A program made the position numbers and the translations under genes. The notes under the pieces were generated by a model. The model did not search any database. It was not told the DNA's origin and worked only from the letters and a program-made list of their open reading frames with translations. From Halosegnis marinus (GTDB taxonomy: Archaea; Halobacteriota; Halobacteria; Halobacteriales; Haloarculaceae), in assembly GCF_029338355.1 (NCBI RefSeq), contig NZ_CP119802.1:496001-560000 (forward strand): a stretch of DNA of 64,000 bases, given 5' to 3'. Below are positions 1 through 64,000 of the stretch, in pieces. Numbering within the stretch: position 1 is the stretch's first letter; each line of letters begins with the position of its first letter.

Positions 1-175
1 TCACCGACTCCACGTCGGTCGCCTCGCGGCCGTCGACGCCGTGTTCGGACGCGCGGACGAGACGCCGGTCGGTGACGACGGTGACGCGGCCCTCGTCGGT
101 GCGGACGGCGCGCGGTTCCTCGCCGGTGGCGAGGTGTGGCTCGACCAGGTCGCGGGCCGATTCGCCGGGGGGCAT
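1..175 (-). CDS. Hypothetical protein, N-terminal part only
   Basis: The reading frame starts at an ATG at 175 and runs off the left edge, so only about 58 residues are seen. They form an acidic start (MPPGESARDLVEPHLATGEE) followed by an alternating hydrophobic stretch (RVTVVTDRRLVRASE). This looks like the first strands of a PH-like or bPH domain, in which a conserved 'vTdrRli' pattern is common. That assignment is inference from a short fragment. The next gene, an Eis-like acetyltransferase, ends 54 bases upstream of this start on the same strand, so the two may be co-transcribed. Function unknown. Confidence 0.55.
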   Translation of the reverse strand, partial: MPPGESARDLVEPHLATGEEPRAVRTDEGRVTVVTDRRLVRASEHGVDGREATDVESV

Positions 176-228
176 ACCCACGACGCACGCCACCCCGGCC
201 GATAAAGCGCCGGGGCCTCGCCGGTCCC

Positions 229-1434
229 TCAGAACCCTTCTTGCAAGTACGGCGTAGTCGCGGGAAACAGCGCGTCCAGCTGGGCGACGGTCCCGTCGTC
301 GGCGTCGAGTTCGCCCCCGACGGCGAGGTCGGCGGCCGACCGGTAGCCGACGACGAGCTGCGAGAACGGCCCGATACCGAGCGTCGCGTCTGCCCCGTCG
401 GGGTCGGCGGCGGTCCGTTCGACGGTCGCGCGGCCGCCGGCGACGGCGAGGTCGTAGGTGCCCGTCACCTCGTCGAGGAGGGGGTCCACGAGGCCGAGCG
501 CGAGCGAGCTGTCCGTCGGGTAGTCGAGCGCGTCGAGAGTCGCGGGCACGTCCACCAGCCGGGCCATCGGGCCGGGGTTCAGTTCGCAGTCGAGTTCCGC
601 CGGGTCCGCGACCATGTCGTGAAGCGGGCAGTCGACGGCCGTGCGGAAGCGCACCGTCCCGACCTGCGAGTCGTGGTCGGCGAGGAAGCCGAGCAGGTGG
701 CGGAACGCCTCGCGGTCGGCCGCGGCGTGGTTCGCGCGCGCCTCGAACGTCCGGTCGCCCCAGTCGCCCTCGATGCGGTAGGCGACGTAGGCGCGGGGCT
801 CGCCGTCGTCGTCGCGCCACAGGTAGACGTAGGGGTCGGAGTCCCAGCCGCGGAGCTGTCGTTCGCGCCACCACGCCTCCGAGCGGTCGAGCGAGAGAGG
901 CCGGTCCTCGGTCGCGGCCCGGTGAACGGCGTCGAGGTCGGCCCACGCGTCGGGATCGACCCGCTCCCACGTGCCGCCGGTCGCGGCCGCCGACCGGAGC
1001 GCCGAGGGCTCACACGACCACGCCAGGTAGCGGCTCGTCGTCGCCCAGCCGAACTGCGCGTAGAACGGGTGCTTGAACGGCCACAGCGCCGACAGCGGCG
1101 TCCCAGTGTCGCGGTACTCGCGGCACAGCTCGCGGAGCATCTCGCCGACGTACCCCTTCCGGCGGTGTTCGGGCGGCGTGGCGACCGTCGAAACCCCGCC
1201 CATCGGCAGGGTCGCGCCGCGCAGGCGCGTCTCGAACGGGTACGACGAACACAGCGTCAGCGGCTCGTCGCCGTCGGCCGGGTAGAGCCCGCGCCGGATT
1301 CGGGGCGGGTCCGGCCGGTCGTCGTCCAGGTCCACCTCCGGCCCGCGGTCGGGGGCGAACGCGTACTGGACGTAGTCGGCGAACAGCTCGTCGCCGGCCT
1401 CGTCGTCGGGGAGGGGGCGGAACTCGGTGTCCAT
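229..1434 (-). CDS. Eis-family GNAT N-acetyltransferase
   Basis: The product is 401 residues, the usual length of Eis-type (enhanced intracellular survival) acetyltransferases. These join two GNAT folds and a sterol-carrier-like C-terminal domain. The acetyl-CoA loop is visible near residues 80-105 as [20 protein letters not shown]. An aromatic stretch (PFKHPFYAQFGW) follows at about 120-131, as is typical of the family. The chain ends in Phe (LQEGF); in characterised Eis enzymes the C-terminal carboxylate takes part in catalysis, so the intact end supports a working enzyme. The acceptor is unknown; bacterial homologues acetylate amines such as aminoglycosides or lysines. Start chosen at ATG 1434, the only good start before the acidic N-terminus. 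Family assignment is solid, substrate open. Confidence 0.88.
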   Translation of the reverse strand: MDTEFRPLPDDEAGDELFADYVQYAFAPDRGPEVDLDDDRPDPPRIRRGLYPADGDEPLTLCSSYPFETRLRGATLPMGGVSTVATPPEHRRKGYVGEMLRELCREYRDTGTPLSALWPFKHPFYAQFGWATTSRYLAWSCEPSALRSAAATGGTWERVDPDAWADLDAVHRAATEDRPLSLDRSEAWWRERQLRGWDSDPYVYLWRDDDGEPRAYVAYRIEGDWGDRTFEARANHAAADREAFRHLLGFLADHDSQVGTVRFRTAVDCPLHDMVADPAELDCELNPGPMARLVDVPATLDALDYPTDSSLALGLVDPLLDEVTGTYDLAVAGGRATVERTAADPDGADATLGIGPFSQLVVGYRSAADLAVGGELDADDGTVAQLDALFPATTPYLQEGF

Positions 1435-1533
1435 GCCGCCCCGTGCGCCGTCGGGGGATAAATCGCCGTCGGACCCGTGCCACGACCCGCCACGGAACGG
1501 AGGATTGACGCGGCTCGACCCCCAAGTCGGGGT

Positions 1534-1743
1534 ATGACAGCGACGCTCGACCGGCTCCCCTCGTGGGCGAAGGCCGTCTCGGTGCTGGCGACCGCGGTCG
1601 TGCTCGCGGGCGTGGGCGACTTCCTGCTCTCGCAGGCGGGCTACACCGGCCTCGGCGCGCTCGTGTGGGCGCTCGGCTACGGCGGGGCCGTCGTCGCGGT
1701 GTGGGCAATCTGGTTCCGCGGCCAGGAGTTCGACCCCGACTGA
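1534..1743 (+). CDS. Small two-helix membrane protein
   Basis: A 69-residue protein with two predicted transmembrane helices, about residues 12-32 and 38-60, and a charged C-terminus (FRGQEFDPD). I chose ATG 1534 over an in-frame upstream start at 1477 because 1534 gives a compact membrane protein beginning MTATLDRLPSW and the upstream extension is arginine-rich shadow sequence. It sits divergent to the Eis-like gene and 48 bases before another small membrane protein on the same strand. I recognise no family with a known role. Confidence 0.7.
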   Translation: MTATLDRLPSWAKAVSVLATAVVLAGVGDFLLSQAGYTGLGALVWALGYGGAVVAVWAIWFRGQEFDPD

Positions 1744-1791
1744 GGGCGAACGGAAGCGTTAAGAAAACTACGACGCGAGTACCGAACAAGG

Positions 1792-2049
1792 ATGTTCGCT
1801 CTTCCGCTCCAGGTCGTCGACAACTTCCTGCTCCAGTTCGACGCGGGGCAGGTCATCCTCGCGCTGTTCGTCCTCTCGACGCTGGCGGCGCTTCCGCTGA
1901 AGTCGCTGAAGATCGTCGGCCTGAACGCCATCGTCTTCGGGCTGATATTCATGCTGACGCCCGGGTCGCTCGCGCCGATCCACTTCCGCTTCCTCGGCAT
2001 CGCGCTCGTCTTCGTCGGCCCGCTGCTCGTCATCTCGGCCCGGCAGTAA
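1792..2049 (+). CDS. Small hydrophobic membrane protein
   Basis: An 85-residue, almost entirely hydrophobic protein with two or three membrane helices (about residues 18-35, 40-58 and 65-82). A TATA-like TTAAG at about 1759-1763 lies 30 bases before ATG 1792, which fits a leaderless transcript and supports this start. It looks like a haloarchaeal conserved membrane protein of unknown function. Its C-terminus lies tail-to-tail with the DUF7521 gene 58 bases away. Confidence 0.72.
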   Translation: MFALPLQVVDNFLLQFDAGQVILALFVLSTLAALPLKSLKIVGLNAIVFGLIFMLTPGSLAPIHFRFLGIALVFVGPLLVISARQ

Positions 2050-2107
2050 CCGTTTCCGTTCTCGCTCCCTTCTCCCGGTTCTCCGCGTCGGCAGCCGCGC
2101 CGCCGCC

Positions 2108-2407
2108 TCAGCGGTACAACGAGAGGTAGATCATCCCGAAGCCGACCGAGAACGGGACCGTCTCGGCGATCTGGAGGAGGACGAACGTGTCCCCGGCCGC
2201 GCCGCCCGAGACGAGCAGCTGGGTGTTGAGGTTCGTCACCGCGACGCCCATGCTGATGAACGCGAAGCCGAGAAACGCGTACTGGAGGCGCTCGCCCCCG
2301 TTCTTGCGGTACGCTTGGAAGCTGATGACCGTGAGTCCGAGCGACAGTCCGAACAGCGCGAGCCGGAACGCCCCGAGGACGACGCCCGCGACGGAGATAT
2401 CCACCAT
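2108..2407 (-). CDS. DUF7521-family membrane protein
   Basis: A 99-residue protein with three predicted helices. It begins MVDISVAGVVLGAFRLALFG, followed by SFQAYRKNGGERLQYAFLGFAF. The 'AYRRtgs..l.yAflGFaf..lG' pattern is characteristic of the haloarchaeal DUF7521 group of small membrane proteins. In other haloarchaea these genes usually lie directly downstream of a small winged-helix regulator, and that is the case here: the regulator ends 43 bases upstream on the same strand. The pair probably forms an operon in which the membrane protein affects or is controlled by the regulator. The function of the pair is unknown to me. Confidence 0.8.
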   Translation of the reverse strand: MVDISVAGVVLGAFRLALFGLSLGLTVISFQAYRKNGGERLQYAFLGFAFISMGVAVTNLNTQLLVSGGAAGDTFVLLQIAETVPFSVGFGMIYLSLYR

Positions 2408-2450
2408 AGGTTCGTTCCTGCGCCGTCGGGTGTTAGCTCGTTCGGTTACG

Positions 2451-2804
2451 TCACTCGCCCGCGAGGTCGTCCCACAGCTGGGTGAACCGGTCCGGCGCGT
2501 TCTCCTTCCGGTAGATGCGCACGTCGTAGCCGTCGTCGTCCAGCTTGATGACGGTCGAGTCGAAGTTGCAGGTGTACACGTTGTAGTGGTTGCCGTCGTC
2601 GGCGACCGCGGTCCGTTCGCTCACCAGCTCGTGTTCCTGGAGCACCTCGAGCCGGCGGTACACCGTCGGCAGCGACATGTCGCACGCCTCCGCGAGCTCC
2701 TTCGCGGAGCGCGCCTCCGTGGCGACCGCCGCGAGGACGTCGCGTGCGCGTCCGTCGCCGATGGTGTCGAGTACCTCCTCGACCGTACGGGGCTGCTCGT
2801 CCAC
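2451..2804 (-). CDS. Winged-helix (ArsR-like) transcriptional regulator
   Basis: A 117-residue protein with a winged helix-turn-helix at about residues 18-70. The helices include RDVLAAVATEARSAKELAEA and the recognition helix MSLPTVYRRLEVLQEHELVS. The C-terminal part (about 75-117, YNVYTCNFDSTVIKLDDDGY then RIYRKEN) is a short beta-rich extension seen in haloarchaeal partners of DUF7521 proteins. No metal-binding cysteine cluster of classical ArsR sensors is present; the single Cys in CNF and the one in EACDM are isolated. It probably controls itself and the downstream membrane protein. DNA-binding role is well supported; ligand and targets unknown. Confidence 0.85.
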   Translation of the reverse strand: MDEQPRTVEEVLDTIGDGRARDVLAAVATEARSAKELAEACDMSLPTVYRRLEVLQEHELVSERTAVADDGNHYNVYTCNFDSTVIKLDDDGYDVRIYRKENAPDRFTQLWDDLAGE

Positions 2805-2858
2805 GATGAGTGATTCCGGCGACGGGACAAAAGGGTTTCTCGGTCGGGGTGGCCGGGG

Positions 2859-4520
2859 TCAGGTCGCGACGAAGTACGTCAAGTATCTTATCTCACCGGC
2901 TTGGTTCTGGATCTCGAACGTCACGATGAGCAGTCCGTCGAACGGAGACCCGTTCTTGGTTATCTGGCCGTCGAACGTGAGTTGGTTGCTGTCGCCAGTG
3001 GACCCGTTCGGAGCGAACGTTAGGTTCGAAACGGGAGTCAGACTCCCACCGAGTTCGAGACCCGTCACGACCGTTTGTCCGGCCTCATTCGTGATGTCAA
3101 TCGAAGACAGGTCCTCGGAGCCGAGGACGAACGACGCCCGCATCTTCTTGACCTCCCAAGTGTCCGAGCCGGTGTTGCTGAACGTCACCTTAATCTCGCT
3201 CGTCTGGCCGTTCGGGACCTCGGTGCCGTTCAACACGATGGAGCCGTCACGCGGATTGATGTTGACGAGGTCACCCGTCGGTGGTTGGACGTTGTCCGCC
3301 ACGTCCAGCGGGAACTCGACGGTGAACGCGTCGCCGTCATCGCGCACCGAGTTGTTGTTCGCGTCGTACCACGCCACGAGCGTGAACGAGGTGTTGTTCA
3401 GCGGGTTGAGTCCGACCGTCGCCCGCCCGTTCGCGTCGGTCGTCACGGGGTTATCGCCGGAGATGGTCACGAGACTGGCAGGCGTGATGAGGAAGTTCAC
3501 CTCCTCACCGGCGACGGGGTTGTTGTAGCCGTCCCGCAGTTCGACCGTGATGTCCGAGCCGCCGGGCTGGACGGTGTTGACCGTCCCGACTTTCGTCAGG
3601 TAGGCGGGTTCTTCCTCGGTGCTGTCGGAGCCGGCGAAGGCGACCTTCGCCATCCGGAGGTCGTAGTTGAATCCCTCCTCGAACTCGATAGTCATGGGAC
3701 CGTCACACGGCTCGGAATCCGTCTTCGACGTGTTCACACAACGCACGTCCAGGACGTACCGGCCGTCGTTCGTGCCCGCGCCGTCCGGGCCGTCGGTGTC
3801 GTACTCGTCGTCGAGAATCTGCGTCCGCCACGTCTCGGCGGAGAGGTTCGTCTCGACGGTGAGCATGAGCGGGCCGCTCGCGTTGTTCGTCACGGAGACG
3901 GCGCTCGACGGGCCGCTGACGGGGACGAGCGTGAGCGAGACGGCGTCGCCCGCGCTGGTCGCCACGTCGCCGTCGAGGGTGACGAGCGTGATGCGGCGGC
4001 CAGTGACGAGCGCGCCGCTATCGATGACGGAGACGCCGCCGTCGTCGTCCACGTTGTAGATGACGCCGTTCTCGTAGCGCGTCTCGGGCGCGACCGTGTA
4101 CTCGTTGTACGCCGGCTGGTAGACGAGCCCGGTCGTGGTGTAGTTGACGCTGCCGTTCAGATACTGGGCGGTATCAGCGTCCAGCGCTCGGAGGTTCCCG
4201 AAGGAAACCCCGGCGTCGCCCGTCGTCGTTAACGTCCCCGCCGTGGGGCCGGGGTTCAACAGGAACAGCCGGGGCGGGTAGCGGACGCCCGTCTCGATGT
4301 CCACGGGGCGGTCGCGGCCGGTGGCCGCGGCGTCGTCGACGGCGATGCCGAACGCGCGCATGTCGTCCTGGACGCGGGCGTTGTGCTCGAACTCCACCTG
4401 CTCGTTCAGCGCGGGCACGCCCGACAGCTGAACGACCGACAGCAGGGACACGACGAGCCCGAAGACGAGTATCGCCCCGAGCACCTCCGAGAGCCCCCTG
4501 TCGTCGCGCGAGAAAGTCAT
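2859..4520 (-). CDS. Pilin-like surface protein with Ig-like and EF-hand-like segments (module 1 substrate)
   Basis: A 553-residue exported protein. It begins MTFSRDDRG followed by LSEVLGAILVFGLVVSLLSV, an archaeal type III (prepilin) signal. Processing by PibD is expected after the Gly, leaving the hydrophobic helix at the mature N-terminus. The chain is beta-rich and polar with several N-x-S/T sites. An Ig-like (Big_1/invasin type) domain spans about residues 311-407 and ends in an EF-hand-like loop (DANNNSVRDDGD, 386-397). Two cysteines at about 261 and 272 may form a disulfide. ATG 4520 was chosen over an upstream ATG at 4589, which overlaps the platform gene's stop, because 4520 matches the paralogue's start and has a TATA element 28 bases upstream. 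The distal part (2859 to about 3700) is visibly poorer in GC than neighbours. Probably the secreted or pilus-forming substrate of the preceding ATPase and platform proteins. Confidence 0.82.
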   Translation of the reverse strand: MTFSRDDRGLSEVLGAILVFGLVVSLLSVVQLSGVPALNEQVEFEHNARVQDDMRAFGIAVDDAAATGRDRPVDIETGVRYPPRLFLLNPGPTAGTLTTTGDAGVSFGNLRALDADTAQYLNGSVNYTTTGLVYQPAYNEYTVAPETRYENGVIYNVDDDGGVSVIDSGALVTGRRITLVTLDGDVATSAGDAVSLTLVPVSGPSSAVSVTNNASGPLMLTVETNLSAETWRTQILDDEYDTDGPDGAGTNDGRYVLDVRCVNTSKTDSEPCDGPMTIEFEEGFNYDLRMAKVAFAGSDSTEEEPAYLTKVGTVNTVQPGGSDITVELRDGYNNPVAGEEVNFLITPASLVTISGDNPVTTDANGRATVGLNPLNNTSFTLVAWYDANNNSVRDDGDAFTVEFPLDVADNVQPPTGDLVNINPRDGSIVLNGTEVPNGQTSEIKVTFSNTGSDTWEVKKMRASFVLGSEDLSSIDITNEAGQTVVTGLELGGSLTPVSNLTFAPNGSTGDSNQLTFDGQITKNGSPFDGLLIVTFEIQNQAGEIRYLTYFVAT

Positions 4521-4544
4521 GATATCCGAGAGGCTTCCCGAGAG

Positions 4545-4553
4545 CTTAAATAC
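4545..4553 (-). promoter_or_regulatory. TATA-like promoter for the module 1 surface protein
   Basis: Read on the minus strand, the region gives GTATTTAAG, a good archaeal TATA box centred 28-30 bases before ATG 4520. Transcription would start at or just before the ATG, a leaderless transcript. The element lies in the gap between the platform gene's stop (4586) and the surface-protein start, so the substrate could be made in excess of the machinery. No mapped transcript is available to me. Confidence 0.6.
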
Positions 4554-4585
4554 GCGCTCGCGGCCCTGAGAGGAGCTCTCACGGC

Positions 4586-6619
4586 TCATCCGATCACCGT
4601 AAAGGCGACGACGCTGACGAGGACCATCCCGAGCGCGTACTTGAGCCCGGAGAGCACGTCGTCGTCGGCCAGTTTCCCGGCGATGAGGCCGGAACCGACG
4701 GCGACGATGAGCGCGGAGTGGAAGAACACCGCGCGGTAGAGCTGGACCGGGACGTTCGCCAGCGAGACCGGCGAGTCCGGCCCGGCCTCGCTCCCGACCT
4801 GGCTGATGGGCGTGAGGTAGCTCGCCTCCAGCAGCACGACGACGAGCAGATAGACGAGGAAGCCGATGACGACGACCGCGACGTACGACGAGAGCTCCCG
4901 GCGGCGCGCCCGCTCCATGCGCGCGCGGTTACGGGTGTCCTCGGCGGCGACCGCGAGCACGCGCGAGAGGTCGCCGGACGACCGGAGGCCGTCGGCGAGC
5001 AGCTTCATGGTGCGCGACAGCTGCGGGACGCGCAGGCGGGCGGCGAAGCCGAGGAGCGCGCCCGTCGTGTCGTGGTTCCAGCCGATGTCGTTGCGGACGA
5101 CCCGGACCTCCTCGGCGACGGGGCCCTCGGACCACCGCGAGACGAGTCCGAGCGCGTCGGTGAGGGGAATCCCCATCTTGTTCGCGCTGGAGAGCACGTT
5201 CAGCGTGTCCGGGAACCGCCGGGCGATCTCCTCCTCGCGGCGGCGTTTCAGCTCGTGGAACAGCGCGAGCGGCCCCCCGACGACGAGCAACGGGAGGACG
5301 AACAGCGCCGTCGTGACGCGAATCGGCGCGTCGAGCAGGGCGTCGAGCGAGACGCCGACGGAGCCCGAGGCGACGAGCGTCGCGAGCGCGGCGAGCGCGA
5401 GCGGGACGGACAGCGCCATCGAGTAGAGCGGGTCGCGCTCGACGACGCCGAGCGGGTCACGCAGCAGGGCGCGCACCCGGAGCGCGCGCTGGCGGCGGGC
5501 GTACTCGGCGCCGCGCTCGTCGTCGGCCTCGTTCGCGGGCGCCGCGGGCCGCTCGTAGTCGGCGGCTTCGGGCGTGCTCCGCCCCTGCACGAACGGGGCG
5601 CTCAGCACGTCCAGCAGGACGAGGAAGGCGACCATCGACGCGGGGATGACGAGGTAGACGAGCAGGGACACCTGCGTGACGGTGCTCCCGCCGATGAGAC
5701 TGATGACGACGAGCGTCACGATGAGGAACAGCGGCGCGGCGACGAACGCCACGACGAACACCTCGGCGAGCAGCGACAGCGTCTCCAGGAAGTCCTCCTG
5801 CTCCTCCTCGGCCTGCCGGAGGTACGAGTCCGCCTCCGTCTCCAGGAAGGCGGTCACGGACGCCCCCGAGTCGAGGACGCCGATGAGGTCGTCGAGGAAC
5901 TGTTCGAGCCCCTCGGACGGCGTGAGGTTGCGGGCGTTCTGCAGGGCCGTATACACGTCGGAGCCGAACAGCTCGATGTCCATGACGACCGTCTCGAACT
6001 CGCTCGCCACCTCGCCGTACACGTCCTCGGCGTCGGCGAGCGCGCGCATCGACTCGACCAGCGACATGCCGCCGTGCGACAGCGCGTACAGGTAGGTGAT
6101 GGCGTGCGGGAGCGTCACGTCGATGCTCTGTCTGCGCGTCGAGACGACGTTGACGGGCCAGTAGTAGCGCCCGGCCCACGTCGCCAGCCCGAACACGCCG
6201 GCGACGAGCGCCGCGAGCGCGCCGCCGGCCACCAGGTCGCGGTTCGCGGCCACCGCGTCGGCTATCGAGCCACCGACCGCGACGGGGCTGGTCAGCCCGT
6301 CGAAGACGCCCGCGAGCGCCAGCCCGTAGGCGAAGACGCCGCCGAGCAGCGCGCCCAGAAGCGCCGTGAACACGGCGTAGCGGACGCTGTCGGCGAGGTA
6401 CTCGTCGTACGTCGAGCCGATGCGGGCCTGGCTCAGCGCCCGCTGGAGCCCGTAGTGGCGGTCCGGGCGGAGCTTGAACGCCGTGCGGACCCAGCCGTAC
6501 TCCTCGCGGAGGCGGCGGCGCTCCTCGGCATCGACGTCGAGCGTGCGGCGACGCTCCGCCAGCCCGTACTCGCGGGGCGGCACCTCGACGGGGGAGGAGT
6601 CGACCTCCGGGGGGCTCAT
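4586..6619 (-). CDS. Type II/IV pilus-type platform protein, two T2SSF domains (module 1)
   Basis: A 677-residue integral membrane protein of the archaeal PilC/TadC-like platform family. Two GspF domains are visible: the first at about residues 165-330 (SIDVTLPHAITYLYALSHGG, then LTPSEGLEQFLDDL), the second near 470-600 (PDTLNVLSSANKMGIPLTDA, then VPQLSRTMKLLADGL). Each is followed by clusters of transmembrane helices. It would sit in the cytoplasmic membrane and transmit ATPase motion to the growing pilus or secreted substrate. Start at ATG 6619, which overlaps the ATPase stop in an ATGA; an in-frame upstream extension would lie inside the ATPase gene. The paralogue at 10481-12652 has the same layout and about the same length. 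Confidence 0.93.
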   Translation of the reverse strand: MSPPEVDSSPVEVPPREYGLAERRRTLDVDAEERRRLREEYGWVRTAFKLRPDRHYGLQRALSQARIGSTYDEYLADSVRYAVFTALLGALLGGVFAYGLALAGVFDGLTSPVAVGGSIADAVAANRDLVAGGALAALVAGVFGLATWAGRYYWPVNVVSTRRQSIDVTLPHAITYLYALSHGGMSLVESMRALADAEDVYGEVASEFETVVMDIELFGSDVYTALQNARNLTPSEGLEQFLDDLIGVLDSGASVTAFLETEADSYLRQAEEEQEDFLETLSLLAEVFVVAFVAAPLFLIVTLVVISLIGGSTVTQVSLLVYLVIPASMVAFLVLLDVLSAPFVQGRSTPEAADYERPAAPANEADDERGAEYARRQRALRVRALLRDPLGVVERDPLYSMALSVPLALAALATLVASGSVGVSLDALLDAPIRVTTALFVLPLLVVGGPLALFHELKRRREEEIARRFPDTLNVLSSANKMGIPLTDALGLVSRWSEGPVAEEVRVVRNDIGWNHDTTGALLGFAARLRVPQLSRTMKLLADGLRSSGDLSRVLAVAAEDTRNRARMERARRRELSSYVAVVVIGFLVYLLVVVLLEASYLTPISQVGSEAGPDSPVSLANVPVQLYRAVFFHSALIVAVGSGLIAGKLADDDVLSGLKYALGMVLVSVVAFTVIG

Positions 6620-8685
6620 CGCCGCTCCTCGTCGTCGTGGTCGTCGAACAGCGAGTTCACGTCGTCCTCGCCGCCGTCGGAGGCGGCCTCGGACTCGGGC
6701 TCGACCTCGACGCTCCGGCGCTCGCGGTCGGCCTCGCGGACGAGGTCGTTCCATATCTCGGCCTCGGCCTCGCTCGCGACGGGCGCGGGCGGGCGGTCGG
6801 GGGCCTCGACCTCGACGAAACCCTCGGGGAGCGGGACGTGCTCGCCGAGCGCGGCGGGGTCGAGCGCGCCCGCGTCGAGCCGCTCGATCACGTAGTCGGG
6901 GTCCTTCGCGTACATGTGGATGGTGCCGGCGATGGCGCGGTAGCCGGACACGCCGCTGTCGAGCAGGTACGCCAGCACGCGCTCGCGGCGCTCGATCTCT
7001 GCCGCGAGCTCCTCGTCGGACCAGCCGCGGTCGTGGGCGATCTCGGCGAGGACGTTGGAGTCGGCGAGTTCGCGGTGGGTGTCGTCGGTCGGGTCCCACT
7101 CGAAGACGCGGTTGACCGCGATCTCGTCGGGATCGTCCTCGGCGACGCCGAGTTCGTAGACGCCGGCGTTCCGGCGCACGCGGCGGTCGCCGATAAACGT
7201 CTGGCGCTGGACCGATACGATGTCGAGGTCCTGCAGCATCTGCGTCGGGATCGATAGCGGCGGGTTCTGGAGCCGCGAGAGCACCGTCTCGATGGAGTCG
7301 GCGTGGATGGTCGTGTAGGCGGTGTGGCCGGTCCCCATCGCCTGGAAGAACGTCAGCGCGACCTTCTGTTCGGTGCGTATCTCGCCGACGAGCAGGTACT
7401 CGGGGCGCTGGCGGAGCGCGGCCTGCAGGAGGTTGTACATCGACACCTCGCCGCGGCCCTCGCCCGACGCGGACGAGCGCGTCACGCTCTGAATCCAGTT
7501 CTCGTGCGGCAGGTCGATCTCCCGGGTGTCCTCGATGGTGACGACCTTCGAGGACGGGGGGATGAAGAACGACACCGCGTTCATCGAGGTGGTCTTGCCC
7601 GACCCCGTCCCGCCCGCGAACACGAGCGAGCGGTTGTTCTCGATGGCGAGCCAGAAGTACGCCATCTGTTCGAGCGAGAACGTGTTCCAGCCCGCGAGGT
7701 CGACGGGAGTGTACGGGATGTCGGCGAACTTCCGGATGGTGAAGTTCGCGCCCCGGGTGGAGACGTCGCCGCCCATCGTCAGCTGGAGACGGGAGCCGTC
7801 CGGCAGCGAGGCGTCGACGAGGGGGTTCGAGACCGAGAGCTGCTTGCCGGCCTGCTGGGCCAGCCGGACGGTGAACGACGTGAGCGCGCGCTTGCCGAAC
7901 GAGACGTTCGTCCGGAGGTCGCGGTACTCGCGGTGGTAGACGTAGACGGGCACGTCCGTGCCGTCACAGGAGATGTCCTCGATGGCGCGGTCGCGCATCA
8001 CGGCGTCGATGGCCCCGTAGTGGATGAAGTCGCGCCGCAGGTAGTACAGCACCTTGTGGAGCGTCCCGGGGTCGACGGTGGCGGCGTGCTCGCGGATGAG
8101 GTCCGCCGCCTCGTTCATGAACGCCTCTTCGCGGGAGGCGGCGTTCTCCTCGGCACCGAGGTCGATGTACATCAGCGCGTGCCGGAGCAGCGTCACGAGG
8201 TCCTCGCGGACGTACCGCTCGAAGCCGTCGAGCGTCGGCTCGACGACGTGGTAGCGGTACTCCTTCGCGTCGTCGTCGAACATGACGGCGACGTAGGCGA
8301 ACGGCTCGTTCACCCAGTAGCGCTCGACCTCGCGCCCCCCGTCGAGGTACGAGAAGTCGAAGAACGACTCCGCGAGGAACGCGTCGGTCGGCGTCTCGAA
8401 GGGCCCCTCGACGTCCCCGGCCCGGAACGACTCGCGGACCTCGCGGAGCACCTCCCAGTTCGTCCCCTCGCCGTCGAGCGGGTCGGCGTCGTGGTCCTCG
8501 GCCGCGTCCGGTCCGTCTGCCTCCCCGGCGTCGGCCGCGTCCGCTCGGTGGAGGTCGGCGTCCTCGACGCGTCGAATCGCCGGTTCGACCCGTTTAACGG
8601 CTTGTTTCGGCTCGTCGCCGCCGTCGGTTCGGCGGGTCGCGTGCCGGGCGCGCATCTCCTCGGAGTCGTTTTCCTGTTCGTTCAT
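6616..8685 (-). CDS. Type II/IV secretion-system ATPase (module 1)
   Basis: A 689-residue GspE/PilB-type ATPase. After an acidic disordered N-terminus (to about 70) come the N-terminal domain and the RecA-like motor. The motor carries Walker A GGTGSGKTT at 358-366, the Asp box around IEDTREIDLPH (384-394), Walker B region YLLVGEIR at 430-437 and the His box TTIHADS at 458-464. These are all elements expected of a working hexameric motor. It powers assembly or secretion through the platform protein encoded immediately downstream (4-bp ATGA overlap). The stretch between 8686 and the next gene at 8868 holds its promoter. Closely similar throughout to the ATPase at 12649-14538, so the two modules probably arose by duplication. 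Confidence 0.94.
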   Translation of the reverse strand: MNEQENDSEEMRARHATRRTDGGDEPKQAVKRVEPAIRRVEDADLHRADAADAGEADGPDAAEDHDADPLDGEGTNWEVLREVRESFRAGDVEGPFETPTDAFLAESFFDFSYLDGGREVERYWVNEPFAYVAVMFDDDAKEYRYHVVEPTLDGFERYVREDLVTLLRHALMYIDLGAEENAASREEAFMNEAADLIREHAATVDPGTLHKVLYYLRRDFIHYGAIDAVMRDRAIEDISCDGTDVPVYVYHREYRDLRTNVSFGKRALTSFTVRLAQQAGKQLSVSNPLVDASLPDGSRLQLTMGGDVSTRGANFTIRKFADIPYTPVDLAGWNTFSLEQMAYFWLAIENNRSLVFAGGTGSGKTTSMNAVSFFIPPSSKVVTIEDTREIDLPHENWIQSVTRSSASGEGRGEVSMYNLLQAALRQRPEYLLVGEIRTEQKVALTFFQAMGTGHTAYTTIHADSIETVLSRLQNPPLSIPTQMLQDLDIVSVQRQTFIGDRRVRRNAGVYELGVAEDDPDEIAVNRVFEWDPTDDTHRELADSNVLAEIAHDRGWSDEELAAEIERRERVLAYLLDSGVSGYRAIAGTIHMYAKDPDYVIERLDAGALDPAALGEHVPLPEGFVEVEAPDRPPAPVASEAEAEIWNDLVREADRERRSVEVEPESEAASDGGEDDVNSLFDDHDDEERR

Positions 8686-8867
8686 CGTAACCCCCTCTTA
8701 CCTCCGCCCGCAGCCGGTTCTCCGCGAACCGTTCGACCGTCGAGACCCCCCGAGGCAATGAGTATAGAATACGTATCGGCGTATGAGAGCCTAAACGTTT
8801 CGTAGAGAAGAGTTAACGTAGCATGAAGCCGCGGAGGAGAGAACCGGGAGCGTCGGAGAGCCGCTCG
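8686..8867 (-). promoter_or_regulatory. Intergenic promoter region of secretion module 1
   Basis: This 182-base gap separates the two secretion modules. On the minus strand an AT-rich segment, including the palindrome ATACGTAT at 8769-8776 and TTCTATAC just beyond it, is a plausible TATA region for the ATPase starting at 8685. It would leave a leader of about 50-60 bases, longer than for most genes here. The part nearest 8868 follows the stop of the module 2 surface protein and may hold its terminator, though I see no strong poly-T run. No separate gene is evident; a 15-codon plus-strand frame at 8759 is not convincing. Confidence 0.4.
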
Positions 8868-10478
8868 CTACTGCGGCCCGACGAAGTACGTCGAGACGTC
8901 GCCGTTCTCGTAGACGAACGTGACGACGAAGAAGTCGCCCTCCACCACGTTGTAGCGTCCCTCCGGGACGGCGAAGGTGAACTCGTAGGTCTCGGTCGCA
9001 CTCCCCCCGATGGCCGCGAGCGAGACGGCCTCGAAGTCCCCGCCGACCTCGAGCGTCTCGCCGCCGAGCGTCACCGTCTCCGGGGTCGGCCGCCGCCGGG
9101 CGTTGTTCCCCGTGCCGACGTCGTACGACTCGGGGCTGTAGAAGGAGACGCGGGCCTGCTGTATCGTCCGCGTGTCGTCGCCGAGGTTCTCGAAGTCGAC
9201 GAGGACGCGACAGTCGTTGTCCGTGAGCGCCACCGTCCCGGTGCCGGTGTTCGGCGCGGTACAGCGGTCGTTCGTCGCCGCCGTCTGCCTGACGCTCCCT
9301 TGTCCGGCGGGGTTGAGGCCGCCGACACCGCCGTCGCTCGCGCCGGTGACCGTCACGTCGAACGTCACCCGTTCGTCGGCCTCGACCGTCCCGGAGCCGT
9401 CGAGGTCGGCTTCGGCCGTGACCGTGGCCGTCGAGACGCCCGCACGGGGCGTGAACGTCACCGACGCGGCGCCGGTCCCGTCGGTCGTCGCGGTCGTGCT
9501 CGACAGCGACCCGTCGGACGTCGAGAACGCCACCTCGACGCCCGGTTCGGGGTCGTTGAACGCGTCGCGCGCCTCGACGGTGAGGTCGCCGCCCGACTCG
9601 ACGGTCGGCGTCGCGTCGGGGGTGGTCAGGTACGTCGGGCCGGACCGCTCCGCGCCGCCGCCGACGGCCACGTCGGCCAGCGTGAGTTCGTACGTGCCGG
9701 GGGCGAACTCCACGGCGACCCCGCCGGGGGCGGCACGCACGTCGGTGACGTAGCCGCCGTTCTCGTCCAGTTCGCCGGAGAGGAACGACGCCCACTGGTC
9801 GGGCGTCAGGTCCGTCGAGAGCGTGACGACGAGCGGGTCCGAGGCGTCGCCCGTCACCCGGACCGTCTCCGTCTCCGCCGAGAGCGGGACGAGGTCGAGC
9901 GTGAGCGGCGACACCTGCGAGGCGCTCCGCGACCCGTCGAGCGCCACGAGGTCGATGGAGCGGCCGGAGACGAACGAGCCGTCGTCCACCTGCCGGACGC
10001 CGTTGTCGAAGCGGTTGTACACGACGCCGGCCTGATACGCCGTGGTCGGCGCGTCGTAGTAGTTGTACGGCGCCTCGTAGCGGAGGCGGCCGCTGTCGAA
10101 CGTGCGGGGGGTTCCGTCCCAGTAGTCGCCCGTCTCGCCGGCCGCGACGGCCCCCGAGACGGTGAAGTCGGCGTCCGTCGTCGAGAGCGTCCCCGCGACG
10201 GGCCCCGGATTGAACAGGACGAAGCGGTTCGGGTAGCTCACGCCCGCGGTGACGACCGTCGCGCGGTCGCGGCCGGTGGCGGCGACGGCGGCCGCGTCGG
10301 CGTCGAGCGACTGGAAGTCCCGCTGGAGCTGTTGGTTCTGGTCGAACTCGACCGCGCGGTTGGCGGACGGGACGGCGCTGGACTGGACGATGACGAGCAG
10401 CGAGACGAGCAGGCCGAACAGCAGGATGGCCCCGAGCAGTTCGGAGACGCCCCGGTCGTCGGAGTGGAGTCCTGTCAT
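8868..10478 (-). CDS. Pilin-like surface protein with Ig-like domain and EF-hand loop (module 2 substrate)
   Basis: A 536-residue exported protein paralogous to the one at 2859-4520. It starts MTGLHSDDRG, followed by VSELLGAILLFGLLVSLLVI, a prepilin-type signal with predicted cleavage after Gly10. A long beta-rich region follows. An Ig-like Big_1-type domain at about 287-377 ends in a textbook EF-hand loop, DLDGSGTVEADE (358-369), with acidic or Ser ligands at loop positions 1, 3, 5 and 12. Two cysteines (406, 423) may pair. The C-terminus (STYFVGPQ) resembles the paralogue's end (TYFVAT), which suggests a shared sorting or assembly role. Its ATG lies 2 bases after the platform gene's stop, so expression is probably coupled to the machinery. 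Confidence 0.84.
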   Translation of the reverse strand: MTGLHSDDRGVSELLGAILLFGLLVSLLVIVQSSAVPSANRAVEFDQNQQLQRDFQSLDADAAAVAATGRDRATVVTAGVSYPNRFVLFNPGPVAGTLSTTDADFTVSGAVAAGETGDYWDGTPRTFDSGRLRYEAPYNYYDAPTTAYQAGVVYNRFDNGVRQVDDGSFVSGRSIDLVALDGSRSASQVSPLTLDLVPLSAETETVRVTGDASDPLVVTLSTDLTPDQWASFLSGELDENGGYVTDVRAAPGGVAVEFAPGTYELTLADVAVGGGAERSGPTYLTTPDATPTVESGGDLTVEARDAFNDPEPGVEVAFSTSDGSLSSTTATTDGTGAASVTFTPRAGVSTATVTAEADLDGSGTVEADERVTFDVTVTGASDGGVGGLNPAGQGSVRQTAATNDRCTAPNTGTGTVALTDNDCRVLVDFENLGDDTRTIQQARVSFYSPESYDVGTGNNARRRPTPETVTLGGETLEVGGDFEAVSLAAIGGSATETYEFTFAVPEGRYNVVEGDFFVVTFVYENGDVSTYFVGPQ

Positions 10479-10480
10479 GG

Positions 10481-12652
10481 TCAGATGAAGGCGAAGGCGA
10501 CGGTGGCGACGATGACGAGCGCCAGCCCGAACTTCAGCCCCGTGAGGAGGCGGTTGTCGGCGAGCTTTCCGGCGAGGAGCCCGGAGCCGAACCCCTGTAT
10601 CACCGCGCTGTGGAAGAAGAGCGTCCGGTAGGTGTCGACGGGCACGTCGGTGAACGTGAGCGGCGACTCGATGCCGCCGCCGTACTCGGCCTGTTGCTCC
10701 GCGGCCTCGGCGATGGGCGTGAGGTAGTTCGCGTCGAGCATCAACACGACGACGAGGTACACCAGGTAGCCGATGACCACGATGGCGATGTACGACGACA
10801 TCTCCCGGGTCCGGGCACGCTCGAGCTTGTAGCGCGCCCGCGAGTCCTCCGCGGCGATGGCGAGCACGCGCGAGAGGTCGCCCGTCGACTCGAGCCCCTC
10901 CGCGAGCAGCCGGCTCGTCCGGGCGAGCTGTGGGACACGGGTACGCGCGCCGAACCCGAGCAGCGCGTCGCTCGTGGAGTGGTTCCAGACGATGTCGTTG
11001 CGGACCTTCCGGAGCTCGTTGGCGACGACGCCGCTGGTCGAGCGGACGACGAGCCCCAGTCCCTCCGTGAGGCCGATGCCCATCTTGTTCGCGCTCGAAA
11101 GGATGTTCAGCGTGTCGGGGAGCCGTCGGGCCAGCGACGACTCGATGCGGGTGCGCCGCTCGTAGTAGTACGACAGCGGCGTCGTCGCCACCACCAGCGG
11201 GACGACGACGAGCCACAGCGTGTTCTCGAACGGGCGCGCCGTCATCGCGGCGACGGAGAGGTCGGCGAGCCCGGCCGCGACGGCGAACGCCCCGACGCCG
11301 AGCGCGGCCGGCACCGAGAGCGCGAGGACGTAGGTCGGGTTGCTTCGAACCGGCCGGAGCGGCGCGCTCGCCAGCGAACGGAGCCGGTCGTACCGCCGCG
11401 TCCGCCGGTAGGCCGCGAACCGCTCGTCGTCCGGGTCGAACGCGACGTCGGCGGCGTCGAGGACGCGCTCGGGCGCGGGCACCGACCCCTGCTGGGTGAA
11501 CGGCTCGGAGAGCGTGTCCACGAGCACGAGGAAGGCCGCCATCCCGATGGGCATGACGAGGTAGACGAGCGCCGACAGCTGTGTCAGCGTCTGTCCCCCG
11601 ACCAGCGAGATGACGACGAGGATGACGACGAGGAACAGCGGCGCGGCGACGAACGAGACGATGAACACCTCCGAGAGGATGGAGAGCGTCTCCAGGAAGT
11701 CCTCCTGGGCGTCCATCGCCTCCTCCAGGTAGCCGCGCGCCTCGTCCTCCAGGAAGGGCGTCACCTGCCCGCCCGACTCCAGCACGGAGAGCAGGTCGTC
11801 GAGGAACTGTTCGAGGTTGTCGGAGGGCGTGACGTTGCGCGCGTTCTCGATGGCGGTCGTCAGGTCGTTGCCGAACACGTCGAGGTCGCGCACTATCGCG
11901 TCGAACTCCTTCGCCGTCTCGCCGTACGTGGACTCCGCCTCCGCGACCGACCGGACGACGCTCGACAGCGACGCGCCGCCGTGCGACAGCGCGTACATGT
12001 AGACGATGACGTGCGGGAGCGTGGTGTCTATCTTCTGTGTCCGCGTGACGACCTGCGCCCGGGGGTAGTAGCGGGCGAGCAGCCACGTCCCGAGCGCGAA
12101 CGAGACGGCCCCGAGGAGGACGACGACGAGCGAGCCGAACAGGACCCGGTAGTTCGAGAGGAAGACCGCCACCCCCCCGAGCCCGACGGTGTCGCGGACG
12201 GCCCCGAACAGCCCGGCCCGGGCGAAGGCGACGGCGAGGCCGACCCCGACGACGGCACCGAGCAGTCCGGCGAGGCCGGCGTAGGTGGCCGCGTCCGCGA
12301 GGTACTCGTCGTACGACCGGCCGATGCGAGCCTGATTGAGCACGCGCTGATAGCTCGCGTACTCGCCCGGTCGCGACCGGAAGAACGTGCGCAGGCGGCC
12401 GAACCGCCGGCGGTACTGCTCGCGCTCGGACGCGGTCGGGTCGCGCTGGCCCGACAGCCCCTCGATGACGTACTCAGGCGGGGGGTTCGTGTCGAGTTCG
12501 CCGACCGAGCGGTCGAACGACGGGTCCGACGCGACCGGGTCCCCGGTGCCGTCGACGTCGAGGTCTGCCGTCGCCTCGTCGAAGTCGAGCTCCGGCTCCC
12601 CGTCGGGGTCGTCGCCGGCCGTTCGGTCGGCCGGCTCGTCGTCCCGGCTCAT
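10481..12652 (-). CDS. Type II/IV pilus-type platform protein, two T2SSF domains (module 2)
   Basis: A 723-residue membrane protein with the same architecture as the module 1 platform. It has an acidic N-terminus ending near residue 65, then a DUF-like region with the shared motif RIGRSYDEYLADA. The first GspF domain (DTTLPHVIVYMYALSHGG, SDNLEQFLDDLLSVLESGGQ) and the second (PDTLNILSSANKMGIGLTEG) are each followed by membrane helices. The start overlaps the upstream ATPase stop by ATGA at 12649-12652. It is the expected partner of that ATPase and of the surface protein that starts 2 bases downstream. Family assignment is clear; whether it builds a pilus or secretes single proteins cannot be read from the sequence. 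Confidence 0.93.
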   Translation of the reverse strand: MSRDDEPADRTAGDDPDGEPELDFDEATADLDVDGTGDPVASDPSFDRSVGELDTNPPPEYVIEGLSGQRDPTASEREQYRRRFGRLRTFFRSRPGEYASYQRVLNQARIGRSYDEYLADAATYAGLAGLLGAVVGVGLAVAFARAGLFGAVRDTVGLGGVAVFLSNYRVLFGSLVVVLLGAVSFALGTWLLARYYPRAQVVTRTQKIDTTLPHVIVYMYALSHGGASLSSVVRSVAEAESTYGETAKEFDAIVRDLDVFGNDLTTAIENARNVTPSDNLEQFLDDLLSVLESGGQVTPFLEDEARGYLEEAMDAQEDFLETLSILSEVFIVSFVAAPLFLVVILVVISLVGGQTLTQLSALVYLVMPIGMAAFLVLVDTLSEPFTQQGSVPAPERVLDAADVAFDPDDERFAAYRRTRRYDRLRSLASAPLRPVRSNPTYVLALSVPAALGVGAFAVAAGLADLSVAAMTARPFENTLWLVVVPLVVATTPLSYYYERRTRIESSLARRLPDTLNILSSANKMGIGLTEGLGLVVRSTSGVVANELRKVRNDIVWNHSTSDALLGFGARTRVPQLARTSRLLAEGLESTGDLSRVLAIAAEDSRARYKLERARTREMSSYIAIVVIGYLVYLVVVLMLDANYLTPIAEAAEQQAEYGGGIESPLTFTDVPVDTYRTLFFHSAVIQGFGSGLLAGKLADNRLLTGLKFGLALVIVATVAFAFI

Positions 12653-14538
12653 AGCGGCGGGAGGTCGTAGCCGCGGTCGCGGATGCGCGCGACGACGTAC
12701 TCGGGGTCCTTCTCGTACAGCTGGACGACGGCCGCGACGTCGCGGTAGTCGTCGACGCCCTCCTCGATGAGGAAGCGGAGGACGCCCTCGCGGCGGGCTA
12801 TCTCGTCGTCGAGGTCCGCGTCGGTCCAGCCGCGCTCGTCGGCTATCTCGGCCATCACCGTGGACTCGCCGACCCGCTCGTGGGTGTCGGTGCGGGCGTC
12901 GCGGGCGAACACCTCGCGCGTCGGGAGCCCCGTCGGGTCGTCCTCGTCGGGGTCGAGCATCTCGATGACGCCCCGGTTGCGGCGGACGCGGTCCTCCCCG
13001 ACGTACGTCTGCGCCTGGATGGAGACGATGTCGAGGTCCTGTATCATCGCGCGCGGCACGGACAGCGGCGGGTTCTGGAGCCGGTTGAGCACCGTCTCGA
13101 TGGAGTCGGCGTGCATCGTGGTGTAGGCCGTGTGGCCGGTCCCCATCGCCTGGAAGAACGTCAGCGCGACCCGCTCCTCGGTACGTATCTCGCCGACGAG
13201 CAGGTACTCGGGGCGCTGGCGAAGGGCGGCCTGTAGGAGCCGGTACATCGACACCTCGCCGCGCCCCTCGTCGGAGGCGGAGGAGCGCGTCACGCTCTGT
13301 ATCCAGTTGTTGTGCGGGAGGTCGATCTCACGGGTGTCCTCGATGGTCACCACCTTCGCGTTCGGCGGGATGAAGAAGGAGACCGCGTTCATCGAGGAGG
13401 TCTTGCCCGACCCCGTGCCGCCGGCGAATATCAGGCTCTTGTTCGACTCGATGGCGAGCCAGAAGTACGCCATCTGCTCGACGGAGAAGGTGTTCCACTT
13501 CACGAGGTCGACCGGCGAGAAGGGGACGTCGGAGAACTTCCGGATGGTGAAGTTCGCGCCCCGGGTCGCCACCTCGCCGCCGAGGGTGAGCTGGAGGCGG
13601 GAGCCGTCCGGCAGCGAGGCGTCGAGCAGCGGGTCGGAGACGGAGATGCTCTTGCCCGCGCGCTGGGCCAGCCGGACGGCGAAGGAGGAGAGCCGGTCGG
13701 CGCCGAAGACGACGTTCGTCTCCAGGTCGCGGAAGGCACGGTGGTACACGTAGACGGGGACGTCGGCGCCGTCACAGGAGATGTCCTCGACGGCCGGGTC
13801 ACGCATGACGGGGTCGATGGGGCCGAAGCGCGTGAAGTCGCGCCGCAGGTAGTAGACGAGCTTGTGGAGCGAGACGGGCGCGACCGAGCGGGCGTGCTCG
13901 GCCACGAGGTCGATGACCTCCGTCTCGAAGACGGACTCCTTGGTGCGCTCGCCGCCGAGGTCGCGGTACATCAGGGAGTTGCGGAGGTACTCGACGAGGT
14001 CGCGGCGGACGTAGCTCTCGAACTCGTCGAGGGTCGGCTCGACGACGCGGTAGCGGTAGTCGCGGTCGGCCGGGTCGTAGAGGACGGTGACGTAGGCGTA
14101 CGGCTCGTTCACCCACGTCCGGTCTATCTCCTCGTACCGGTCGAGATACGAGAAGTCGAAGAAGCCGGTCCCGATGTCCTCGCGCGTCACGTCCCCGAAG
14201 CGGCCCTCGGCCGCCTCGAAGTGGTCGCGCACGTCCGCGAGCACCTCCTCGACGACGCGCTCCTGGTCGGGCAGGTCGTCGAGGTCGACCTCCAGTTCCC
14301 CCTCGTCGCCGCCGAGCGCGGCGAGGGCGCGGGAGCTGACGGTCCGGGCGTCGTAGTCGAGGTCGTCGGTGCCGTCGGAGAGTGCGTCGACCGCGGCGGG
14401 GGCCACCCCGGGCGCGTCGGTCGAGTCACGGGGGCCGCCGTCGTCCGACGCGAGCACGTCGGCGAGGGCGGCTGTGTCGTCGGTGGGCGGTGCGGTTTCC
14501 GCCGACGCCTCCCCCCCGCCGTCGGGTTCGTCGGTCAT
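12649..14538 (-). CDS. Type II/IV secretion-system ATPase (module 2)
   Basis: A 629-residue GspE/PilB-type motor, paralogous to that at 6616-8685. Walker A GGTGSGKTS is at 373-381; the Asp box (IEDTREIDLPH), Walker B (YLLVGEIR) and His box (TTMHADS) follow in the same spacing as in module 1. The N-terminal 90 residues are acidic and poorly conserved between the paralogues, while the motor domains are nearly identical. First gene of the second three-gene module. Start ATG 14538 has a CTTAAG element 25-30 bases upstream, so the transcript is probably leaderless. Confidence 0.94.
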   Translation of the reverse strand: MTDEPDGGGEASAETAPPTDDTAALADVLASDDGGPRDSTDAPGVAPAAVDALSDGTDDLDYDARTVSSRALAALGGDEGELEVDLDDLPDQERVVEEVLADVRDHFEAAEGRFGDVTREDIGTGFFDFSYLDRYEEIDRTWVNEPYAYVTVLYDPADRDYRYRVVEPTLDEFESYVRRDLVEYLRNSLMYRDLGGERTKESVFETEVIDLVAEHARSVAPVSLHKLVYYLRRDFTRFGPIDPVMRDPAVEDISCDGADVPVYVYHRAFRDLETNVVFGADRLSSFAVRLAQRAGKSISVSDPLLDASLPDGSRLQLTLGGEVATRGANFTIRKFSDVPFSPVDLVKWNTFSVEQMAYFWLAIESNKSLIFAGGTGSGKTSSMNAVSFFIPPNAKVVTIEDTREIDLPHNNWIQSVTRSSASDEGRGEVSMYRLLQAALRQRPEYLLVGEIRTEERVALTFFQAMGTGHTAYTTMHADSIETVLNRLQNPPLSVPRAMIQDLDIVSIQAQTYVGEDRVRRNRGVIEMLDPDEDDPTGLPTREVFARDARTDTHERVGESTVMAEIADERGWTDADLDDEIARREGVLRFLIEEGVDDYRDVAAVVQLYEKDPEYVVARIRDRGYDLPPL

Positions 14539-14561
14539 TGTCCGTCCGACGAACGAGGCCG

Positions 14562-14569
14562 ACTTAAGA
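14562..14569 (-). promoter_or_regulatory. TATA-like promoter of secretion module 2
   Basis: On the minus strand the sequence TCTTAAGT is centred about 27 bases before ATG 14538. That is the spacing expected for a haloarchaeal TATA box driving a leaderless transcript. It lies in the 42-base gap between this operon and the stop of the fumarylacetoacetase-family gene. Confidence 0.55.
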
Positions 14570-14580
14570 GCTTGTCCCGC

Positions 14581-15294
14581 TCACTCGACGACGGTGTTCC
14601 GGAGGATGCCGATACCCTCGTACTCTATCGCGACCTCGTCGCCCGGTTCGAGCAGGCCGGGGTTCGCGGGGCTGCCGAACGAGATCACGTCGCCCGGCCG
14701 GAAGGTGAACCGCTCGGAGAGGAAGCTGATGACCTCCCGCGGCTCGATGAACATGTTCTCGGTGTTGTCCTCCTGTCTGAGTTCGCCCGCGACGTGGGTG
14801 CGGATGTCGAGCCCCAGCGGGTCGACGTCGGCGACGACGGGGCCGAGCGGCGCGGAGCCGTCGAACGCCTTCCGCGCCGTGCGCCGCTCCTGGTCCAGAC
14901 AGTCGAGGTCGTTGAGTATCGTGTACCCCCACACGGCGTCGTCCACCTCGGACTCGGCGAGTTCGTGACACGGCTCCCCGATGACGGCCGCGAGCTCGCC
15001 CGCGTAGGTGAGTTCCTCGGTGAACGACGGGTACTCGATGTCGGCGCCGGGGTCGAGCAGCGAGGTCGGCCCCTTGATGAAGAAGTCCGGCTTCTCGGGC
15101 ACGTCGTACCCCATCTGTTCGACCTTCTCGCCGTAGTTGCGGCCGACGCAGTAGAACGCCGACGGCTCGCAGGGCGCGAGCAGGTCGTACTCGTCGGGGC
15201 CGTACTCGCCGTCGTCGGTCGTCACGACGCCGTCGTCGTAGTCGCCGACGGCAACGCCGTCGTCGGTGCGAACCCGCGCGTACTTGTCCGTCAT
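14581..15294 (-). CDS. Fumarylacetoacetate hydrolase-family protein
   Basis: A 237-residue FAH-fold protein. The family signature begins CVGRNYGEKVEQMG near 48-61. The conserved ELTYAGELAAVIGEPCHEL supplies metal-binding acids, and GYTILNDLDCLDQERRTARK is a family variant of the usual 'GYTvaNDvsaRD..rr'. The end is GDVISFGSPANPGLLEPGDE. Members hydrolyse or isomerise beta-diketo acids, or decarboxylate oxaloacetate, with a divalent metal. The changed 'NDLDCLDQE' segment makes the substrate uncertain. ATG 15294 gives the normal family length. A TTTAC element about 28 bases upstream supports that start. Confidence 0.85.
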   Translation of the reverse strand: MTDKYARVRTDDGVAVGDYDDGVVTTDDGEYGPDEYDLLAPCEPSAFYCVGRNYGEKVEQMGYDVPEKPDFFIKGPTSLLDPGADIEYPSFTEELTYAGELAAVIGEPCHELAESEVDDAVWGYTILNDLDCLDQERRTARKAFDGSAPLGPVVADVDPLGLDIRTHVAGELRQEDNTENMFIEPREVISFLSERFTFRPGDVISFGSPANPGLLEPGDEVAIEYEGIGILRNTVVE

Positions 15295-15375
15295 GTCCGA
15301 GCAGGGGAGGGGCGACAGTAAACCGCTGGCGGTCCCGGCGACCGGCTTTTTACGCGAGCGCCGAGTCCGCCCAGT

Positions 15376-16041
15376 ATGACCGTTCCGAAGGGGGTTGCCC
15401 GCGACACGCTGCTCGACGTGGTGGTCGGTTGGTACGCGGCCGGCGCGGCCGACGCGCCGGTCGATACGGCCGACGCCGCCGCGGCCGCGGGCTACTCGGA
15501 CGCGACGACCAGACAGACGCCCTTCCTCGAAGCCGTCGGCGTCCTCGACGCCGAGGGGCGCGACCACCGGCTCACCGACCGGGGCGCGGCGCTGGCCGCG
15601 GCGCTCGACGCGGGCGACGAGGCCGCCGCCCGCGAGCGGTTCTACACACTGCTCGCGGGGTGGCCGCCGACCGCGCAGGTGCGCGACCTGTTGCGGGGCG
15701 GGGCGATGACCGAGGACGAACTGCTCCCCCGGGTGGCGGACCTGACGGGCGCGGACCTCGACGCGGGGCGCGAGCGGGTCGGCTGTCGCACCCTGCTCGA
15801 CCTGTTCGCGTGGGCGGGCGCGCTCGACCGCACCGACGACGGCCGCTACCTCCCCGGCCGGGTGGAGACCCGCGCCGTCGAGCGCGAGCGGTCGGCGCTC
15901 ACCGTCGGAATCGAACTCTCCGTGGACGTGGACCCCGACGACGTGGAGAACCTCGTGCGGGCGGTCCGCTCGGGGCTCGACGACGAGGAGGCGACGCTGT
16001 CGGCGGAACTCGACGGCGTCACGGTCGAGGGCGAGGACTAA
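15376..16041 (+). CDS. Hypothetical protein with helix-turn-helix-like N-terminus
   Basis: A 221-residue soluble acidic protein. Residues 1-75 are helical with a winged-helix look: DTADAAAAAGYSDATTRQTP, then LEAVGVLDAEGRDHRLTDRG, typical of a wing in DUF5343-like or MarR-like modules. The middle (about 80-155) is helical and the last 50 residues form a beta-strand/acidic segment (LTVGIELSVDVDPDDVENLV). I know relatives only as haloarchaeal hypothetical proteins. A TTTTTAC element 27 bases before ATG 15376 supports the start. Its TAA interlocks with the stop of the convergent SRAP gene at 16038-16041. Confidence 0.75.
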   Translation: MTVPKGVARDTLLDVVVGWYAAGAADAPVDTADAAAAAGYSDATTRQTPFLEAVGVLDAEGRDHRLTDRGAALAAALDAGDEAAARERFYTLLAGWPPTAQVRDLLRGGAMTEDELLPRVADLTGADLDAGRERVGCRTLLDLFAWAGALDRTDDGRYLPGRVETRAVERERSALTVGIELSVDVDPDDVENLVRAVRSGLDDEEATLSAELDGVTVEGED

Positions 16042-16724
16042 CCCTCGACCTCCTCGACGACGGCGGGGTCGTCGTTCGCGGGACTGTTCACCCGCGTCGA
16101 GACGGGGTAGGCGTCCATCCCCCCGTCGTACGGGTCCAGGAGGTCGGTGTCGGGCGATTCGAGCCACGCGCGCTCCTCGTCGGGCGCGAGGACGACGGGC
16201 ATCCGGTGGTGGTAGTCGGACTGGAAGGCGTTCGCCTCGGTCGTGACGACGGTGAACGTCTCGACGGGGTCGTCGTCGCCCCCCGGCCCGCCCGCGCCGA
16301 AGTCGCCGAGGCCGGTCTGGGTCGTCTCGGGCTCCCACCGCTCCCACAGGCCGGCCATGGCGAACGGCTCGCCGTCGGCGCGGGTGATGCGGTACGGCTG
16401 TTTGCCCCCCTCGCGCTCGACCCACTCGTAGTAGCCGTCGGCGGGGACGAGACAGCGCCGGCGCTCGTAGGCGTCGGCGAACGCCGGCTTCTCCGCGACC
16501 GTCTCGGCGCGGGCGTTGATGAGCCCCGAGAAGTCGTCGTCCGCCCACGAGGGAATCAGGCCCCACCGCTGGTGGGTCACCTCGTCGGGGTCGTGGTTCG
16601 TCACGACCGGGAGCGACTGCGACGGCGAGGCGTTGTAGTGGGCCCGGTAGTCGTCGCCGACGCGCACGTCGAAGCGCTCGGCGAGCTCGTCCGGCGGGAG
16701 GAAGATACTGTAGCGGCCACACAT
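16038..16724 (-). CDS. SRAP/YedK-family (SOS response-associated) abasic-site protein
   Basis: A 228-residue protein of the SRAP family (bacterial YedK, human HMCES). It begins MCGRY; after Met removal, Cys2 is the residue that forms the thiazolidine crosslink with abasic sites in single-stranded DNA. Other family landmarks are NASPSQSLPVV, WGLIPSWADD, the NARAETV motif, CLVPADGYYEW, and the catalytic His in YHHRMPVVL. The expected role is protection of abasic sites in ssDNA. A Gly-rich insertion (GAGGPGGDDD, around 155-165) is unusual but lies in a surface loop. ATG 16724 is fixed by the need for Cys at position 2. Confidence 0.93.
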   Translation of the reverse strand: MCGRYSIFLPPDELAERFDVRVGDDYRAHYNASPSQSLPVVTNHDPDEVTHQRWGLIPSWADDDFSGLINARAETVAEKPAFADAYERRRCLVPADGYYEWVEREGGKQPYRITRADGEPFAMAGLWERWEPETTQTGLGDFGAGGPGGDDDPVETFTVVTTEANAFQSDYHHRMPVVLAPDEERAWLESPDTDLLDPYDGGMDAYPVSTRVNSPANDDPAVVEEVEG

Positions 16725-16818
16725 GCGCCCGTGTAGGCGACCGACCGGGAAAACAGTGCCCACGGATTCTAGACGGAGTTCGGCGAACGGTTTTGTCCGC
16801 CCCGCGCCTCCCCGACGT

Positions 16819-17490
16819 ATGAACAGACGGCGGTTCCTCGGGAGCGCGGCGCTCGCGGGCGCGACGACGCTCGCGGGCTGTGCGGGGTCCGGCGGCGGGG
16901 GCGACGGGAGCGACGGCGAACCGACCGGCACGCCCATCGACGAACACCCCGCGGCGGCCGACCTCGACGCCCAGCCGATGCTCGGCGAGACGACGGACAC
17001 GGTCATCGTCGCCTTCGAGGACCCGTCGTGTACGCTGTGTCGTCGCTTCGAGGAGAACACCTACCCCCGCATCGTCTCGGACCTCGTCGAGCCGGGCGAG
17101 GCCTCGTTCGTCTACCGCGGCTACCCCATCATCTACCCGTGGGGGGAGCCGGCCTCGGCGATACTGGAGGCGACCTACGCCGCCGACGCGGACGCCTTCT
17201 GGGCGCTGAAGGACCGCTACTACGCCGCGCAGGGCGACTTCTCGACCGAGAACGTGTACGAGGCCTCGCGCTCCTTCCTCGACACGGAGACCGAGGTGGA
17301 CGCCGAGGCCGTCGTGACCGCCGCGCGCGACGGGGAGTACGACGACGCCGTCGCGCTCGACGTCTCGGCCGGCGAGGCGCTGAACATCGGCCAGACGCCC
17401 GAGTTCTACCTGTTCGCCGACGGCGTCTACCGGACCGTGGTGCGCGGCGCACAGGGGTACGACGTGTTCGCGACGGCCCTGGGCCTGTGA
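16819..17490 (+). CDS. DsbA-like thioredoxin-fold lipoprotein (Tat lipobox)
   Basis: A 223-residue secreted lipoprotein. The N-terminus MNRRRFLGSAALAGATTLAG followed by Cys is a twin-arginine signal ending in a lipobox, typical of haloarchaeal lipoproteins. A Gly/Asp-rich linker follows. A thioredoxin fold comes next, with active-site CTLC (in EDPSCTLCRRFEENTYPRI, about 75-78) and the cis-Pro region GQTPEFYLFADG. It probably catalyses disulfide formation, reduction or isomerisation outside the membrane. The start is the ATG immediately before the twin Arg. The stop overlaps the GTG of a membrane protein that carries its own CxxC, suggesting a redox pair. Confidence 0.88.
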   Translation: MNRRRFLGSAALAGATTLAGCAGSGGGGDGSDGEPTGTPIDEHPAAADLDAQPMLGETTDTVIVAFEDPSCTLCRRFEENTYPRIVSDLVEPGEASFVYRGYPIIYPWGEPASAILEATYAADADAFWALKDRYYAAQGDFSTENVYEASRSFLDTETEVDAEAVVTAARDGEYDDAVALDVSAGEALNIGQTPEFYLFADGVYRTVVRGAQGYDVFATALGL

Positions 17491-18077
17491 GACTCCCGAC
17501 CCGGCGCGCCGACTGGCGACTGATGGCCCGCACCGGCCGGCTGGTGCTCACGGTTCCGGCGTACGCCGTCCTCGCCGCCGTCGCGGCCGTCGCCGCGCTG
17601 ACGCTGTTCGTGCTCTCGCTCAACCTCCCGCTGGCCGGATTCGCGCTCACCGCGGACCTCGCCGTCGGGGACCGAGTCACGCTCGTGCTCGGCCAGTTCC
17701 CGTTCGTCGGGCCGGCGTTCGGCCCCCTGCAGGCGACGCTGCTCGTCGCCGTCGCGGCGCTGACGGGCGTGGACGTGGCGATGGCGGCCTACCACTTCCG
17801 GGAACACGGCGTGACGATCCGCGAGGGCGGGACGGGCGCGGCCGGCGTCGTCCTCGGCACGCTCGGGGCCGGCTGTGCCGCCTGCGGCTCCGCGATACTC
17901 GTCGGCCTGCTCTCGCTCGTCGGCGTGTCGACCTCCCTGCTGTGGCTCCCGCTCGACGGGCTGGAGTTCGCGCTCGGCGCGCTGGTCGTGCTCGTCCTCT
18001 CCGTGTTCTGGCTCGCCGACGGGATGCGCGGCGGAGAGATCAACGGCTGTCCCGTCGACGTGCGCCCGCGAGTTTAA
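17487..18077 (+). CDS. Polytopic membrane protein with intramembrane CxxC
   Basis: A 196-residue protein if read from GTG 17487, which overlaps the upstream stop as GTGA. ATG 17523 is an alternative giving 184 residues. Four or five transmembrane helices are predicted. The fourth contains LGTLGAGCAACGSAILVGLL, with a CxxC between glycines inside a hydrophobic stretch. A further Cys lies near the C-terminus (NGCPVDV). Paired vicinal cysteines in a membrane helix next to a DsbA-like lipoprotein suggest an electron-transfer partner, functionally like DsbB, VKOR or CcdA but without clear similarity to any of them. The role is inference; the membrane topology and motif are seen directly. Confidence 0.72.
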   Translation: MRLPTRRADWRLMARTGRLVLTVPAYAVLAAVAAVAALTLFVLSLNLPLAGFALTADLAVGDRVTLVLGQFPFVGPAFGPLQATLLVAVAALTGVDVAMAAYHFREHGVTIREGGTGAAGVVLGTLGAGCAACGSAILVGLLSLVGVSTSLLWLPLDGLEFALGALVVLVLSVFWLADGMRGGEINGCPVDVRPRV

Positions 18078-18106
18078 GCGGTATCGCGGCGTAGCCCCGC
18101 CGACCC

Positions 18107-18517
18107 GTGGACGAGGAGGACGTCGGCTTCACGACCGCGAGCGACCTCCGCGAGGAGGCGAGCGAGCCGGCGGGCCCGGACTTCTCCGTCGACCACCCCG
18201 AGCGGACCCACCAGCGGTCGGGCGGGATGCGCTACGAGGGCGGCACCGTGTTCGTCCTCGCCGCGGACGGCGACCTCGCGGCCGCCGTCGAGGCCGTGCT
18301 CGCCGACGGCCCGTACCGCTACGGCGACTGGTTCGACCTCCCGATGCCGCTGTACCTCGTCCACGACGACGACACCGACGACACCTTCCGGGTCGCCGTC
18401 CGCGACGGCACCGTCGAACTCCACCCCCGCTCCGCGACCGGCCCCGAGGGACTGCGCGCCTTCTACGAGCGCCTCGCCGACCGGGTTGGGCGCGTCGAGG
18501 TGGACCGCAAACGGTGA
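18107..18517 (+). CDS. Haloarchaeal conserved protein of unknown function
   Basis: A 136-residue acidic soluble protein. It starts at GTG 18107, with a TTTAAG element about 30 bases upstream that overlaps the end of the preceding gene. The central part (RYEGGTVFVLAADGDLAAAV then WFDLPMPLYLVHDDDTDDTF) alternates strand and helix like a small alpha/beta domain. No catalytic or metal-binding pattern stands out. It lies 42 bases before the ornithine cyclodeaminase-type gene and may be co-transcribed with it. I do not recognise a named family. Confidence 0.68.
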   Translation: MDEEDVGFTTASDLREEASEPAGPDFSVDHPERTHQRSGGMRYEGGTVFVLAADGDLAAAVEAVLADGPYRYGDWFDLPMPLYLVHDDDTDDTFRVAVRDGTVELHPRSATGPEGLRAFYERLADRVGRVEVDRKR

Positions 18518-18559
18518 GGCGAGGGGAAGCGACTTGAGCGGGGGCCGCCACGCCCGAGT

Positions 18560-19786
18560 ATGACAGTCTCGCGCGTGGTCGAACTGGAGGGCCACATCAT
18601 CGACTCGGGGATGATGGGGTCGGCCTTCTCCATCGTGATGGACATGGGCGGCGAGTTCGACGTCGAGGAGTTCGAGGTCGGCCGCCGGAAGGACGAGCGC
18701 TCGTACGCCCGGATGCGCGTCAGCGCCGAGGACGAGGAGACGCTCCGCTCCATCCTCCACGAACTCCACCAGAACGGCGCGAACCCCGCGGACCCGGCGG
18801 ACGCGACTCTGACGCCCGCGCCCGACGACCAGGTGGTCCCGGAGGGGTTCTACTCCACGACGAACCACCCGACGGACGTACGCTACGAGGGCGAGTGGGT
18901 CGGCGTCGAGCGGATGGAGATGGACTGTGCGGTCGTCGTCGAGGACACCGACGACGGGCCGCGCGCCTACACGAAGGTGCTCAACGCCGTCGAGGCGGGC
19001 GACCGCATCGTCACCGGCGAGGGCGGCATCCGGGTCAAGCCCCCGGAGCGTCCGCGCAACGGCGGCGGCGCGTTCGGCTTCATGCGCGGCGGCGTCTCCT
19101 CCGAGCGCCCCTCGGAGACGACCATCCGGCAGGTCGCGGAGGCCATCGCGGAGACGAAGGCCGAGGGCGGCAACGTCCTCGTCGTCGCCGGCCCCGCGCT
19201 CATCCACACCGGGGCGCGCGAGGACCTCGCGCGACTGGTCCGCGAGGGATTCGTGGACGCGCTGTCGGCGGGCAACGGCTTCGCCGTCCACGACATCGAG
19301 CGCGACCTGTTCGGCACCTCGCTCGGGGTGAACACCGAGACGGCCGACCACGCGCGCAAGGGCCACAAACACCACATCTACACCATTTCCGAGGTCATCC
19401 GCGCGGGGAGCATCCCGGAGGCCGTCGAGCAGGGAGTGGTCGAGTCGGGCGTGATGTACCAGTGTATCGAGAACGACGTGCCCTACGTGCTCGCCGGGTC
19501 GATTCGCGACGACGGCCCGCTCCCGGACACTATCACCGACGCGGTGGAGGCGCAGAACGCCATCCGCGAGCAGGCGCACGACGCCGACATGGTGCTGATG
19601 CTCTCGACGCTCCTCCACTCGGTCGCCGTCGGCAACTGCCTCCCCTCGGACACGCGGGTCGTCTGCGTCGATATCAACCCCGCGACGGTCACCCAACTGC
19701 TCGACCGCGGGAGCGCACAGGCCGTCGGGATGGTGACCGACATCGGCACGTTCGTCCCGACGCTCGCCGACGAACTGCTCGGCTAG
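18560..19786 (+). CDS. TIGR00300/LOR-SDH family enzyme, probable archaeal ornithine cyclodeaminase
   Basis: A 408-residue protein matching the archaeal TIGR00300 family. It has an N-terminal LOR/SDH-type domain (about 1-100, RVVELEGHIIDSGMMGSAFS) and a C-terminal nucleotide-binding part. The latter contains VLVVAGPALIHTG, FVDALSAGNGFAVHDIE and a late Rossmann-like VCVDINPATVTQLLDRGSAQ. A methanogen member of this family converts ornithine to proline and ammonia. The same activity is likely here, giving this archaeon a proline route independent of ProABC. The arginine dihydrolase module found in cyanobacterial relatives is absent. Its TAG interlocks with the stop of the convergent small gene in a CTAG. 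Confidence 0.82.
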   Translation: MTVSRVVELEGHIIDSGMMGSAFSIVMDMGGEFDVEEFEVGRRKDERSYARMRVSAEDEETLRSILHELHQNGANPADPADATLTPAPDDQVVPEGFYSTTNHPTDVRYEGEWVGVERMEMDCAVVVEDTDDGPRAYTKVLNAVEAGDRIVTGEGGIRVKPPERPRNGGGAFGFMRGGVSSERPSETTIRQVAEAIAETKAEGGNVLVVAGPALIHTGAREDLARLVREGFVDALSAGNGFAVHDIERDLFGTSLGVNTETADHARKGHKHHIYTISEVIRAGSIPEAVEQGVVESGVMYQCIENDVPYVLAGSIRDDGPLPDTITDAVEAQNAIREQAHDADMVLMLSTLLHSVAVGNCLPSDTRVVCVDINPATVTQLLDRGSAQAVGMVTDIGTFVPTLADELLG

Positions 19787-20046
19787 ACGCCCGGGACGTT
19801 CTCGCGGTACGCCTCGACGTGTTCCTTCGTCTCGTCGAGCGCCGCGGCCGCCTCGTCGTCCGCGCCGTCGCGCAGTTCCACGAGCGCGTTCTCGATGCGC
19901 GCGAGGCGGCCGTGGTCGGGCCCGGTGTCGCGCTCCGCGAGCGAGCGCAGGCTGTCGGCGAGGGTTCGCGCGCGGTCCGTGTCGGCGACGCCGTCGGCGG
20001 CCCGGTCGAGGGCGTCGGCGGCGTCGCGGAGGTGCTCTCGGCTCAC
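19783..20046 (-). CDS. Small helical haloarchaeal protein (DUF7553-like)
   Basis: An 87-residue, highly acidic protein predicted to be a helical hairpin. It begins HLRDAADALDRAADGVAD and continues through ARIENALVELRDGADDEAAA. The pattern resembles the haloarchaeal DUF7553 group, small proteins often found near stress genes. It sits 39 bases downstream of the universal stress protein on the same strand and may be part of that operon. Function unknown. Confidence 0.68.
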   Translation of the reverse strand: MSREHLRDAADALDRAADGVADTDRARTLADSLRSLAERDTGPDHGRLARIENALVELRDGADDEAAAALDETKEHVEAYRENVPGV

Positions 20047-20085
20047 GGTCGGAGTCGGACGCCGGGGGAGAAAACGCTTGCCGCG

Positions 20086-20478
20086 TCAGTTCGGCTTGGT
20101 GAGCGGCACCGTCGCGACGGGCCGGTCGGTGTCGAGCAGCAGGTCCTGTGCGGTGGAGCCGAACAGCATCTTCCCGGTCGGGGAGCGCTTGCGGATGCCG
20201 ATGACGAGTTCGTCGGCGTCGTGGTCGCGGGCGAACTCCAGCATGTCCTCCTGCGGGCTGTTGCCGCGGATGAGCTGGTGCGTGTCGGCGCCGAGTTCGT
20301 CGGCGAGGACCCGCAGCGCCTCCTCGCCGGCGGCCACGTCCTCGTCGCTCGTGTCGTCGCCGCCGAACAGGGAGTTCACCGCGTACACCGTGTCGCCGTC
20401 GGTCAGTCGGCCCTTCACGTACGGGACGAGCGTCTCGCTCGTCTCCACGCTGTCGGTCCCGATGAGGAACGTCGTCAT
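20086..20478 (-). CDS. Universal stress protein, UspA family
   Basis: A 130-residue single-domain UspA protein. It begins MTTFLIGTDSVETSETLVPY. The ATP-binding signature occurs near the C-terminus as GIRKRSPTGKMLFGSTAQDL, matching the G-2x-G-9x-G(S/T) pattern of nucleotide-binding Usp proteins, and the chain ends RPVATVPL. A role in stress survival or regulation through ATP binding is expected; no specific partner is encoded alongside. The first gene of a likely two-gene unit with the helical protein downstream. Confidence 0.9.
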   Translation of the reverse strand: MTTFLIGTDSVETSETLVPYVKGRLTDGDTVYAVNSLFGGDDTSDEDVAAGEEALRVLADELGADTHQLIRGNSPQEDMLEFARDHDADELVIGIRKRSPTGKMLFGSTAQDLLLDTDRPVATVPLTKPN

Positions 20479-20583
20479 ACGGCACGAAATCTCACGCCCG
20501 GACGGTAAAAGTGTGGCTCCCGCGGCGAGGGGGCGCGCTCGCGGCGCGGCAACCGTTTTGTCCCCCGCGGTCGGGGGGCCTGT

Positions 20584-21936
20584 ATGCGATTCCTAGTCTG
20601 TTCGCTCGACGCCGCCCTGCTCGGTGACCTCGCGTGGCAGTTGACCCGCGAGGGCCACGACGTGAAGTACTACGTCGAGGCCGAGTCCGACCGCGAGATA
20701 GCCGACGGGTTCGTCGAGAAGACGGACGACTGGCGCGGCGAGGTCGAGTGGGCCGACACCGTCGTGTTCGACGACATCTGGGTCGGCTCCGACGTGGGGA
20801 CGGGTGCGCTCGCCGAGGAACTCCGCGCCGAGGGCCACGCGGTCGTCGGGGGGACGCCGGCCACCGACGAACTGGAGGCCGAGCGCGGCGCGGCGATGGA
20901 CCTGCTCGAAGCCCACGGCGTGGACACGATGCCCCACCGGGAGTTCACGGAGTTCGGGGCGGCCGTCGAGTACGTGGAGGCGAACCCCGCGCCGTACGTC
21001 ATCAAGCCGCTGGGCGAGGTGCAGAACGTCAAGCGCCTGCTGTACGTCGGGCGCGAGGACGACGGCGGCGACGTGGTGGACGTGTTGCGCGCCTACGAGA
21101 AGTCGTGGGGCCACCGGATGAAGGGGTTCCAGCTCCAGCGGCGCGTCGAGGGCGTCGAGGTGGCCGTCTGCGGCTTCTTCGACGGCGAGCGGTTCGTCGA
21201 GCCGATAAACTTCAACTTCGAGCACAAGAAGCTCTTCCCCGGCAACATCGGCCCCTCGACGGGCGAGATGGGGACCTCGCTGTTCTGGGCCGGGCGCAAC
21301 GAGCTGTTCCGGCGCACGCTCGGGAGCCTGGAGGGGTGGCTCGCCGAGGAGGGGTACGTCGGGAGCATCGACCTGAACTGCATCGTCAACGCCGAGGGGG
21401 CGTACCCGCTGGAGTTCACCCCGCGGTTCGGCTACCCGACCATCACCCTCCAGCAGGAGACGTTCGAGTGCGACACCGGCCGGTTCTTCCACGACCTCGC
21501 GCGGGGTAACGACCCCGACCTCGACGTGTACGAGGGGTACGCGGTCGGCGTCCGCGTCGTCCTCCCGCCGTTCCCGTTCGACGACGACGCGACGTACGAC
21601 GAGACCTCGCGGAACGCCCCGCTCGTCTTCGAGGGCGAGGTCGCGGGTCCGGACCCCGAACTCGTCACGACGGACGGGGTCGTCCCCGAGGGCGTCCACA
21701 TCGAGGACGCGAAGCGCGTCGCGGTCGAGGGGGGCCGGCAGTGGCGCGCCGCGGGCGAGTCGGGGATGCCGCTCGTCGTCACGGGCAAGGGCGAGACGAT
21801 GCGGGCGGCGCGCGAGCAGTGCTACGAGCGCGTCGGCCGCGTCGTGGTGCCGAACTGCTACTACCGCGACGACATCGGCGAACGGTGGGAGGCGGACGGC
21901 GACCGGCTGCTCGCGTGGGGGTATCTCGGCCCCTGA
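20584..21936 (+). CDS. PurD-like ATP-grasp enzyme
   Basis: A 450-residue protein related to phosphoribosylamine-glycine ligase. The N-terminal pre-ATP-grasp Rossmann part starts MRFLVCSLDAALLGDLAWQL. The ATP-grasp core contains PAPYVIKPLGEVQNVKRLLY, QRRVEGVEVAVCGFFDG, GYVGSIDLNCIVNAEGAYPL and EFTPRFGYPT, the last two contributing metal and ATP ligands. In true PurD the N-terminal 'VLVvGsGgREHAl' motif binds substrate. Here it is replaced, so the acceptor is probably not phosphoribosylamine. It stands alone, outside any purine operon. It may ligate an amino acid to another carboxylate. Family clear; substrate unknown. Confidence 0.8.
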   Translation: MRFLVCSLDAALLGDLAWQLTREGHDVKYYVEAESDREIADGFVEKTDDWRGEVEWADTVVFDDIWVGSDVGTGALAEELRAEGHAVVGGTPATDELEAERGAAMDLLEAHGVDTMPHREFTEFGAAVEYVEANPAPYVIKPLGEVQNVKRLLYVGREDDGGDVVDVLRAYEKSWGHRMKGFQLQRRVEGVEVAVCGFFDGERFVEPINFNFEHKKLFPGNIGPSTGEMGTSLFWAGRNELFRRTLGSLEGWLAEEGYVGSIDLNCIVNAEGAYPLEFTPRFGYPTITLQQETFECDTGRFFHDLARGNDPDLDVYEGYAVGVRVVLPPFPFDDDATYDETSRNAPLVFEGEVAGPDPELVTTDGVVPEGVHIEDAKRVAVEGGRQWRAAGESGMPLVVTGKGETMRAAREQCYERVGRVVVPNCYYRDDIGERWEADGDRLLAWGYLGP

Positions 21937-21985
21937 GCGGGGTCGGAATCGGTCGCACGCGGCGGTTTCCCGTCACGTCGCGGGA

Positions 21986-21994
21986 ACCTATAAG
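21986..21994 (+). promoter_or_regulatory. TATA-like promoter of crtB
   Basis: ACCTATAAG at 21986-21994 is a strong archaeal TATA match, about 33 bases before ATG 22025. Transcription would start roughly 5-10 bases upstream of the start codon. It lies in the 88-base gap after the PurD-like gene. Confidence 0.6.
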
Positions 21995-22024
21995 AAGTGC
22001 CCCCGCGTAGTATCGGACCAGCGA

Positions 22025-22975
22025 ATGGTTGACGAGTCCCAGCTGGCGGAGAGCAAGTCCATCCACAAGGCGACGGGGAAGACGTTCTACTACGCGACGC
22101 GGGTGCTGCCGAAGCGGGTGCGGGACGCGACGTACGTGCTGTACGCGTTCTTCCGGGTCGCCGACGAGGTCGTCGACGACGCGCAGGGGGTCGACGCCGA
22201 GGAGCAGCGCCGCCGGCTGGCCGAGATACGCGAGGCCGCGCTCGGCCGCACCGAGACGGACGACGCCGTGCTGGCGGCCTTCGCCGAGATGCGCGAGGCG
22301 TACGGCATCCCCGACGAGGAGGTGGAGACGTTCGTGGACGCGATGGCCGCCGACATCGACACCTCGCGGTACCACACGTACGACCAACTGCGCGAGTACA
22401 TGCGCGGCTCCGCCGCCGCCGTCGGCGTGATGATGACCTACGTGATGGACGGCGAGGAGACGGAGGTCGCCCTGCCGCACGCGACGACGCTCGGCGAGGC
22501 GTTCCAGATGACGAACTTCCTGCGCGACGTGGGCGAGGACATCGTGGAGCGCGACCGCGTCTACCTCCCCATCGAGACCCTGGAGGAGTTCGGCTCCGGG
22601 GTCGACGACATCCGCGCCCGCGAGCCGACCGACGGCTTCCGCCGTGCCGTCCAGTCCGAGCTCCACCGCACGGAGGAGCTGTACCGCGAAGGCGTGGCCG
22701 GCATCAAGTACCTCCCGAAGGACTGCCAGTTCGCGGTGCTGCTGTCGGCCGTGCTGTACGCCGACCACCACCGCCTCATCCGGGCGCGCGACTACGACAC
22801 GCTCACCGACACCCCGAGCCTCTCGACGGCCCGGAAGGTGTCGCTCTCGGTCCGCACGCGCTGGCACTGGCTGTGGAACAAGGACCCGGAGGCCGTGTTC
22901 GCGAAGGTGTCCGCCGTCCCGAGCGGGGACGCGCGCCGCCACGCCGAGCCCGGGGCGCCGAGTCCGGCACGCTGA
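22025..22975 (+). CDS. crtB: Phytoene synthase
   Basis: A 316-residue squalene/phytoene synthase-family enzyme that condenses two geranylgeranyl diphosphates to phytoene, the first committed step of carotenoid synthesis. Both aspartate-rich motifs are present: DEVVDD near residues 50-55 and NFLRDVGEDIVERDRVYLP near 165-183, which bind Mg-diphosphate. The opening KSIHKATGKTFYYATRVLP and GSAAAVGVMM are family hallmarks. It lies tail-to-tail with the cruF-lyeJ-crtD operon (7-base gap), so the bacterioruberin pathway is split over two convergent transcripts. The phytoene desaturase CrtI proper is not obvious in the window unless the 24739-26343 gene fills that role. Confidence 0.95.
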   Translation: MVDESQLAESKSIHKATGKTFYYATRVLPKRVRDATYVLYAFFRVADEVVDDAQGVDAEEQRRRLAEIREAALGRTETDDAVLAAFAEMREAYGIPDEEVETFVDAMAADIDTSRYHTYDQLREYMRGSAAAVGVMMTYVMDGEETEVALPHATTLGEAFQMTNFLRDVGEDIVERDRVYLPIETLEEFGSGVDDIRAREPTDGFRRAVQSELHRTEELYREGVAGIKYLPKDCQFAVLLSAVLYADHHRLIRARDYDTLTDTPSLSTARKVSLSVRTRWHWLWNKDPEAVFAKVSAVPSGDARRHAEPGAPSPAR

Positions 22976-22982
22976 CGGTTTC

Positions 22983-23870
22983 TCACTCCGCCCGCCGCCG
23001 CTCCAGCCACGGCGGCGGCGGCACGTCGAAGCGGTCCGTCCGCCACAGGCCGACCCCGAGCAGGGCCGCGAGCGCGACCGGCACCCACTGGCCGAAGTAG
23101 GCGTTGATGCCGCCCCACAGGATGACGAACGAGACGAGGTCGTCGAGCATGAACTCACAGCCGCGGAGCCGCGCGCGGAGCGCGTCCGCGTCGAACGCGC
23201 GGTCGAGCGTCACGACGGCGACCGTCGCGGAGAGCACCCACCCGGCGTAGTTCGACCACGGGACGCCGTAGAAGTCGCCGGTCGCGGTGTAGGGCCACGC
23301 GTCGAGCGCGACCCGGCCGAGTTCGTACTCCCAGAAGCCGAGCGCGACGGCGCCGGGGTCGAGCACGAGGTCCATCAGCAGGACCGTCCCGATGACGACC
23401 GGCACGCGCACGAGCGCGGAGCGCGACCCGAGGAGGAGCAGACACAGCAGGTAGGCGTTCACCACGAGCGGGAGGAAGAACACGGGGAGGCCGAGCGGCA
23501 CCTTGTCGAGCAGCATCGGCCCGAGGTCCACGCCGTACGCGAAGTAGCCGTACGGCAGGCCCGTGGTCGTCCCGACGTACTCGACGGCGTACGCGTACAG
23601 CGTGAGCAGGCCGATGCCGGCGGCGGCCCGGCGACCCACGACCGGGGCGACCCCCGCGACGAGCGGGAGGCGCATCACGAGCGTGCCGAACAGCACGAGC
23701 AGGGGGTTGAAGTTGAGGGGCGCGGGCAGCAGCGACTCGGCGCTGGCGACGAGCAGGACGGCCCCGAACAGCGGGAACACGACGGCGATGGTGAAGCGGT
23801 TCCCCGCCACGAGGTCGTCCAGCCGCGTCTCGACGGTCGTCCGGGAGACGGCCGTCTCGGACTCAGCCAT
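22983..23870 (-). CDS. cruF: Bisanhydrobacterioruberin hydratase (CruF-like)
   Basis: A 295-residue membrane protein with seven or eight predicted helices. It matches the haloarchaeal CruF family that hydrates the terminal double bonds of bisanhydrobacterioruberin to give bacterioruberin. Typical features are AVEYVGTTTGLPYGYFAYGV near 90-110, the conserved acidic/aromatic LVLDPGAVALGFWEYE, and YGVPWSNYAGWVL. It overlaps lyeJ by 8 bases (23863-23870) and is the last gene of the crtD-lyeJ-cruF operon, in the pathway-gene order known from other haloarchaea. Confidence 0.92.
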   Translation of the reverse strand: MAESETAVSRTTVETRLDDLVAGNRFTIAVVFPLFGAVLLVASAESLLPAPLNFNPLLVLFGTLVMRLPLVAGVAPVVGRRAAAGIGLLTLYAYAVEYVGTTTGLPYGYFAYGVDLGPMLLDKVPLGLPVFFLPLVVNAYLLCLLLLGSRSALVRVPVVIGTVLLMDLVLDPGAVALGFWEYELGRVALDAWPYTATGDFYGVPWSNYAGWVLSATVAVVTLDRAFDADALRARLRGCEFMLDDLVSFVILWGGINAYFGQWVPVALAALLGVGLWRTDRFDVPPPPWLERRRAE

Positions 23871-24738
23871 ACAGCATCACCCACAGCGCGCCGTTCGTCA
23901 GCACGGCGCCGGCGGCGGTGTTGACGACCGGGAACCACCAGTAGGCCCGGTCGACGGCCACGCCCGAGAGCGCGATGCCGGCGACGAACAGGGGGTAGAA
24001 GGCGAACACCGCGCCGAGGAACGGGTGGAGGAGGGCGAAGGCGGCCGCCGCGCCGGCCCACAGCAGGCCGCAGTAGGCGTACGTTCTCGACTCCCCGAGG
24101 CGGGTCGCGGTCGTCTCGATGCCCGCCTCGCGGTCGGGGTCGATGTCCGGTATCGCGGAGAAGGTGTGCATCGCCATCGCCCACAGCCAGCCGCCGGCGA
24201 CGGCGAGCGCGGGGGGCGCGACGCCCGACACGGCGGCGTAGGCGACGACGCCGGGCAGGACGTAGAGGCCGTTCGACAGCGAGTCCAGCAGCGGCTTCGT
24301 CTTGAACCGGAGCGGGGGCGCGGAGTACTCCGCGCCGAGGGCGAGGAAGCCGAGCATGGCGACGGCCCCGGCCGGGGGGAGGAAGGGGAGGAAGGCCAGC
24401 CCCGCGAGCGCCGTGACGGCGACGGCGACCGGGACGGTGCGGTCGCCGCGGTAGCGCACCTCGCGCTCCTCCTTCTTGGGGTTCGCGGCGTCCACGTCGC
24501 GGTCGAACACGTCGTTGACGCCGTAGAGGAAGACGTTCGCCGGCAGCAGGAAGTAGACGAACAGCGCGACGGCGAGCGGGCCGAACAGCTCCGCGGGCGA
24601 GTTCGCGGCGTACGCGACCCCGACGACGACCGGGCCGGCGAGGTAGAGCCAGAAGCGCGGCCGCGAGAGGCGGACCAGGTACCCCGTGCGCGTGTCGCGG
24701 GGGGGCAACAGCCGGTCGAGCAGGGGCGCGTCGCTCAT
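23863..24738 (-). CDS. lyeJ: Lycopene elongase / 1,2-hydratase (UbiA prenyltransferase)
   Basis: A 291-residue UbiA-superfamily membrane prenyltransferase with about eight helices. The first aspartate motif reads YGVNDVFDRDVDAANPKKEE near 75-95. A second (SAIPDIDPDREAGI, about 190-205) matches the second Asp-rich loop. It adds C5 units to both ends of lycopene en route to C50 bacterioruberin. It starts immediately after the crtD stop (ATG at 24738, stop ending at 24739) and overlaps cruF, so the three are translationally coupled. Confidence 0.93.
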   Translation of the reverse strand: MSDAPLLDRLLPPRDTRTGYLVRLSRPRFWLYLAGPVVVGVAYAANSPAELFGPLAVALFVYFLLPANVFLYGVNDVFDRDVDAANPKKEEREVRYRGDRTVPVAVAVTALAGLAFLPFLPPAGAVAMLGFLALGAEYSAPPLRFKTKPLLDSLSNGLYVLPGVVAYAAVSGVAPPALAVAGGWLWAMAMHTFSAIPDIDPDREAGIETTATRLGESRTYAYCGLLWAGAAAAFALLHPFLGAVFAFYPLFVAGIALSGVAVDRAYWWFPVVNTAAGAVLTNGALWVMLYG

Positions 24739-26343
24739 TCAGTCGCGGTCCGCGAGCACGGCGTCGGCGGTGTGTTCGCCGGAGATGAGACACATCGGGA
24801 CGCCGATACCCGGCGTGGTGTACGACCCCGTGAAGTAGAGGCCGTCCAGTTCCTTCGAGCGGTGCGGCGGGCGGAGCAGGGCGGTCTGGCGGAGCGTGTG
24901 GGCCATCCCGAGCGCGGTCCCCTTCATCGAGTTGTACCGCTCCGTGAACTCCGAGACGGAGAACTCCTCCTCGACCACGATGCGGTCGCGGAGTTCGACG
25001 CCCGTGTTCGTCGCGAGGTCGTCGAGGACGGCCTCGCGGTACTCCTCGCGGACCTCGGGACCGTCCTCGAGGCCGGGGGCGATGGGGACGAGCACGAACA
25101 GGTTCGAGTGGCCCTCGGGGGCGACGGTGTCGTCCGTCTCCGAGGGGGCACAGACGTAGTACGCGGGGTCGTCCGGCCACGCGGGGGTGTCGAAGATGTC
25201 GTCGAAGTGCGGGTCCCAGTCGTCCGGGAGCACGAGCGTGTGGTGTGCGAGCGGGTCGATGTCCCCCTCGACGCCCATGTACAGCAGGAACGCGGAGGGC
25301 GCGTAGGTGCGCTCGTCCCAGTAGTCGGCGTCGTAGCCGCGGGCGTGTTCGGGGAGCAGTTCCTGCTCCGTGTGGGCGTAGTCGGCGTCGGAGACGACGA
25401 GGTCGAACCGCGAGCGGCCGCCGCCCGCGAGTTCGAGTTCGAACCCCTCGCGCCGGGAGATTATCTCGGCGACGGGCGCGTTCAGTTCGTAGGAGACGCC
25501 GAGCTCCCGGCCGAGTTCGACGAGCCCCGAGACGACGGCCGAGAGGCCCGTGACCTCGCCCTCCGGGTCGTCGATGAGCGTGCGCGTCTCCGGCGAGGGG
25601 TCCGCGCCCTCGGGGTAGTACACGCCCATGTTGAAATCGACGTGGCTCATCATGTTGTACAGCGCGGGCGTGTTGCGCGGCGAGCCGCCGAGGAACACGA
25701 GCGTGTACTGCATTATCTGGCGGAGCTTCGGCGTCTCGAAGTAGTCGGCCACGTAGTCGTCCATCGTCCCGATGAGCTGGAGGCCGATGGGCGCGGCCCT
25801 CATCACGTCGAGCTCCACCCAGTCGCGCAGGCGCGGGCGGTCCTCGTACACGAAGTGCTCCATCGCCGTCTCGTAGTGGGTCGCGGAGGTGTCGAGGTAC
25901 TCCCGGAGCGCGTCGCCCGCGCCGGGTTCGATGGCCTCGAACGTCTCGACGTTGGCGTCGAGGTCCGGGAGCATATCGACGTAGCGCGCGCCGTCGTGCT
26001 CGCCGAAGCCGGGGGCCTCGGCCGCGACCCCGCCGTCCGTCGCGCCCTGGTCCCCCTTGAAGAAGATGCGGTAGTGGGGGTCGAGGCGCGCGAGGTCGTA
26101 GTAGTCGGACGGCTCCCTCCCAAAGTGGCCGAAGAACCGCTCGAACACGTCCGGCATCAGGTACCACGACGGGCCCATATCGAAGCGGAAGCCGTCGCGG
26201 TGGAGCGAGGAGGCCCGGCCGCCGAGCTGCTCGTTCTTCTCGAAGACGGTGACGTTCGCCCCCGCGTCCGCGAGATAGCAGGCCGTCGACAGGCCCCCGA
26301 AGCCGCCCCCGATGACCGCCACCGGGGTTCCCGTGAGTGACAT
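24739..26343 (-). CDS. crtD: Carotenoid 3,4-desaturase / phytoene desaturase-family FAD enzyme
   Basis: A 534-residue FAD-dependent carotenoid desaturase. The N-terminal dinucleotide-binding motif is VAVIGGGFGGLSTACYLADA, with FEKNEQLGGRA following. The C-terminal FAD signature is SYTTPGIGVPMCLISGEHTA. In haloarchaea the family member directly upstream of lyeJ and cruF is CrtD, which desaturates the C3-C4 bonds during bacterioruberin formation, so context favours CrtD over the related phytoene desaturase CrtI. The two cannot be told apart with certainty by eye. It is divergent from the SDR gene with a 98-base gap holding both promoters. Confidence 0.9.
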   Translation of the reverse strand: MSLTGTPVAVIGGGFGGLSTACYLADAGANVTVFEKNEQLGGRASSLHRDGFRFDMGPSWYLMPDVFERFFGHFGREPSDYYDLARLDPHYRIFFKGDQGATDGGVAAEAPGFGEHDGARYVDMLPDLDANVETFEAIEPGAGDALREYLDTSATHYETAMEHFVYEDRPRLRDWVELDVMRAAPIGLQLIGTMDDYVADYFETPKLRQIMQYTLVFLGGSPRNTPALYNMMSHVDFNMGVYYPEGADPSPETRTLIDDPEGEVTGLSAVVSGLVELGRELGVSYELNAPVAEIISRREGFELELAGGGRSRFDLVVSDADYAHTEQELLPEHARGYDADYWDERTYAPSAFLLYMGVEGDIDPLAHHTLVLPDDWDPHFDDIFDTPAWPDDPAYYVCAPSETDDTVAPEGHSNLFVLVPIAPGLEDGPEVREEYREAVLDDLATNTGVELRDRIVVEEEFSVSEFTERYNSMKGTALGMAHTLRQTALLRPPHRSKELDGLYFTGSYTTPGIGVPMCLISGEHTADAVLADRD

Positions 26344-26441
26344 ACACGCGATAGGTGCGGACCCGTCGAAAAGCCACCGATACCCCCGCCCTCGGTCGCC
26401 GCCAGGGAAACGGCCTTCCGGGTGCCGGCCCTCGCTCCGGT

Positions 26442-27125
26442 ATGGACACGGTCGTAGTCACGGGCGCGAGTCGCGGTATCGGGGCGGCGGTGGCACGCGA
26501 GTACGGCGCGGCGGGCGACCGCGTGGTGCTGTGTGCCCGCTCCGCGGACGCGCTGGAGGCGGTGGCCGACGACGTCGAGGACGCCGGCGGCGAGGCCGTC
26601 GCCCAGCGCGCCGACGTGCGCGACGAGTACGACATGGAGCGGCTGATGGAGACGGCCGCGCGCGAGGGCGGGGCCATCGACGCCGTGTTCGCCAACGCGG
26701 GCGTCTACCACGGCGCGCCCGGCGAGACGCCCCTCGCGGACGAGGCGTACTCGGCGTTCGACGAACACCTCCGCGTCAACGGCCGGGGCGTGTTCGCCGC
26801 CGTCAGCGAGGCCGTCCCCCACCTCGCCGACGACGCGCGGGTGGTGATTCCCTCCGGCGGCATCGCCCGCGAGGCGAAGGCCGGGTTCGGTTCCTACGCC
26901 GCCTCGAAGGCGCTGGCCGAGGCGCTCGCCCGGCAGTTCGCCGCCGAACTCGACCAGGCGGTCGGGGTCGTGGACCCCGGACAGGTGACCTCCGATCTCA
27001 CGAACGGGATGCAGGGCCGCGACCCGGCGGACGTGGCCCCGATGTTCCGGTGGGCCGCGACGGCGGCCGATGACCTCGACGGCAACGTCCTCACCCTGCG
27101 CGACTGGAAGTCCGCGACCCGGTGA
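26442..27125 (+). CDS. Short-chain dehydrogenase/reductase (SDR)
   Basis: A 227-residue classical SDR. The NAD(P)-binding motif TGASRGIGAAVAREYG is at residues 7-22, the NAG motif is VFANAGVY at about 86-93, and the active-site YxxxK appears as YAASKALAEA near 153-157, with the preceding Ser in IPSGGIAR. The segment VVLCARSADAL suggests NADP preference (Arg after beta-2). The substrate cannot be deduced. ATG 26442 gives the conserved short N-terminus VVVTGAS. Its stop is immediately followed by the palindrome that precedes the ZIP-like gene. Confidence 0.9.
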   Translation: MDTVVVTGASRGIGAAVAREYGAAGDRVVLCARSADALEAVADDVEDAGGEAVAQRADVRDEYDMERLMETAAREGGAIDAVFANAGVYHGAPGETPLADEAYSAFDEHLRVNGRGVFAAVSEAVPHLADDARVVIPSGGIAREAKAGFGSYAASKALAEALARQFAAELDQAVGVVDPGQVTSDLTNGMQGRDPADVAPMFRWAATAADDLDGNVLTLRDWKSATR

Positions 27126-27136
27126 GTTACTAACTC
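27124..27136. promoter_or_regulatory. Palindromic operator-like element upstream of the ZIP-like gene (copy 1)
   Basis: GAGTTACTAACTC is a perfect inverted repeat around a central C. It begins at the stop codon of the SDR gene. Ten bases of it (GAGTTAGTAA, in reverse-complement sense) recur at 27186-27195, on the other side of the TATA region and touching the ATG of the ZIP-like gene. Two copies bracketing the promoter are what a dimeric repressor would need. A metal-dependent regulator of the DtxR/SirR type is a reasonable guess because the target looks like a metal transporter. Confidence 0.55.
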
Positions 27137-27164
27137 CGGGTGCGGCGTTCACAAACCGACGACC

Positions 27165-27177
27165 TTATTAATAATAT
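27165..27177 (+). promoter_or_regulatory. AT-rich TATA region of the ZIP-like gene
   Basis: TTATTAATAATAT stands out sharply in the GC-rich surroundings and contains the palindrome TTATTAATAA. Its centre lies about 24-27 bases before ATG 27195, right for a leaderless haloarchaeal promoter. The operator-like repeats at 27124-27136 and 27186-27195 flank it. Confidence 0.65.
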
Positions 27178-27185
27178 CGACAGTA

Positions 27186-27195
27186 GAGTTAGTAA
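27186..27195. promoter_or_regulatory. Second operator-like half-copy at the ZIP-like start
   Basis: GAGTTAGTAA repeats ten bases of the upstream palindrome and runs into the ATG at 27195. A regulator bound here would cover the predicted transcription start. The last three bases of the palindrome are not conserved (ATG instead of ACTC). Confidence 0.5.
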
Positions 27196-28049
27196 TGTCA
27201 GTCGAATCCGTCACCGTGCCCCGCGTGGGCGACGTGTCGCTCGCGGGCGTCGCCGGGACGCTCCTGTTGCTCGCGCTCACCGTCGTCGGCCTCCGGGCCG
27301 GAACCGACAAGGTGCTCGTCGTCTCGTGGGTCGCCTTCCTCGCCATGGGCGGGTTCGCCTACTTCGGCGCGCGCGCCGCCGGCACGCAGGACGCCTACCG
27401 CCTCGTGTGGGGCTACGGCCTCGCCGCGGGCGCGATGATAACCTCCGCGGCCGTCTTCCTGCTCCCGCAGGCGTTCGGCCTCGGCGGGCAGGTGGGCGGC
27501 TTCGGCGTCGCAGCCGGCATCCTCGCCGGCTACGGGGCCCACACCGTCGGGCACCGCCTCACCCATCTGGACACCTCCTTCGACGACACGGCGCTCCAGA
27601 TATCGGCCCACGCGCTCGCCGCGGGGCTCATCATCGGCGTCATCTACGCCGCGCTCCCGACGGTGGGACTGCTGCTCGGCCTCGCCATCGTCTCGCACAA
27701 GGGCCCCGCCGGCTACGCCGCCGCGCGGCGACTCCGGAAGGCCGGCAAGCCCGTCTCCGTCCTCCTGTTCCCGGCGGCCGCCGTCGGCCTGACGGCCATC
27801 CCCGTCGCGGTGCTCGACCCGACGTTCTCGACGGGGATGCAGGCCGCCGTCTTCGGCTTCGGCGCGGGCGTCTTCCTCCACGTCGCGATGGACTTCCTCC
27901 CGGAGTGCGAGACCGGCACCGAGGTGGGCGAGGTGGCCCGCCTCTCGGAGGACGCCCACGCCCTGCTCGACCGCCTCCGCGTCCACGCCGTCGCCTCCAC
28001 CCTGCTCGGGGGCCTCGCCGTGTTCGCGGCGTGGCTCGTCATCGCCTAG
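27195..28049 (+). CDS. ZIP-family-like metal transporter
   Basis: A 284-residue membrane protein with eight predicted helices, the ZIP count. The metal-site helices are recognisable but diverged. TM4 has SAHALAAGLIIGVIY (His kept from the usual HxxxD/G motif) and TM5 has SHKGPAGYAAARR, where the usual HE(x)P is HKGP. A His/Asp/Glu cluster ends TM7: GVFLHVAMDFLPECE. The long loop of many ZIPs is reduced. The expected substrate is a divalent metal (Zn, Fe or Mn), but the altered TM5 motif may change selectivity. Expression is probably metal-controlled through the flanking palindromes. Its TAG shares a CTAG with the stop of the convergent GNAT gene. Confidence 0.78.
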   Translation: MSVESVTVPRVGDVSLAGVAGTLLLLALTVVGLRAGTDKVLVVSWVAFLAMGGFAYFGARAAGTQDAYRLVWGYGLAAGAMITSAAVFLLPQAFGLGGQVGGFGVAAGILAGYGAHTVGHRLTHLDTSFDDTALQISAHALAAGLIIGVIYAALPTVGLLLGLAIVSHKGPAGYAAARRLRKAGKPVSVLLFPAAAVGLTAIPVAVLDPTFSTGMQAAVFGFGAGVFLHVAMDFLPECETGTEVGEVARLSEDAHALLDRLRVHAVASTLLGGLAVFAAWLVIA

Positions 28050-28528
28050 ACCTCCAGCTCGTACACCGCCTCCGTCGTCCCCTCGACGACCGACTCCTCG
28101 CGCTCGCCCGTCGCCCGGTAGCCGCGCGCCTCGTAGAACGCCCGCGCCGCCTCGTTCGCTTCGAGGACGACCAGCCGAACCCGGTCGGCGCCGGCCGCGC
28201 GGGCGTCGGCTTCCACGCGGTCGGCCAGCGCCGCGCCGATGCCCTCCCCCTGCCGCTCGGGCAGGACGTAGACGGCCGGGAGGTGCCACAGGCCGTCCTC
28301 GCCGGCGCGGCTGTACGCGTAGCCGACCACCCCGTCGGCCTCGGCGACGTAGGCCGCGAAGCCGTCGTCGTCGAAGTAGTCGCGGACCGCCTCGGGGTCG
28401 TACCACTCGTCGGTCAGGTCGGTCACCGTCCCGCGGCCCATTACGTCGTCGTAGGTGTCGTGCCACGTCTCGGTGCCGACGCGGGCGATGGCCTCGGCGT
28501 CGTCGGGGGTCGCGGGGCGAACGTCCAT
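28046..28528 (-). CDS. GNAT family N-acetyltransferase
   Basis: A 160-residue single-domain GNAT. The beta-4/alpha-3 acetyl-CoA loop reads LPAVYVLPERQGEGIGAALA (about 88-107, with Q-G-x-G-I-G), followed by RLVVLEANEAARAFYEARGY near 125-144, the classical C-terminal motif. ATG 28528 gives the normal N-terminus (MDVRPATPDDAEAIARVGTE). Acceptor unknown. The stop codon interlocks with that of the ZIP-like gene. Confidence 0.88.
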   Translation of the reverse strand: MDVRPATPDDAEAIARVGTETWHDTYDDVMGRGTVTDLTDEWYDPEAVRDYFDDDGFAAYVAEADGVVGYAYSRAGEDGLWHLPAVYVLPERQGEGIGAALADRVEADARAAGADRVRLVVLEANEAARAFYEARGYRATGEREESVVEGTTEAVYELEV

Positions 28529-28633
28529 GTCGCGGGCTGTGGTCGAGCCCCGAAAGAGGCTTTCGCCCCGACAGGTCAAACGAGCCTTTGAGGCTACGAC
28601 CGGGTTAAGCCGTCGCGTGACCTTTCTCCTCCC

Positions 28634-29329
28634 GTGACGACACGACGAACCCTCCTCCGCGCGGCCGGCCTGGCCGGCCTCGCGGGACTCGCCGGCTGTA
28701 CCGCCATCGGCGGCACCTCGACCCCCGACGACGACCCCGCGGTTTCGGGCCCCGCCGACGGCGGGAACGGCACGGGGGACGGTATCGAGCCCAGCGAGCT
28801 CGACGTCCCCCGCGACGCGACCCGCCGCGCGAGCATCGTCGCGAGCGACGACGCGGACGCTCTCCCCGTGACGCCGCGCGTCTCGCTCGCCGACCCCTTC
28901 GCTACCGGCGGGTCCCCGCCCGTCCTCCGCGTCGACGTGGACAACCCCGGCGACGACCCGGTGACGGTCGGCGAGTACCGCGCCGTCGTGTTCCAGTACG
29001 TCGGCAGCGACGACGGCACGTACGTCCTGCTCCCCCACTCCGAGCGCTCCACGTCGGGCGACCCGGACCGAGTGACGCCGGACTTCGCCGCGGGCGACTG
29101 CTGGACGCTCGACTCGCCGGTCGCCGTCACGATGGAGTACGGCACCGTCGAGATACCCGCGGGCGGCACCCTCACGGCCTACGTCGGCCTGTACGGCAAC
29201 CCCGAAACCGACTGTCTCCCGGCCGGCGAGTACCGCTTCGAGGCCGCGTACAACGTCGCGCCGCTGTCGAGTGCGGACGACGAGCAGCCCCCGACGTGGG
29301 GGTTCACGCTCGGCATCGAGGAACTGTAG
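28634..29329 (+). CDS. Tat-exported lipoprotein of unknown function
   Basis: A 231-residue secreted protein. It starts at GTG 28634, about 27 bases after a TTAAG element, and opens TTRRTLLRAAGLAGLAGLAG followed by Cys, a twin-arginine lipobox signal. A Thr/Gly/Asp linker follows, then a beta-rich domain (LRVDVDNPGDDPVTVGEYRA, LTAYVGLYGNPETDCLPAGE). Its fold could be immunoglobulin-like, as in other haloarchaeal surface lipoproteins. Two later cysteines (GDCWTL, TDCLP) might pair. No named family recognised. Confidence 0.72.
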   Translation: MTTRRTLLRAAGLAGLAGLAGCTAIGGTSTPDDDPAVSGPADGGNGTGDGIEPSELDVPRDATRRASIVASDDADALPVTPRVSLADPFATGGSPPVLRVDVDNPGDDPVTVGEYRAVVFQYVGSDDGTYVLLPHSERSTSGDPDRVTPDFAAGDCWTLDSPVAVTMEYGTVEIPAGGTLTAYVGLYGNPETDCLPAGEYRFEAAYNVAPLSSADDEQPPTWGFTLGIEEL

Positions 29330-29330
29330 T

Positions 29331-30092
29331 TCAGAGCCCGGTCGGGTGCGACAGGTAGGTCGTCTCGACCTCCCATCCCTCCGCGAGGTCGGCGAGCGCC
29401 CGGACGCCGAACGTCTCCGTCGCGTAGTGGCCCGCGAGGAACACCGAGATTCCGGCCTCGCGCGCCTCGTGGTACGCCGGCTGTTTCCCCTCGCCCGTTA
29501 TCAGCGCGTCCACGCCCTTCTCGCGCGCCTCGTCCAGCCAGTCCGTCCCGCTCCCGGTGAGGACGGCCACGTCCTCGATGCGCTCGGGCCCGAAGTCGAG
29601 CACCTGCACCCCGTCGCCCCCCTCTAATTCCTCCAGTCGTTCGCGCAGTTCGGCGGTCGTGTACGGCTCCGCCGCGCGGCCGCGCTGGCCGACGTGGCCC
29701 GGCCCCTCGCGGCCGAACCCCTCGACGACGTCGAGGTCCAGGTACTCGCACAGTCGTGCGGCGTTGCCGTACGCCGGGTGCGCGTCGAGCGGGACGTGGG
29801 CGGCGTACAGCGCGAGGTCGTTGTCGAGGAGGGCGCGAACCCGGTCGTACTCCTTGCCCGTCACGCGGTCGATGCCGCCCCACGACACCCCGTGGTGGAC
29901 GACGAGCACGTCCGCGCCCGCGTCGGCGGCGGCCTCGAACGTCGCGACGACGCCGTCGACGGCGAAGGCCGCGTGTTCGACCTCGGCGTCCTCGGGCCCC
30001 ACCTGGAGGCCGTTCACCGCGTAGTCCGCGCCGCGCCAGTCGGCGACGGCTAGCTCGTCGTCCAACCGGTCGGCGAACTCGGAGAGCTTCAT
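29331..30092 (-). CDS. Nif3-like dinuclear metal-centre protein
   Basis: A 253-residue Nif3/YbgI-family protein. Metal ligands expected of the dinuclear site are visible in DVLVVHHGVSWGGIDRVTGK (about 63-82), the His in YAAHVPLDAHPAYGN, and the C-terminal GHYATETFGVRALAD. Homologues form hexamers or toroids; their biochemical role is unsettled, with links to GTP cyclohydrolase-type activity and metal handling. ATG 30092 gives the family's usual N-terminus (MKLSEFADRLDDEL). Lies 24 bases downstream of agmatinase on the same strand. Confidence 0.9.
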   Translation of the reverse strand: MKLSEFADRLDDELAVADWRGADYAVNGLQVGPEDAEVEHAAFAVDGVVATFEAAADAGADVLVVHHGVSWGGIDRVTGKEYDRVRALLDNDLALYAAHVPLDAHPAYGNAARLCEYLDLDVVEGFGREGPGHVGQRGRAAEPYTTAELRERLEELEGGDGVQVLDFGPERIEDVAVLTGSGTDWLDEAREKGVDALITGEGKQPAYHEAREAGISVFLAGHYATETFGVRALADLAEGWEVETTYLSHPTGL

Positions 30093-30116
30093 ACCCGGGC
30101 TTCGGCGGCGGGGCCG

Positions 30117-30926
30117 TTAGGCGTGTCCCTCGGCGTGTGCGAACACGAACTCGCGGAGGAGTTTCCCGCCGAGCGCGGCGGCCTGCCCGTCGTCGCGGTC
30201 GTTCACCTCCACGAGGTCGAACCCGACGCACGACGGCGCGACCGCCCGGACGACGTCGCGCATCTCGCGGGGGGCGAGGCCGAACGGCTCCATCGTCCCG
30301 GTGCCGGGCGCGAACCCGGGGTCCGCGCCGTCGATGTCGACGGAGAGGTAGGCGTCGCCCGGGCGGTCGAACGTCCAGTCCGCCACCTCCTCGGGCGGGA
30401 CGACGGTCACGTCGGCCTCGGCGGCACGGGACCACTCCTCGGGCGACCCGGTGCGCGCGCCGAGTATCACCGCCTCGTCGGCGACGTCGAGCGCGTGGCG
30501 CGTCGCCGTCGCGTGCGAGAGGGGGTTGCCGTCGTACTCGGCCCGGAGGTCCAGATGTGCGTCCAGACAGACGAAGACGTCCGGGTCGGCCGCGCGGACC
30601 CCCGCGACGGAGACGGTGTGTTCCCCGCCGACGAGGAGGGGGACGACGCCGTCGGCGCGGAGGTCGGCGAGGTCGCCCTCCAGAAACGAGAGGTACTCCG
30701 CGGCGTCGTCCCAGGCGCGCACGTCGCCGGCGTCGTGCACGCCGAGGTCGGTGAAGCGGCTGTCCGTGCGGCGGTCGTAGTCGTCGAAGGTGCGGGAGAA
30801 GCGCCGGACGCGGTCGGGACCGAACCGCGCGCCGGGCTGAAAGGTGGTCGAGATATCGAGCGGCGCGCCGACGACGGCGTAGGCGGCCTCGTCGCGCGCG
30901 GCGGTCGCGCCGGGGAACGGAGCCAT
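30117..30926 (-). CDS. speB: Agmatinase (ureohydrolase family)
   Basis: A 269-residue arginase/agmatinase-family enzyme. The Mn-binding motifs are GGEHTVS (about 98-104), CLDAHLDLR (about 120-128) and SVDIDGADPGFAPGTGTMEP (about 196-215). It would hydrolyse agmatine or an aminobutylagmatine-like conjugate. In haloarchaea the agmatinase has been linked to deoxyhypusine formation on aIF5A through agmatine rather than free spermidine. The gene directly upstream (22 bases, same strand) encodes aIF5A, which strongly supports that role. ATG 30926 gives the usual family start (FPGATAARDEAAYAVVGAPL). Confidence 0.92.
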   Translation of the reverse strand: MAPFPGATAARDEAAYAVVGAPLDISTTFQPGARFGPDRVRRFSRTFDDYDRRTDSRFTDLGVHDAGDVRAWDDAAEYLSFLEGDLADLRADGVVPLLVGGEHTVSVAGVRAADPDVFVCLDAHLDLRAEYDGNPLSHATATRHALDVADEAVILGARTGSPEEWSRAAEADVTVVPPEEVADWTFDRPGDAYLSVDIDGADPGFAPGTGTMEPFGLAPREMRDVVRAVAPSCVGFDLVEVNDRDDGQAAALGGKLLREFVFAHAEGHA

Positions 30927-30948
30927 GCGTCGGCTACGCGGGCGGGGC

Positions 30949-31326
30949 TTAAACGACCTTGCGCTGCGACTCGTACTCCAGGAACTCGATCTCGTCGTCC
31001 GCGGAGACCGAGAGGTCGTCGGGGACGCGCATCGTGAACGTGTCGTACGTCTCCAGGTCCATGACCTGCATCTCGCCGCTGCCGGTCGAGACGACCTGCC
31101 CCTGCTTGCGCGTGATGATGGGGACCCAGACCTTCGCGTCGACCGGGTTCGTGAAGTTGCGCTTCTGGCCGCCGTCGAAGACGCCCTTCCCCTCGACACG
31201 GGCCTTCGCGCTGCCGTGCTTGCCGGGCTTGGACGTGCTGTACGACGTGATGACGGAGGGAACGTCCTCGATCATGACGTAGTTCCCCTCCTGGAGTTCG
31301 CGGACCTCGGTCTGCTCTCTCGCCAT
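30949..31326 (-). CDS. eif5a: Translation initiation factor aIF5A
   Basis: A 125-residue protein with the eIF5A fold. The hypusination loop [15 protein letters not shown] places the modified lysine at position 36. The N-terminal SH3-like domain and the C-terminal OB domain ([19 protein letters not shown]) are complete. The protein relieves ribosome stalling, for example on proline stretches. A GTTTATACCC element on the minus strand about 26-30 bases before ATG 31326 implies a leaderless transcript. Co-transcribed with agmatinase. Confidence 0.97.
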
Positions 31327-31346
31327 GCCACCGGGTTCCGGCCTAG

Positions 31347-31357
31347 CGGGTATAAAC
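31347..31357 (-). promoter_or_regulatory. TATA-like promoter of the aIF5A-agmatinase operon
   Basis: On the minus strand the region reads CGTTTATACCC, a near-consensus haloarchaeal TATA box, 21-31 bases before ATG 31326. It lies in the 48-base gap to the next gene's stop at 31375. Confidence 0.6.
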
Positions 31358-31374
31358 GGTACGATAGCGCCCGG

Positions 31375-31599
31375 TCACGGCAGGCGGCCGAACAGCCAGC
31401 CCCCGGTCGTCGTCAGCACCGCGCCGACGACCGCGGGGGCGAGCGCGGCCAGCGCGCGGGCGTCCGCGGTCGACAGCGACCCGGCGGCCGCGTCGGCGAA
31501 CAGCGACAGCCCGGTGATACCGAAGCCGAGCCCCGCGAGCAGGCAGGCGACGGCGAGCAGGGCCTCCGGAGGGGAGTGGGCGGAGCGGAACGGTTCCAT
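31375..31599 (-). CDS. Small two-helix membrane protein
   Basis: A 74-residue protein with two membrane helices (about 15-38 and 50-70). ATG 31599 (MEPFRSAHSPPEALL) is preferred to an in-frame ATG 21 bases upstream because a CCTTTATCC element at about 31622-31630 lies 25-28 bases before it. The promoter overlaps the tail region of the aminotransferase gene. No family recognised. Confidence 0.65.
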   Translation of the reverse strand: MEPFRSAHSPPEALLAVACLLAGLGFGITGLSLFADAAAGSLSTADARALAALAPAVVGAVLTTTGGWLFGRLP

Positions 31600-31641
31600 G
31601 GACGGTGGGACGGTACCCACGGATAAAGGCCCGACCTAAGC

Positions 31642-32718
31642 TCAAACGCCGGCTTGAGTCTCCCGCCGGTCGAGGAAGTCGCCGACGCGCGCGAGCCCCT
31701 CCTCCAGTTCCGCGGTCGCCAGCCCGAACCCGATGCGGAAGCGGTCGGGGACGCCGAACGCGTCGCCCGGCGCGAGCAGGACCGACTCCTCCTCCACGAG
31801 CGTCACGCAGAAGTCGCGCGCGGAGTCGAACCCGTCGGGGACGGTCGGGAAGCCGTTCACGCCCGTCGGCTCGCGCCACGACAGGCCGTGCTCGGCGAGG
31901 AAGTCGCCGACGCGGGCGCGGTGGTCGGCCGCCTGTGCGCGATGTTCCGCGAGCAGTTCGGCCTCGCGCTCGATGGCCTGCTTCGCGACGTGCTGGCCGA
32001 ACGTGGACGGCGAGATGGTCGTGTAGTCCTTCCACGACGCGGCCGCCTCGACGACGTCCTCGTTCGCGGCGACCCACCCGAACCGACAGCCGGCCAGCCC
32101 GTGCGACTTCGTGACCGACGAGGTCGAGATACCGTACTCGCCGAGCGAGGCGACGGGCGGCAGGGGGTCCTCGGCGAGCAGGCGGTACACCTCGTCACAG
32201 AGCAGGTAGGTGTCGTTGTCCGCGGCGATATCGTACAGCGCGCGGACCGTTTCCTCGGGGAGGTAGCGCCCTGTCGGGTTGTTCGGGTTGTTGACGACGA
32301 GCACCTCGGTGTCGGGTCGCATCGCGTCCCGCACGGCGTCGAGGTCGAGGTCCCACGCCGGCGGGTCGAGGGGAACCGTCGTCACCTCGCCGAAGGCGTC
32401 GGGCACGGCGTGGAGCGACTGGTAGGTCGGGGTGACAGTGACCGCGTGCTCCCCCATCAGCGCCGCGAACGTGACGAAGTTCGCCTCCTGTGCGCCGCAG
32501 GCGAACAGTACCTCGTCGGGACCCCGCCCGTAGCGGTCGGCGATAGTCTCCCGGAACGCGGGGTCGCCGCCGGTGGGGATGACGTAGCCGAGTTCGCCGG
32601 GGTCGGTGTCGAACTCCGACGTGTCGCGCGACTGGATGCCCGACTCCGCGAGCATCAGGTCCGCGCCGTGCTCGTAGCGGTCGAAGAAGCGTTCGAGTTC
32701 GAACGGCTCGATGTGCAT
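31642..32718 (-). CDS. PLP-dependent class I/II aminotransferase
   Basis: A 358-residue fold-type I aminotransferase. The PLP-binding lysine is in SSVTKSHGLAGCRFGW (about 222-237), the conserved NNPNNPTG precedes it near 158-165, and the Asp that contacts the PLP nitrogen is in LLCDEVYRLL. It is shorter than AspC-like enzymes (about 390). The N-terminus begins MHIEPFELERFFDRYEHGAD and the text resembles a haloarchaeal 'capreomycidine-synthase-like' aminotransferase subgroup; the substrate is not certain. Third gene after Hsp20 and UbiB on the minus strand, 44 bases beyond UbiB. Confidence 0.88.
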   Translation of the reverse strand: MHIEPFELERFFDRYEHGADLMLAESGIQSRDTSEFDTDPGELGYVIPTGGDPAFRETIADRYGRGPDEVLFACGAQEANFVTFAALMGEHAVTVTPTYQSLHAVPDAFGEVTTVPLDPPAWDLDLDAVRDAMRPDTEVLVVNNPNNPTGRYLPEETVRALYDIAADNDTYLLCDEVYRLLAEDPLPPVASLGEYGISTSSVTKSHGLAGCRFGWVAANEDVVEAAASWKDYTTISPSTFGQHVAKQAIEREAELLAEHRAQAADHRARVGDFLAEHGLSWREPTGVNGFPTVPDGFDSARDFCVTLVEEESVLLAPGDAFGVPDRFRIGFGLATAELEEGLARVGDFLDRRETQAGV

Positions 32719-32762
32719 GTCCGGTCGTTCGACGCGGAGGGTATAGCGCTGTGGGACGCCGC

Positions 32763-34424
32763 CTACTCGTCGCGGCGCTGGCGCATGCTCTGTCGGGTGA
32801 ACTGCGGGGTCGCGCCGATGCCCTGCTCCTCCCGGAAGGAGCGCCACAGCAGGACGGACAGCGCCACGGAGACGCCGAGCCCCGCGGCGGCCGCCTCGAC
32901 GGGCGCGAAGGTGTACAAAAGCGCCGTCGAGGGGAGCGAGAAGGCGAGCAGGATGCCGTAGATGAGCCGGAGCGCGAGGTTTCGGAGGAGCGGCGGGTCG
33001 TCGGGGAACCCGACCTCGACTTCGAGGTCGCCGCGCTCGACGGTGGCGAGGACGGATTCGAGCTTCGGCGGCACCTCGAACAGCGCCTGCGTCGTCCGGG
33101 AGAGCTGGCCGCCGAACTCCTCGACGCCCTCGCGGATGCCGGCCTCGATGTACCCCTCCTCCCCGAGGTAGTCGGTCGCCACCTCGATGAAGTCGAAGTC
33201 CGGGTCGAGGGTGACACAGACCCCCTCGACGACGGTGGCGACCCGGAGCACGAGCGCGAGGTTCGGCGGCAGGCGGAGCGGGAACTCGTAGATGGTGTCC
33301 TCCACCTGCGAGACGATCTGCTGGACGCGGTACTGCTCGATGTCCTCCCCGCGGGCGTCCGCGATGGCCAGTTCCATCACGTCGCTCATCGTCCCGCGGT
33401 CGGCCTCCGGCGACAGCGTCCCCATCTCGATGAGCGTGTCGAGGATGGCGTCGGTGTCCTGCCGGGCGACGGCCATGTAGAAGTCCACGATCTTCTCCTG
33501 GATGAACGGGTCCACGCGGCCGCTCATCCCGAAGTCGTAGAAGACGAGCGTCCCGTCGTCCTGCACCGCGAGGTTGCCCGGGTGGGGGTCGGCGTGGAAG
33601 ACGCCGTCCTCGACGATCATCTTGAGGTAGACGCGCTGGAGCGTCTCGGCGAGCCGCGTTCGGTCGACCCCGAGCGCGTCGAGGTCGTCGATGTCGTTGA
33701 TCTTCGTGCCGGGGACGTACTCCATCGTGAGCACGCGCTCGGAGGAGTACGGCTCGGAGACGTCGGGGACGCGCACCTCCGGCTCGTCGGCGAGGTTCGC
33801 GCGGATCTCGCGGAGCATCTCGCGCTCGCGGCCGTAGTCCATCTCCTCGCGGATGACCTTCGAGAACTCGTTGGCGAGCGTCTCCATCGAGAAGGAGCGC
33901 GCGTCGTCGACGAACCGCATCAGCAGGGGGAGCGAGAAGTCGATGACGCGGAGGTCCGCCTCCACGAGCTCCTCGACGCCGGGGCGGCGCACCTTCACGG
34001 CCACCTGCTCGCCGTCGAGTTCCGCGACGTACACCTGCCCGAGCGACGCGCCGCTTATCGCCTCGGTGTCGAACTCGTCGAACGCCTCCCCGACGGGGCC
34101 GAGGTCGCCCTCCAGCACCTCGCGGGCCTCGTCCCACGGGGCCGGCGGCACGCGGTCCTGGAGCTCCTCGAACTCCTCGATGTACTCGGGCGGGAGCACG
34201 TCGGGGCGCGTCGAGAGCAGCTGGCCGAGCTTGATGAACGTCGGGCCGAGCCGCAACAGCGCGTCGAGCAGGGCCCGGGCGCGCTCGCGACGCATCTCCG
34301 GGGTGACCTCTCTGCTCCCGCCGAACAGCAGGAACCGCCGGCGGTCGCGGGCGTACGCGAACAGTATCGGGAGAAAGCGGTACGCGACGACGACGAACCG
34401 ACGGTACGCGCGGAGGACGGCCAC
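32763..34424 (-). CDS. ABC1/UbiB-family atypical kinase
   Basis: A 553-residue member of the ABC1/ADCK/UbiB family. The family-specific motif is FIKLGQLLSTRPD near 80-92 (KxGQ). The Gly/Ala-rich nucleotide loop is SGASLGQVYVAEL. The catalytic region HADPHPGNL is at about 275-283 and the metal-binding DFGMSG follows. Two C-terminal transmembrane helices end the chain. In bacteria and mitochondria UbiB supports ubiquinone synthesis or lipid-precursor distribution; in haloarchaea menaquinone or isoprenoid-lipid roles are plausible but unproven. Starts at GTG 34424, one base after the Hsp20 stop, so translation is coupled. Confidence 0.92.
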   Translation of the reverse strand: MAVLRAYRRFVVVAYRFLPILFAYARDRRRFLLFGGSREVTPEMRRERARALLDALLRLGPTFIKLGQLLSTRPDVLPPEYIEEFEELQDRVPPAPWDEAREVLEGDLGPVGEAFDEFDTEAISGASLGQVYVAELDGEQVAVKVRRPGVEELVEADLRVIDFSLPLLMRFVDDARSFSMETLANEFSKVIREEMDYGREREMLREIRANLADEPEVRVPDVSEPYSSERVLTMEYVPGTKINDIDDLDALGVDRTRLAETLQRVYLKMIVEDGVFHADPHPGNLAVQDDGTLVFYDFGMSGRVDPFIQEKIVDFYMAVARQDTDAILDTLIEMGTLSPEADRGTMSDVMELAIADARGEDIEQYRVQQIVSQVEDTIYEFPLRLPPNLALVLRVATVVEGVCVTLDPDFDFIEVATDYLGEEGYIEAGIREGVEEFGGQLSRTTQALFEVPPKLESVLATVERGDLEVEVGFPDDPPLLRNLALRLIYGILLAFSLPSTALLYTFAPVEAAAAGLGVSVALSVLLWRSFREEQGIGATPQFTRQSMRQRRDE

Positions 34425-34425
34425 G

Positions 34426-34782
34426 TCAGGCGTCGTCGACCGGGACGCTGGTGCCGCCGGTCGCGGCCGACTTCGGCAGCGTCAGCGTCAGGACGCCGCG
34501 GTCGAGGGAGCCGGACGCGTCGGTGCCGTCGACCGTCGGCGGGAGGGGCAACTCGGCGTCGAGGAACAGCGAGCGGTCCTCCGAGAGGTAGCGGAACTCC
34601 GCCGGCACGTCCTTGCCGCGGCGCGCCTCGATTCGGAGGCGTCCCCCCTCGACCGTCACGTCCACGGTTTCGGCGGAGACGCCCGGCAGGTCGAGCACGA
34701 GCCGGTAGGCGTCGTCGCCCTCCAGTAGGTCGGCGAACACCGCTTCCGGCAGGTCGCGCAACGCCTCGCGAAACGCAGTCAT
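34426..34782 (-). CDS. Hsp20/alpha-crystallin small heat-shock protein
   Basis: A 118-residue protein with an alpha-crystallin domain from about residue 25: LVLDLPGVSAETVDVTVEGG, LRIEARRGKDVPAEF, and GSLDRGVLTLTLPKS near 95-110. The last includes the conserved 'A/GxLxxGVLxLxLPK' ending. The N-terminal arm is short and the final IxI motif is weak (SVPVDD). An ATP-independent holdase role is expected. Head gene of the Hsp20-UbiB-aminotransferase run. Confidence 0.9.
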   Translation of the reverse strand: MTAFREALRDLPEAVFADLLEGDDAYRLVLDLPGVSAETVDVTVEGGRLRIEARRGKDVPAEFRYLSEDRSLFLDAELPLPPTVDGTDASGSLDRGVLTLTLPKSAATGGTSVPVDDA

Positions 34783-34887
34783 GGCCCGAGATACGCCCCG
34801 GCGGGCGAAAAACCCCCCGGTAGCGGCGGGCGCGCGAGGGTCGCGCCTTCGGGTAGCTTTATCCGGAGCCACCCCCACGACCGGGGT

Positions 34888-35766
34888 ATGCTCCGCGTGC
34901 GGGCCCCGGCGACGAGCGCGAACCTCGGCAGCGGATTCGATACCTTCGGGGTGGCGTTCGACCGGCCCGCCGACGTGGTGAGCGTCGAGAAGGCCGACCG
35001 CACGACCATCGAGGTGACCGGCGTCGGCTCGCAGTTCATCCCCGAGGACCCCGGGAAGAACACCGTCGGGGCCGTCGCCGAGGCGCTCGACGCGCCGGCG
35101 CACATCCACATCGACAAGGGAATCCGTCCGGCCTCGGGCCTCGGCTCCTCGGCCGCGAGCGCCGCGGCCGCCGCCGTGGCGCTCGACGAACTGTACGACC
35201 GCGGCTACACCCGCGAGGAACTCGTCCCGATAGCCGCGGAGGGCGAGGCCGTCGTCTCCGGCGACGCCCACGCCGACAACGTCGCCCCCTCGATTCTCGG
35301 GGGGTTCACCATCGCCCGCGACGACGGCGTCACCTGTATCGACGCGAACGTGCCGCTCGTGGCGTGCCTGCCCGAGATAGTCGTCTCGACGCGGGACGCG
35401 CGCCGCGTCGTTCCCGACGGCGCGCGGCTCTCGGAGGTCGTCGAGACGGTGCGCAACGCCGCCACCCTCACCGCGGGGATGGCCCGCTCGGACCCCGAAC
35501 TCGTCGGGCGCGGCATGGACGACCCCGTCGTGACCCCGGCCCGCGCGCGGCTCATCGACGGCTACGACGGCGTCCGCGAGGCCGCCTTCGACGCCGGCGC
35601 GACCGGCGTCACCATCTCCGGGGCCGGCCCCGCGATGCTCGCGGCCTGCCGCGACGAGACCGACAGCCGGGACGTGGCGCTCGCGATGCTGGACGCCTTC
35701 GCCGACGCCGGCGTGGAGGCGCGCGCCTTCCGCACCGAGATCGGCGACGGCGCGACCGTGCTGTAG
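34888..35766 (+). CDS. thrB: Homoserine kinase (GHMP family)
   Basis: A 292-residue GHMP kinase. The N-terminal MLRVRAPATSANLGSGFDTFG is characteristic of homoserine kinase. The ATP-binding motif is PASGLGSSAASAAAAAV (about 82-98), and the C-terminal GVTISGAGPAMLA forms the third GHMP motif. It phosphorylates homoserine in threonine synthesis. A CTTTATCC element about 30 bases before ATG 34888 supports the start. It stands alone here; other threonine genes are not in the window. Confidence 0.95.
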   Translation: MLRVRAPATSANLGSGFDTFGVAFDRPADVVSVEKADRTTIEVTGVGSQFIPEDPGKNTVGAVAEALDAPAHIHIDKGIRPASGLGSSAASAAAAAVALDELYDRGYTREELVPIAAEGEAVVSGDAHADNVAPSILGGFTIARDDGVTCIDANVPLVACLPEIVVSTRDARRVVPDGARLSEVVETVRNAATLTAGMARSDPELVGRGMDDPVVTPARARLIDGYDGVREAAFDAGATGVTISGAGPAMLAACRDETDSRDVALAMLDAFADAGVEARAFRTEIGDGATVL

Positions 35767-35910
35767 CGAACAGGCGACTCCGTTCTCGCGGCGCGTCGTC
35801 GCGCTCCCGCCCCGGGCACCGCGGGCGACTCGTCAGGTCACGCGGGGGGTGGCCGCGGCTCCGTACTTGGACTTCAGGAGCCGAGAAAACAGAAGGAACC
35901 GAAAGCCGAC

Positions 35911-36816
35911 TCAGACGCCGCGACCCTGCAGCTTCTCCTCCTCGTCCATCGTCTCGTTCGCCATCCCCTTCATGCCCTTGCCGGGGGACTTGGCGATCTC
36001 CTTCAGGGTGTCCGGGTCGTCGTAGTTGTTGACCGCGGCGACGATGGCCTCGCCCATCGCCTGCGGGTTCTCCGCGCCGAAGATACCGGAGCCGACGAAG
36101 ATGCCGTCACAGCCGAGCTGCATCATCAGCGCGGCGTCGGCGGGCGTGGCGATGCCGCCGGCCGCGAAGTTGACGACCGGGAGCCGGCCCATGTCGGCCG
36201 TCTCGTGGACGAGGTCGCGGGGGGCCTCGTGCTCGCGGGCCCACTCGTCGCGCTCCTCGTGTTTCATGCCGGAGAGCTTCCGGATGGCGCGCTGGATGTT
36301 GCGCTGGTGGGTGACGGCCTGGTTCACGTCGCCCGTGCCGGCCTCGCCCTTCGTGCGGATCATCGCCGCGCCCTCGTCGATGCGCCGGAGCGCCTCGCCG
36401 AGGTTGCGCGCGCCGCAGACGAACGGCGCGGTGAAGTCGCGCTTGTCGATGTGGTAGCGCTCGTCGGCGGTCGTGAGCACCTCGGACTCGTCGACCATGT
36501 CGGCGCCCGTCGCCTCGAGTATCTGCGCCTCGGCCGTGTGGCCGATGCGAGCCTTCCCCATCACCGGAATCGAGACCTCGTCGATTATCTCCTCCAGCAT
36601 GCCGGGGTCGGCCATCCGCGCGACGCCGCCGCGCTTGCGGATGTCGGCGGGGACGGCTTCGAGCGACATCACGGCGACCGCGCCGGCGTCCTCGGCGATT
36701 CGGGCCTGCTCGCGCGTGACGACGTCCATGATGACGCCGCCCTTCTGCATCTTCGCGAAGCCCCGCTTCACGAGGTCCGTGCCGCGTCGGAGCTCCTCGA
36801 TATCGGTCTCGGACAT
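35911..36816 (-). CDS. pdxS: Pyridoxal 5'-phosphate synthase subunit PdxS
   Basis: A 301-residue PdxS/SNZ-family TIM barrel, a highly conserved protein that makes PLP from ribose phosphate, glyceraldehyde phosphate and ammonia. Landmarks are [17 protein letters not shown] (about 16-32), [59 protein letters not shown] and [12 protein letters not shown]. These carry the substrate lysines. The glutaminase partner PdxT is not next to it. The 144-base gap to thrB downstream shows no gene. Confidence 0.97.
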
Positions 36817-36914
36817 GCCCGAAGCTTGGGTTGGGACGCACTTAACCCGTGTCCTTCCGGGGGCGACGCGGCCGGCTTCGGGGCGTTTTTGCCCTCGCGC
36901 GCCGACCCCGGGAT

Positions 36915-37655
36915 ATGTTCGAGCGGCTCGGCCGACGCCTGAACGCGCTCGCGGCCCGGTACGTCCCCGGCGGCGACGACCCGATACCGGACGCCGACGC
37001 GCTCCCGCGCTACCTCGCGCCGCTCCCCTCGTGGCTGGAGGCGTTCGGCCTCCGCGTCGTCTGGCTCGTCGTCCTGACGAACCTCGCGGGCACGGCGTTC
37101 GGCTTCTGGTACTACCGCTTCCAGTTCGCCGGCACCGAGCCCGTCATGTGGGCGTTCGTCCCCGACTCCCCGCTCGCGACGCTGTTCATCGCGCTGGCGC
37201 TCGCGGCGTGGCGGCTCGGGAGGCACTCGGAGTACCTCGCGGCGCTCGCCTTCTTCGGCTGTATCAAGCTCGGGGCGTGGACCCCGTTCGTCCAGCTGTT
37301 CGTCAACGGGCAGGGCGCGACGCCGACGTGGCTCTACCAGTTCCTCATCTGGAGCCACGCCGCGATGGTCGTGCAGGCGTTCCTGCTCCACCGTCTCGCC
37401 GACTTCCGGGTGCGGGCCGTCGCCGTCGCGCTCGTCTGGTACGGGCTCAACGACGTGGTTGACTACTTCGTCCCCGTGGTCGGCGAGCCACACCACACCT
37501 ACCTCTCGGGCGAACTCGTCGGCGGCGTCCTCGACCACACGACCACGGCGCACGACCTCGCGGCGGCGTGTGCGGTCGTGTTGACGATGACGTGTGTGTT
37601 CCTCGCGCTGGCGACGCGGGCGTGGAAGCTGCGTGACAGGCGGCCACAAGCGTAA
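36915..37655 (+). CDS. DUF1405 membrane protein
   Basis: A 246-residue integral membrane protein with six predicted helices, matching DUF1405 (YpjA-like). Characteristic segments are [40 protein letters not shown] and [18 protein letters not shown], followed by a conserved [11 protein letters not shown] near 178-188. Function unknown in any organism, to my knowledge. ATG 36915 gives the family's length; an upstream ATG at 36849 would add an Arg-rich tail inside the promoter region shared with pdxS. Confidence 0.88.
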
Positions 37656-37680
37656 TTCGGGACGCGGCCGCCCCGTCGGT

Positions 37681-37899
37681 ATGGCCCTCGACATCCCGAT
37701 ACTCGCGGTCGGGGCGGCGTGGCTCCTCCTCGGGAGCGTCAGCGTCCGTCGCCCGCACGACATCTACCGACGGTTCCGACCCGACGTGTGGGCCGACGCG
37801 ACCGTCCGCCGGCGCGACCGTAGCGCCACCCGCGTCAGGCGGTTCGGCTACCTACTCGCCGGCTGCGGGCTGGGCGCGCTCGCCATCCAGTTCGTCTGA
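37681..37899 (+). CDS. Small two-helix membrane protein
   Basis: A 72-residue protein with helices at about 3-20 and 55-71, separated by a basic loop (RRPHDIYRRFRPDVWADATV). It lies 25 bases after the DUF1405 gene and is probably co-transcribed with it. Ends 6 bases before the stop of the convergent valS gene. I recognise no family. Confidence 0.7.
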   Translation: MALDIPILAVGAAWLLLGSVSVRRPHDIYRRFRPDVWADATVRRRDRSATRVRRFGYLLAGCGLGALAIQFV

Positions 37900-37905
37900 G
37901 CCGTC

Positions 37906-40524
37906 TCAGCGGACGATGACGACCGCGTTGTCCGTCTCGACGAAGTCGCCCTCGCCGGCGAACGTTCGCGCCTCCTCCAGTTCGAACATCTCCGCGTCGA
38001 GCACCTCGTCCGCGACGTGGAGCCGTCCGTTCGAGACGGCGAACTCGCCGGCCGCGATGGCCGCGTCGAGGTCGCCGACCTTGCTGCCGTACTCCGGGCC
38101 GACCAGCGAGTAGTCGAGGTCGACGCCCGTGACCTCGGTCGAGAGTGCCGGCGCCTCGTCGAGCCGTTCGAGCGTGCCGACGTGCATCGCGCCCGCGACG
38201 GCGTCCTCGAAGCCGCCGATGTCGCCGTACACCGCGACCTCGTCGAGCGGCGCGTTCAGCGCCAGCCCGTTGTCCGTCTTGTAGCCGCGCAGGGCGGCGA
38301 TGACTTCGAGGGCCGTCTCGCCCGCCTCGCGGTCCGCCTCGTAGCCCGACGGCTCCGGCCAGTCGGCGCGGTGGACCGACGAGTCCGCGTACAGCTCCCG
38401 GTACAGCTCCTCCGTGATGTGCGGGAGGAACGGCGCGAACAGCTTCAGGAACCGCTCGTGGGCCGTCCGGAGCGCGAACGGCGTGGAGTCGGCGTCGGAC
38501 TGCTTCGCGATCTCGAGGTAGTCGTCGCAGAACGTGTTCCAGAAGAACGCCCGGAGCCGGTCGCGCGCCTTCGAGAACTCGTAGGCCTCGAAGTGGTCGG
38601 TGACCTCGCGGGTCAGTTCGTCCAGCGACGCCAGCAGCCACTCGTCCATCGCGGCCAGTTCGTCGGGCTCCTCGGGCGACTCATCGGCGAGCGAGCGGAC
38701 GAGCTTCGAGGCGTTCCAGAGCTTCTGGAGCAGCTTCTCGCCCGTGACGAGGTCGTTCTCCTTGAACGGGAAGTCGTCGCCGACGGCGGTTCCGGCCGCC
38801 CAGTAGCGGGTGGCGTCGACCGGGAACTCGTCGAGGACGGCCTGCGGCTCGACGACGTTCCCCTTCGACTTCGACATCTTCTCGCGGTTCTCGTCGAGGA
38901 CGTGGCCGTTTATCATCACCGCGTCGAACGGGACCTCCCCGGTGTGTTCGTAGCACTTGACGACGGTGTGGAACAGCCAGAAGGAGATGATGTCGTGGCC
39001 CTGCGGCCGGAGGTCGAACTGGTACAGTTCGGGGTGCTCCATCGTGTACTCCTCGGCGTCGTCGTCCCAGTCCCACCCGGCGTTGACGAGCGGCGTCAGG
39101 CTCGACGTGGCCCACGTGTCGAAGACGTCCTCCTCGGGCGTGAACTCGGAGCCGCCGCAGGCGGGACAGGCGTCGACCGGCGGGTCGTCGGAGAGCGGGT
39201 CGACGGGCAGGTCGGCCTTCTCAGCGAGTATCGTCTCGCCGCAGTCGCCGCAGTACCAGACCGGGAACGGGATGCCCGAGTCGCGCTGGCGGGAGATACA
39301 CCAGTCCCATTCGAGCCCCTCGACCCAGTGTTCGTACCGGGTGAGCATCTTCTCGGGGTACCAGTCCATCTCGCGGCCCGCCTCCAGGTACTCCTCCGTC
39401 CGGTCGAGGACCTCGACGTACCACTGGTCGGTGACGCGGAACTCGATGTCCGTCCCGCACCGCTCGTGGACCTGGACGTCGTGGACGATGGCCTCGCGGG
39501 AGACCAGGTGGCCCGCCGCGTCGAGGTCATCGACGATGGCCTCGCGGGCCTCGTGGGTGGACATGCCCTCGTACTCGCCGGCCTCCTCGGTCATCGTCGC
39601 GGACTCGTCGATGGCGACCCGGAGGTCGAGGTCGTGGGCCTGGTACCACTCGATGTCCGTCTGGTCGCCGAAGGTACAGCACATGACGACGCCGGTCCCC
39701 TTCTCCATATCGACGCGCTCGTCCTCGTAGACGGGGACCTCGTGGCCGAACAGCGGGACGCGCGCCGTCGAGCCGGGGAGGTCGTCGGTGCGGTCGTCGT
39801 CCGGGTGGACGAACATCGCGACACACGCCGGCAACAGCTCGGGACGCGTGGTGGCGATGGTGACCTCGTCGCGCGGGCCGTCCACGAGTTCGAAGGTGAT
39901 GTCGTTGAAGTGGGCGTCCCGCTCGGCGTCCTCCGTCTCGACCTGCGAGATGGCGGTCTCGCAGTCGGGACACCAGATGGCCGGCGCGCGCTCGCGGTAC
40001 TCGCGGCCCTGCTCGTAGAGGTCGACGAAGGAGAGCTGCGAGAGCCGCTGGACGCGCGGCTCGATGGTCTTGTACGTGTGGTCCCAGTCGACGGAGACGG
40101 CGAGCGACTGCATCTCCTCCGTGAAGTCGGCCTCGTACTCGCGGCAGACCTCGCGGCAGAGCTCCTGGAACTCGCGGCGCTCGTAGTCCTGGTGGCGGAT
40201 ACCGAGTTCGCGCTCGGTCAGTCGCTCGGAGGCGATGCCGTTGTCGTCGTAGCCGAACGGGAAGAACACGTCCGCGTCGGCCATCCGGTGGTAGCGGGCC
40301 GCGAAGTCCTGCAGGGTCGAACCGTACAGGTGGCCCATGTGGAGGCTCCCGCTGACGGTCGGCGGCGGCGTGTCGATGCTGTAGACGGTGTTGGGGTCCT
40401 CGGCCTCGTCGCGGTAGGCGTACGTCCCCTCGTCGAGCCAGCGCTGTTGCCAGGTCGGCTCGACCGCGTCGGGGTCGTACGCGCCGGCGAGGGGGTCCTC
40501 CTCGGTCGCGTCGGGTGTACTCAT
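37906..40524 (-). CDS. valS: Valyl-tRNA synthetase
   Basis: An 872-residue class Ia synthetase. The HIGH motif appears as HMGH in PPPTVSGSLHMGHLYGSTLQ (about 52-71) and KMSKS is present intact (REKMSKSKGNVVEPQAVLDE, about 540-560). The CP1 editing domain contains IATTRPELLPACVA and KGTGVVMCCTFGDQTDIEWY. Zinc-knuckle cysteine pairs are seen at CGDCGETI and CPACGGSE. It charges tRNA-Val and hydrolyses mischarged Thr-tRNA-Val. The anticodon-binding region and a short C-terminal domain complete the usual archaeal length. Confidence 0.97.
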   Translation of the reverse strand: MSTPDATEEDPLAGAYDPDAVEPTWQQRWLDEGTYAYRDEAEDPNTVYSIDTPPPTVSGSLHMGHLYGSTLQDFAARYHRMADADVFFPFGYDDNGIASERLTERELGIRHQDYERREFQELCREVCREYEADFTEEMQSLAVSVDWDHTYKTIEPRVQRLSQLSFVDLYEQGREYRERAPAIWCPDCETAISQVETEDAERDAHFNDITFELVDGPRDEVTIATTRPELLPACVAMFVHPDDDRTDDLPGSTARVPLFGHEVPVYEDERVDMEKGTGVVMCCTFGDQTDIEWYQAHDLDLRVAIDESATMTEEAGEYEGMSTHEAREAIVDDLDAAGHLVSREAIVHDVQVHERCGTDIEFRVTDQWYVEVLDRTEEYLEAGREMDWYPEKMLTRYEHWVEGLEWDWCISRQRDSGIPFPVWYCGDCGETILAEKADLPVDPLSDDPPVDACPACGGSEFTPEEDVFDTWATSSLTPLVNAGWDWDDDAEEYTMEHPELYQFDLRPQGHDIISFWLFHTVVKCYEHTGEVPFDAVMINGHVLDENREKMSKSKGNVVEPQAVLDEFPVDATRYWAAGTAVGDDFPFKENDLVTGEKLLQKLWNASKLVRSLADESPEEPDELAAMDEWLLASLDELTREVTDHFEAYEFSKARDRLRAFFWNTFCDDYLEIAKQSDADSTPFALRTAHERFLKLFAPFLPHITEELYRELYADSSVHRADWPEPSGYEADREAGETALEVIAALRGYKTDNGLALNAPLDEVAVYGDIGGFEDAVAGAMHVGTLERLDEAPALSTEVTGVDLDYSLVGPEYGSKVGDLDAAIAAGEFAVSNGRLHVADEVLDAEMFELEEARTFAGEGDFVETDNAVVIVR

Positions 40525-40713
40525 TGTGTGGGTGGAGAGGTGTGCGTCGCTTAGGCTGTTCGGAAACGGGACGACGGTCGGAAGGAAGTGTGTGCGGCCC
40601 TACGAGGGGCCTACGACGGCGCGGACCGCGGGCTCCGCGGGAGCGAACCGGGGCGAGAGCGCGGGCATGGAGGCAAAAAGCCGTGCGGGCCGCTTAGGCG
40701 TTTCGTCGGCGTG

Positions 40714-41613
40714 TCACTCCCCCTCGCCGTCGGCGGTGTGGGAGCGCACCCACAGCTCCCCGATGCGCGACAGCCGCGTCCGGTAGGACTTCCCCTGCTC
40801 CTCCTGCTCGATGTACCCCTTCCCGCCGGGACCGAGGCGGTCGACGTTGTAGATGACCTTCGAGCGGAACGAGTCGGTGTACTCCTCGCCGAGTTCGCGC
40901 GCCAGCGTCCCCGCGAGTTCCGAGACGGACTCGAACTCCCCGTGGTCGCCCAGCGTGAAGAGGATGAGCTCCTCGAACGGCTTCACGTTCGAGAAGGAGG
41001 CGACCGGGAGTTCGACGATGTGGCTCCCGCCGAGCTCCTTCGCGCCGATGGTGGTGCCGCGCTCGTCGAACTCCGCGAGGAGGTCGCGGGCCGCGTCGAG
41101 CCGCTCGGCGACGCGCTCGTCGTCGGCCTCGCCGTCAAGGACGTCCGCGAGCAGGTCGGCGCCCGCCCGGAGTTCCTCCGCGAGTTCGGTTTCGAGGTAC
41201 TTCTCGGGGGCCGTGTAGTAGGTGTGGACGCGGTCGCGGTCGTCGGCGCGCTCGACGGCGATGGAGTGGGCCGCGGTGGCGAAGGCGAAGGAGACGACGC
41301 GGGGCATCGAGGAGACGTTCACCCACACCTCGTTGCCGGCGTCGAGTTCGGCGTTGATGAGGTCGAACGCCTGCTCGAAGGCCGCGCCGTAGTCGTACAC
41401 GTCCGCGACGCCGTACCGCTCCGTCTCCGCGCCCAAGAGATTGCGGAAGTCCTTCTCCAGTTTCGCGCCGAGGTTCCGCGAGTACTCCACGTTCGCCTCG
41501 CTGCCGACCGCGCCCTCCAGGAGGACGACCCGGTCGACGGTGCGGCGGTCGCGCACCAGCGGCGCGATGAGCCGGTCGTAGTCGAACCCGACCGGGACGA
41601 TGTGGGTCTGCAT
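40714..41613 (-). CDS. DUF6293 (HFX_2341-type) protein with CARF-like domain and winged helix
   Basis: A 299-residue protein of the haloarchaeal DUF6293 group. The N-terminal half (1-150) is a Rossmann-like CARF-type domain: THIVPVGFDYDRLIAPLVRD, RVVLLEGAVGSEANVEYSRN, and EVWVNVSSMPRVVSFAFATA at about 92-111, in the position of the CARF 'N-(I/L)-(S/T)-G-G' ligand loop. A linker leads to a winged-helix half (about 200-290: SVSELAGTLARELGEEYTDS, VIYNVDRLGPGGKGYIEQEE). Such proteins are probably ligand-responsive regulators. CTTTATC about 27 bases before ATG 41613 indicates leaderless expression. No CRISPR array or cas gene lies nearby. Confidence 0.8.
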   Translation of the reverse strand: MQTHIVPVGFDYDRLIAPLVRDRRTVDRVVLLEGAVGSEANVEYSRNLGAKLEKDFRNLLGAETERYGVADVYDYGAAFEQAFDLINAELDAGNEVWVNVSSMPRVVSFAFATAAHSIAVERADDRDRVHTYYTAPEKYLETELAEELRAGADLLADVLDGEADDERVAERLDAARDLLAEFDERGTTIGAKELGGSHIVELPVASFSNVKPFEELILFTLGDHGEFESVSELAGTLARELGEEYTDSFRSKVIYNVDRLGPGGKGYIEQEEQGKSYRTRLSRIGELWVRSHTADGEGE

Positions 41614-41771
41614 ACCCGCAGGTGTGTGGTACGGGGGATAAAGACGGGGGACCGCCGGCCGCGAAGGGGGAAAACGGGTAGGGGGGTTCGGCGCCCGGCG
41701 ACTCCCCGGTGACAGTAGCGCGCGCGGCGATATGAGGCGTCCGCGGTCGTGCGCCGTCGCCGCCCGCGCCG

Positions 41772-43271
41772 TCAGTCGGCCCGGACGCCGAACTTCGCGG
41801 CGTTCTCCTCGGGGGCGTTCGTCGTGAGCGCCGAGACGCCGACCGTCACGAGGAGCGAGGCGAGCATACACCACAGCGCGAAGTCCCACGTCAGGTAGGT
41901 GTCGCCGAGCAGGGTCGTCCCCATCACGGTCACCGAGGGGACGAACACGTGCGCGAGGTACAGCGCCTGCGAGGCGACCACGCCGGTCAGCATCCCGGTA
42001 CGGGTCGTGCCGGACCAGTAGAGCGCACACAGGAGCGGGAGCGTGACTTGCGCGTACCCGCCGAAGGCCGTGTCGCCGACGGTGATGATGGCGTCGAGGC
42101 CGCCCCCCTGCGCGAACAGCGAGGCGACGAACGTGCCGACGGCGAAGGCGGCGACGCCGACCCGGGCGACCCACGACTCGCGCTCGTCGCCCGCGTCCGG
42201 CGCGACGAACGGTCGGTAGAGGTCCCGCGTGAGGTACGACGACCCCGAGAGCAGCATCGAGTCGGAAGAGGACATCATCGCCGCGAGCGCGCCCGCGACG
42301 ACGGCCGCGGCGAACCACGCCGGGGTGTACTCGTTCAGCAGGACGGGGAGGACGTTGCTGTTCTCGGGGACGGTGATGCCGAGGCCGACGGCCCACGACC
42401 CGAGCAGGAACGCGGGAACGAACAGCAGGAGGACGAGGACGGGCCACAGCGCGAACGAGCGCTTCAGCGTCTCGACGCGGTCGGCCATGAAGAAGCGCTG
42501 GTTCACCTGCGGGAACGCCGCGACGCCGAAGGCGATGACGACGGCCGTGCCGACGACGTACTGCACGGAGTAGAGGCCGCCGCCGAGCGCGGCGAACTCG
42601 GGGTTCGCCTCGGCCATGCCGGCCGTGAGCGCGCCGATGCCGCCGGCGCTCGTCGCGATCCACCCGACGGCGAGCCACAGCACGCCGAGCATGAACACGC
42701 CCTGGAGGGTGTCGGTCCACGCGACGCCGCGGAGCCCCGAGAGGGCGACGTAGCCGACCATGAACACGGTGATGAGCGCCGCGCCGGCCCAGTAGGGGAC
42801 CGCGCCGTCCGTGAGACCGACGACGGCCGTCCCCGCGCCCATCTGCTGGAGCATCACGTACGGGAACAGCCACAGGATGGAGACGCCCGCGACGACGCCC
42901 CGCAGGCGCGTCGACCCGAAGCGGTCCCCCAGCATCTCGCCGAGCGTCACGTAGCCGTGTTCCTTCCCGACGAGCCACTGCTTGTAGCCGACGACGTACC
43001 ACAGCAGGGCGAACAGGACCCCGTCCATCAGCCCCATGACGAGTATCCACTCCGGCCCGGCCCAGAAGGCGACGTTCGGGCCGCCGAAGAAGGTGAACGC
43101 CGACAGGAGGGTCGCGAACGTCGTGAACAGCAGGACGACGGTGCCGAGCGTCCGGCCCGCGAGGTAGTAGTCCTCGGCGCGGCGGTCGGTGCGCCGGTAG
43201 GCCACGACGCCGACGGCGAGCGCGACGAGGAGGTACGCGCCGAGCACGCCCAGCTGGACGGCGAGGCTCAC
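41772..43271 (-). CDS. Sodium:solute symporter (SSS family)
   Basis: A 499-residue membrane protein with 13 predicted helices. Typical SSS signatures are AEDYYLAGRTLGTVVLLFTT near 33-52, TFFGGPNVAFWAGPEWILVM, SGLRGVAWTDTLQGVFML (about 152-169), and LAAMMSSSDSMLLSGSSYLT, which carries the Na2-site Ser pair. The substrate is a small organic solute, exact type unknown. It starts at GTG 43271, overlapping the DUF3311 stop as GTGA. Pairing with a DUF3311 subunit is common for this subgroup. Confidence 0.9.
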   Translation of the reverse strand: MSLAVQLGVLGAYLLVALAVGVVAYRRTDRRAEDYYLAGRTLGTVVLLFTTFATLLSAFTFFGGPNVAFWAGPEWILVMGLMDGVLFALLWYVVGYKQWLVGKEHGYVTLGEMLGDRFGSTRLRGVVAGVSILWLFPYVMLQQMGAGTAVVGLTDGAVPYWAGAALITVFMVGYVALSGLRGVAWTDTLQGVFMLGVLWLAVGWIATSAGGIGALTAGMAEANPEFAALGGGLYSVQYVVGTAVVIAFGVAAFPQVNQRFFMADRVETLKRSFALWPVLVLLLFVPAFLLGSWAVGLGITVPENSNVLPVLLNEYTPAWFAAAVVAGALAAMMSSSDSMLLSGSSYLTRDLYRPFVAPDAGDERESWVARVGVAAFAVGTFVASLFAQGGGLDAIITVGDTAFGGYAQVTLPLLCALYWSGTTRTGMLTGVVASQALYLAHVFVPSVTVMGTTLLGDTYLTWDFALWCMLASLLVTVGVSALTTNAPEENAAKFGVRAD

Positions 43272-43519
43272 GGCTCCACCCCGTCGTCGCGCGGCTCGAC
43301 GCCCAGTCCCCACGCGTAACGGCCGAACGCGTAGAAGACGGCCGACGCGAGCAGCATCCAGCCGATGTGCCACCACAGCCAGACGGGAAGCCCGTACGCG
43401 ACGGCGTCGGAGCGCCACAGGAACCACGGGACGGCGAACAGGGCCACGGCCAGCAGTGCGGCCCCCCACAGCGCCGCGGCCAGCGGCGAACGTTCGACGG
43501 TTCGTGTCTCGATGGACAT
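43268..43519 (-). CDS. DUF3311 small membrane subunit
   Basis: An 83-residue protein with two membrane helices. The conserved DUF3311 core reads ALFAVPWFLWRSDAVAYGLP then WWHIGWMLLASAVFYAFG. Members are encoded next to, and are thought to work with, SSS-type symporters, as here (4-base overlap with the next gene). The ATG at 43519 is the first in frame. The 215-base divergent region upstream contains an inverted repeat that may serve as an operator. Confidence 0.88.
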   Translation of the reverse strand: MSIETRTVERSPLAAALWGAALLAVALFAVPWFLWRSDAVAYGLPVWLWWHIGWMLLASAVFYAFGRYAWGLGVEPRDDGVEP

Positions 43520-43582
43520 CTCTGTTCGATACCAGAGTGTCGATAGCCTAAGTGTTGTCGTTCGATTGCTCGATAGCCCGTC

Positions 43583-43603
43583 TCGAAGAATAATCCTCTT
43601 CGA
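43583..43603. promoter_or_regulatory. Inverted repeat between the symporter operon and dnaG
   Basis: TCGAAGA and TCTTCGA form a perfect 7-base inverted repeat separated by seven AT-rich bases (ATAATCC). The word TCGATAGCC also occurs twice nearby (about 43540 and 43570). The cluster lies 64-84 bases before the DUF3311 start and about 130-150 before dnaG, so it could be a repressor site for the symporter operon. There is no evidence which gene it serves. Confidence 0.45.
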
Positions 43604-43734
43604 TACGACCCTGTGGACGACGCGGACAGATGCCGACGGTGTCGGTACGGTTTTCCGCCCGCAACGACTACCGGAGGTGGTCGCGCTCGCGCGGCCGCAT
43701 CACCATTCACGCCCCCACCGGGGCACATCACATC

Positions 43735-45066
43735 ATGCAGGACACAGCGAAGTACCTCATCCACGCGGACATCACCGCCGACGGGGTGGTCGAACGGTCG
43801 GACGTGGTCGGCGCCGTCTTCGGGCAGACCGAGGGACTGCTCGGCGACGACCTCGACCTCCGGGACCTCCAGGACTCCTCGAAGGTGGGACGCATCGACG
43901 TCGAGATAGACTCCGCACACGGACAGTCGTTCGGCGAGATAACCATCGCCACGTCGCTCGACAAGGTCGAGACGGCCATCCTCGCGGCCGCGCTCGAAAC
44001 CATCGACCGGGTCGGCCCCTGCCGGGCCACCATCGACGTGGAGACGGTCGAGGACGTGCGCGCGGCCAAGCGACGCGAGGTGGTCGAGCGCGCCACGACC
44101 CTCCTCCACGACTCGTTCGACGGGAGCGTCCTCTCCAGCGAGGAGCTGGTCGAGGAGGTGCGCCGCGCCGTCCGGGTCGAGGACATCACCGAGTACGAGG
44201 GCCTCCCCGCGGGGCCGCGCGTCGCCGACTCCGACGCCGTCATCGTCGTCGAGGGGCGGGCGGACGTGCTCCAACTGCTGAAGTACGGCATCAAGAACGC
44301 CGTCGCCGTCGAGGGGACGAACGTCCCCGACGCCGTCGCCGACCTGAGCCGCGAGCGCACCGTGACCGCCTTCCTCGACGGCGACCGCGGCGGCGAGCTC
44401 ATCCTCCGGGAGCTCGCGCAGGTGGGCGAGGTGGAGTTCGTCGCCTTCGCGCCCCCGGACCGCTCCGTCGAGGACCTCGACCGCGCCGAGGTGATGGCCG
44501 CGCTCCGCGAGAAGGCACCCTACGAACTCGTCGCCGGCGAGGACGACCTGGAGGCCGCGCGCGCGACCGTCGCCGGCGGCCGGAGCGAGCCGGGCGTCGA
44601 TACCGCGGTCGTCCCCGAGCCGGAGGGCGAGGCCGACGACGACCCCGACGCCGAGCCGGACGGGACGGCCGAGGAGGAGGAGGGGGCAGTGGCGGACGAC
44701 GAGGCAGACGAGGAGGCGACCGACGAAGCAACCGACGAGGCAGCCGACGAGGCAGACGACCCTCGAACGCTCGGCGGCCACGTCGACGCGGTCATCGGCG
44801 CGGGGTCGGGCCGCGCGCGCCTGCTCTCGGCCGACTTCGAGACGCTCGCGGAGGGCGACGCGGACGGCGCGTTCGAGCTGGTGCGCGACGCCGAGACGGT
44901 CCCCGAGACGGTCGTCGTGGACGACGAGGCGAGCCAGCGTCTGCTCGACGTGGCGGCCCAGCGCGGGGTCGGCGGCGTCGTCGCGGCGTCGGCCGGCGAG
45001 TTCGTCAAACAGCCCGCCAGCGTCCGGGTCCGGACCGCGGACCAGCTACGACAGGTCGCGGACTAA
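43735..45066 (+). CDS. dnaG: Archaeal DnaG primase
   Basis: A 443-residue archaeal DnaG. The N-terminal domain starts MQDTAKYLIHADITADGVVE. The TOPRIM domain carries VIVVEGRADVLQLLKYGIKN (about 163-182; Glu of the EGxxD motif) and FLDGDRGGELI (about 208-218; DxD). Archaeal DnaG associates with the RNA exosome and is linked to RNA handling as much as priming. An acidic low-complexity linker of about 55 residues (about 285-340, with ATDEATDEAADEAD-type repeats) separates the TOPRIM and C-terminal domains. ATG 43735 chosen; an in-frame ATG at 43630 would add an Arg-rich tail with no family match. Confidence 0.95.
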   Translation: MQDTAKYLIHADITADGVVERSDVVGAVFGQTEGLLGDDLDLRDLQDSSKVGRIDVEIDSAHGQSFGEITIATSLDKVETAILAAALETIDRVGPCRATIDVETVEDVRAAKRREVVERATTLLHDSFDGSVLSSEELVEEVRRAVRVEDITEYEGLPAGPRVADSDAVIVVEGRADVLQLLKYGIKNAVAVEGTNVPDAVADLSRERTVTAFLDGDRGGELILRELAQVGEVEFVAFAPPDRSVEDLDRAEVMAALREKAPYELVAGEDDLEAARATVAGGRSEPGVDTAVVPEPEGEADDDPDAEPDGTAEEEEGAVADDEADEEATDEATDEAADEADDPRTLGGHVDAVIGAGSGRARLLSADFETLAEGDADGAFELVRDAETVPETVVVDDEASQRLLDVAAQRGVGGVVAASAGEFVKQPASVRVRTADQLRQVAD

Positions 45067-45483
45067 CAGGACGCCGTCGGCGCCGTCGAAGCGGTCGGGG
45101 AGGTCGGCCAGTTCCCAGAAGCCCGCCGCTGTGTAGAAGGCGCGCGCGCCGTCGTCGTCGGCCGCGACGGTGACGCGCAGTTGGTCGTGGTCGTACCCGT
45201 CGGCGAGCGCCGCGACCAGCCGGCGGCCGTACCCCTCGCGGCGGACGCCCGGCGCGACGGCGAGTTCGGCGAGGTAGACGACGCTCGGGTCGGCGTCGCG
45301 CGCGCCCGGCACGGCGAGCGCGTACCCCACCACGCCGCCGTCGTCGGCCACGAAAGCGTCGCCGCCGATACCCCGGACCTCGGTGTCGAAGGCGGCTTCG
45401 AGCAGCGCGGGCGCTCGGTGGTCGAGCAGTTTCTGGAGTTCGCGGACGGCGGGGCGATCGGCGGCGGTCGCGGGGCGTATCAC
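45046..45483 (-). CDS. GNAT family N-acetyltransferase
   Basis: A 145-residue GNAT with VYLAELAVAPGVRREGYGRR (about 67-86) as the acetyl-CoA loop and the C-terminal GARAFYTAAGFWEL motif near 114-127. It begins at GTG 45483 (IRPATAADRPAVREL), overlapping the DUF92 stop as GTGA. Its last 21 bases overlap the end of dnaG on the opposite strand, the longest tail-to-tail overlap in the window. Substrate unknown. Confidence 0.86.
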   Translation of the reverse strand: MIRPATAADRPAVRELQKLLDHRAPALLEAAFDTEVRGIGGDAFVADDGGVVGYALAVPGARDADPSVVYLAELAVAPGVRREGYGRRLVAALADGYDHDQLRVTVAADDDGARAFYTAAGFWELADLPDRFDGADGVLLVRDLS

Positions 45484-46835
45484 AGCAGCCACGAGAGCGC
45501 CCCGCACGCCACCGCGCCCGAGAGCGTGGCGAGGAAGTTCACCCCCTGATTTCCGACCCGACCCCCTTCGAGCGTCGCCCCGAGCAGGCTATCGACGGTC
45601 ATCCCGACGAAGCCGCCGAGGACGACGAGCCCGGCCGCGACCGGCCCCAGCTCGAAGAACAGGGCCGCGATGCCGGCGATGAGCGCCGCGCCGGCGAGCC
45701 CGGCGACCTCCCCCTGCCACGTCACCGCGCCGTCGGTGCCCGGCTCGACGCGCTCGAACGTCGTGACGAGGCGGGGGGCGTCGAAGAGGCCGCCGAACTC
45801 CGAGGAGAACGTGTCGGCGAGCGCGGCGGCCACCGCGCCGGCGAAGGCGAACCGGAACACGGGGGCGTAGGCGGGAGCCATCCCCTCGCTGGCGGTGAAG
45901 GCGACGACGGCCGCGAGCGCCGCCGCGGAGTTGGCGAGGACGTTGCCCGAGCCGCGGGCGCCCTCGTTCGCCTCCGCGATGCCGCGGTCGGTCTTCTCGT
46001 CGTAGCGGTACTTCGAGGCGAGCCCCCCCAGCCCGAAGAACGTCACGAGCAGGGCGAACCAGCCGTAGCCGCCGAGGACGATGGCGAACAGCGCGAGCAG
46101 GACGCCGGTGAGCATCCCGGCGACGCTAGCCGTCCCGAGCGCGTACGCGACGTAGCCGAGCAGGACGGTGACGGCCAGCCCGACCCCGAGCCGCGTCGGC
46201 GGGACGGTCACCTCTAGCCCGGCGAACAGCCACAACACCAACGCGACGGAGACCGTCACGAGCGGGTCGTCGCGGGCGAACAGGACGGTCCGCAGCAGCG
46301 CGGCGGCGACGGCGGCCGTCGCGGCGAGGAAGACGAGCGTGGGCGCGGGAACCGCCTCGGGAGGGTAGGAGAGGTCCGTCACGCCGTAGCCCACGCCGAG
46401 CGCGGCGAGGCCGCCGACGAGCCCCCACGCGAAGCCGACGCCGGCGAACACCGCCGTCGCGAGGAACTCGTGGGGGCGGCGCGCCTCGACGACGGCCGCG
46501 CCGACCGTGCCGCCGACCAGCGCGAAGACGCTCACGGCGAAGGCGACGGGCGGGAGCGACGACCCGGCGGCGAGCGCGGCCAATCCCGCCCCGGCGAGCG
46601 CGAAGCCGCCGAGGCCGAACAGCCGCCCCTCCTCGTAGTCGGTGCGCCGCGCGAACAGGTCGAACAGCGGCCCGTCCGGCCCGGCGACGGCCAGCGCGAA
46701 GCCGGCGACGAGGAGGAAGGGGGCCGCGGCGACGACCGCGGCGACGCGAGCGTCCGGCTGCCCGGCGGCCGCCGCCGCGACGAGCGAGAGGACACCCACG
46801 GCCGCGAAGGCGGCCGCACGCCTCACGTCAGACAC
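45480..46835 (-). CDS. DUF92 polytopic membrane protein
   Basis: A 451-residue protein with 11-13 predicted helices. The DUF92 signature lies in the C-terminal half: GGYGWFALLVTFFGLGGLAS then KYRYDEKTDRGIAEANEGAR (about 255-295), followed by ALADTFSSEFGGLFDAPRLV and VGMTVDSLLGATLEGGRVGN. The family includes plant VTE6 (phytyl phosphate kinase) and TMEM19, so a role as a kinase of a prenyl phosphate or in lipid-carrier metabolism is plausible. It lies divergent (89 bases) from the short cis-prenyltransferase homologue, which fits. The start is GTG 46835. The N-terminal 200 residues are an extra haloarchaeal membrane region. Confidence 0.85.
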   Translation of the reverse strand: MSDVRRAAAFAAVGVLSLVAAAAAGQPDARVAAVVAAAPFLLVAGFALAVAGPDGPLFDLFARRTDYEEGRLFGLGGFALAGAGLAALAAGSSLPPVAFAVSVFALVGGTVGAAVVEARRPHEFLATAVFAGVGFAWGLVGGLAALGVGYGVTDLSYPPEAVPAPTLVFLAATAAVAAALLRTVLFARDDPLVTVSVALVLWLFAGLEVTVPPTRLGVGLAVTVLLGYVAYALGTASVAGMLTGVLLALFAIVLGGYGWFALLVTFFGLGGLASKYRYDEKTDRGIAEANEGARGSGNVLANSAAALAAVVAFTASEGMAPAYAPVFRFAFAGAVAAALADTFSSEFGGLFDAPRLVTTFERVEPGTDGAVTWQGEVAGLAGAALIAGIAALFFELGPVAAGLVVLGGFVGMTVDSLLGATLEGGRVGNQGVNFLATLSGAVACGALSWLL

Positions 46836-46924
46836 GGCCGTCGGTTCCCGCGACGCGCACTTAACCCTCCCGAACGCGGGCCCGAACCGCGGGACTTAGG
46901 CCGCCGTGCCGTCCATCGACCGGC

Positions 46925-47533
46925 GTGGGCCTGTACGACCGCTACCTCGCCGCGCGCCTCCGGGTCGCCGACGGGACGCTCCCCGAGCGCGTTGCGCTCG
47001 TCATCACGGAGCGCGACCTGCTGGAGCCCGGCGCGTACGACACCCTCCGGGAGTTCCTCGGGTGGGCGTTCGACTACGGCGCGGAACGCGTCACCGTCTC
47101 TGTGAGCGTACTCGACGCCGACGCCGTGCCGACCCTCCGGCGGACGCTGGACGACCTCGACGCCCCCCGCCCGGTCGCCGTCCGCGGCCCCGACGACGAC
47201 GAACCCGCCGACGCCCCCGTGCAGGTCGCCATCGGCCTCGGCGGGCGCGAGGAGTTCGCCACGGCCGTGCGCCGGGTCGCGGAGGCCGTCGAGGCCGGCG
47301 ACCTCGACCCCGACGAGGTGGACGAGGCCGAGATAGAGGAGCGACTGCTCCTCCCCGAGCCGCCGGACCTGCTCATCAAGACGGGCGCCGAGCGGCTCTC
47401 CGACTTCATGATATGGCAGTCCGTCTACTCGGAGCTCTACTTCACCGACGTGAACTGGCGCGACTTCCGGAAGCGCGACTACCTGCGCGCGCTCCGGGAG
47501 TACCAGGAACGACAGCGGCGGTTCGGGCGGTAG
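46925..47533 (+). CDS. Non-catalytic cis-prenyltransferase homologue (candidate NgBR-like subunit)
   Basis: A 202-residue homologue of undecaprenyl diphosphate synthase. The N-terminal catalytic segment (xxMDGNRRWA in the family) is replaced by ALVITERDLLEP at about 24-35, losing the essential Asp, Asn and Arg pair. The C-terminal half is well kept: LLIKTGAERLSDFMIW, QSVYSELYFTDVNWRDF and the terminal RRFGR, which holds the RxG motif that crosses the dimer interface and contacts the diphosphate. This is the pattern of the accessory subunit (NgBR/Nus1) of heteromeric enzymes. It starts at GTG 46925 and lies tail-to-tail with the long homologue. Subunit role is inference. Confidence 0.8.
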   Translation: MGLYDRYLAARLRVADGTLPERVALVITERDLLEPGAYDTLREFLGWAFDYGAERVTVSVSVLDADAVPTLRRTLDDLDAPRPVAVRGPDDDEPADAPVQVAIGLGGREEFATAVRRVAEAVEAGDLDPDEVDEAEIEERLLLPEPPDLLIKTGAERLSDFMIWQSVYSELYFTDVNWRDFRKRDYLRALREYQERQRRFGR

Positions 47534-48445
47534 CTAGTCCGCGGCCCCCTCCACGCCCGCCTCTGCCAACTCCTCCTCCGAGAGCGACCCCCGAAGCCGG
47601 TCCAGCACGCGCCGGGCCTCCGGCAGGTCCGTCCCCCGGAACGAGGAGACGAGCGCGAGCGCCCGCCGGGCGCGCGTGCGCCGCCACGACTCCTCGCGGG
47701 CCTCGTAGGTGCGGATGGCCCGCAGGAAATCGACGCGGCGGAACTCCGGCCAGTACGGCGTACAGAAGAACACGGCGGCCTCGTTGCCGTTCGCGTGCCA
47801 CGGCAGGAAGTTCGAGGTACGCTCGTCGCCGCCGGTGCGGATGATGAGGTCCACGTCGCGCGTCGGCCGGGAGGCGAGCCGGCGGTCCAGTTCGGCGGCG
47901 TCGATGTCGGCGGGCGAGAGTCGTCCGGCCGCCACGTCGCGGGCGGCGGCGCGGGCGGCGTTGAGCAGTTCGGCCCGACCCCCGTAGGCGAGCGCGACGT
48001 TCAGGCGGAGGTCGTCGTAGCCGCGGGTGCGGCGGTCGGCGTAGGCGACGGCGTCGCGGACGCGCTCCGGGAGCCGTTCCACCTCGCCGATGGCGCGGAT
48101 GCGGACCCCGTTCTCGTGGACCTCGTCGCGGTCGGCGAAGCCGCGGAGCTTCGACTCGATGAGGTCGAACAGCGCCTCGCGTTCGTCCTCGGGGCGGTCG
48201 AAGTTCTCCGTGGAGAAGGCGTAGAGCGTGAGTTCCTCGACACCGAGGTCGCGACACCACCGGAGCATCGCCTCGGTGGTCTCCGCGCCGGCGCGGTGCC
48301 CCTCGGTCTTCTCCTTGCCGCGCGACTCGGCGTAGCGGCGGTTGCCGTCCTGGATGACGGCGACGTGGCTCGGCGCGCCCCCGAGTTCGCGCTCCAGGAG
48401 GCGCTCGTAGAGGGAGAGGGCACGACGGCGGAGCCACCCGGTCAT
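47534..48445 (-). CDS. uppS: Cis-prenyltransferase (UPP synthase family), catalytic subunit candidate
   Basis: A 303-residue cis-prenyltransferase. The catalytic N-terminal motif is present ([19 protein letters not shown]; Asp33, Asn35, Arg36-Arg37), with GHRAG near 49-53, [18 protein letters not shown], and [14 protein letters not shown] near 210-223. The C-terminal RxG motif of homodimeric enzymes (RRFGG in bacteria) is absent; in its place is [15 protein letters not shown] and a helical tail. It makes long-chain polyprenyl diphosphate for the glycosyl carrier lipid. Its stop directly abuts that of the short homologue (TAG|CTA). ATG 48445 gives the normal N-terminal helix. Confidence 0.9.
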
Positions 48446-48499
48446 GGTCGCGGGTGCGCGAGCGCCGACAATCAGTCTTGTGACCCGACTCCCCGGTGG

Positions 48500-48510
48500 A
48501 TTTTTATACG
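48500..48510 (+). promoter_or_regulatory. TATA-like promoter of the cold-shock gene
   Basis: The run ATTTTTATACG ends a GC-rich stretch and is centred about 28 bases before ATG 48534, a strong match for a leaderless haloarchaeal promoter and one of the clearest in the window. It lies between the divergent uppS and csp genes. Confidence 0.7.
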
Positions 48511-48533
48511 AGAGTGGTCTCCTTCCGACTGCA

Positions 48534-48728
48534 ATGGCGACAGGCAAGGTTGACTTCTTCAACGACACCGGCGGCTACGGCTTCATCGAGACCGAGGACT
48601 CCGACGAGGACGTCTTCTTCCACATGGAGGACGTCGGCGGCCCGGACCTCGAGGAGGGCCAGGAAGTCGAGTTCGACATCGAGCAGGCCGACAAGGGCCC
48701 GCGCGCGACGAACGTCACGCGGCTGTAA
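48534..48728 (+). CDS. cspA: Cold-shock domain protein
   Basis: A 64-residue single cold-shock domain. RNA-binding motifs RNP1 (GYGFIET, about 14-20) and RNP2 (VFFHM, about 27-31) are both intact, as is the opening [11 protein letters not shown]. It binds single-stranded RNA or DNA and is usually abundant in haloarchaea. It is strongly acidic for this family, in keeping with halophily. ATG 48534 is set by the nearby promoter; upstream in-frame starts are inside the promoter. Confidence 0.95.
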
Positions 48729-48876
48729 GGCCACGGTGTCACGACGGCGGTAGCGGTATCAGACTGCGGCGGCGTGTTCCTACGGCGTCGATACAAGCCT
48801 TCACCAGCGACGGCTCCGGCCCGCGCGACCGGCGTGCAATCGGTGGCTGTTTATCTGGCGGCGACCCAGCCGGCGT

Positions 48877-49281
48877 ATGAGCGACGCCGTCGACGACGAC
48901 CTCTACGAGCGGACGAAGGCGCTCCTCGAACCGGGCGACATCGAACTGAACGGCGTCATCGTCCACACGGACCTCACGGGCGAGGAGGAGCCGACGCTCC
49001 ACCAGCTGACGCTCGACGTCGGCAACGTCATCGCCGAACACGCCGGCATCGAGCCGACGGACACCTACGTCCACTCCGGCAACGACGACCCGGACTTCGG
49101 GGTCAATCAGCACCAGGGACTCACGCTCGACGGCGACGGGTTCGTCTGGGAGTGCCAGCAGCTGATGCGCGACGGCACCTACGACGTGGTGTTCTACTAC
49201 GAGGCCGACGCGGACCAGGACGGTATCGTCGCCGACCTCGAGGCCGACGGCCTGCGCGTCACGAGCGTCCTCGGCGACTGA
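48877..49281 (+). CDS. DUF5778 family protein
   Basis: A 134-residue acidic soluble protein of the haloarchaeal DUF5778 group: DLYERTKALLEPGDIELNGV, LHQLTLDVGNVIAEHAG, and WECQQLMRDGTYDVVFYYEA. Function unknown. A GTTTATC element about 25 bases before ATG 48877 supports leaderless transcription. It lies upstream of the haem operon but is separated by its own TATA-like element at about 49310, so it is probably a separate unit. Confidence 0.85.
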   Translation: MSDAVDDDLYERTKALLEPGDIELNGVIVHTDLTGEEEPTLHQLTLDVGNVIAEHAGIEPTDTYVHSGNDDPDFGVNQHQGLTLDGDGFVWECQQLMRDGTYDVVFYYEADADQDGIVADLEADGLRVTSVLGD

Positions 49282-49307
49282 CCCGGGACCGCCCCGCGGC
49301 TCCCGCG

Positions 49308-49318
49308 CCGTTTATACG
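49308..49318 (+). promoter_or_regulatory. TATA-like promoter of the siroheme-haem operon
   Basis: CCGTTTATACG is centred about 27 bases before ATG 49341, giving a leaderless transcript that would cover the siroheme decarboxylase, precorrin-2 dehydrogenase and hemA genes. It sits in the 59-base gap after the DUF5778 gene. Confidence 0.65.
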
Positions 49319-49340
49319 CGGGTAGCCCCCAGTTCGGGCT

Positions 49341-50423
49341 ATGACACGCGGGGACGTCGACTACGAGTTCGACCGGACGGACCGGGCCGTCGTGAACGCC
49401 TTTCAGGGAGGGTTCCCGGTCGTCGCGGACCCCTACGAGCCGGCCGCCGCGGCCCTGCGCGAGCGCGGGGTTGACGTGACCGCCGACGAACTGTGCGAGC
49501 GTATCGCCCGGATGGTCGAGGCGGGCGCGCTCTCGCGGTTCGGCGCGCTGGTCAACGCCGAGGAGATCGGCGGCGCGGCGTCGCTCGTGGCGATGCACGC
49601 CCCGCCGGAGCGCTACGACGAGGTGGCCGAGACGGTGAACGGGTTCCGCGAGGTGGCGCACAACTACGAGCGCGAGCACCCGCACCTCAACATGTGGTTC
49701 GTCGTCTCGGTCGCGGACCGCGACGGCGTCGCGCCCGTCCTCGACCGCATCGAGGACGCGACGGGCCAGGAGACGTACGACATGCCGAAGCTCCGGGAGT
49801 TCCACGTCGGCGCGAAGTTCCTCATGGACGGCCCCGTCCCCGAGGGCGACCTCGACCTCTCGGCCCTCGGTCCCGAGGTGGAGCCGTCGGGCCGGGACTT
49901 CCTCACGCCCGACGAGTACGACCTCGTGATGGAGATACAGGGCGGCCTGCCGACCACCCGAACCCCGTACGCGGACGTGGCCGAGGCGCTCGGCAAGCCC
50001 GTCGAGTGGGTGGTGGAGACGGTGAAACGGTTCGACGCGGAGGGGAAGGTGCGCCGGGTCGGCGTCATCCCGAACCACTACGCGCTCGGCTACACGGAGA
50101 ACGGGATGACCGTCTGGGACGTGCCCGACGACCTCGTCGAGGCGGTCGGTCCCGAGGTGGCGTCGCTCGACTTCGTCACCCACTGCTACCGGCGGCCGCG
50201 CCACGAGGGCGTCTGGCCGTACAACTTCTTCGCGATGACGCACGGTCGCGACGAGGCCGAATCCCGCGAGCGCATCGAGCAGGTCCGCGACGTGATGGCC
50301 GACCACTGGGACGTCGGCGAGGAGGACTGGGACACGCTGTTCTCGACGCGCATCCTGAAGAAGACGGGCATCAGGCTCGACGAGCGCGCGAAGGCGAACA
50401 CGGGGGCCGCGGAGGAGGCGTGA
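49341..50423 (+). CDS. ahbB: Siroheme decarboxylase, AhbA/AhbB fused (Lrp/AsnC-like)
   Basis: A 360-residue protein made of two Lrp/AsnC-like halves (about 1-180 and 185-360). That corresponds to AhbA and AhbB in one chain. The N-terminal half begins FDRTDRAVVNAFQGGFPVV and contains MVEAGALSRFGALVNAEEIG. The second contains the AhbB hallmark RRVGVIPNHYALGYTENGM, then VTHCYRRPRHEGVWPYNFFA and MTHGR. These include the His and Arg/Tyr residues implicated in binding and decarboxylating siroheme to 12,18-didecarboxysiroheme, the entry to the alternative haem route. Originally mistaken for transcription factors in many genomes. Overlaps the next gene as GTGA. Confidence 0.9.
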   Translation: MTRGDVDYEFDRTDRAVVNAFQGGFPVVADPYEPAAAALRERGVDVTADELCERIARMVEAGALSRFGALVNAEEIGGAASLVAMHAPPERYDEVAETVNGFREVAHNYEREHPHLNMWFVVSVADRDGVAPVLDRIEDATGQETYDMPKLREFHVGAKFLMDGPVPEGDLDLSALGPEVEPSGRDFLTPDEYDLVMEIQGGLPTTRTPYADVAEALGKPVEWVVETVKRFDAEGKVRRVGVIPNHYALGYTENGMTVWDVPDDLVEAVGPEVASLDFVTHCYRRPRHEGVWPYNFFAMTHGRDEAESRERIEQVRDVMADHWDVGEEDWDTLFSTRILKKTGIRLDERAKANTGAAEEA

Positions 50424-51067
50424 TTCCGCTCCTCCACGACTTCGCGGGCGAGACGGTGCTCGTGTTCGGCGGCGGGCCGGTCGGGGCGCGCAAGGCCCGG
50501 CGGTTCGCCCGCGAGGCCCGCGTCGTCGTCGTCGCGCCGGAGTTCGCCGACGCCGACTTCGGCGGGGCCGAGCGCGTCCGCGAGGCCCCCGCGCCCGACG
50601 AGGTGGGCGGCTGGCTCGACCGGACCGACCCGGCGCTCGTCGTCGCGGCCACCGACGACGGGGCGCTCAACGCCCGCGTCGAGAGCGAGGCCCGCGGGCG
50701 CGGCGTCCTCGTCAACCGCACGGACGAACACGGGGGGCGCGACGCGGGGAGCGTCGTCGTCCCCGCCACCGTCCGCGACGGCGACGTCGTGGTGTCGATA
50801 TCGACCGGCGGGGCCTCCCCCGCGCTGTCGAAGCACCTCCGGGAGCGCATCGAGTCGGAACTGGCCGACGCGGGCGCGATGGCCGACCTGACGGGGGAGC
50901 TGCGCGACCGGCTCCAGCGCGAGGGGGTCGCCCCCGAAAAGCGCCGGGCGGCGGTGCGAAGCGTCGTCGAAAACGACCGGGTTTGGAAGCATTTAGGTGA
51001 GGGAGCGTCTAAAGCCGCACAGGAAGCCGACGCCGTCGTCGACGGCGTCGTAGGTGACGACCCGTGA
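50420..51067 (+). CDS. Precorrin-2 dehydrogenase / siroheme synthase N-terminal-type
   Basis: A 215-residue Met8/SirC-type enzyme. It begins at GTG 50420 with an N-terminal NAD-binding motif LVFGGGPVGARKARRF (about 15-30). VVAATDDGALNARV and DVVVSISTGGASPALSKHLR (about 118-137) are further family motifs. It oxidises precorrin-2 to sirohydrochlorin and may also insert iron, giving siroheme for the enzyme encoded directly upstream. It lacks the methyltransferase half of CysG. Its TGA overlaps the hemA GTG. Confidence 0.9.
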   Translation: MIPLLHDFAGETVLVFGGGPVGARKARRFAREARVVVVAPEFADADFGGAERVREAPAPDEVGGWLDRTDPALVVAATDDGALNARVESEARGRGVLVNRTDEHGGRDAGSVVVPATVRDGDVVVSISTGGASPALSKHLRERIESELADAGAMADLTGELRDRLQREGVAPEKRRAAVRSVVENDRVWKHLGEGASKAAQEADAVVDGVVGDDP

Positions 51068-52404
51068 CAGGTGCAACGATAATCTCCGGACTGAGCGTCT
51101 CCCACACGGACGCGTCCGTCGACGAGATAGAGGCCGCGTGCGGGGAGAGCGAGGCGGCCGTCGTGGCCGACCTGCTCGCGAACCCGGCCGTCGAGGAGGC
51201 CTTCGCCCTCCAGACGTGCAACCGAGCGGAGGCGTACGTCGTCACGGCCGACGAGGCCGACGGCATCGAACTGCTCCGGGAGCGGTTCGCCGCGACCGAC
51301 GGAGACGCGCTCCGCGAACTCGACCACGAGGCATCGCTGCGCCACCTCATGCGCGTGGCCTGCGGGCTGGAGTCGCTCGTGGTCGGCGAGGACCAGATAC
51401 TCGGCCAACTGCGCGCCGCCTACGAGACGGCCGACGAGGCCGGCGGCGTCGGCCCGACGCTGGAGGACGCCCTGCTGAAGGCGATTCACGTCGGCGAGCG
51501 CGCGCGTACGGAGACGGCAATCAACGAGGGCGTCGTCTCGCTCGGCTCCGCGGCGGTCGAACTCGCGGCCCGCGAACGGGACCTCTCGGGCGCGACCGGC
51601 CTCGTCGTCGGCGCGGGCGAGATGGGGACGCTCGCGGCGAAGGCGCTGGACGACGCCGTCGGGCGCGTCATCGTCGCCAACCGCACGCACGACCGGGCGC
51701 GGCTCGTCGTCGCCAACCTCGACGGCGATGCGACCGCCGTGAGCCTCGACGCGCTCCCGCTCGCGCTCACCGAGGCCGACGTGGTCGTCGCCGCGACGGG
51801 CGCTCCCGACCCCGTCGTCGACGAGGCGACGCTGCGCAACGCCGGCGAGACGCTCCTCATCGACATCGCCCAGCCGCGCGACGTGGCCCCCGCCGCCGGC
51901 ACCGTGGCCGGCGTCGAGATACACGACCTCGACGACCTCCAGTCGGTCACGGACGAGACGCTCTCGGCGCGCCGGGTCGCCGCCGAGCGCGTCGAGGCGA
52001 TGATAGACGAGGAGCTGGAGAACCTGCTCGCGCAGTACAAGCGCAAGCGCGCCGACCAGGTCATCTCCGCGATGTACGAGGGGGCGGAGCGGATGAAGCA
52101 GCGCGAACTCCGCACGGCGCTCTCGAAGCTCGACGACGGGGAGTTCTCCGACGAGCAGCGCGAGGTGGTCGAGTCGATGGCCGACGCGCTCGTCTCACAG
52201 CTGCTCGCGGCGCCCACCCGGAGCCTCCGGGACGCCGCCGAGGAGGACGACTGGTCGACCATCCACACCGCGCTCCAGCTGTTCGACCCGACGACGGGCG
52301 GCCCCCGACAGCTCCACGACACCGCGCCCGAGGAGCTCCCGGCGGCGGTCCGCGAGGGCATCCCGCCCGCCGTCCTCGACCAGCTCGGCCCCTCCGACGA
52401 CTGA
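51064..52404 (+). CDS. hemA: Glutamyl-tRNA reductase
   Basis: A 446-residue GluTR. The catalytic Cys is Cys52 in ALQTCNRAEAYVV. The dimer and NADPH-binding regions are seen in SLRHLMRVACGLESLVVGED, QILGQLRAAYE, and the Rossmann motif ATGLVVGAGEMGTLAAKAL (about 178-196). The C-terminal dimerisation helix is long and acidic. It makes glutamate-1-semialdehyde, the first dedicated tetrapyrrole precursor. It starts at GTG 51064 overlapping the preceding stop, closing a three-gene haem operon covering entry (HemA) and the siroheme branch. Confidence 0.95.
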   Translation: MTGATIISGLSVSHTDASVDEIEAACGESEAAVVADLLANPAVEEAFALQTCNRAEAYVVTADEADGIELLRERFAATDGDALRELDHEASLRHLMRVACGLESLVVGEDQILGQLRAAYETADEAGGVGPTLEDALLKAIHVGERARTETAINEGVVSLGSAAVELAARERDLSGATGLVVGAGEMGTLAAKALDDAVGRVIVANRTHDRARLVVANLDGDATAVSLDALPLALTEADVVVAATGAPDPVVDEATLRNAGETLLIDIAQPRDVAPAAGTVAGVEIHDLDDLQSVTDETLSARRVAAERVEAMIDEELENLLAQYKRKRADQVISAMYEGAERMKQRELRTALSKLDDGEFSDEQREVVESMADALVSQLLAAPTRSLRDAAEEDDWSTIHTALQLFDPTTGGPRQLHDTAPEELPAAVREGIPPAVLDQLGPSDD

Positions 52405-52443
52405 CCGACGCCTTTTCGCCGCCGCGCGCGACACCTCCGACAG

Positions 52444-52998
52444 ATGCCCGAGTGGCCGCCGACGGGACGCGACGCCCTGCTCGCCCGCGCCCGCGAGTAC
52501 GCACGGACCGTCGATATCGACGTGGACCCCGACGCGCTCTCGTGGGAGGTGTCCGAGCGCGCGAAGCGGCGCGCCGGCGCGTGCCGCTACGACCCCGCGA
52601 CCGGCGAGGTCACGATCCGGCTCGCCCGGCGCGCCGCCGACGCCTTCTCGTGGAACGAGTTCGCCCGCGTCGTCCGCCACGAGCTCGTCCACGCGTGGGA
52701 GTACCGCGAGTTCGGCGAGGCGGGCCACGGCCCCCGCTTCCGCGCGCAGGCCGACCGGCTGGACGTGACGACGACCTGTCCGACGTTCGCCGCGGCGCGG
52801 CTCCGCCTGCGGTGTACGGACCCCGCGTGCGACTGGCGCGCCGACCGCCACCGCGCCGCGGCCACGGTCACGGAGCCGGAGCGCCGGCGGTGCGGCCGCT
52901 GTGGCTCGCGCTACGAGGTGGAACACGTCGCCTCCGGCGAGACGTGGCGGACGGCGGCGGGCTACCGGGGTGCGCGCGAACGCATCGAGGAGTGGTAG
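52444..52998 (+). CDS. SprT-like zinc metallopeptidase-fold protein
   Basis: A 184-residue SprT-domain protein. The zinc motif HELVH is at 79-83, with the third ligand His in FGEAGHGPRFR near 95. A C-terminal zinc ribbon is formed by cysteines near 118-125 (RCTDPACDW) and near 145-150 (CGRCGSRY). SprT/SPRTN proteins cleave DNA-protein crosslinks in eukaryotes; the archaeal role is not established. It has a start 39 bases after hemA on the same strand and ends tail-to-tail with RNase HI, 6 bases apart. Confidence 0.88.
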   Translation: MPEWPPTGRDALLARAREYARTVDIDVDPDALSWEVSERAKRRAGACRYDPATGEVTIRLARRAADAFSWNEFARVVRHELVHAWEYREFGEAGHGPRFRAQADRLDVTTTCPTFAAARLRLRCTDPACDWRADRHRAAATVTEPERRRCGRCGSRYEVEHVASGETWRTAAGYRGARERIEEW

Positions 52999-53004
52999 GA
53001 ACGG

Positions 53005-53628
53005 TCAGTCGGCGTGGCGGTCGGCGCGGCTCGGCGGGGGTATCTGCTCGCCCGTCGTCTCCGGGGCGTCGGGGACGACACACCGCGCCGGCTCGTGGTT
53101 CACGTGCGCGTAGCTTCCGGGGTCGTTGGCGAGCGGGTGGGCGGGGTTCTCGCGGGAGTCCAGCCGGGCGGCGCGGAGTTCGGCGAAGCCGCCGATGCGG
53201 GCGCGGATGCCCCGCCAGTGGTGGTTCGTCGCGGGCGGGACGCGACACGGGTGCGGCGGGCGGGCGTCGGGCGCAGCCAGCGCGAGCGCCGCGCGGTTCA
53301 CGTTCGCGGCGAGGTCGTCGTGGTCGAGGGCGACGCCGACCCGGGCCGACGCGGGGGCCCGCGCCGCGAGCACGTCGAGCCCGAGGTGGAGCGCGCGGTA
53401 CTCCGCGACGTTGTTGTCGGGCGGGGCGTCCGGCACGGAGAGCCGGGCGACCGTCTCGCCGTCGCGCGTCTCGATGACGACGCCCAGCCCGCCGGCTCCG
53501 GAGTCGCGGAAGGAGCCGTCCGTGGCCACGTAGAAGTCGCGGTGGTGGGTGCGCGGGGGGTGCGCGATGTGCGGGGTAGGGCTGTCGTCGAACAGGTCCC
53601 GGAGCGCCGGCCGGCCGTATGCGGCCAT
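53005..53628 (-). CDS. rnhA: Ribonuclease HI-family protein
   Basis: A 207-residue haloarchaeal RNase HI. Acidic active-site residues appear in VATDGSFRDSGAGGLGVVIE (Asp, about 37), NNVAEYRALHLGLDV (Glu, about 75) and VALDHDDLAANVN (Asp, about 100). The C-terminal motif that bears the fourth acid in bacteria reads NPAHPLAND, with His where Asp usually stands. That variant is, as far as I recall, normal for haloarchaeal members. It degrades RNA in RNA-DNA hybrids. The C-terminal 40 residues are a Pro/His-rich tail, lacking a clear domain. Confidence 0.88.
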   Translation of the reverse strand: MAAYGRPALRDLFDDSPTPHIAHPPRTHHRDFYVATDGSFRDSGAGGLGVVIETRDGETVARLSVPDAPPDNNVAEYRALHLGLDVLAARAPASARVGVALDHDDLAANVNRAALALAAPDARPPHPCRVPPATNHHWRGIRARIGGFAELRAARLDSRENPAHPLANDPGSYAHVNHEPARCVVPDAPETTGEQIPPPSRADRHAD

Positions 53629-53733
53629 ATGTCACGCTCGCCGCCCCATGCGCATAAAGTCACGGCTTGTTCGCCAACGTTTGACAGGCTTCGACTCCGA
53701 AAGCTTCTCGCCGGGCGGTCGCCGAGTCCGGCC

Positions 53734-54660
53734 GTGCGCCACCGGAACCTCGCGCTCTTTCTCGTCCTCGCGGCGGTGTGGGGGTCGGCGTTCGTCGCCA
53801 TCAAGGCCGGCCTCGGCACGCCCGCGGCGCCCGCGGGCTTCTTCGACGCGCCCGTGCTGTTCGCGGCGCTGCGCTACGACATCGCGGGCGTGTTGATGCT
53901 CGGCTACGCCGCCTACGCGACGGACCAGTTCCTGCCCCGGGGCCGCCGGCAGTGGACCGCCACGCTCGTCGCCGGCGCGCTGATGATCGCCGCCTACCAC
54001 GCCTTCCTCTTCGTCGGGGAGACGGACCCGGCGGTGTCGAGCGCCGCCGCGGCCGTCGTCGTCTCGCTGTCGCCCGTCCTCACCGCCGGCTTCTCGCGGC
54101 TGTGGCTCCCGTCGGAGCGGCTGACCCCCGTCGGCGTCCTCGGCCTCCTGCTCGGCCTCGTCGGCGTGGTCGTCCTCACGGACCCCGCGCCGGGGAACCT
54201 CGGCGTCTCCCCCGGCGTCGTCTTCGTCTTCCTCGCCACCCTCTCGTTCGCGTCGGGGTCCGTCCTCACCCGTCGGCTCGACACCGACCTGCCCATCGAG
54301 ACGATGGAGGCGTGGGCGATGGTGACCGGCGCGGCGATGATGCACGTCGCCAGCGTCGCCGTCGGGGAGTCGGTCGCCGCCGTGGAGTTCACGCCGCGGG
54401 CGCTCGCGGCGCTCGCTTACCTCGCCGTGGCGGCCTCCGCGCTCGGCTTCCTCGTCTACTTCGACCTGCTGGAACGGCTCGGTCCCGTCGAGATAAACCT
54501 CGTCTCGTACGCCGCGCCGCCCGTCGCCGCGCTCGTCGGCTTCCTCCTCCTCGACGAGACCGTCGACGCCGCGGCCGCCGCCGGCTTCCTCGTCATCCTC
54601 GCCGGCTTCGTGCTGGTGAAGCGCGAGGCCATCAGGGACGTGGTCGCCCGAGCGGGCTGA
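53734..54660 (+). CDS. EamA-family (DMT) transporter
   Basis: A 308-residue drug/metabolite-type transporter with ten predicted helices in two EamA repeats (about 5-145 and 155-300). Typical segments are LAAVWGSAFVAIKAGLG, FLFVGETDPAVSSAAAAVVV, SLSPVLTAGFSRLWL and VSYAAPPVAALVGFLLLDET. It exports or imports small metabolites; substrate not deducible. GTG 53734 (RHRNLALFLVLAAVWG) is the only start giving a normal first helix; upstream in-frame sequence lies over the divergent RNase HI gene. Confidence 0.9.
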   Translation: MRHRNLALFLVLAAVWGSAFVAIKAGLGTPAAPAGFFDAPVLFAALRYDIAGVLMLGYAAYATDQFLPRGRRQWTATLVAGALMIAAYHAFLFVGETDPAVSSAAAAVVVSLSPVLTAGFSRLWLPSERLTPVGVLGLLLGLVGVVVLTDPAPGNLGVSPGVVFVFLATLSFASGSVLTRRLDTDLPIETMEAWAMVTGAAMMHVASVAVGESVAAVEFTPRALAALAYLAVAASALGFLVYFDLLERLGPVEINLVSYAAPPVAALVGFLLLDETVDAAAAAGFLVILAGFVLVKREAIRDVVARAG

Positions 54661-54724
54661 CTGGGGCCGAGAGACCGGGCACCCCCCTACCGTTTTCCGT
54701 CCGCCGGGAGACGACACGGCCGAC

Positions 54725-55720
54725 ATGGGAGGCGACGACGCCCGCGACCCGGTGGCCGAGGGACTGCCCGACGAGGACCTCTACGACGTGGCCGACTGGG
54801 AGCGGCGGGGAACGCTCGACCGGGCCGCGAGCGGCATCTACACCGCCATACGGAGGGGCGGCACCGGCCTGCTCGTGCTCGTCGCGGCCCTGCTGCTCGT
54901 CGCGCAGGTCGGAGTCATCGGCTACGCGATAACGACCCAGCCGAGCCTCGGCGTGTTGACGCTGTTCTCGGTCGTTCCGGCGTTCCTCCTCGTCGGCTTC
55001 GTCTGGTACCACGACGCGACGATGCGCGAGCCGTGGCTCCCGCTCGCGGTCACGTTCCTGCTCGCCGTCCTGTTCGCGTCGTTCGCGGCGCTCGCCAACT
55101 CCGCGCTCCGGCCCGTCGTCGGGGGGCTGGTCCCCGTGTTCGGGCTGTTCGCCTACTTCTACCTCGTGGTCGCGCCCGTCGAGGAGTTCGTGAAGTGGCT
55201 CGCGGTCCGGGTGTACGCGTTCGAGGGGGCGGGCTTCGACGCCGTCGTCGACGGCGCGGTGTACGGGGCCGTCGCCGGCCTCGGGTTCGCAACCGTCGAG
55301 AACGCGCTGTACATCACGCAGGGGGCGCTGGAGGCCGGCGCGCTCGCCGGCGCGCAGCCGTTCACGAGCGCCGCCGTCGGCACATCCGTCTCGCGGGCGT
55401 TCGTCGGGCCGGGCCACGTCATCTACTCGGCGTTCGCGGGCTACTACCTCGGCCTGGCGAAGTTCAACCGCGAGGACGCCGGCCCCATCGTCGTGAAGGG
55501 CCTGCTCGTCGCGGCGCTCATCCACGCGACGTACAACAGCCTCGTCAACGTCGTCCCCGGCCTGCTCGGGAGCGCCCTGCCCGGCGTGCCGGGCTTCCTG
55601 CTCCTGTTCGCCTTCATCCTCGTGTACGACGGCGTGTTCGGCTACCTGCTCTACCGGAAGCTCTCGCGCTACCGGAGCCACTACCGGCGCGCGACGGGCG
55701 AGGCGGCGGGCGCGGACTAG
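54725..55720 (+). CDS. PrsW-family intramembrane metalloprotease
   Basis: A 331-residue membrane protein of the PrsW/abortive-phage-like family. The key motif EEFVKW is near residues 153-158 (VVAPVEEFVKWLAVRVYAFE). VVDGAVYGAVAGLGFATVEN, VGPGHVIYSAFAGYYLGLAK and ALIHATYNSLVNVVPG complete the metal-site helices. In Bacillus PrsW cleaves an anti-sigma factor; here targets are unknown. About eight helices with an acidic N-terminal cytoplasmic tail of 45 residues. It shares an interlocked CTAG stop with the convergent small gene at 55717. Confidence 0.92.
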   Translation: MGGDDARDPVAEGLPDEDLYDVADWERRGTLDRAASGIYTAIRRGGTGLLVLVAALLLVAQVGVIGYAITTQPSLGVLTLFSVVPAFLLVGFVWYHDATMREPWLPLAVTFLLAVLFASFAALANSALRPVVGGLVPVFGLFAYFYLVVAPVEEFVKWLAVRVYAFEGAGFDAVVDGAVYGAVAGLGFATVENALYITQGALEAGALAGAQPFTSAAVGTSVSRAFVGPGHVIYSAFAGYYLGLAKFNREDAGPIVVKGLLVAALIHATYNSLVNVVPGLLGSALPGVPGFLLLFAFILVYDGVFGYLLYRKLSRYRSHYRRATGEAAGAD

Positions 55721-55956
55721 TCCTCGCGGTTGTGGCCGTGTCCGGCGAGGAGCGCGGCCACGTTGGCGACGACCAGCGCGGCGAACAGCACCGCGCCGCG
55801 GCTCCCGCCCGGCCCCGAGACGAGCAGGAGCGGGTACGAGACCGGGATGAGAATCGCGCCCCAGAAGCCGACGCGCTCCGCGGGCGAGCGGAGGCGCGTC
55901 GCGGCCCGACGCAGCGGCCCGGCGTCGGTTCGGGTGGAGGAGCTGTGAGTGGACAT
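55717..55956 (-). CDS. Small membrane protein, haloarchaeal
   Basis: A 79-residue protein with two helices (about 30-48 and 52-70), a Ser/Thr-rich N-terminus and a His/Asn/Arg tail (GHGHNRED). ATG 55956 is favoured over an in-frame ATG 72 bases upstream because a TTATATGA element at about 55986-55993 would give a start near 55956. Two 14-base direct repeats lie upstream at 56016 and 56077. Function unknown. Confidence 0.65.
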   Translation of the reverse strand: MSTHSSSTRTDAGPLRRAATRLRSPAERVGFWGAILIPVSYPLLLVSGPGGSRGAVLFAALVVANVAALLAGHGHNRED

Positions 55957-56015
55957 CGGACACTCGGGACGAGGGCGGGACGCGTCATATAACGGGCCGA
56001 GCCTTCGGGACGTTT

Positions 56016-56090
56016 CGCGACGTTTCACGCGGTCAGGCTCCGCCTGTCCCGACCCGCGCGACGGGGCGAGAGCGCCCGCGACGTTTCACG
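56016..56090. repeat. Pair of 14-base direct repeats upstream of the small membrane gene
   Basis: The word CGCGACGTTTCACG occurs at 56016-56029 and again at 56077-56090; a partial third copy (GACGTTTCGCG) begins at 56009. All lie 50-135 bases upstream of ATG 55956. They could be binding sites for a regulator of that gene or remnants of a decayed 3' region. The surrounding 200 bases show no gene I can support. Confidence 0.5.
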
Positions 56091-56155
56091 GCGCTCGCTC
56101 GTCGCGTCTCGTCGGACGCCGGGCCGCCGCGGGTCGGCCACGCGTCCGTCGCCCG

Positions 56156-56575
56156 TCAGCCGAGCGTCGCCACCTCGACCTCGTGGGGGCCGGCCGGCGT
56201 CTCGACGACGGCCCGCTCCGCGACGCTGTCCCGGACGGCGGCGCGCCACGACTCGACGGCTTCCTCGTGGGCCGTCCGGTGGCGCTCGACGGAGTAGTCG
56301 CCGGCCTCGCGGAGCGCGTCCTCGGTGTCGTCCGGGTCGGGGAAGGCCGGCGCGTCGGGCACGAGCGACTCGGGCGCGACGTGGAGCGGCGCGGGGTCGC
56401 CGTACGGCGACTCCTTGCCCGCGATGTGGAGGCGCGCGCGGATGCGCGGCGAGAAGGGCGGCGTGACGCGCAACACCGCGCCCGCGTCCCGCCGGGCGTT
56501 CGCCTCCAGCGCCGTCGCCACGTCGTCGGCGTGGACGACGATGCGGCGCACGTCCGTCGGGTCGTCGGTCTGCAC
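56156..56575 (-). CDS. Conserved haloarchaeal protein of unknown function
   Basis: A 139-residue acidic protein. It starts at GTG 56575 (QTDDPTDVRRIVVHADDVAT), the only plausible start before an upstream stretch with no ATG. Visible parts are VLRVTPPFSPRIRARLHIAG, ESPYGDPAPLHVAPESLVPD, and a C-terminal helix followed by strands. It resembles haloarchaeal hypothetical proteins (DUF7112-like). No motif suggests an activity. Divergent from the 75-residue gene at 56650 with a 74-base gap. Confidence 0.7.
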   Translation of the reverse strand: MQTDDPTDVRRIVVHADDVATALEANARRDAGAVLRVTPPFSPRIRARLHIAGKESPYGDPAPLHVAPESLVPDAPAFPDPDDTEDALREAGDYSVERHRTAHEEAVESWRAAVRDSVAERAVVETPAGPHEVEVATLG

Positions 56576-56649
56576 GCCCCCACCGAGGCGGGCGACCGAA
56601 ATGAGCGTTCCCCCGCGCCGCTTTTGGCCCCGGCCGGGGAACGCCGGGC

Positions 56650-56877
56650 ATGGGCTGGGAACGCACGCGCGACGACGAGCGCCGTATCGAGTGGGAGCGG
56701 ACGGACGGCTACGCCCGCGTGGTCGCCCGGGAGACGGCGACCGGCACGTGGGCGGTGAGCCTCGACCGCCTCGAACAGGCCCCCGACGGGCAGACGTACG
56801 ACCACCGGACGGCGCCCGACCGCGACGCGGCGCTCGACCCCGCGACCGCGCTGCTGGACGCGAACGAGGTGGAGTGA
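56650..56877 (+). CDS. Small acidic haloarchaeal protein (DUF7543-like)
   Basis: A 75-residue soluble protein (MGWERTRDDERRIEWERTDG, VVARETATGTWAVSLDRLEQ) resembling the haloarchaeal DUF7543 group. It forms a likely small beta-sheet followed by a helix. No function known. It precedes the S66 peptidase-like gene by 44 bases on the same strand. Confidence 0.72.
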   Translation: MGWERTRDDERRIEWERTDGYARVVARETATGTWAVSLDRLEQAPDGQTYDHRTAPDRDAALDPATALLDANEVE

Positions 56878-56921
56878 CACGCCGGGCGAACGCCCAAGTG
56901 CGCGGGCCGTCGCCACCGGGT

Positions 56922-57955
56922 ATGGAGTGCACCGTGCCGCCCGCCCTCTCGGAGGGGAGCCGCGTCGCCGTCTGCCGCCCCGCCGCGGTGGCCCGCTCGA
57001 GCACGTACCCCGACCACCTCGTCGAACTGGGGTTCGAGCGCCCCGCACGGAGTTCGGGCTGGAACCGGTCGCGTACGACAGCCTCCGCGCGGACGCCCGC
57101 GACCTCTACGACGACCCGGCGGGCCGCGCCGCCGAACTGGAGCGGGCGTTCCGCGAGCCCGATATCGACGGCGTGATAGCGGCCATCGGCGGCAACGACC
57201 AGATACGGGTCCTGAAGCACCTCGACCCCGCCGCGATACGGGACAACCCCACCCGGTTCTACGGGACGAGCGACAACACCTCCTTTGCGGCCTTCTGCCG
57301 CGCGCAGGGGGTCGTCTCCTTCTACGGGGGAACGCTGTTCACCGACGTCTGTGAGCCGGGCGGTATCGACGACTACACCCGCGAGTACCTCGAACGCGCC
57401 CTCTTCGACGACGCGCTCGGCGCGGTGCGGCCCGCGGGCCGGTACAGCGACGAGGACCTCGACTGGCACGACCCGGCGGCCCTCGACCGCGACCCGGAGT
57501 ACGAGGCCGGCGACCGCCGCTGGCACGGCTCCGGTCGCGTCGAGGGGCGGACGTGGGGCGGCTGTCTGGAGGTGCTCTCGACCCACCTGATGGCCGACGC
57601 ATGCGTCCCCGAGGAGACGGCGGGGAGCGTCCTCCTGCTCGAAACGTCCGAGGAACTCCCGACCGCCGGCGAGGTGCGACGGGTGCTGTACGGCCTCGGC
57701 GAACGCGGCGCGCTCGACGTCGGCGCGGTGCTCGTCGGCCGGGCGAAGGCGCGCGGCTTCGGCACCGAGCGTCCCCCCGACGAGCGGGCGGCCTACCGCG
57801 AGCGCCAGCGCGAGGCCGTCGTCGAGGTCGTCCGCGAGTACTCGGACGCGGTCGTCGTCACCGACGTCGAGTTCGGGCACGCGCGTCCCGTCGCGCCGCT
57901 CCCGATGGGCGCCGAGTGCGTCGTGGACGCCGACGCCGAGCGGCTACGGTTCTAA
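56922..57955 (+). pseudogene. S66-family (LD-carboxypeptidase/MccF-like) peptidase, frameshifted
   Basis: The first 40 codons from ATG 56922 (ECTVPPALSEGSRVAVCRPA, then PDHLVELGFERP) read in one frame. From about 57045 the family resemblance continues in another frame to TAA 57953 (RTEFGLEPVAYDSLRADARD onward). The break sits at a run of four C at 57041-57044; one more C would restore a 344-residue protein of normal length. Downstream the peptidase residues are intact: nucleophile Ser in YGTSDNTSF, Glu in VEGRTWGGCLE and His in EFGHARPVAPLPMGA. Either a sequencing or assembly error in a C run or a recently broken gene. Its end overlaps the thioesterase by 12 bases. Confidence 0.72.
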
Positions 57956-58357
57956 CCCCTCGAACTCGGTTATCGTCTCGCGCCACGCGTCGGGAATCGG
58001 CTTCGAGCCGCCGGCCTCGCGGTCCACGTGGACCATCGTCGTCGCGCCCGTCGCGGCGCGCTCGCCGTCGGCCCACACCTGGTAGGCCATCGGAATCGAG
58101 GAGCGGCCGAGTTCGGTCACGCGCGCGCCGACGGTGACGCGCCCGGCGTCGAGGGTGACGCCGCGCTCGAAGTCGAGTTCGAGGTCCGCGATGACCATCC
58201 CGACCCCGTTCAGCGGGCGGCCCACCACGTCCCGGAAGTACGCGGAGCGCGCCTGTTCGAGGAACGTCGCGTAGACGGCGTTGTTGACGTGGTTCATCTG
58301 GTCGAGGTCCCGGAGCCGGAGGGGTATCTCCTCGGTGAAGCGGAAGGCGTCGTCCAT
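57944..58357 (-). CDS. Hotdog-fold acyl-CoA thioesterase (4HBT family)
   Basis: A 137-residue hotdog-fold protein. The FcbC/YbgC-like signature is RLRDLDQMNHVNNAVYATFL (about 14-33), with the catalytic Asp in DLDQMNHVNN, then FLEQARSAYFRDVVG. The following strands (VIADLELDFERGVTLDAGRV) complete the fold. It should hydrolyse an acyl-CoA or aryl-CoA thioester; specific substrate unknown. ATG 58357 is close to the usual family start. Confidence 0.9.
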   Translation of the reverse strand: MDDAFRFTEEIPLRLRDLDQMNHVNNAVYATFLEQARSAYFRDVVGRPLNGVGMVIADLELDFERGVTLDAGRVTVGARVTELGRSSIPMAYQVWADGERAATGATTMVHVDREAGGSKPIPDAWRETITEFEGLEP

Positions 58358-58399
58358 ACCGGGAGCGCGCCCCCCGGGTCCACGGGCGTTTCGGTTCGG

Positions 58400-58801
58400 T
58401 CAGAAGTCGTCGGTGTCCGCGGCGATGCGCTCGACGTAGTCGTCCGCGGAGAGGTCGCCGTCGGCGTTGGCGCGCGCCCACGACCCGCGCGCGGCCCACT
58501 CGGCGCCGACCGCGCCCTCGGCGTCGGCGATGGCCGTCGCGTCGAGGCGGTGGTCGCCGCCGGGCACCGTCGCCGCGTACGCGAGCGCGACCGTCCGCGC
58601 CCCGGCGCGGAGTTCCTCGGGGCTCGTCGCCGTCGTGAGGTATTCGAGCACCCACGCGCCGCTCGTGACCGAGAGCGCGCGTATCCCGACTCCCGCCCCC
58701 GTGAGACGGTCGCGGAAGCGGTCGTCGGGGGCGTCGCCGCCCGAACAGCCGGCGAGCGCGACGGTGCCGGCCGCCGCGAGCAGGCGGCGGCGCGTCCTCA
58801 C
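58400..58801 (-). CDS. Small lipoprotein of unknown function
   Basis: A 133-residue protein with N-terminus MRTRRRLLAAAGTVALAG followed by Cys, a twin-arginine-type lipobox signal. The mature part (about 115 residues) alternates helices and strands: LTGAGVGIRALSVTSGAWVL, EELRAGARTVALAYAATVPG. This suggests a compact alpha/beta domain, and only the lipobox Cys is present. Function unknown. The gene lies 4 bases beyond the stop of the zinc-finger microprotein on the same strand. Confidence 0.75.
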   Translation of the reverse strand: MRTRRRLLAAAGTVALAGCSGGDAPDDRFRDRLTGAGVGIRALSVTSGAWVLEYLTTATSPEELRAGARTVALAYAATVPGGDHRLDATAIADAEGAVGAEWAARGSWARANADGDLSADDYVERIAADTDDF

Positions 58802-58805
58802 GACT

Positions 58806-58955
58806 TCACGATTCCAGACCGTCGGCGAGGTACGCGGTCGCGCAGTCGCTCCCGCAGAAGGCGCTCTCGAAGCACATGTATCGGTGGTGGTGTCGCAGCT
58901 CTATCCACTCCCCATCGGCGGGGACGCTGTCACCACACGAGGCACACCGCGGCAT
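58806..58955 (-). CDS. 49-residue zinc-finger microprotein
   Basis: A 49-residue protein starting at ATG 58955: MPRCASCGDSVPADGEWIEL, then a His-rich HHHRYMCFES and FCGSDCATAYLADG. Two knuckles, CxxC at residues 4-7 and C-x4-C-x3-C (Cys28, Cys33, Cys37), fit a treble-clef-like zinc site of the type seen in many haloarchaeal small zinc-finger proteins (DUF7576-like). It ends 4 bases before the lipoprotein start, so the two are probably co-transcribed. Role unknown; relatives act in regulation or biofilm behaviour in other haloarchaea, which I do not assume here. Confidence 0.75.
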   Translation of the reverse strand: MPRCASCGDSVPADGEWIELRHHHRYMCFESAFCGSDCATAYLADGLES

Positions 58956-58998
58956 GACGACTCGTACGCCGCGCGCGGTGATAGAACGTTCGGCTCGC

Positions 58999-60042
58999 TT
59001 ACGCGTCGATCTCGACGAGCACCTTCACCGCCTCGCGCTCGTCCATCGCGGCGTACCCCTCGGGGACGCCGTCGAGGTCCACCGTCTTCGTGAACACCGG
59101 CGCGGGGTCGAGCGTCCCCTGCAACACGTCGGCCATCAGCTCCTCGATGTAGGCGCGCACGGGCGCGACTCCTCCTCGAAGGGCGATGTTGTCGCCGAAC
59201 GCCGCGCCGAGGAACTCCGCCTCCTCGACGCCGGCCGGGACGCCGACGTAGCCGACCGTGCCGCCCGGCCGCGCGACGCCGAACGCCGTGTTCATCGACG
59301 ACTCCGCCCCGACGGCCTCGATGACGTGGTTGACGCCGCCGCCGGTCATCTCGGTCACTTCCTCGACGGCCTCGTCGCCGCGCGCGGTCACGAGGTCCGT
59401 CGCGCCGAACTCCTCGGCGATGGCGAGGCGGTCCTCGTGGTGGCCCATCGCGATGATGCGCTCCGCGCCGAGGCGGCGGGCCGCGAGGACGCCGCAGAGA
59501 CCGACGGCACCGTCGCCGACGACGGCACAGGTCGCGCCCGGTTCGACGCCCGCCGACACCGCGGCGTGGTGGCCGGTGGACATCACGTCCGTCAGCGGGA
59601 GCAGCGACCGCAGGGTCTCCTCGTCGTCGGCGTGGCGGTCGGGCACCTTCACGAGCGTCCCGTCCGCGGTCGGGCACTTCACGTACTCGCCCTGCCCGCC
59701 GCCGTTGTCGCCGCCCCACGACGAGCGGTTCGCACACGAGGTGTGGAGACCCTTCCGGCAGAACTCGCACTCCCCGCAGGAGATGGCGAAGGGCGCGAGG
59801 ACGCGGTCGCCGGGTTCGAGCGACACCACGTCGTCGCCGACCTCCTCGACGACGCCCATCGGCTCGTGCCCGACGGGCGACGGCACCTCGCGGTCCGTCT
59901 CCCCGCGGTAGAACCACAGGTCGGAGCCGCAGACGGCCGTGTGGGTGACGCGGACGACGGCGTCGCCGGGGGCCTCTATCTCGGGCTTCGGTACCTCCTC
60001 GACGCGGATGTCGCCGGGGCCGTGGTAGCGTGCTGCGCGCAT
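58999..60042 (-). CDS. Zinc-dependent alcohol dehydrogenase-family protein
   Basis: A 347-residue medium-chain dehydrogenase. The catalytic zinc ligands are Cys in VCGSDLWFYRG (about 38) and His-Glu in PVGHEPMG (about 59-60). The structural zinc cluster is CGECEFCRKGLHTSC near 90-104, and the NAD(P) motif is CAVVGDGAVGLCGVLAARRL (about 171-190). The DNGGGQGEYVKCP segment matches the threonine dehydrogenase/formaldehyde dehydrogenase side of the family. Substrate unknown. ATG 60042 (MRAARYHGPGDIRVEEVP) is the standard start. Confidence 0.93.
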   Translation of the reverse strand: MRAARYHGPGDIRVEEVPKPEIEAPGDAVVRVTHTAVCGSDLWFYRGETDREVPSPVGHEPMGVVEEVGDDVVSLEPGDRVLAPFAISCGECEFCRKGLHTSCANRSSWGGDNGGGQGEYVKCPTADGTLVKVPDRHADDEETLRSLLPLTDVMSTGHHAAVSAGVEPGATCAVVGDGAVGLCGVLAARRLGAERIIAMGHHEDRLAIAEEFGATDLVTARGDEAVEEVTEMTGGGVNHVIEAVGAESSMNTAFGVARPGGTVGYVGVPAGVEEAEFLGAAFGDNIALRGGVAPVRAYIEELMADVLQGTLDPAPVFTKTVDLDGVPEGYAAMDEREAVKVLVEIDA

Positions 60043-60118
60043 GCGAACGGCTGCGGCCCGCGGGAGCAAAAACCCCCGCGGCGGTACGGCTTTGGGGCCC
60101 CCGTGCGTCGCCGTGTCC

Positions 60119-60589
60119 ATGCAACCCGTCGCCGTTCCCGGCCCGGACCCGGCGCTCCGCTTCCCGCTCGGCCTGCTCGCGGCCGTCCTCGCCACGCTGG
60201 TCATGGACCTCGTCATGGCGCGACTCCCGCAGGGCGAGACGCCGCCGCGCGTCGCCGCGGGCGTGTTGACCGAGACGCACCCCGACGACGCCCACCCGCG
60301 GCTGGCGAGCGTCGTCCACTACGTCGCGGGACTGCTCACCGGCCCGCTGTTCGTGTATCTCCTGTACGCGACGGAGTTCGTCCTCGACGGGCGCTCGCTC
60401 GCGGCGACGCTCGGGGCCGGCGCCGTCCTGTTCGTCCTGATGGTCGCCTTCTTCGTCGGCGTCGTCCTCCCGCGCTCGCGGGCCCGGCGCAGTCGCCGGA
60501 CGGCCATCGTCCGCGACTGGGCGCTGTCGGCGCTCGCGTACGTCGTCGTCGCCGTCCCCGTCGTCCACCTCGGGAGCGGCCTGCTGTAA
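60119..60589 (+). CDS. Four-helix membrane protein of unknown function
   Basis: A 156-residue protein with four predicted transmembrane helices (about 15-33, 62-82, 92-115 and 132-152). Distinct segments are LATLVMDLVMARLPQGETPP, VVHYVAGLLTGPLFVYLLYA and VLMVAFFVGVVLP. ATG 60119 chosen; a GTG two codons earlier is possible. Divergent from the alcohol dehydrogenase. I do not recognise a family. Confidence 0.7.
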   Translation: MQPVAVPGPDPALRFPLGLLAAVLATLVMDLVMARLPQGETPPRVAAGVLTETHPDDAHPRLASVVHYVAGLLTGPLFVYLLYATEFVLDGRSLAATLGAGAVLFVLMVAFFVGVVLPRSRARRSRRTAIVRDWALSALAYVVVAVPVVHLGSGLL

Positions 60590-60638
60590 CGGTCAACGCA
60601 CAAGACATATACACCGTTCGTGATTTCCCCCCGACACG

Positions 60639-61937
60639 ATGGGGGAGCGGGGGGTACTGCGCCGACTCGTGGCGGCGCGCGGCCGGCGGCCGGCGACCGC
60701 CGCCCTCGCCGCCGCGGTCGCCCTGTGTCTCGCCGCCGCGCCCGCGGTGGAGCTGTTCGGCCTCGGCTACCGCGTCCAGCCGTTCCACTTCAACGACTGG
60801 GCGGCCTACGCCGGGGCCGTCGACCGCTGGTACGCGGGGAAGACGGTGTACTGGACCCACCCCTCGGGCGGCTACTTCGCCACCTACCTCTACCCGCCGG
60901 TGTACGTCCTCGGGTTCGTCCCGTGGTTCGAGGCGGGCCTCGCCGACCCGGTCGCCGCGCTCGTCGGGGGACCGCCGGGGTCAGACGTCAGCGCGGTGCT
61001 GTTCGAGGCCGGGGGGTTCGCGGCGCTGTGGGCTGGCCTGCTCGCCGCGGCGCGGGCCGTCGGCGCGACCGTCGACCGCCTCGACGCCGTCGTTCTCGCC
61101 GCCGCGCTCGCCTGCTTCTACCCCCTGCTCTTCTCCGTGAAACTCGGGCAGGTGTCGACGTTCGTGGCCGCCGGCTTCGCGTTCGCGTTCGTCGCGGGCG
61201 AGCGGGCCGGCGAGACGGGGAGCCGCGGGTGGCGCTACCTCTCCGGCGGCTTGACGACCCTCACCGCCGGCATCAAGCCCTACTACCTGACGAGCGGCGC
61301 ACACCTCCTGCGCGACCGGGTGCGCCTGGTCGGCGCGCTCGCCGTCGGCCTCGCCGCGGCGGGACTCTCGCTCGCCGTGTTCGGCATCGACACCCACCTG
61401 CGCTACCTCGACGTGCTCCTGTGGGGGAAGGGGTGGACCGAGCCGCCGCTGTCGCTCGTCCACTGGCACCCCGGCTACTTCGAGCCGCTGGCCGCGCTCG
61501 GGAACGTCACGCCGCTGCTCTCGGCTGTGGCCCGTGCGGGCGTCGTCGTCGGCACCGTCGCCGTGACGCTCGCGGCCCGCGACGCCCGCGACCCGGCGAC
61601 CCGGTGGGCCACCTTCGGGCTCGGCGTCGCCGTCTTCCCGCTCGTCGCGCCGACGGCGTACACCCAGGACCTCGTCGTCCTGCTCGTCCCCGCCGTCCTG
61701 CTCGCGGGCGTCGAGTACCGGCGCGGCGGCCGCCCGTGGCTCCCGCTGCTCGCGGTCGGACTGGTCCACGTCCACGCGTACGTCGCGTTCGCCGTCTCGG
61801 CGTGGCACGCCGACGCCCCGGCGCTCGCGACGGCCGCCGTGGGCGTCCTCCAGCCGGCGATGTGGGGCGCGTTCCTCCTCGTCGGGCTTGCGGCGGCACG
61901 GACCGCCGAGGCCGCCGGGCGTGGCCCGTTCGCGTGA
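60639..61937 (+). CDS. GT87-type (DUF2029) membrane glycosyltransferase
   Basis: A 432-residue membrane protein with about 11 helices matching DUF2029/GT87 (mannosyltransferase-like). The GT-C-like first loop holds the conserved acid: HFNDWAAYAGAVDRWYAGKT (about 49-68), with YPPVYVLGFVPWF (about 86-98). Then come LACFYPLLFSVKLGQVSTFV and GGLTTLTAGIKPYYL. It should transfer a sugar from a polyprenyl-phosphate donor to an extracytoplasmic acceptor, which links it to the cis-prenyltransferase genes elsewhere in the window, though not by position. A CATATAC element about 30 bases before ATG 60639 supports the start. Confidence 0.88.
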   Translation: MGERGVLRRLVAARGRRPATAALAAAVALCLAAAPAVELFGLGYRVQPFHFNDWAAYAGAVDRWYAGKTVYWTHPSGGYFATYLYPPVYVLGFVPWFEAGLADPVAALVGGPPGSDVSAVLFEAGGFAALWAGLLAAARAVGATVDRLDAVVLAAALACFYPLLFSVKLGQVSTFVAAGFAFAFVAGERAGETGSRGWRYLSGGLTTLTAGIKPYYLTSGAHLLRDRVRLVGALAVGLAAAGLSLAVFGIDTHLRYLDVLLWGKGWTEPPLSLVHWHPGYFEPLAALGNVTPLLSAVARAGVVVGTVAVTLAARDARDPATRWATFGLGVAVFPLVAPTAYTQDLVVLLVPAVLLAGVEYRRGGRPWLPLLAVGLVHVHAYVAFAVSAWHADAPALATAAVGVLQPAMWGAFLLVGLAAARTAEAAGRGPFA

Positions 61938-62090
61938 CCGGGCGGACGCTTTCGTCACCGCGGGTCGCCCCCACCGTTCGCGGTTCACGAGCTGGCGGGA
62001 CGGGGGCGACGCGTGCGTGACCGAGGGGCTGAGCCCGTTCTACGTGCGGTAGCGGCTCGTGGGGCCTGAGCGGCCGCGCGCCCGAAGGCG

Positions 62091-63056
62091 TCACCCCAGC
62101 AGTCCGAGTACCCACCGTCCGACCTCCGAGAGCGCGAACAGTCCACCCTCCGGTCGGGAGAGCTGCCGCCCGGTCCACAGCGCGGCCACCATCGCCGTCG
62201 AGACGACGAGCAGCCACGCGACGGTGTCGAGCGCCGCCGGGCCGACCGCGAGCGGCCGGACCGCGGCCGCGACCCCGAGGACGCCGAGCACGTTGAACAC
62301 GTTCGAGCCGACGACGTTGCCGACGGAGACGCCGAGCCGCCCGCTCCGGACGGCCACCAGCGACACCGCGAACTCGGGGGTCGAGGTGCCCGCCGCGACG
62401 ACGGTGCCGCCGATGACCCACTCGGAGACGCCCGCGCCGCGGGCGAGCGTGGTGGCCGCACCGACGAGCAGGTCGCCGCTGACCAACACGACGGCCAGCC
62501 CGGCGACGAGGAGAAGCGCGTCGCGACCGGGGACCGCGACACGGTCGGTCGCGACCCCGATAGGTGGGTCGTCCTCGTCCGCCACCGTCGCCCCCGCGTC
62601 GCCGGTACGGAGCAGATACGCGGTGTAGAGGACGAACAGCCCGGCGAGCACGGCGCCCTCGGTTCGGGTCACCGTACCGTCCAGCAGGACGGCTCCGCCC
62701 AGGAGCGTGCTGGCGACGAGCATCACCCCGTCGCGGTGGACCAGCGACCGCTCGATGGGGACGACCCGGAGGAGCGACACGACGCCGAGGACGAACGCGA
62801 GGTTGTAGACGTTCGAGCCGACGACGTTGCCGACGGCGATGTCGCCGAAGCCGTCGACGGCCGCGCCGGCGGTGACGATCAGCTCGGGGGTCGAGGTGCC
62901 CGCCGCGACGACGGTCAACCCGATGGTGAGTTCGGAGAGGCCGACTCGCCGCGCCAGCCGGACCGTCGAGTCCACCAGCAGTCGGGCCCCGACCCACAGC
63001 CCGAGAACCGTCGCGACTACGACCGCGACCTGCACCGCCGGTCCGCCGGCGACCAC
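62091..63056 (-). CDS. Calcium/sodium antiporter (CaCA/YrbG-type)
   Basis: A 321-residue exchanger with ten predicted helices. Two inverted alpha-repeats carry the ion-binding motifs VVAAGTSTPELIVTAGAAVD with GNVVGSNVYN (about 47-83), and VVAAGTSTPEFAVSLVAVRS with GNVVGSNVFN (about 219-256). The Glu of each GTSTPE is intact, as is expected for Ca2+ or Na+ binding. It begins at GTG 63056; a shorter in-frame start seems unlikely because it would cut the first helix. The 153 bases downstream, to 61938, show no gene. Confidence 0.93.
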   Translation of the reverse strand: MVAGGPAVQVAVVVATVLGLWVGARLLVDSTVRLARRVGLSELTIGLTVVAAGTSTPELIVTAGAAVDGFGDIAVGNVVGSNVYNLAFVLGVVSLLRVVPIERSLVHRDGVMLVASTLLGGAVLLDGTVTRTEGAVLAGLFVLYTAYLLRTGDAGATVADEDDPPIGVATDRVAVPGRDALLLVAGLAVVLVSGDLLVGAATTLARGAGVSEWVIGGTVVAAGTSTPEFAVSLVAVRSGRLGVSVGNVVGSNVFNVLGVLGVAAAVRPLAVGPAALDTVAWLLVVSTAMVAALWTGRQLSRPEGGLFALSEVGRWVLGLLG

Positions 63057-63203
63057 GCGTCGTCACACCCCCTCCGCCGTCGGTCGCGCGGCCTCCGCTC
63101 GTTCCCCGTTGGTCATACCCACACATCGAGGAACGGCCGGATAGTTCTGGTCCCGCAAGCGGTCCACGTGCCGGGGGCTGGAGCGCGGTGTCCGAAAGAG
63201 AAG

Positions 63204-63332
63204 TGGCCGGGGTGGGCTCCGAACCCACGATCTCCGCATATCCCAGGTGCCGGACAGGCAGTCCGGCGGGAGGCGGGAAGCCGACTCGTAACCCTATGAG
63301 TGCGGCGCTATGTCCAGCTAAGCCACCCGGCC
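63204..63332 (-). tRNA. tRNA-Met (CAU), elongator, with 55-nt intron
   Basis: The minus strand folds as a tRNA. Acceptor GGCCGGG (63332 downward) pairs with CCCGGCC, with A73 at 63204. The D arm is GCTTAGC...AGC; the anticodon stem CCGCA pairs with TGCGG around the loop CUCAUAA; the T arm is GTGGG/CCCAC. CCA is not encoded. The gene is interrupted between positions 37 and 38 by an intron at 63240-63294. The junctions fit the bulge-helix-bulge rule: CTCA (32-35) pairs with TGGG of the intron, three-base bulges contain the cut sites, and GGT pairs with ACC beyond. Haloarchaeal elongator tRNA-Met is known to carry an intron here. tRNA-Ile2 (CAU) is the alternative. Confidence 0.88.
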
Positions 63333-63431
63333 TGCTCTCGGATAACCGAGTGACGGACTTGAAGCTGTCTATCCCGGGCGCCGCCGCCCCGCGGCCCGCG
63401 GATTTATGCCGGCCGCCGGGCACACCCGGAC

Positions 63432-64000
63432 ATGGACGTACCACCGCTCGTGACCGAGCGGCTCGACGGCGAGACGGTGCGGACGCGGGTGGAGCTGGGC
63501 GGCGACGACGCCGTCTTCGTCACCCCGTCGCGGACGCTCGTCTATCGGGCCGAGGGCCTGCTCTCCGACGAGTCCGTCTCCGCGTACCCCCACGACGCGG
63601 AGCGGGTCGCGGTGTCGCCCGGCCGCCGCAAGACCACCTTCGAGCTGACCTACGTCGATACCGCCGGGAAGTTCACCGTCCCGGGCGACCGGACGGACAC
63701 GGTGCTCGAACCGCTTCTGGAGGGCGTGCTCCGGGCGACCGGGGCCATCGACGACGACGAGAGCGTGCGCAAGGCCTACCGCTTCTCGGAGCTGACGCTC
63801 GTGGTCACCGACGCGCGCCTGCTCAAACACGTCGGCGGCGCGGTGTGGGACGACGACTTCGAGTCGTTCGCCTTCGCGGACGTGACCGACATCGACACCG
63901 AGGAGGGGAGCGTCGCCACGCAGCTCGTCCTCGAAGTCGACGGGCGCCCGCAGCGCGTGAAGGTCCCCTCCGACCAGTCGCGGAAAGTGGCCCACACTGT
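63432..64000 (+). CDS. DUF7115 domain protein, C-terminus beyond the window
   Basis: From ATG 63432 the frame stays open to the right edge, giving 189 residues: MDVPPLVTERLDGETVRTRV, VFVTPSRTLVYRAEGLLSDE, then FELTYVDTAGKFTVP. A repeat of the same type follows in the second part: LTLVVTDARLLKHVGGAVWD, DVTDIDTEEGSVATQLVLEV. The two PH-like beta units resemble the haloarchaeal DUF7115 family. A GATTTATG element about 28 bases upstream supports the start. The gene is truncated by the window, not by a stop. It could share an ancestor with the fragment at the left edge, but that is only an impression. Confidence 0.75.
   Translation, partial: MDVPPLVTERLDGETVRTRVELGGDDAVFVTPSRTLVYRAEGLLSDESVSAYPHDAERVAVSPGRRKTTFELTYVDTAGKFTVPGDRTDTVLEPLLEGVLRATGAIDDDESVRKAYRFSELTLVVTDARLLKHVGGAVWDDDFESFAFADVTDIDTEEGSVATQLVLEVDGRPQRVKVPSDQSRKVAHT

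Follow-up and report, generated by a model that had tools for sequence, protein, structure and literature searches.

Two abutting genes in the window, i.e. the whole stretch of 64,000 nucleotides of Halosegnis marinus DNA analysed here, are predicted to encode the two subunits of a single heteromeric cis-prenyltransferase. The probability of this reading is put at about 0.92. The products are termed S and L. Motif complementarity, orthology, co-occurrence and fold were observed, and the two-subunit enzyme is their best explanation; we also infer the physical pairing of S with L, their mutual dependence, the product length and the pathway. Heteromeric enzymes of this kind have been described before, both in archaea and in eukaryotes. 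The new points are that the S/L pair is nearly universal in Halobacteria, that its two genes run convergently, that DUF92 is linked to S, that the end of S has exactly the NgBR geometry, and that L is multiplied in some genomes.

S and L are the only PF01255 genes in the 2.81 Mb genome. S matches the C-terminal half of the profile only (positions 116-219, 2.1e-28), L the whole profile (1-216, 3.4e-69). AlphaFold single-chain models show the cis-prenyltransferase fold for S (pLDDT 86) and L (pLDDT 88), and family matches and folds together place both proteins in the cis-prenyltransferase family. S is intact and conserved throughout the class, which rules out a pseudogene. The two genes are convergent, and their TAG stop codons abut with 0 bp in between. 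Located on opposite strands, they cannot share one transcript; an S-L operon is thus ruled out, and the adjacency represents a conserved linkage. A cold-shock protein gene lies at 48444-48728 on the plus strand. The open reading frame called mechanically begins at 48444 and overlaps the start of L; translation probably begins at an ATG near 48534 (MATGKVDFF).

Table 1. Features of the S/L locus in window coordinates.
Feature	Position	Strand	Basis or remark
DUF92 (PF01940, arCOG02245) integral membrane protein, putative polyprenol or lipid kinase	45480-46835	-	PF01940 match 2e-54
S, predicted accessory NgBR-like, RxG-bearing cis-prenyltransferase subunit	46925-47533	+	202 aa; GTG start codon at 46925, stop codon 47531-47533
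Degenerate catalytic segment LVITERDL of S, replacing UppS segment IIMDGNGR	46997-47020	+	sequence; alignment columns of E. coli D26/N28/R30
Retained core IWQSVYSELYF of S	47411-47443	+	sequence; alignment columns of E. coli W207/Y211/E213
C-terminal RRFGR of S: RxG and one residue, then stop	47516-47530	+	sequence, alignment
L, predicted catalytic DHDDS-like cis-prenyltransferase subunit	47534-48445	-	303 aa; ATG start codon at 48445, stop codon 47534-47536
Motif [11 protein letters not shown] of L, putative isopentenyl-diphosphate site	47807-47839	-	sequence, alignment
Catalytic motif IQDGNRR of L	48335-48355	-	sequence, alignment

S and L sequences of about 85 genomes, covering the class and the phylum, were aligned, and conserved columns were scored against the numbering of E. 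coli IspU (UppS). The sequence-only reading had claimed that S lost its N-terminal catalytic motif, with VITERD in its place. The alignment confirms the loss: DGN or DGH occurs in 0 of 87 S sequences, and the window S reads VITERDLL at the position of the Asp-Gly-Asn motif. Other residues or gaps occupy the S columns of D26, N28, R30, R39, H43, N74 and R77; an aspartate appears in the D26 column of a few S, never within DGN. The core WQ..YSELYF and a terminal RRFGR holding RxG had been described as kept, and both are. The window S contains WQSVYSELYF and ends in QRRFGR followed by the stop codon. Across the alignment, S retains W207, Q208, Y211, E213 and F216 in 88-89 of 89 sequences (W in 88, Y and E in all 89), and 86 of 87 S end in R-x-G-x-stop. 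The remaining S has lysine for arginine. Such an S, ending in RKFGK, stands at locus L118 of a genome (G311) with two L and an MM_0014-type enzyme.

L was said to keep IQDGNRR and the 11-residue motif of Table 1 and to lack RxG, and this also holds. The window L includes VIQDGNRRY and the 11-residue motif, with no RxG at the homologous C-terminal place. DGNRR is found in 90/90 L sequences, and RxG is absent from the C-terminal helix of all 90 read. L shows no variation at D26, N28, R30, S71, N74, R77, R194, R200 and S202 (92/92 each), and has two residues inserted next to the E213 position. The motif split is present in each pair read, throughout the phylum, and is therefore not due to chance. 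Bacterial UppS (E. coli IspU) has the same fold and catalytic residues as L, but combines DGN and RxG in one chain, whereas the haloarchaeal pair splits them over two chains. The window pair does not fit a homodimeric UppS, the motifs of which would have to reside in a single protein.

The same division is seen in human DHDDS/NgBR (NUS1) and yeast Rer2/Nus1. The catalytic subunits contain DGNRR and lack RxG, like L; the accessory subunits NgBR and Nus1 lack the catalytic Asp and carry RxG one residue from the C-terminus, like S. In the human complex, NgBR extends its C-terminal RxG tail over the interface so that it lies in the active site of DHDDS (PMC7573591), in agreement with the earlier proposal that RxG acts across the dimer interface. 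Backbone atoms of the NgBR RxG bind the S2 phosphate, and RxG stabilises the S1 loop. The terminal carboxylate of NgBR (K293, one residue after the Gly) contacts R37 and R85 of DHDDS (PMC7573591). The corresponding residues of L, R36 and R84, are invariant in the alignment, and the terminal geometry of S equals that of NgBR, with one residue after the RxG Gly before the stop. The phylum-wide pattern and the human structure (PMC7573591) support the view that complementary motif loss reflects an NgBR/DHDDS-type division of labour, and that the window pair would work like the human one.

Profile searches against PDB chains gave human DHDDS as the best match of L (3.9e-74), with E. coli UppS slightly weaker (8e-72). 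The DHDDS match covers 4-280 including both terminal extensions, the UppS match only 24-256. L has a DHDDS-like N-terminal helix and a C-terminal helical extension. The C-terminal extension of DHDDS makes a dimer of heterodimers (PMC7573591), so that an S-L heterotetramer is possible by analogy. As a point against the two-subunit reading, the profile of S is nearer to bacterial UppS (5e-35) than to NgBR (1.5e-11), and the top 50 matches in the fold comparison of S are UppS-type and DHDDS chains, with no NgBR among them. NgBR has an N-terminal membrane domain, while S has no room for one. The S model opens with a single helix of 13 residues, followed at once by the first strand, and a membrane-anchoring domain of the NgBR/Nus1 type is absent, no domain being added in the 202 aa.

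In the proposed mechanism, L would hold the substrate site, with the Mg-binding Asp33 and Arg residues for the allylic diphosphate; its RTGG-ER-TSN motif would form the isopentenyl-diphosphate site. S would neither bind nor turn over substrate, but pair with L via the usual dimer face. The C-terminal R-F-G-R of S would enter the active site of L and there organise the two diphosphate sites, a part played by NgBR in the human complex. The enzyme is expected to add isopentenyl units repeatedly to an allylic primer. The long-chain product would be converted into polyprenyl or dolichyl phosphate, on which N-glycans for surface proteins, including those of the S-layer, are assembled. Formation of the polyprenyl carrier for N-glycosylation is the predicted natural role, because HVO_2318 is listed together with proteins of the N-glycosylation pathway that are affected in a rhomboid-protease mutant of Haloferax (PMC9263693) and because S/L is, by the PF01255 census, the only cis-prenyltransferase system in most haloarchaea.

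A maximum-likelihood tree separates S and L into two clades that span the whole phylum. A branch with SH-aLRT support of 100 sets all S apart, and another with support of 90 does so for all L. Both clades contain the same major taxon groups; S follows L in this respect, which rules out a lateral gain of S. The M. acetivorans-type S and L lie within the S and L clades, and the MM_0014-type enzymes constitute a third clade (SH-aLRT 100). Genomes similar to Methanosarcina with three PF01255 genes (genus g121) encoded one S, one L and one MM_0014-type enzyme in those read; the third PF01255 gene of one of them (G407) is the sequence printed for PDB 7vq9. The MM_0014-type was found in Methanosarcinaceae and in G294. 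Neither window gene is of this type: S belongs to a separate clade, and L sits outside the MM_0014 clade.

Heteromeric cis-prenyltransferases had been said to occur in some archaea, and for M. mazei this is documented. MM_0618 and MM_1083 have been demonstrated to assemble into a heteromeric enzyme with C45-50 products (Emi et al. 2019, as cited in PMC8131916), and according to the citing paper the product is likely for a glycosyl carrier lipid (PMC8131916). As judged from the tree, the census of Methanosarcina genes and this literature, the window pair is the haloarchaeal orthologue of the demonstrated M. mazei heteromer. The orthology rests on Methanosarcina genomes and the published gene census. 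The M. mazei pair shares with the window pair the motif division and the proposed glycosyl carrier lipid role. The S and L genes are unlinked in Methanosarcina, and close and convergent in most haloarchaea fetched; Methanosarcina has an MM_0014-type enzyme in addition to S and L, whereas haloarchaea are mostly without a third enzyme. A heteromeric cis-prenyltransferase has reportedly been described in Archaeoglobus fulgidus as well.

L might instead be active by itself as a UppS-type homodimer, with S only modulating activity, chain length or localisation. All catalytic residues are indeed in L, and L outnumbers S in some genomes (three L, one S in G228). MM_0014-type enzymes act as homodimers without RxG (PMC8131916). 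MM_0014 and its counterpart MA1831 belong to the same family and phylum as S/L and likewise miss the RxG Arg, but they have RWGG where L has RTGG and form the separate clade. However, the phylum-wide retention of RxG in S, with hardly an exception, and its absence from every L read are difficult to reconcile with an independent L. S and L are co-retained near one-to-one, and the orthologous M. mazei pair forms a heteromeric enzyme according to the citation above. An L homodimer is therefore considered improbable.

The S/L arrangement is near-universal in Halobacteria and no peculiarity of one genome. The sequence-only reading had proposed a survey of haloarchaeal co-occurrence, and the outcome favours the pair: all 294 Halobacteria genomes searched contain a PF01255 gene, 293 of them at least two, and 283 exactly two by our own count. 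In a listing of 77 genomes, the pair consists of one full-length match (L) and one C-terminal match (S) wherever both are listed. At least two PF01255 genes are present in 60 of 62 genomes sampled from the rest of the phylum. The PF01255 search found none in two genomes of about 91% completeness (G300 and G308; family f18, genus g85), from which S and L are both absent; co-loss or very divergent genes are possible causes. Single partners were found in a 99%-complete draft with S and no L found (G072) and in a genome with L and no S found (G357); a third (G356) contains L, with a fragment of S where a contig ends. All three are drafts of more than 100 contigs, and an assembly gap likely accounts for the missing partner in G072 and G357.

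If the two-subunit enzyme is correct, the two haloarchaeal genes, each labelled an undecaprenyl diphosphate synthase by family models, represent one two-part enzyme. Neither S nor L should then work alone, and the annotation would have to be corrected in nearly all haloarchaea. The genetically tractable Haloferax volcanii, which has neither peptidoglycan nor endoplasmic reticulum, would become a model for the division of labour affected in human DHDDS / NUS1 disease. The two-subunit design would date back to the origin of the phylum or before.

Adjacency had been taken to strengthen the case. S and L do abut in the window, but the argument was overstated. All 59 close S-L pairs of the first set of loci, the window included, are convergent (43 from Halobacteria, 16 from the rest of the phylum), with gaps of -54 to about 8,000 bp. 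In nine haloarchaeal genomes, about a fifth of those fetched, S and L are unlinked, which concerns some genera (e.g. G013, G017 and G033). Co-transcription thus lends no support to the pairing, while the linkage as such is old and conserved. A second S-L pair of G196 (L167), fetched after the first set, has both genes on one strand and is not convergent.

The gene upstream of S in the window encodes the DUF92 protein and is divergent from S, with 89 bp between the starts. The same divergent arrangement was found at 39 of 51 haloarchaeal S loci, although the sequence covered reached just a few hundred bases upstream of S, and the linkage is also seen at loci with L elsewhere. According to Makarova et al., the one conserved context of the DUF92 family, which is kinase-like by HHpred, is uppS (HVO_2318); they suggested a kinase reaction within isoprenoid biosynthesis (PMC5898192). 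The alternative that S lost catalysis, is no synthase subunit and serves some unrelated purpose, e.g. as a DUF92 partner, could draw on this linkage, which persists where S is unlinked from L, but is hardly credible given the near-absolute conservation of WQ..Y.E and the terminal RxG, the only known job of RxG in completing a cis-prenyltransferase active site (PMC7573591), and the complex demonstrated for the M. mazei orthologues as cited above. A heteromeric synthase in which S has a double role is a speculative extension, doubtful at present. S would be RxG donor and, via DUF92, membrane link; together with L and DUF92 it would make up a single module at the membrane that produces and recycles the carrier, and multiple L would compete for one S. 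DUF92 would then be a putative CTP-dependent polyprenol (phosphate) kinase bound by S, standing in for the membrane anchor that NgBR itself carries.

Additional copies occur in a few genomes. G061 and G068 encode two L each (extra copies L152 and L151) with a single S found, G228 three L (L169-L171) with one S, and G196 two S-L pairs (L167, L168). The division of motifs is kept in all extra copies read. Several L sharing one S would resemble yeast Rer2 and Srt1 with Nus1. A third enzyme of the PF01255 family is missing from most haloarchaea. Locus L150 (G002:C1:478925-479599) encodes a third, divergent cis-prenyltransferase with DGH for DGN and an RRNEGR end, lying in a 622-codon open frame.
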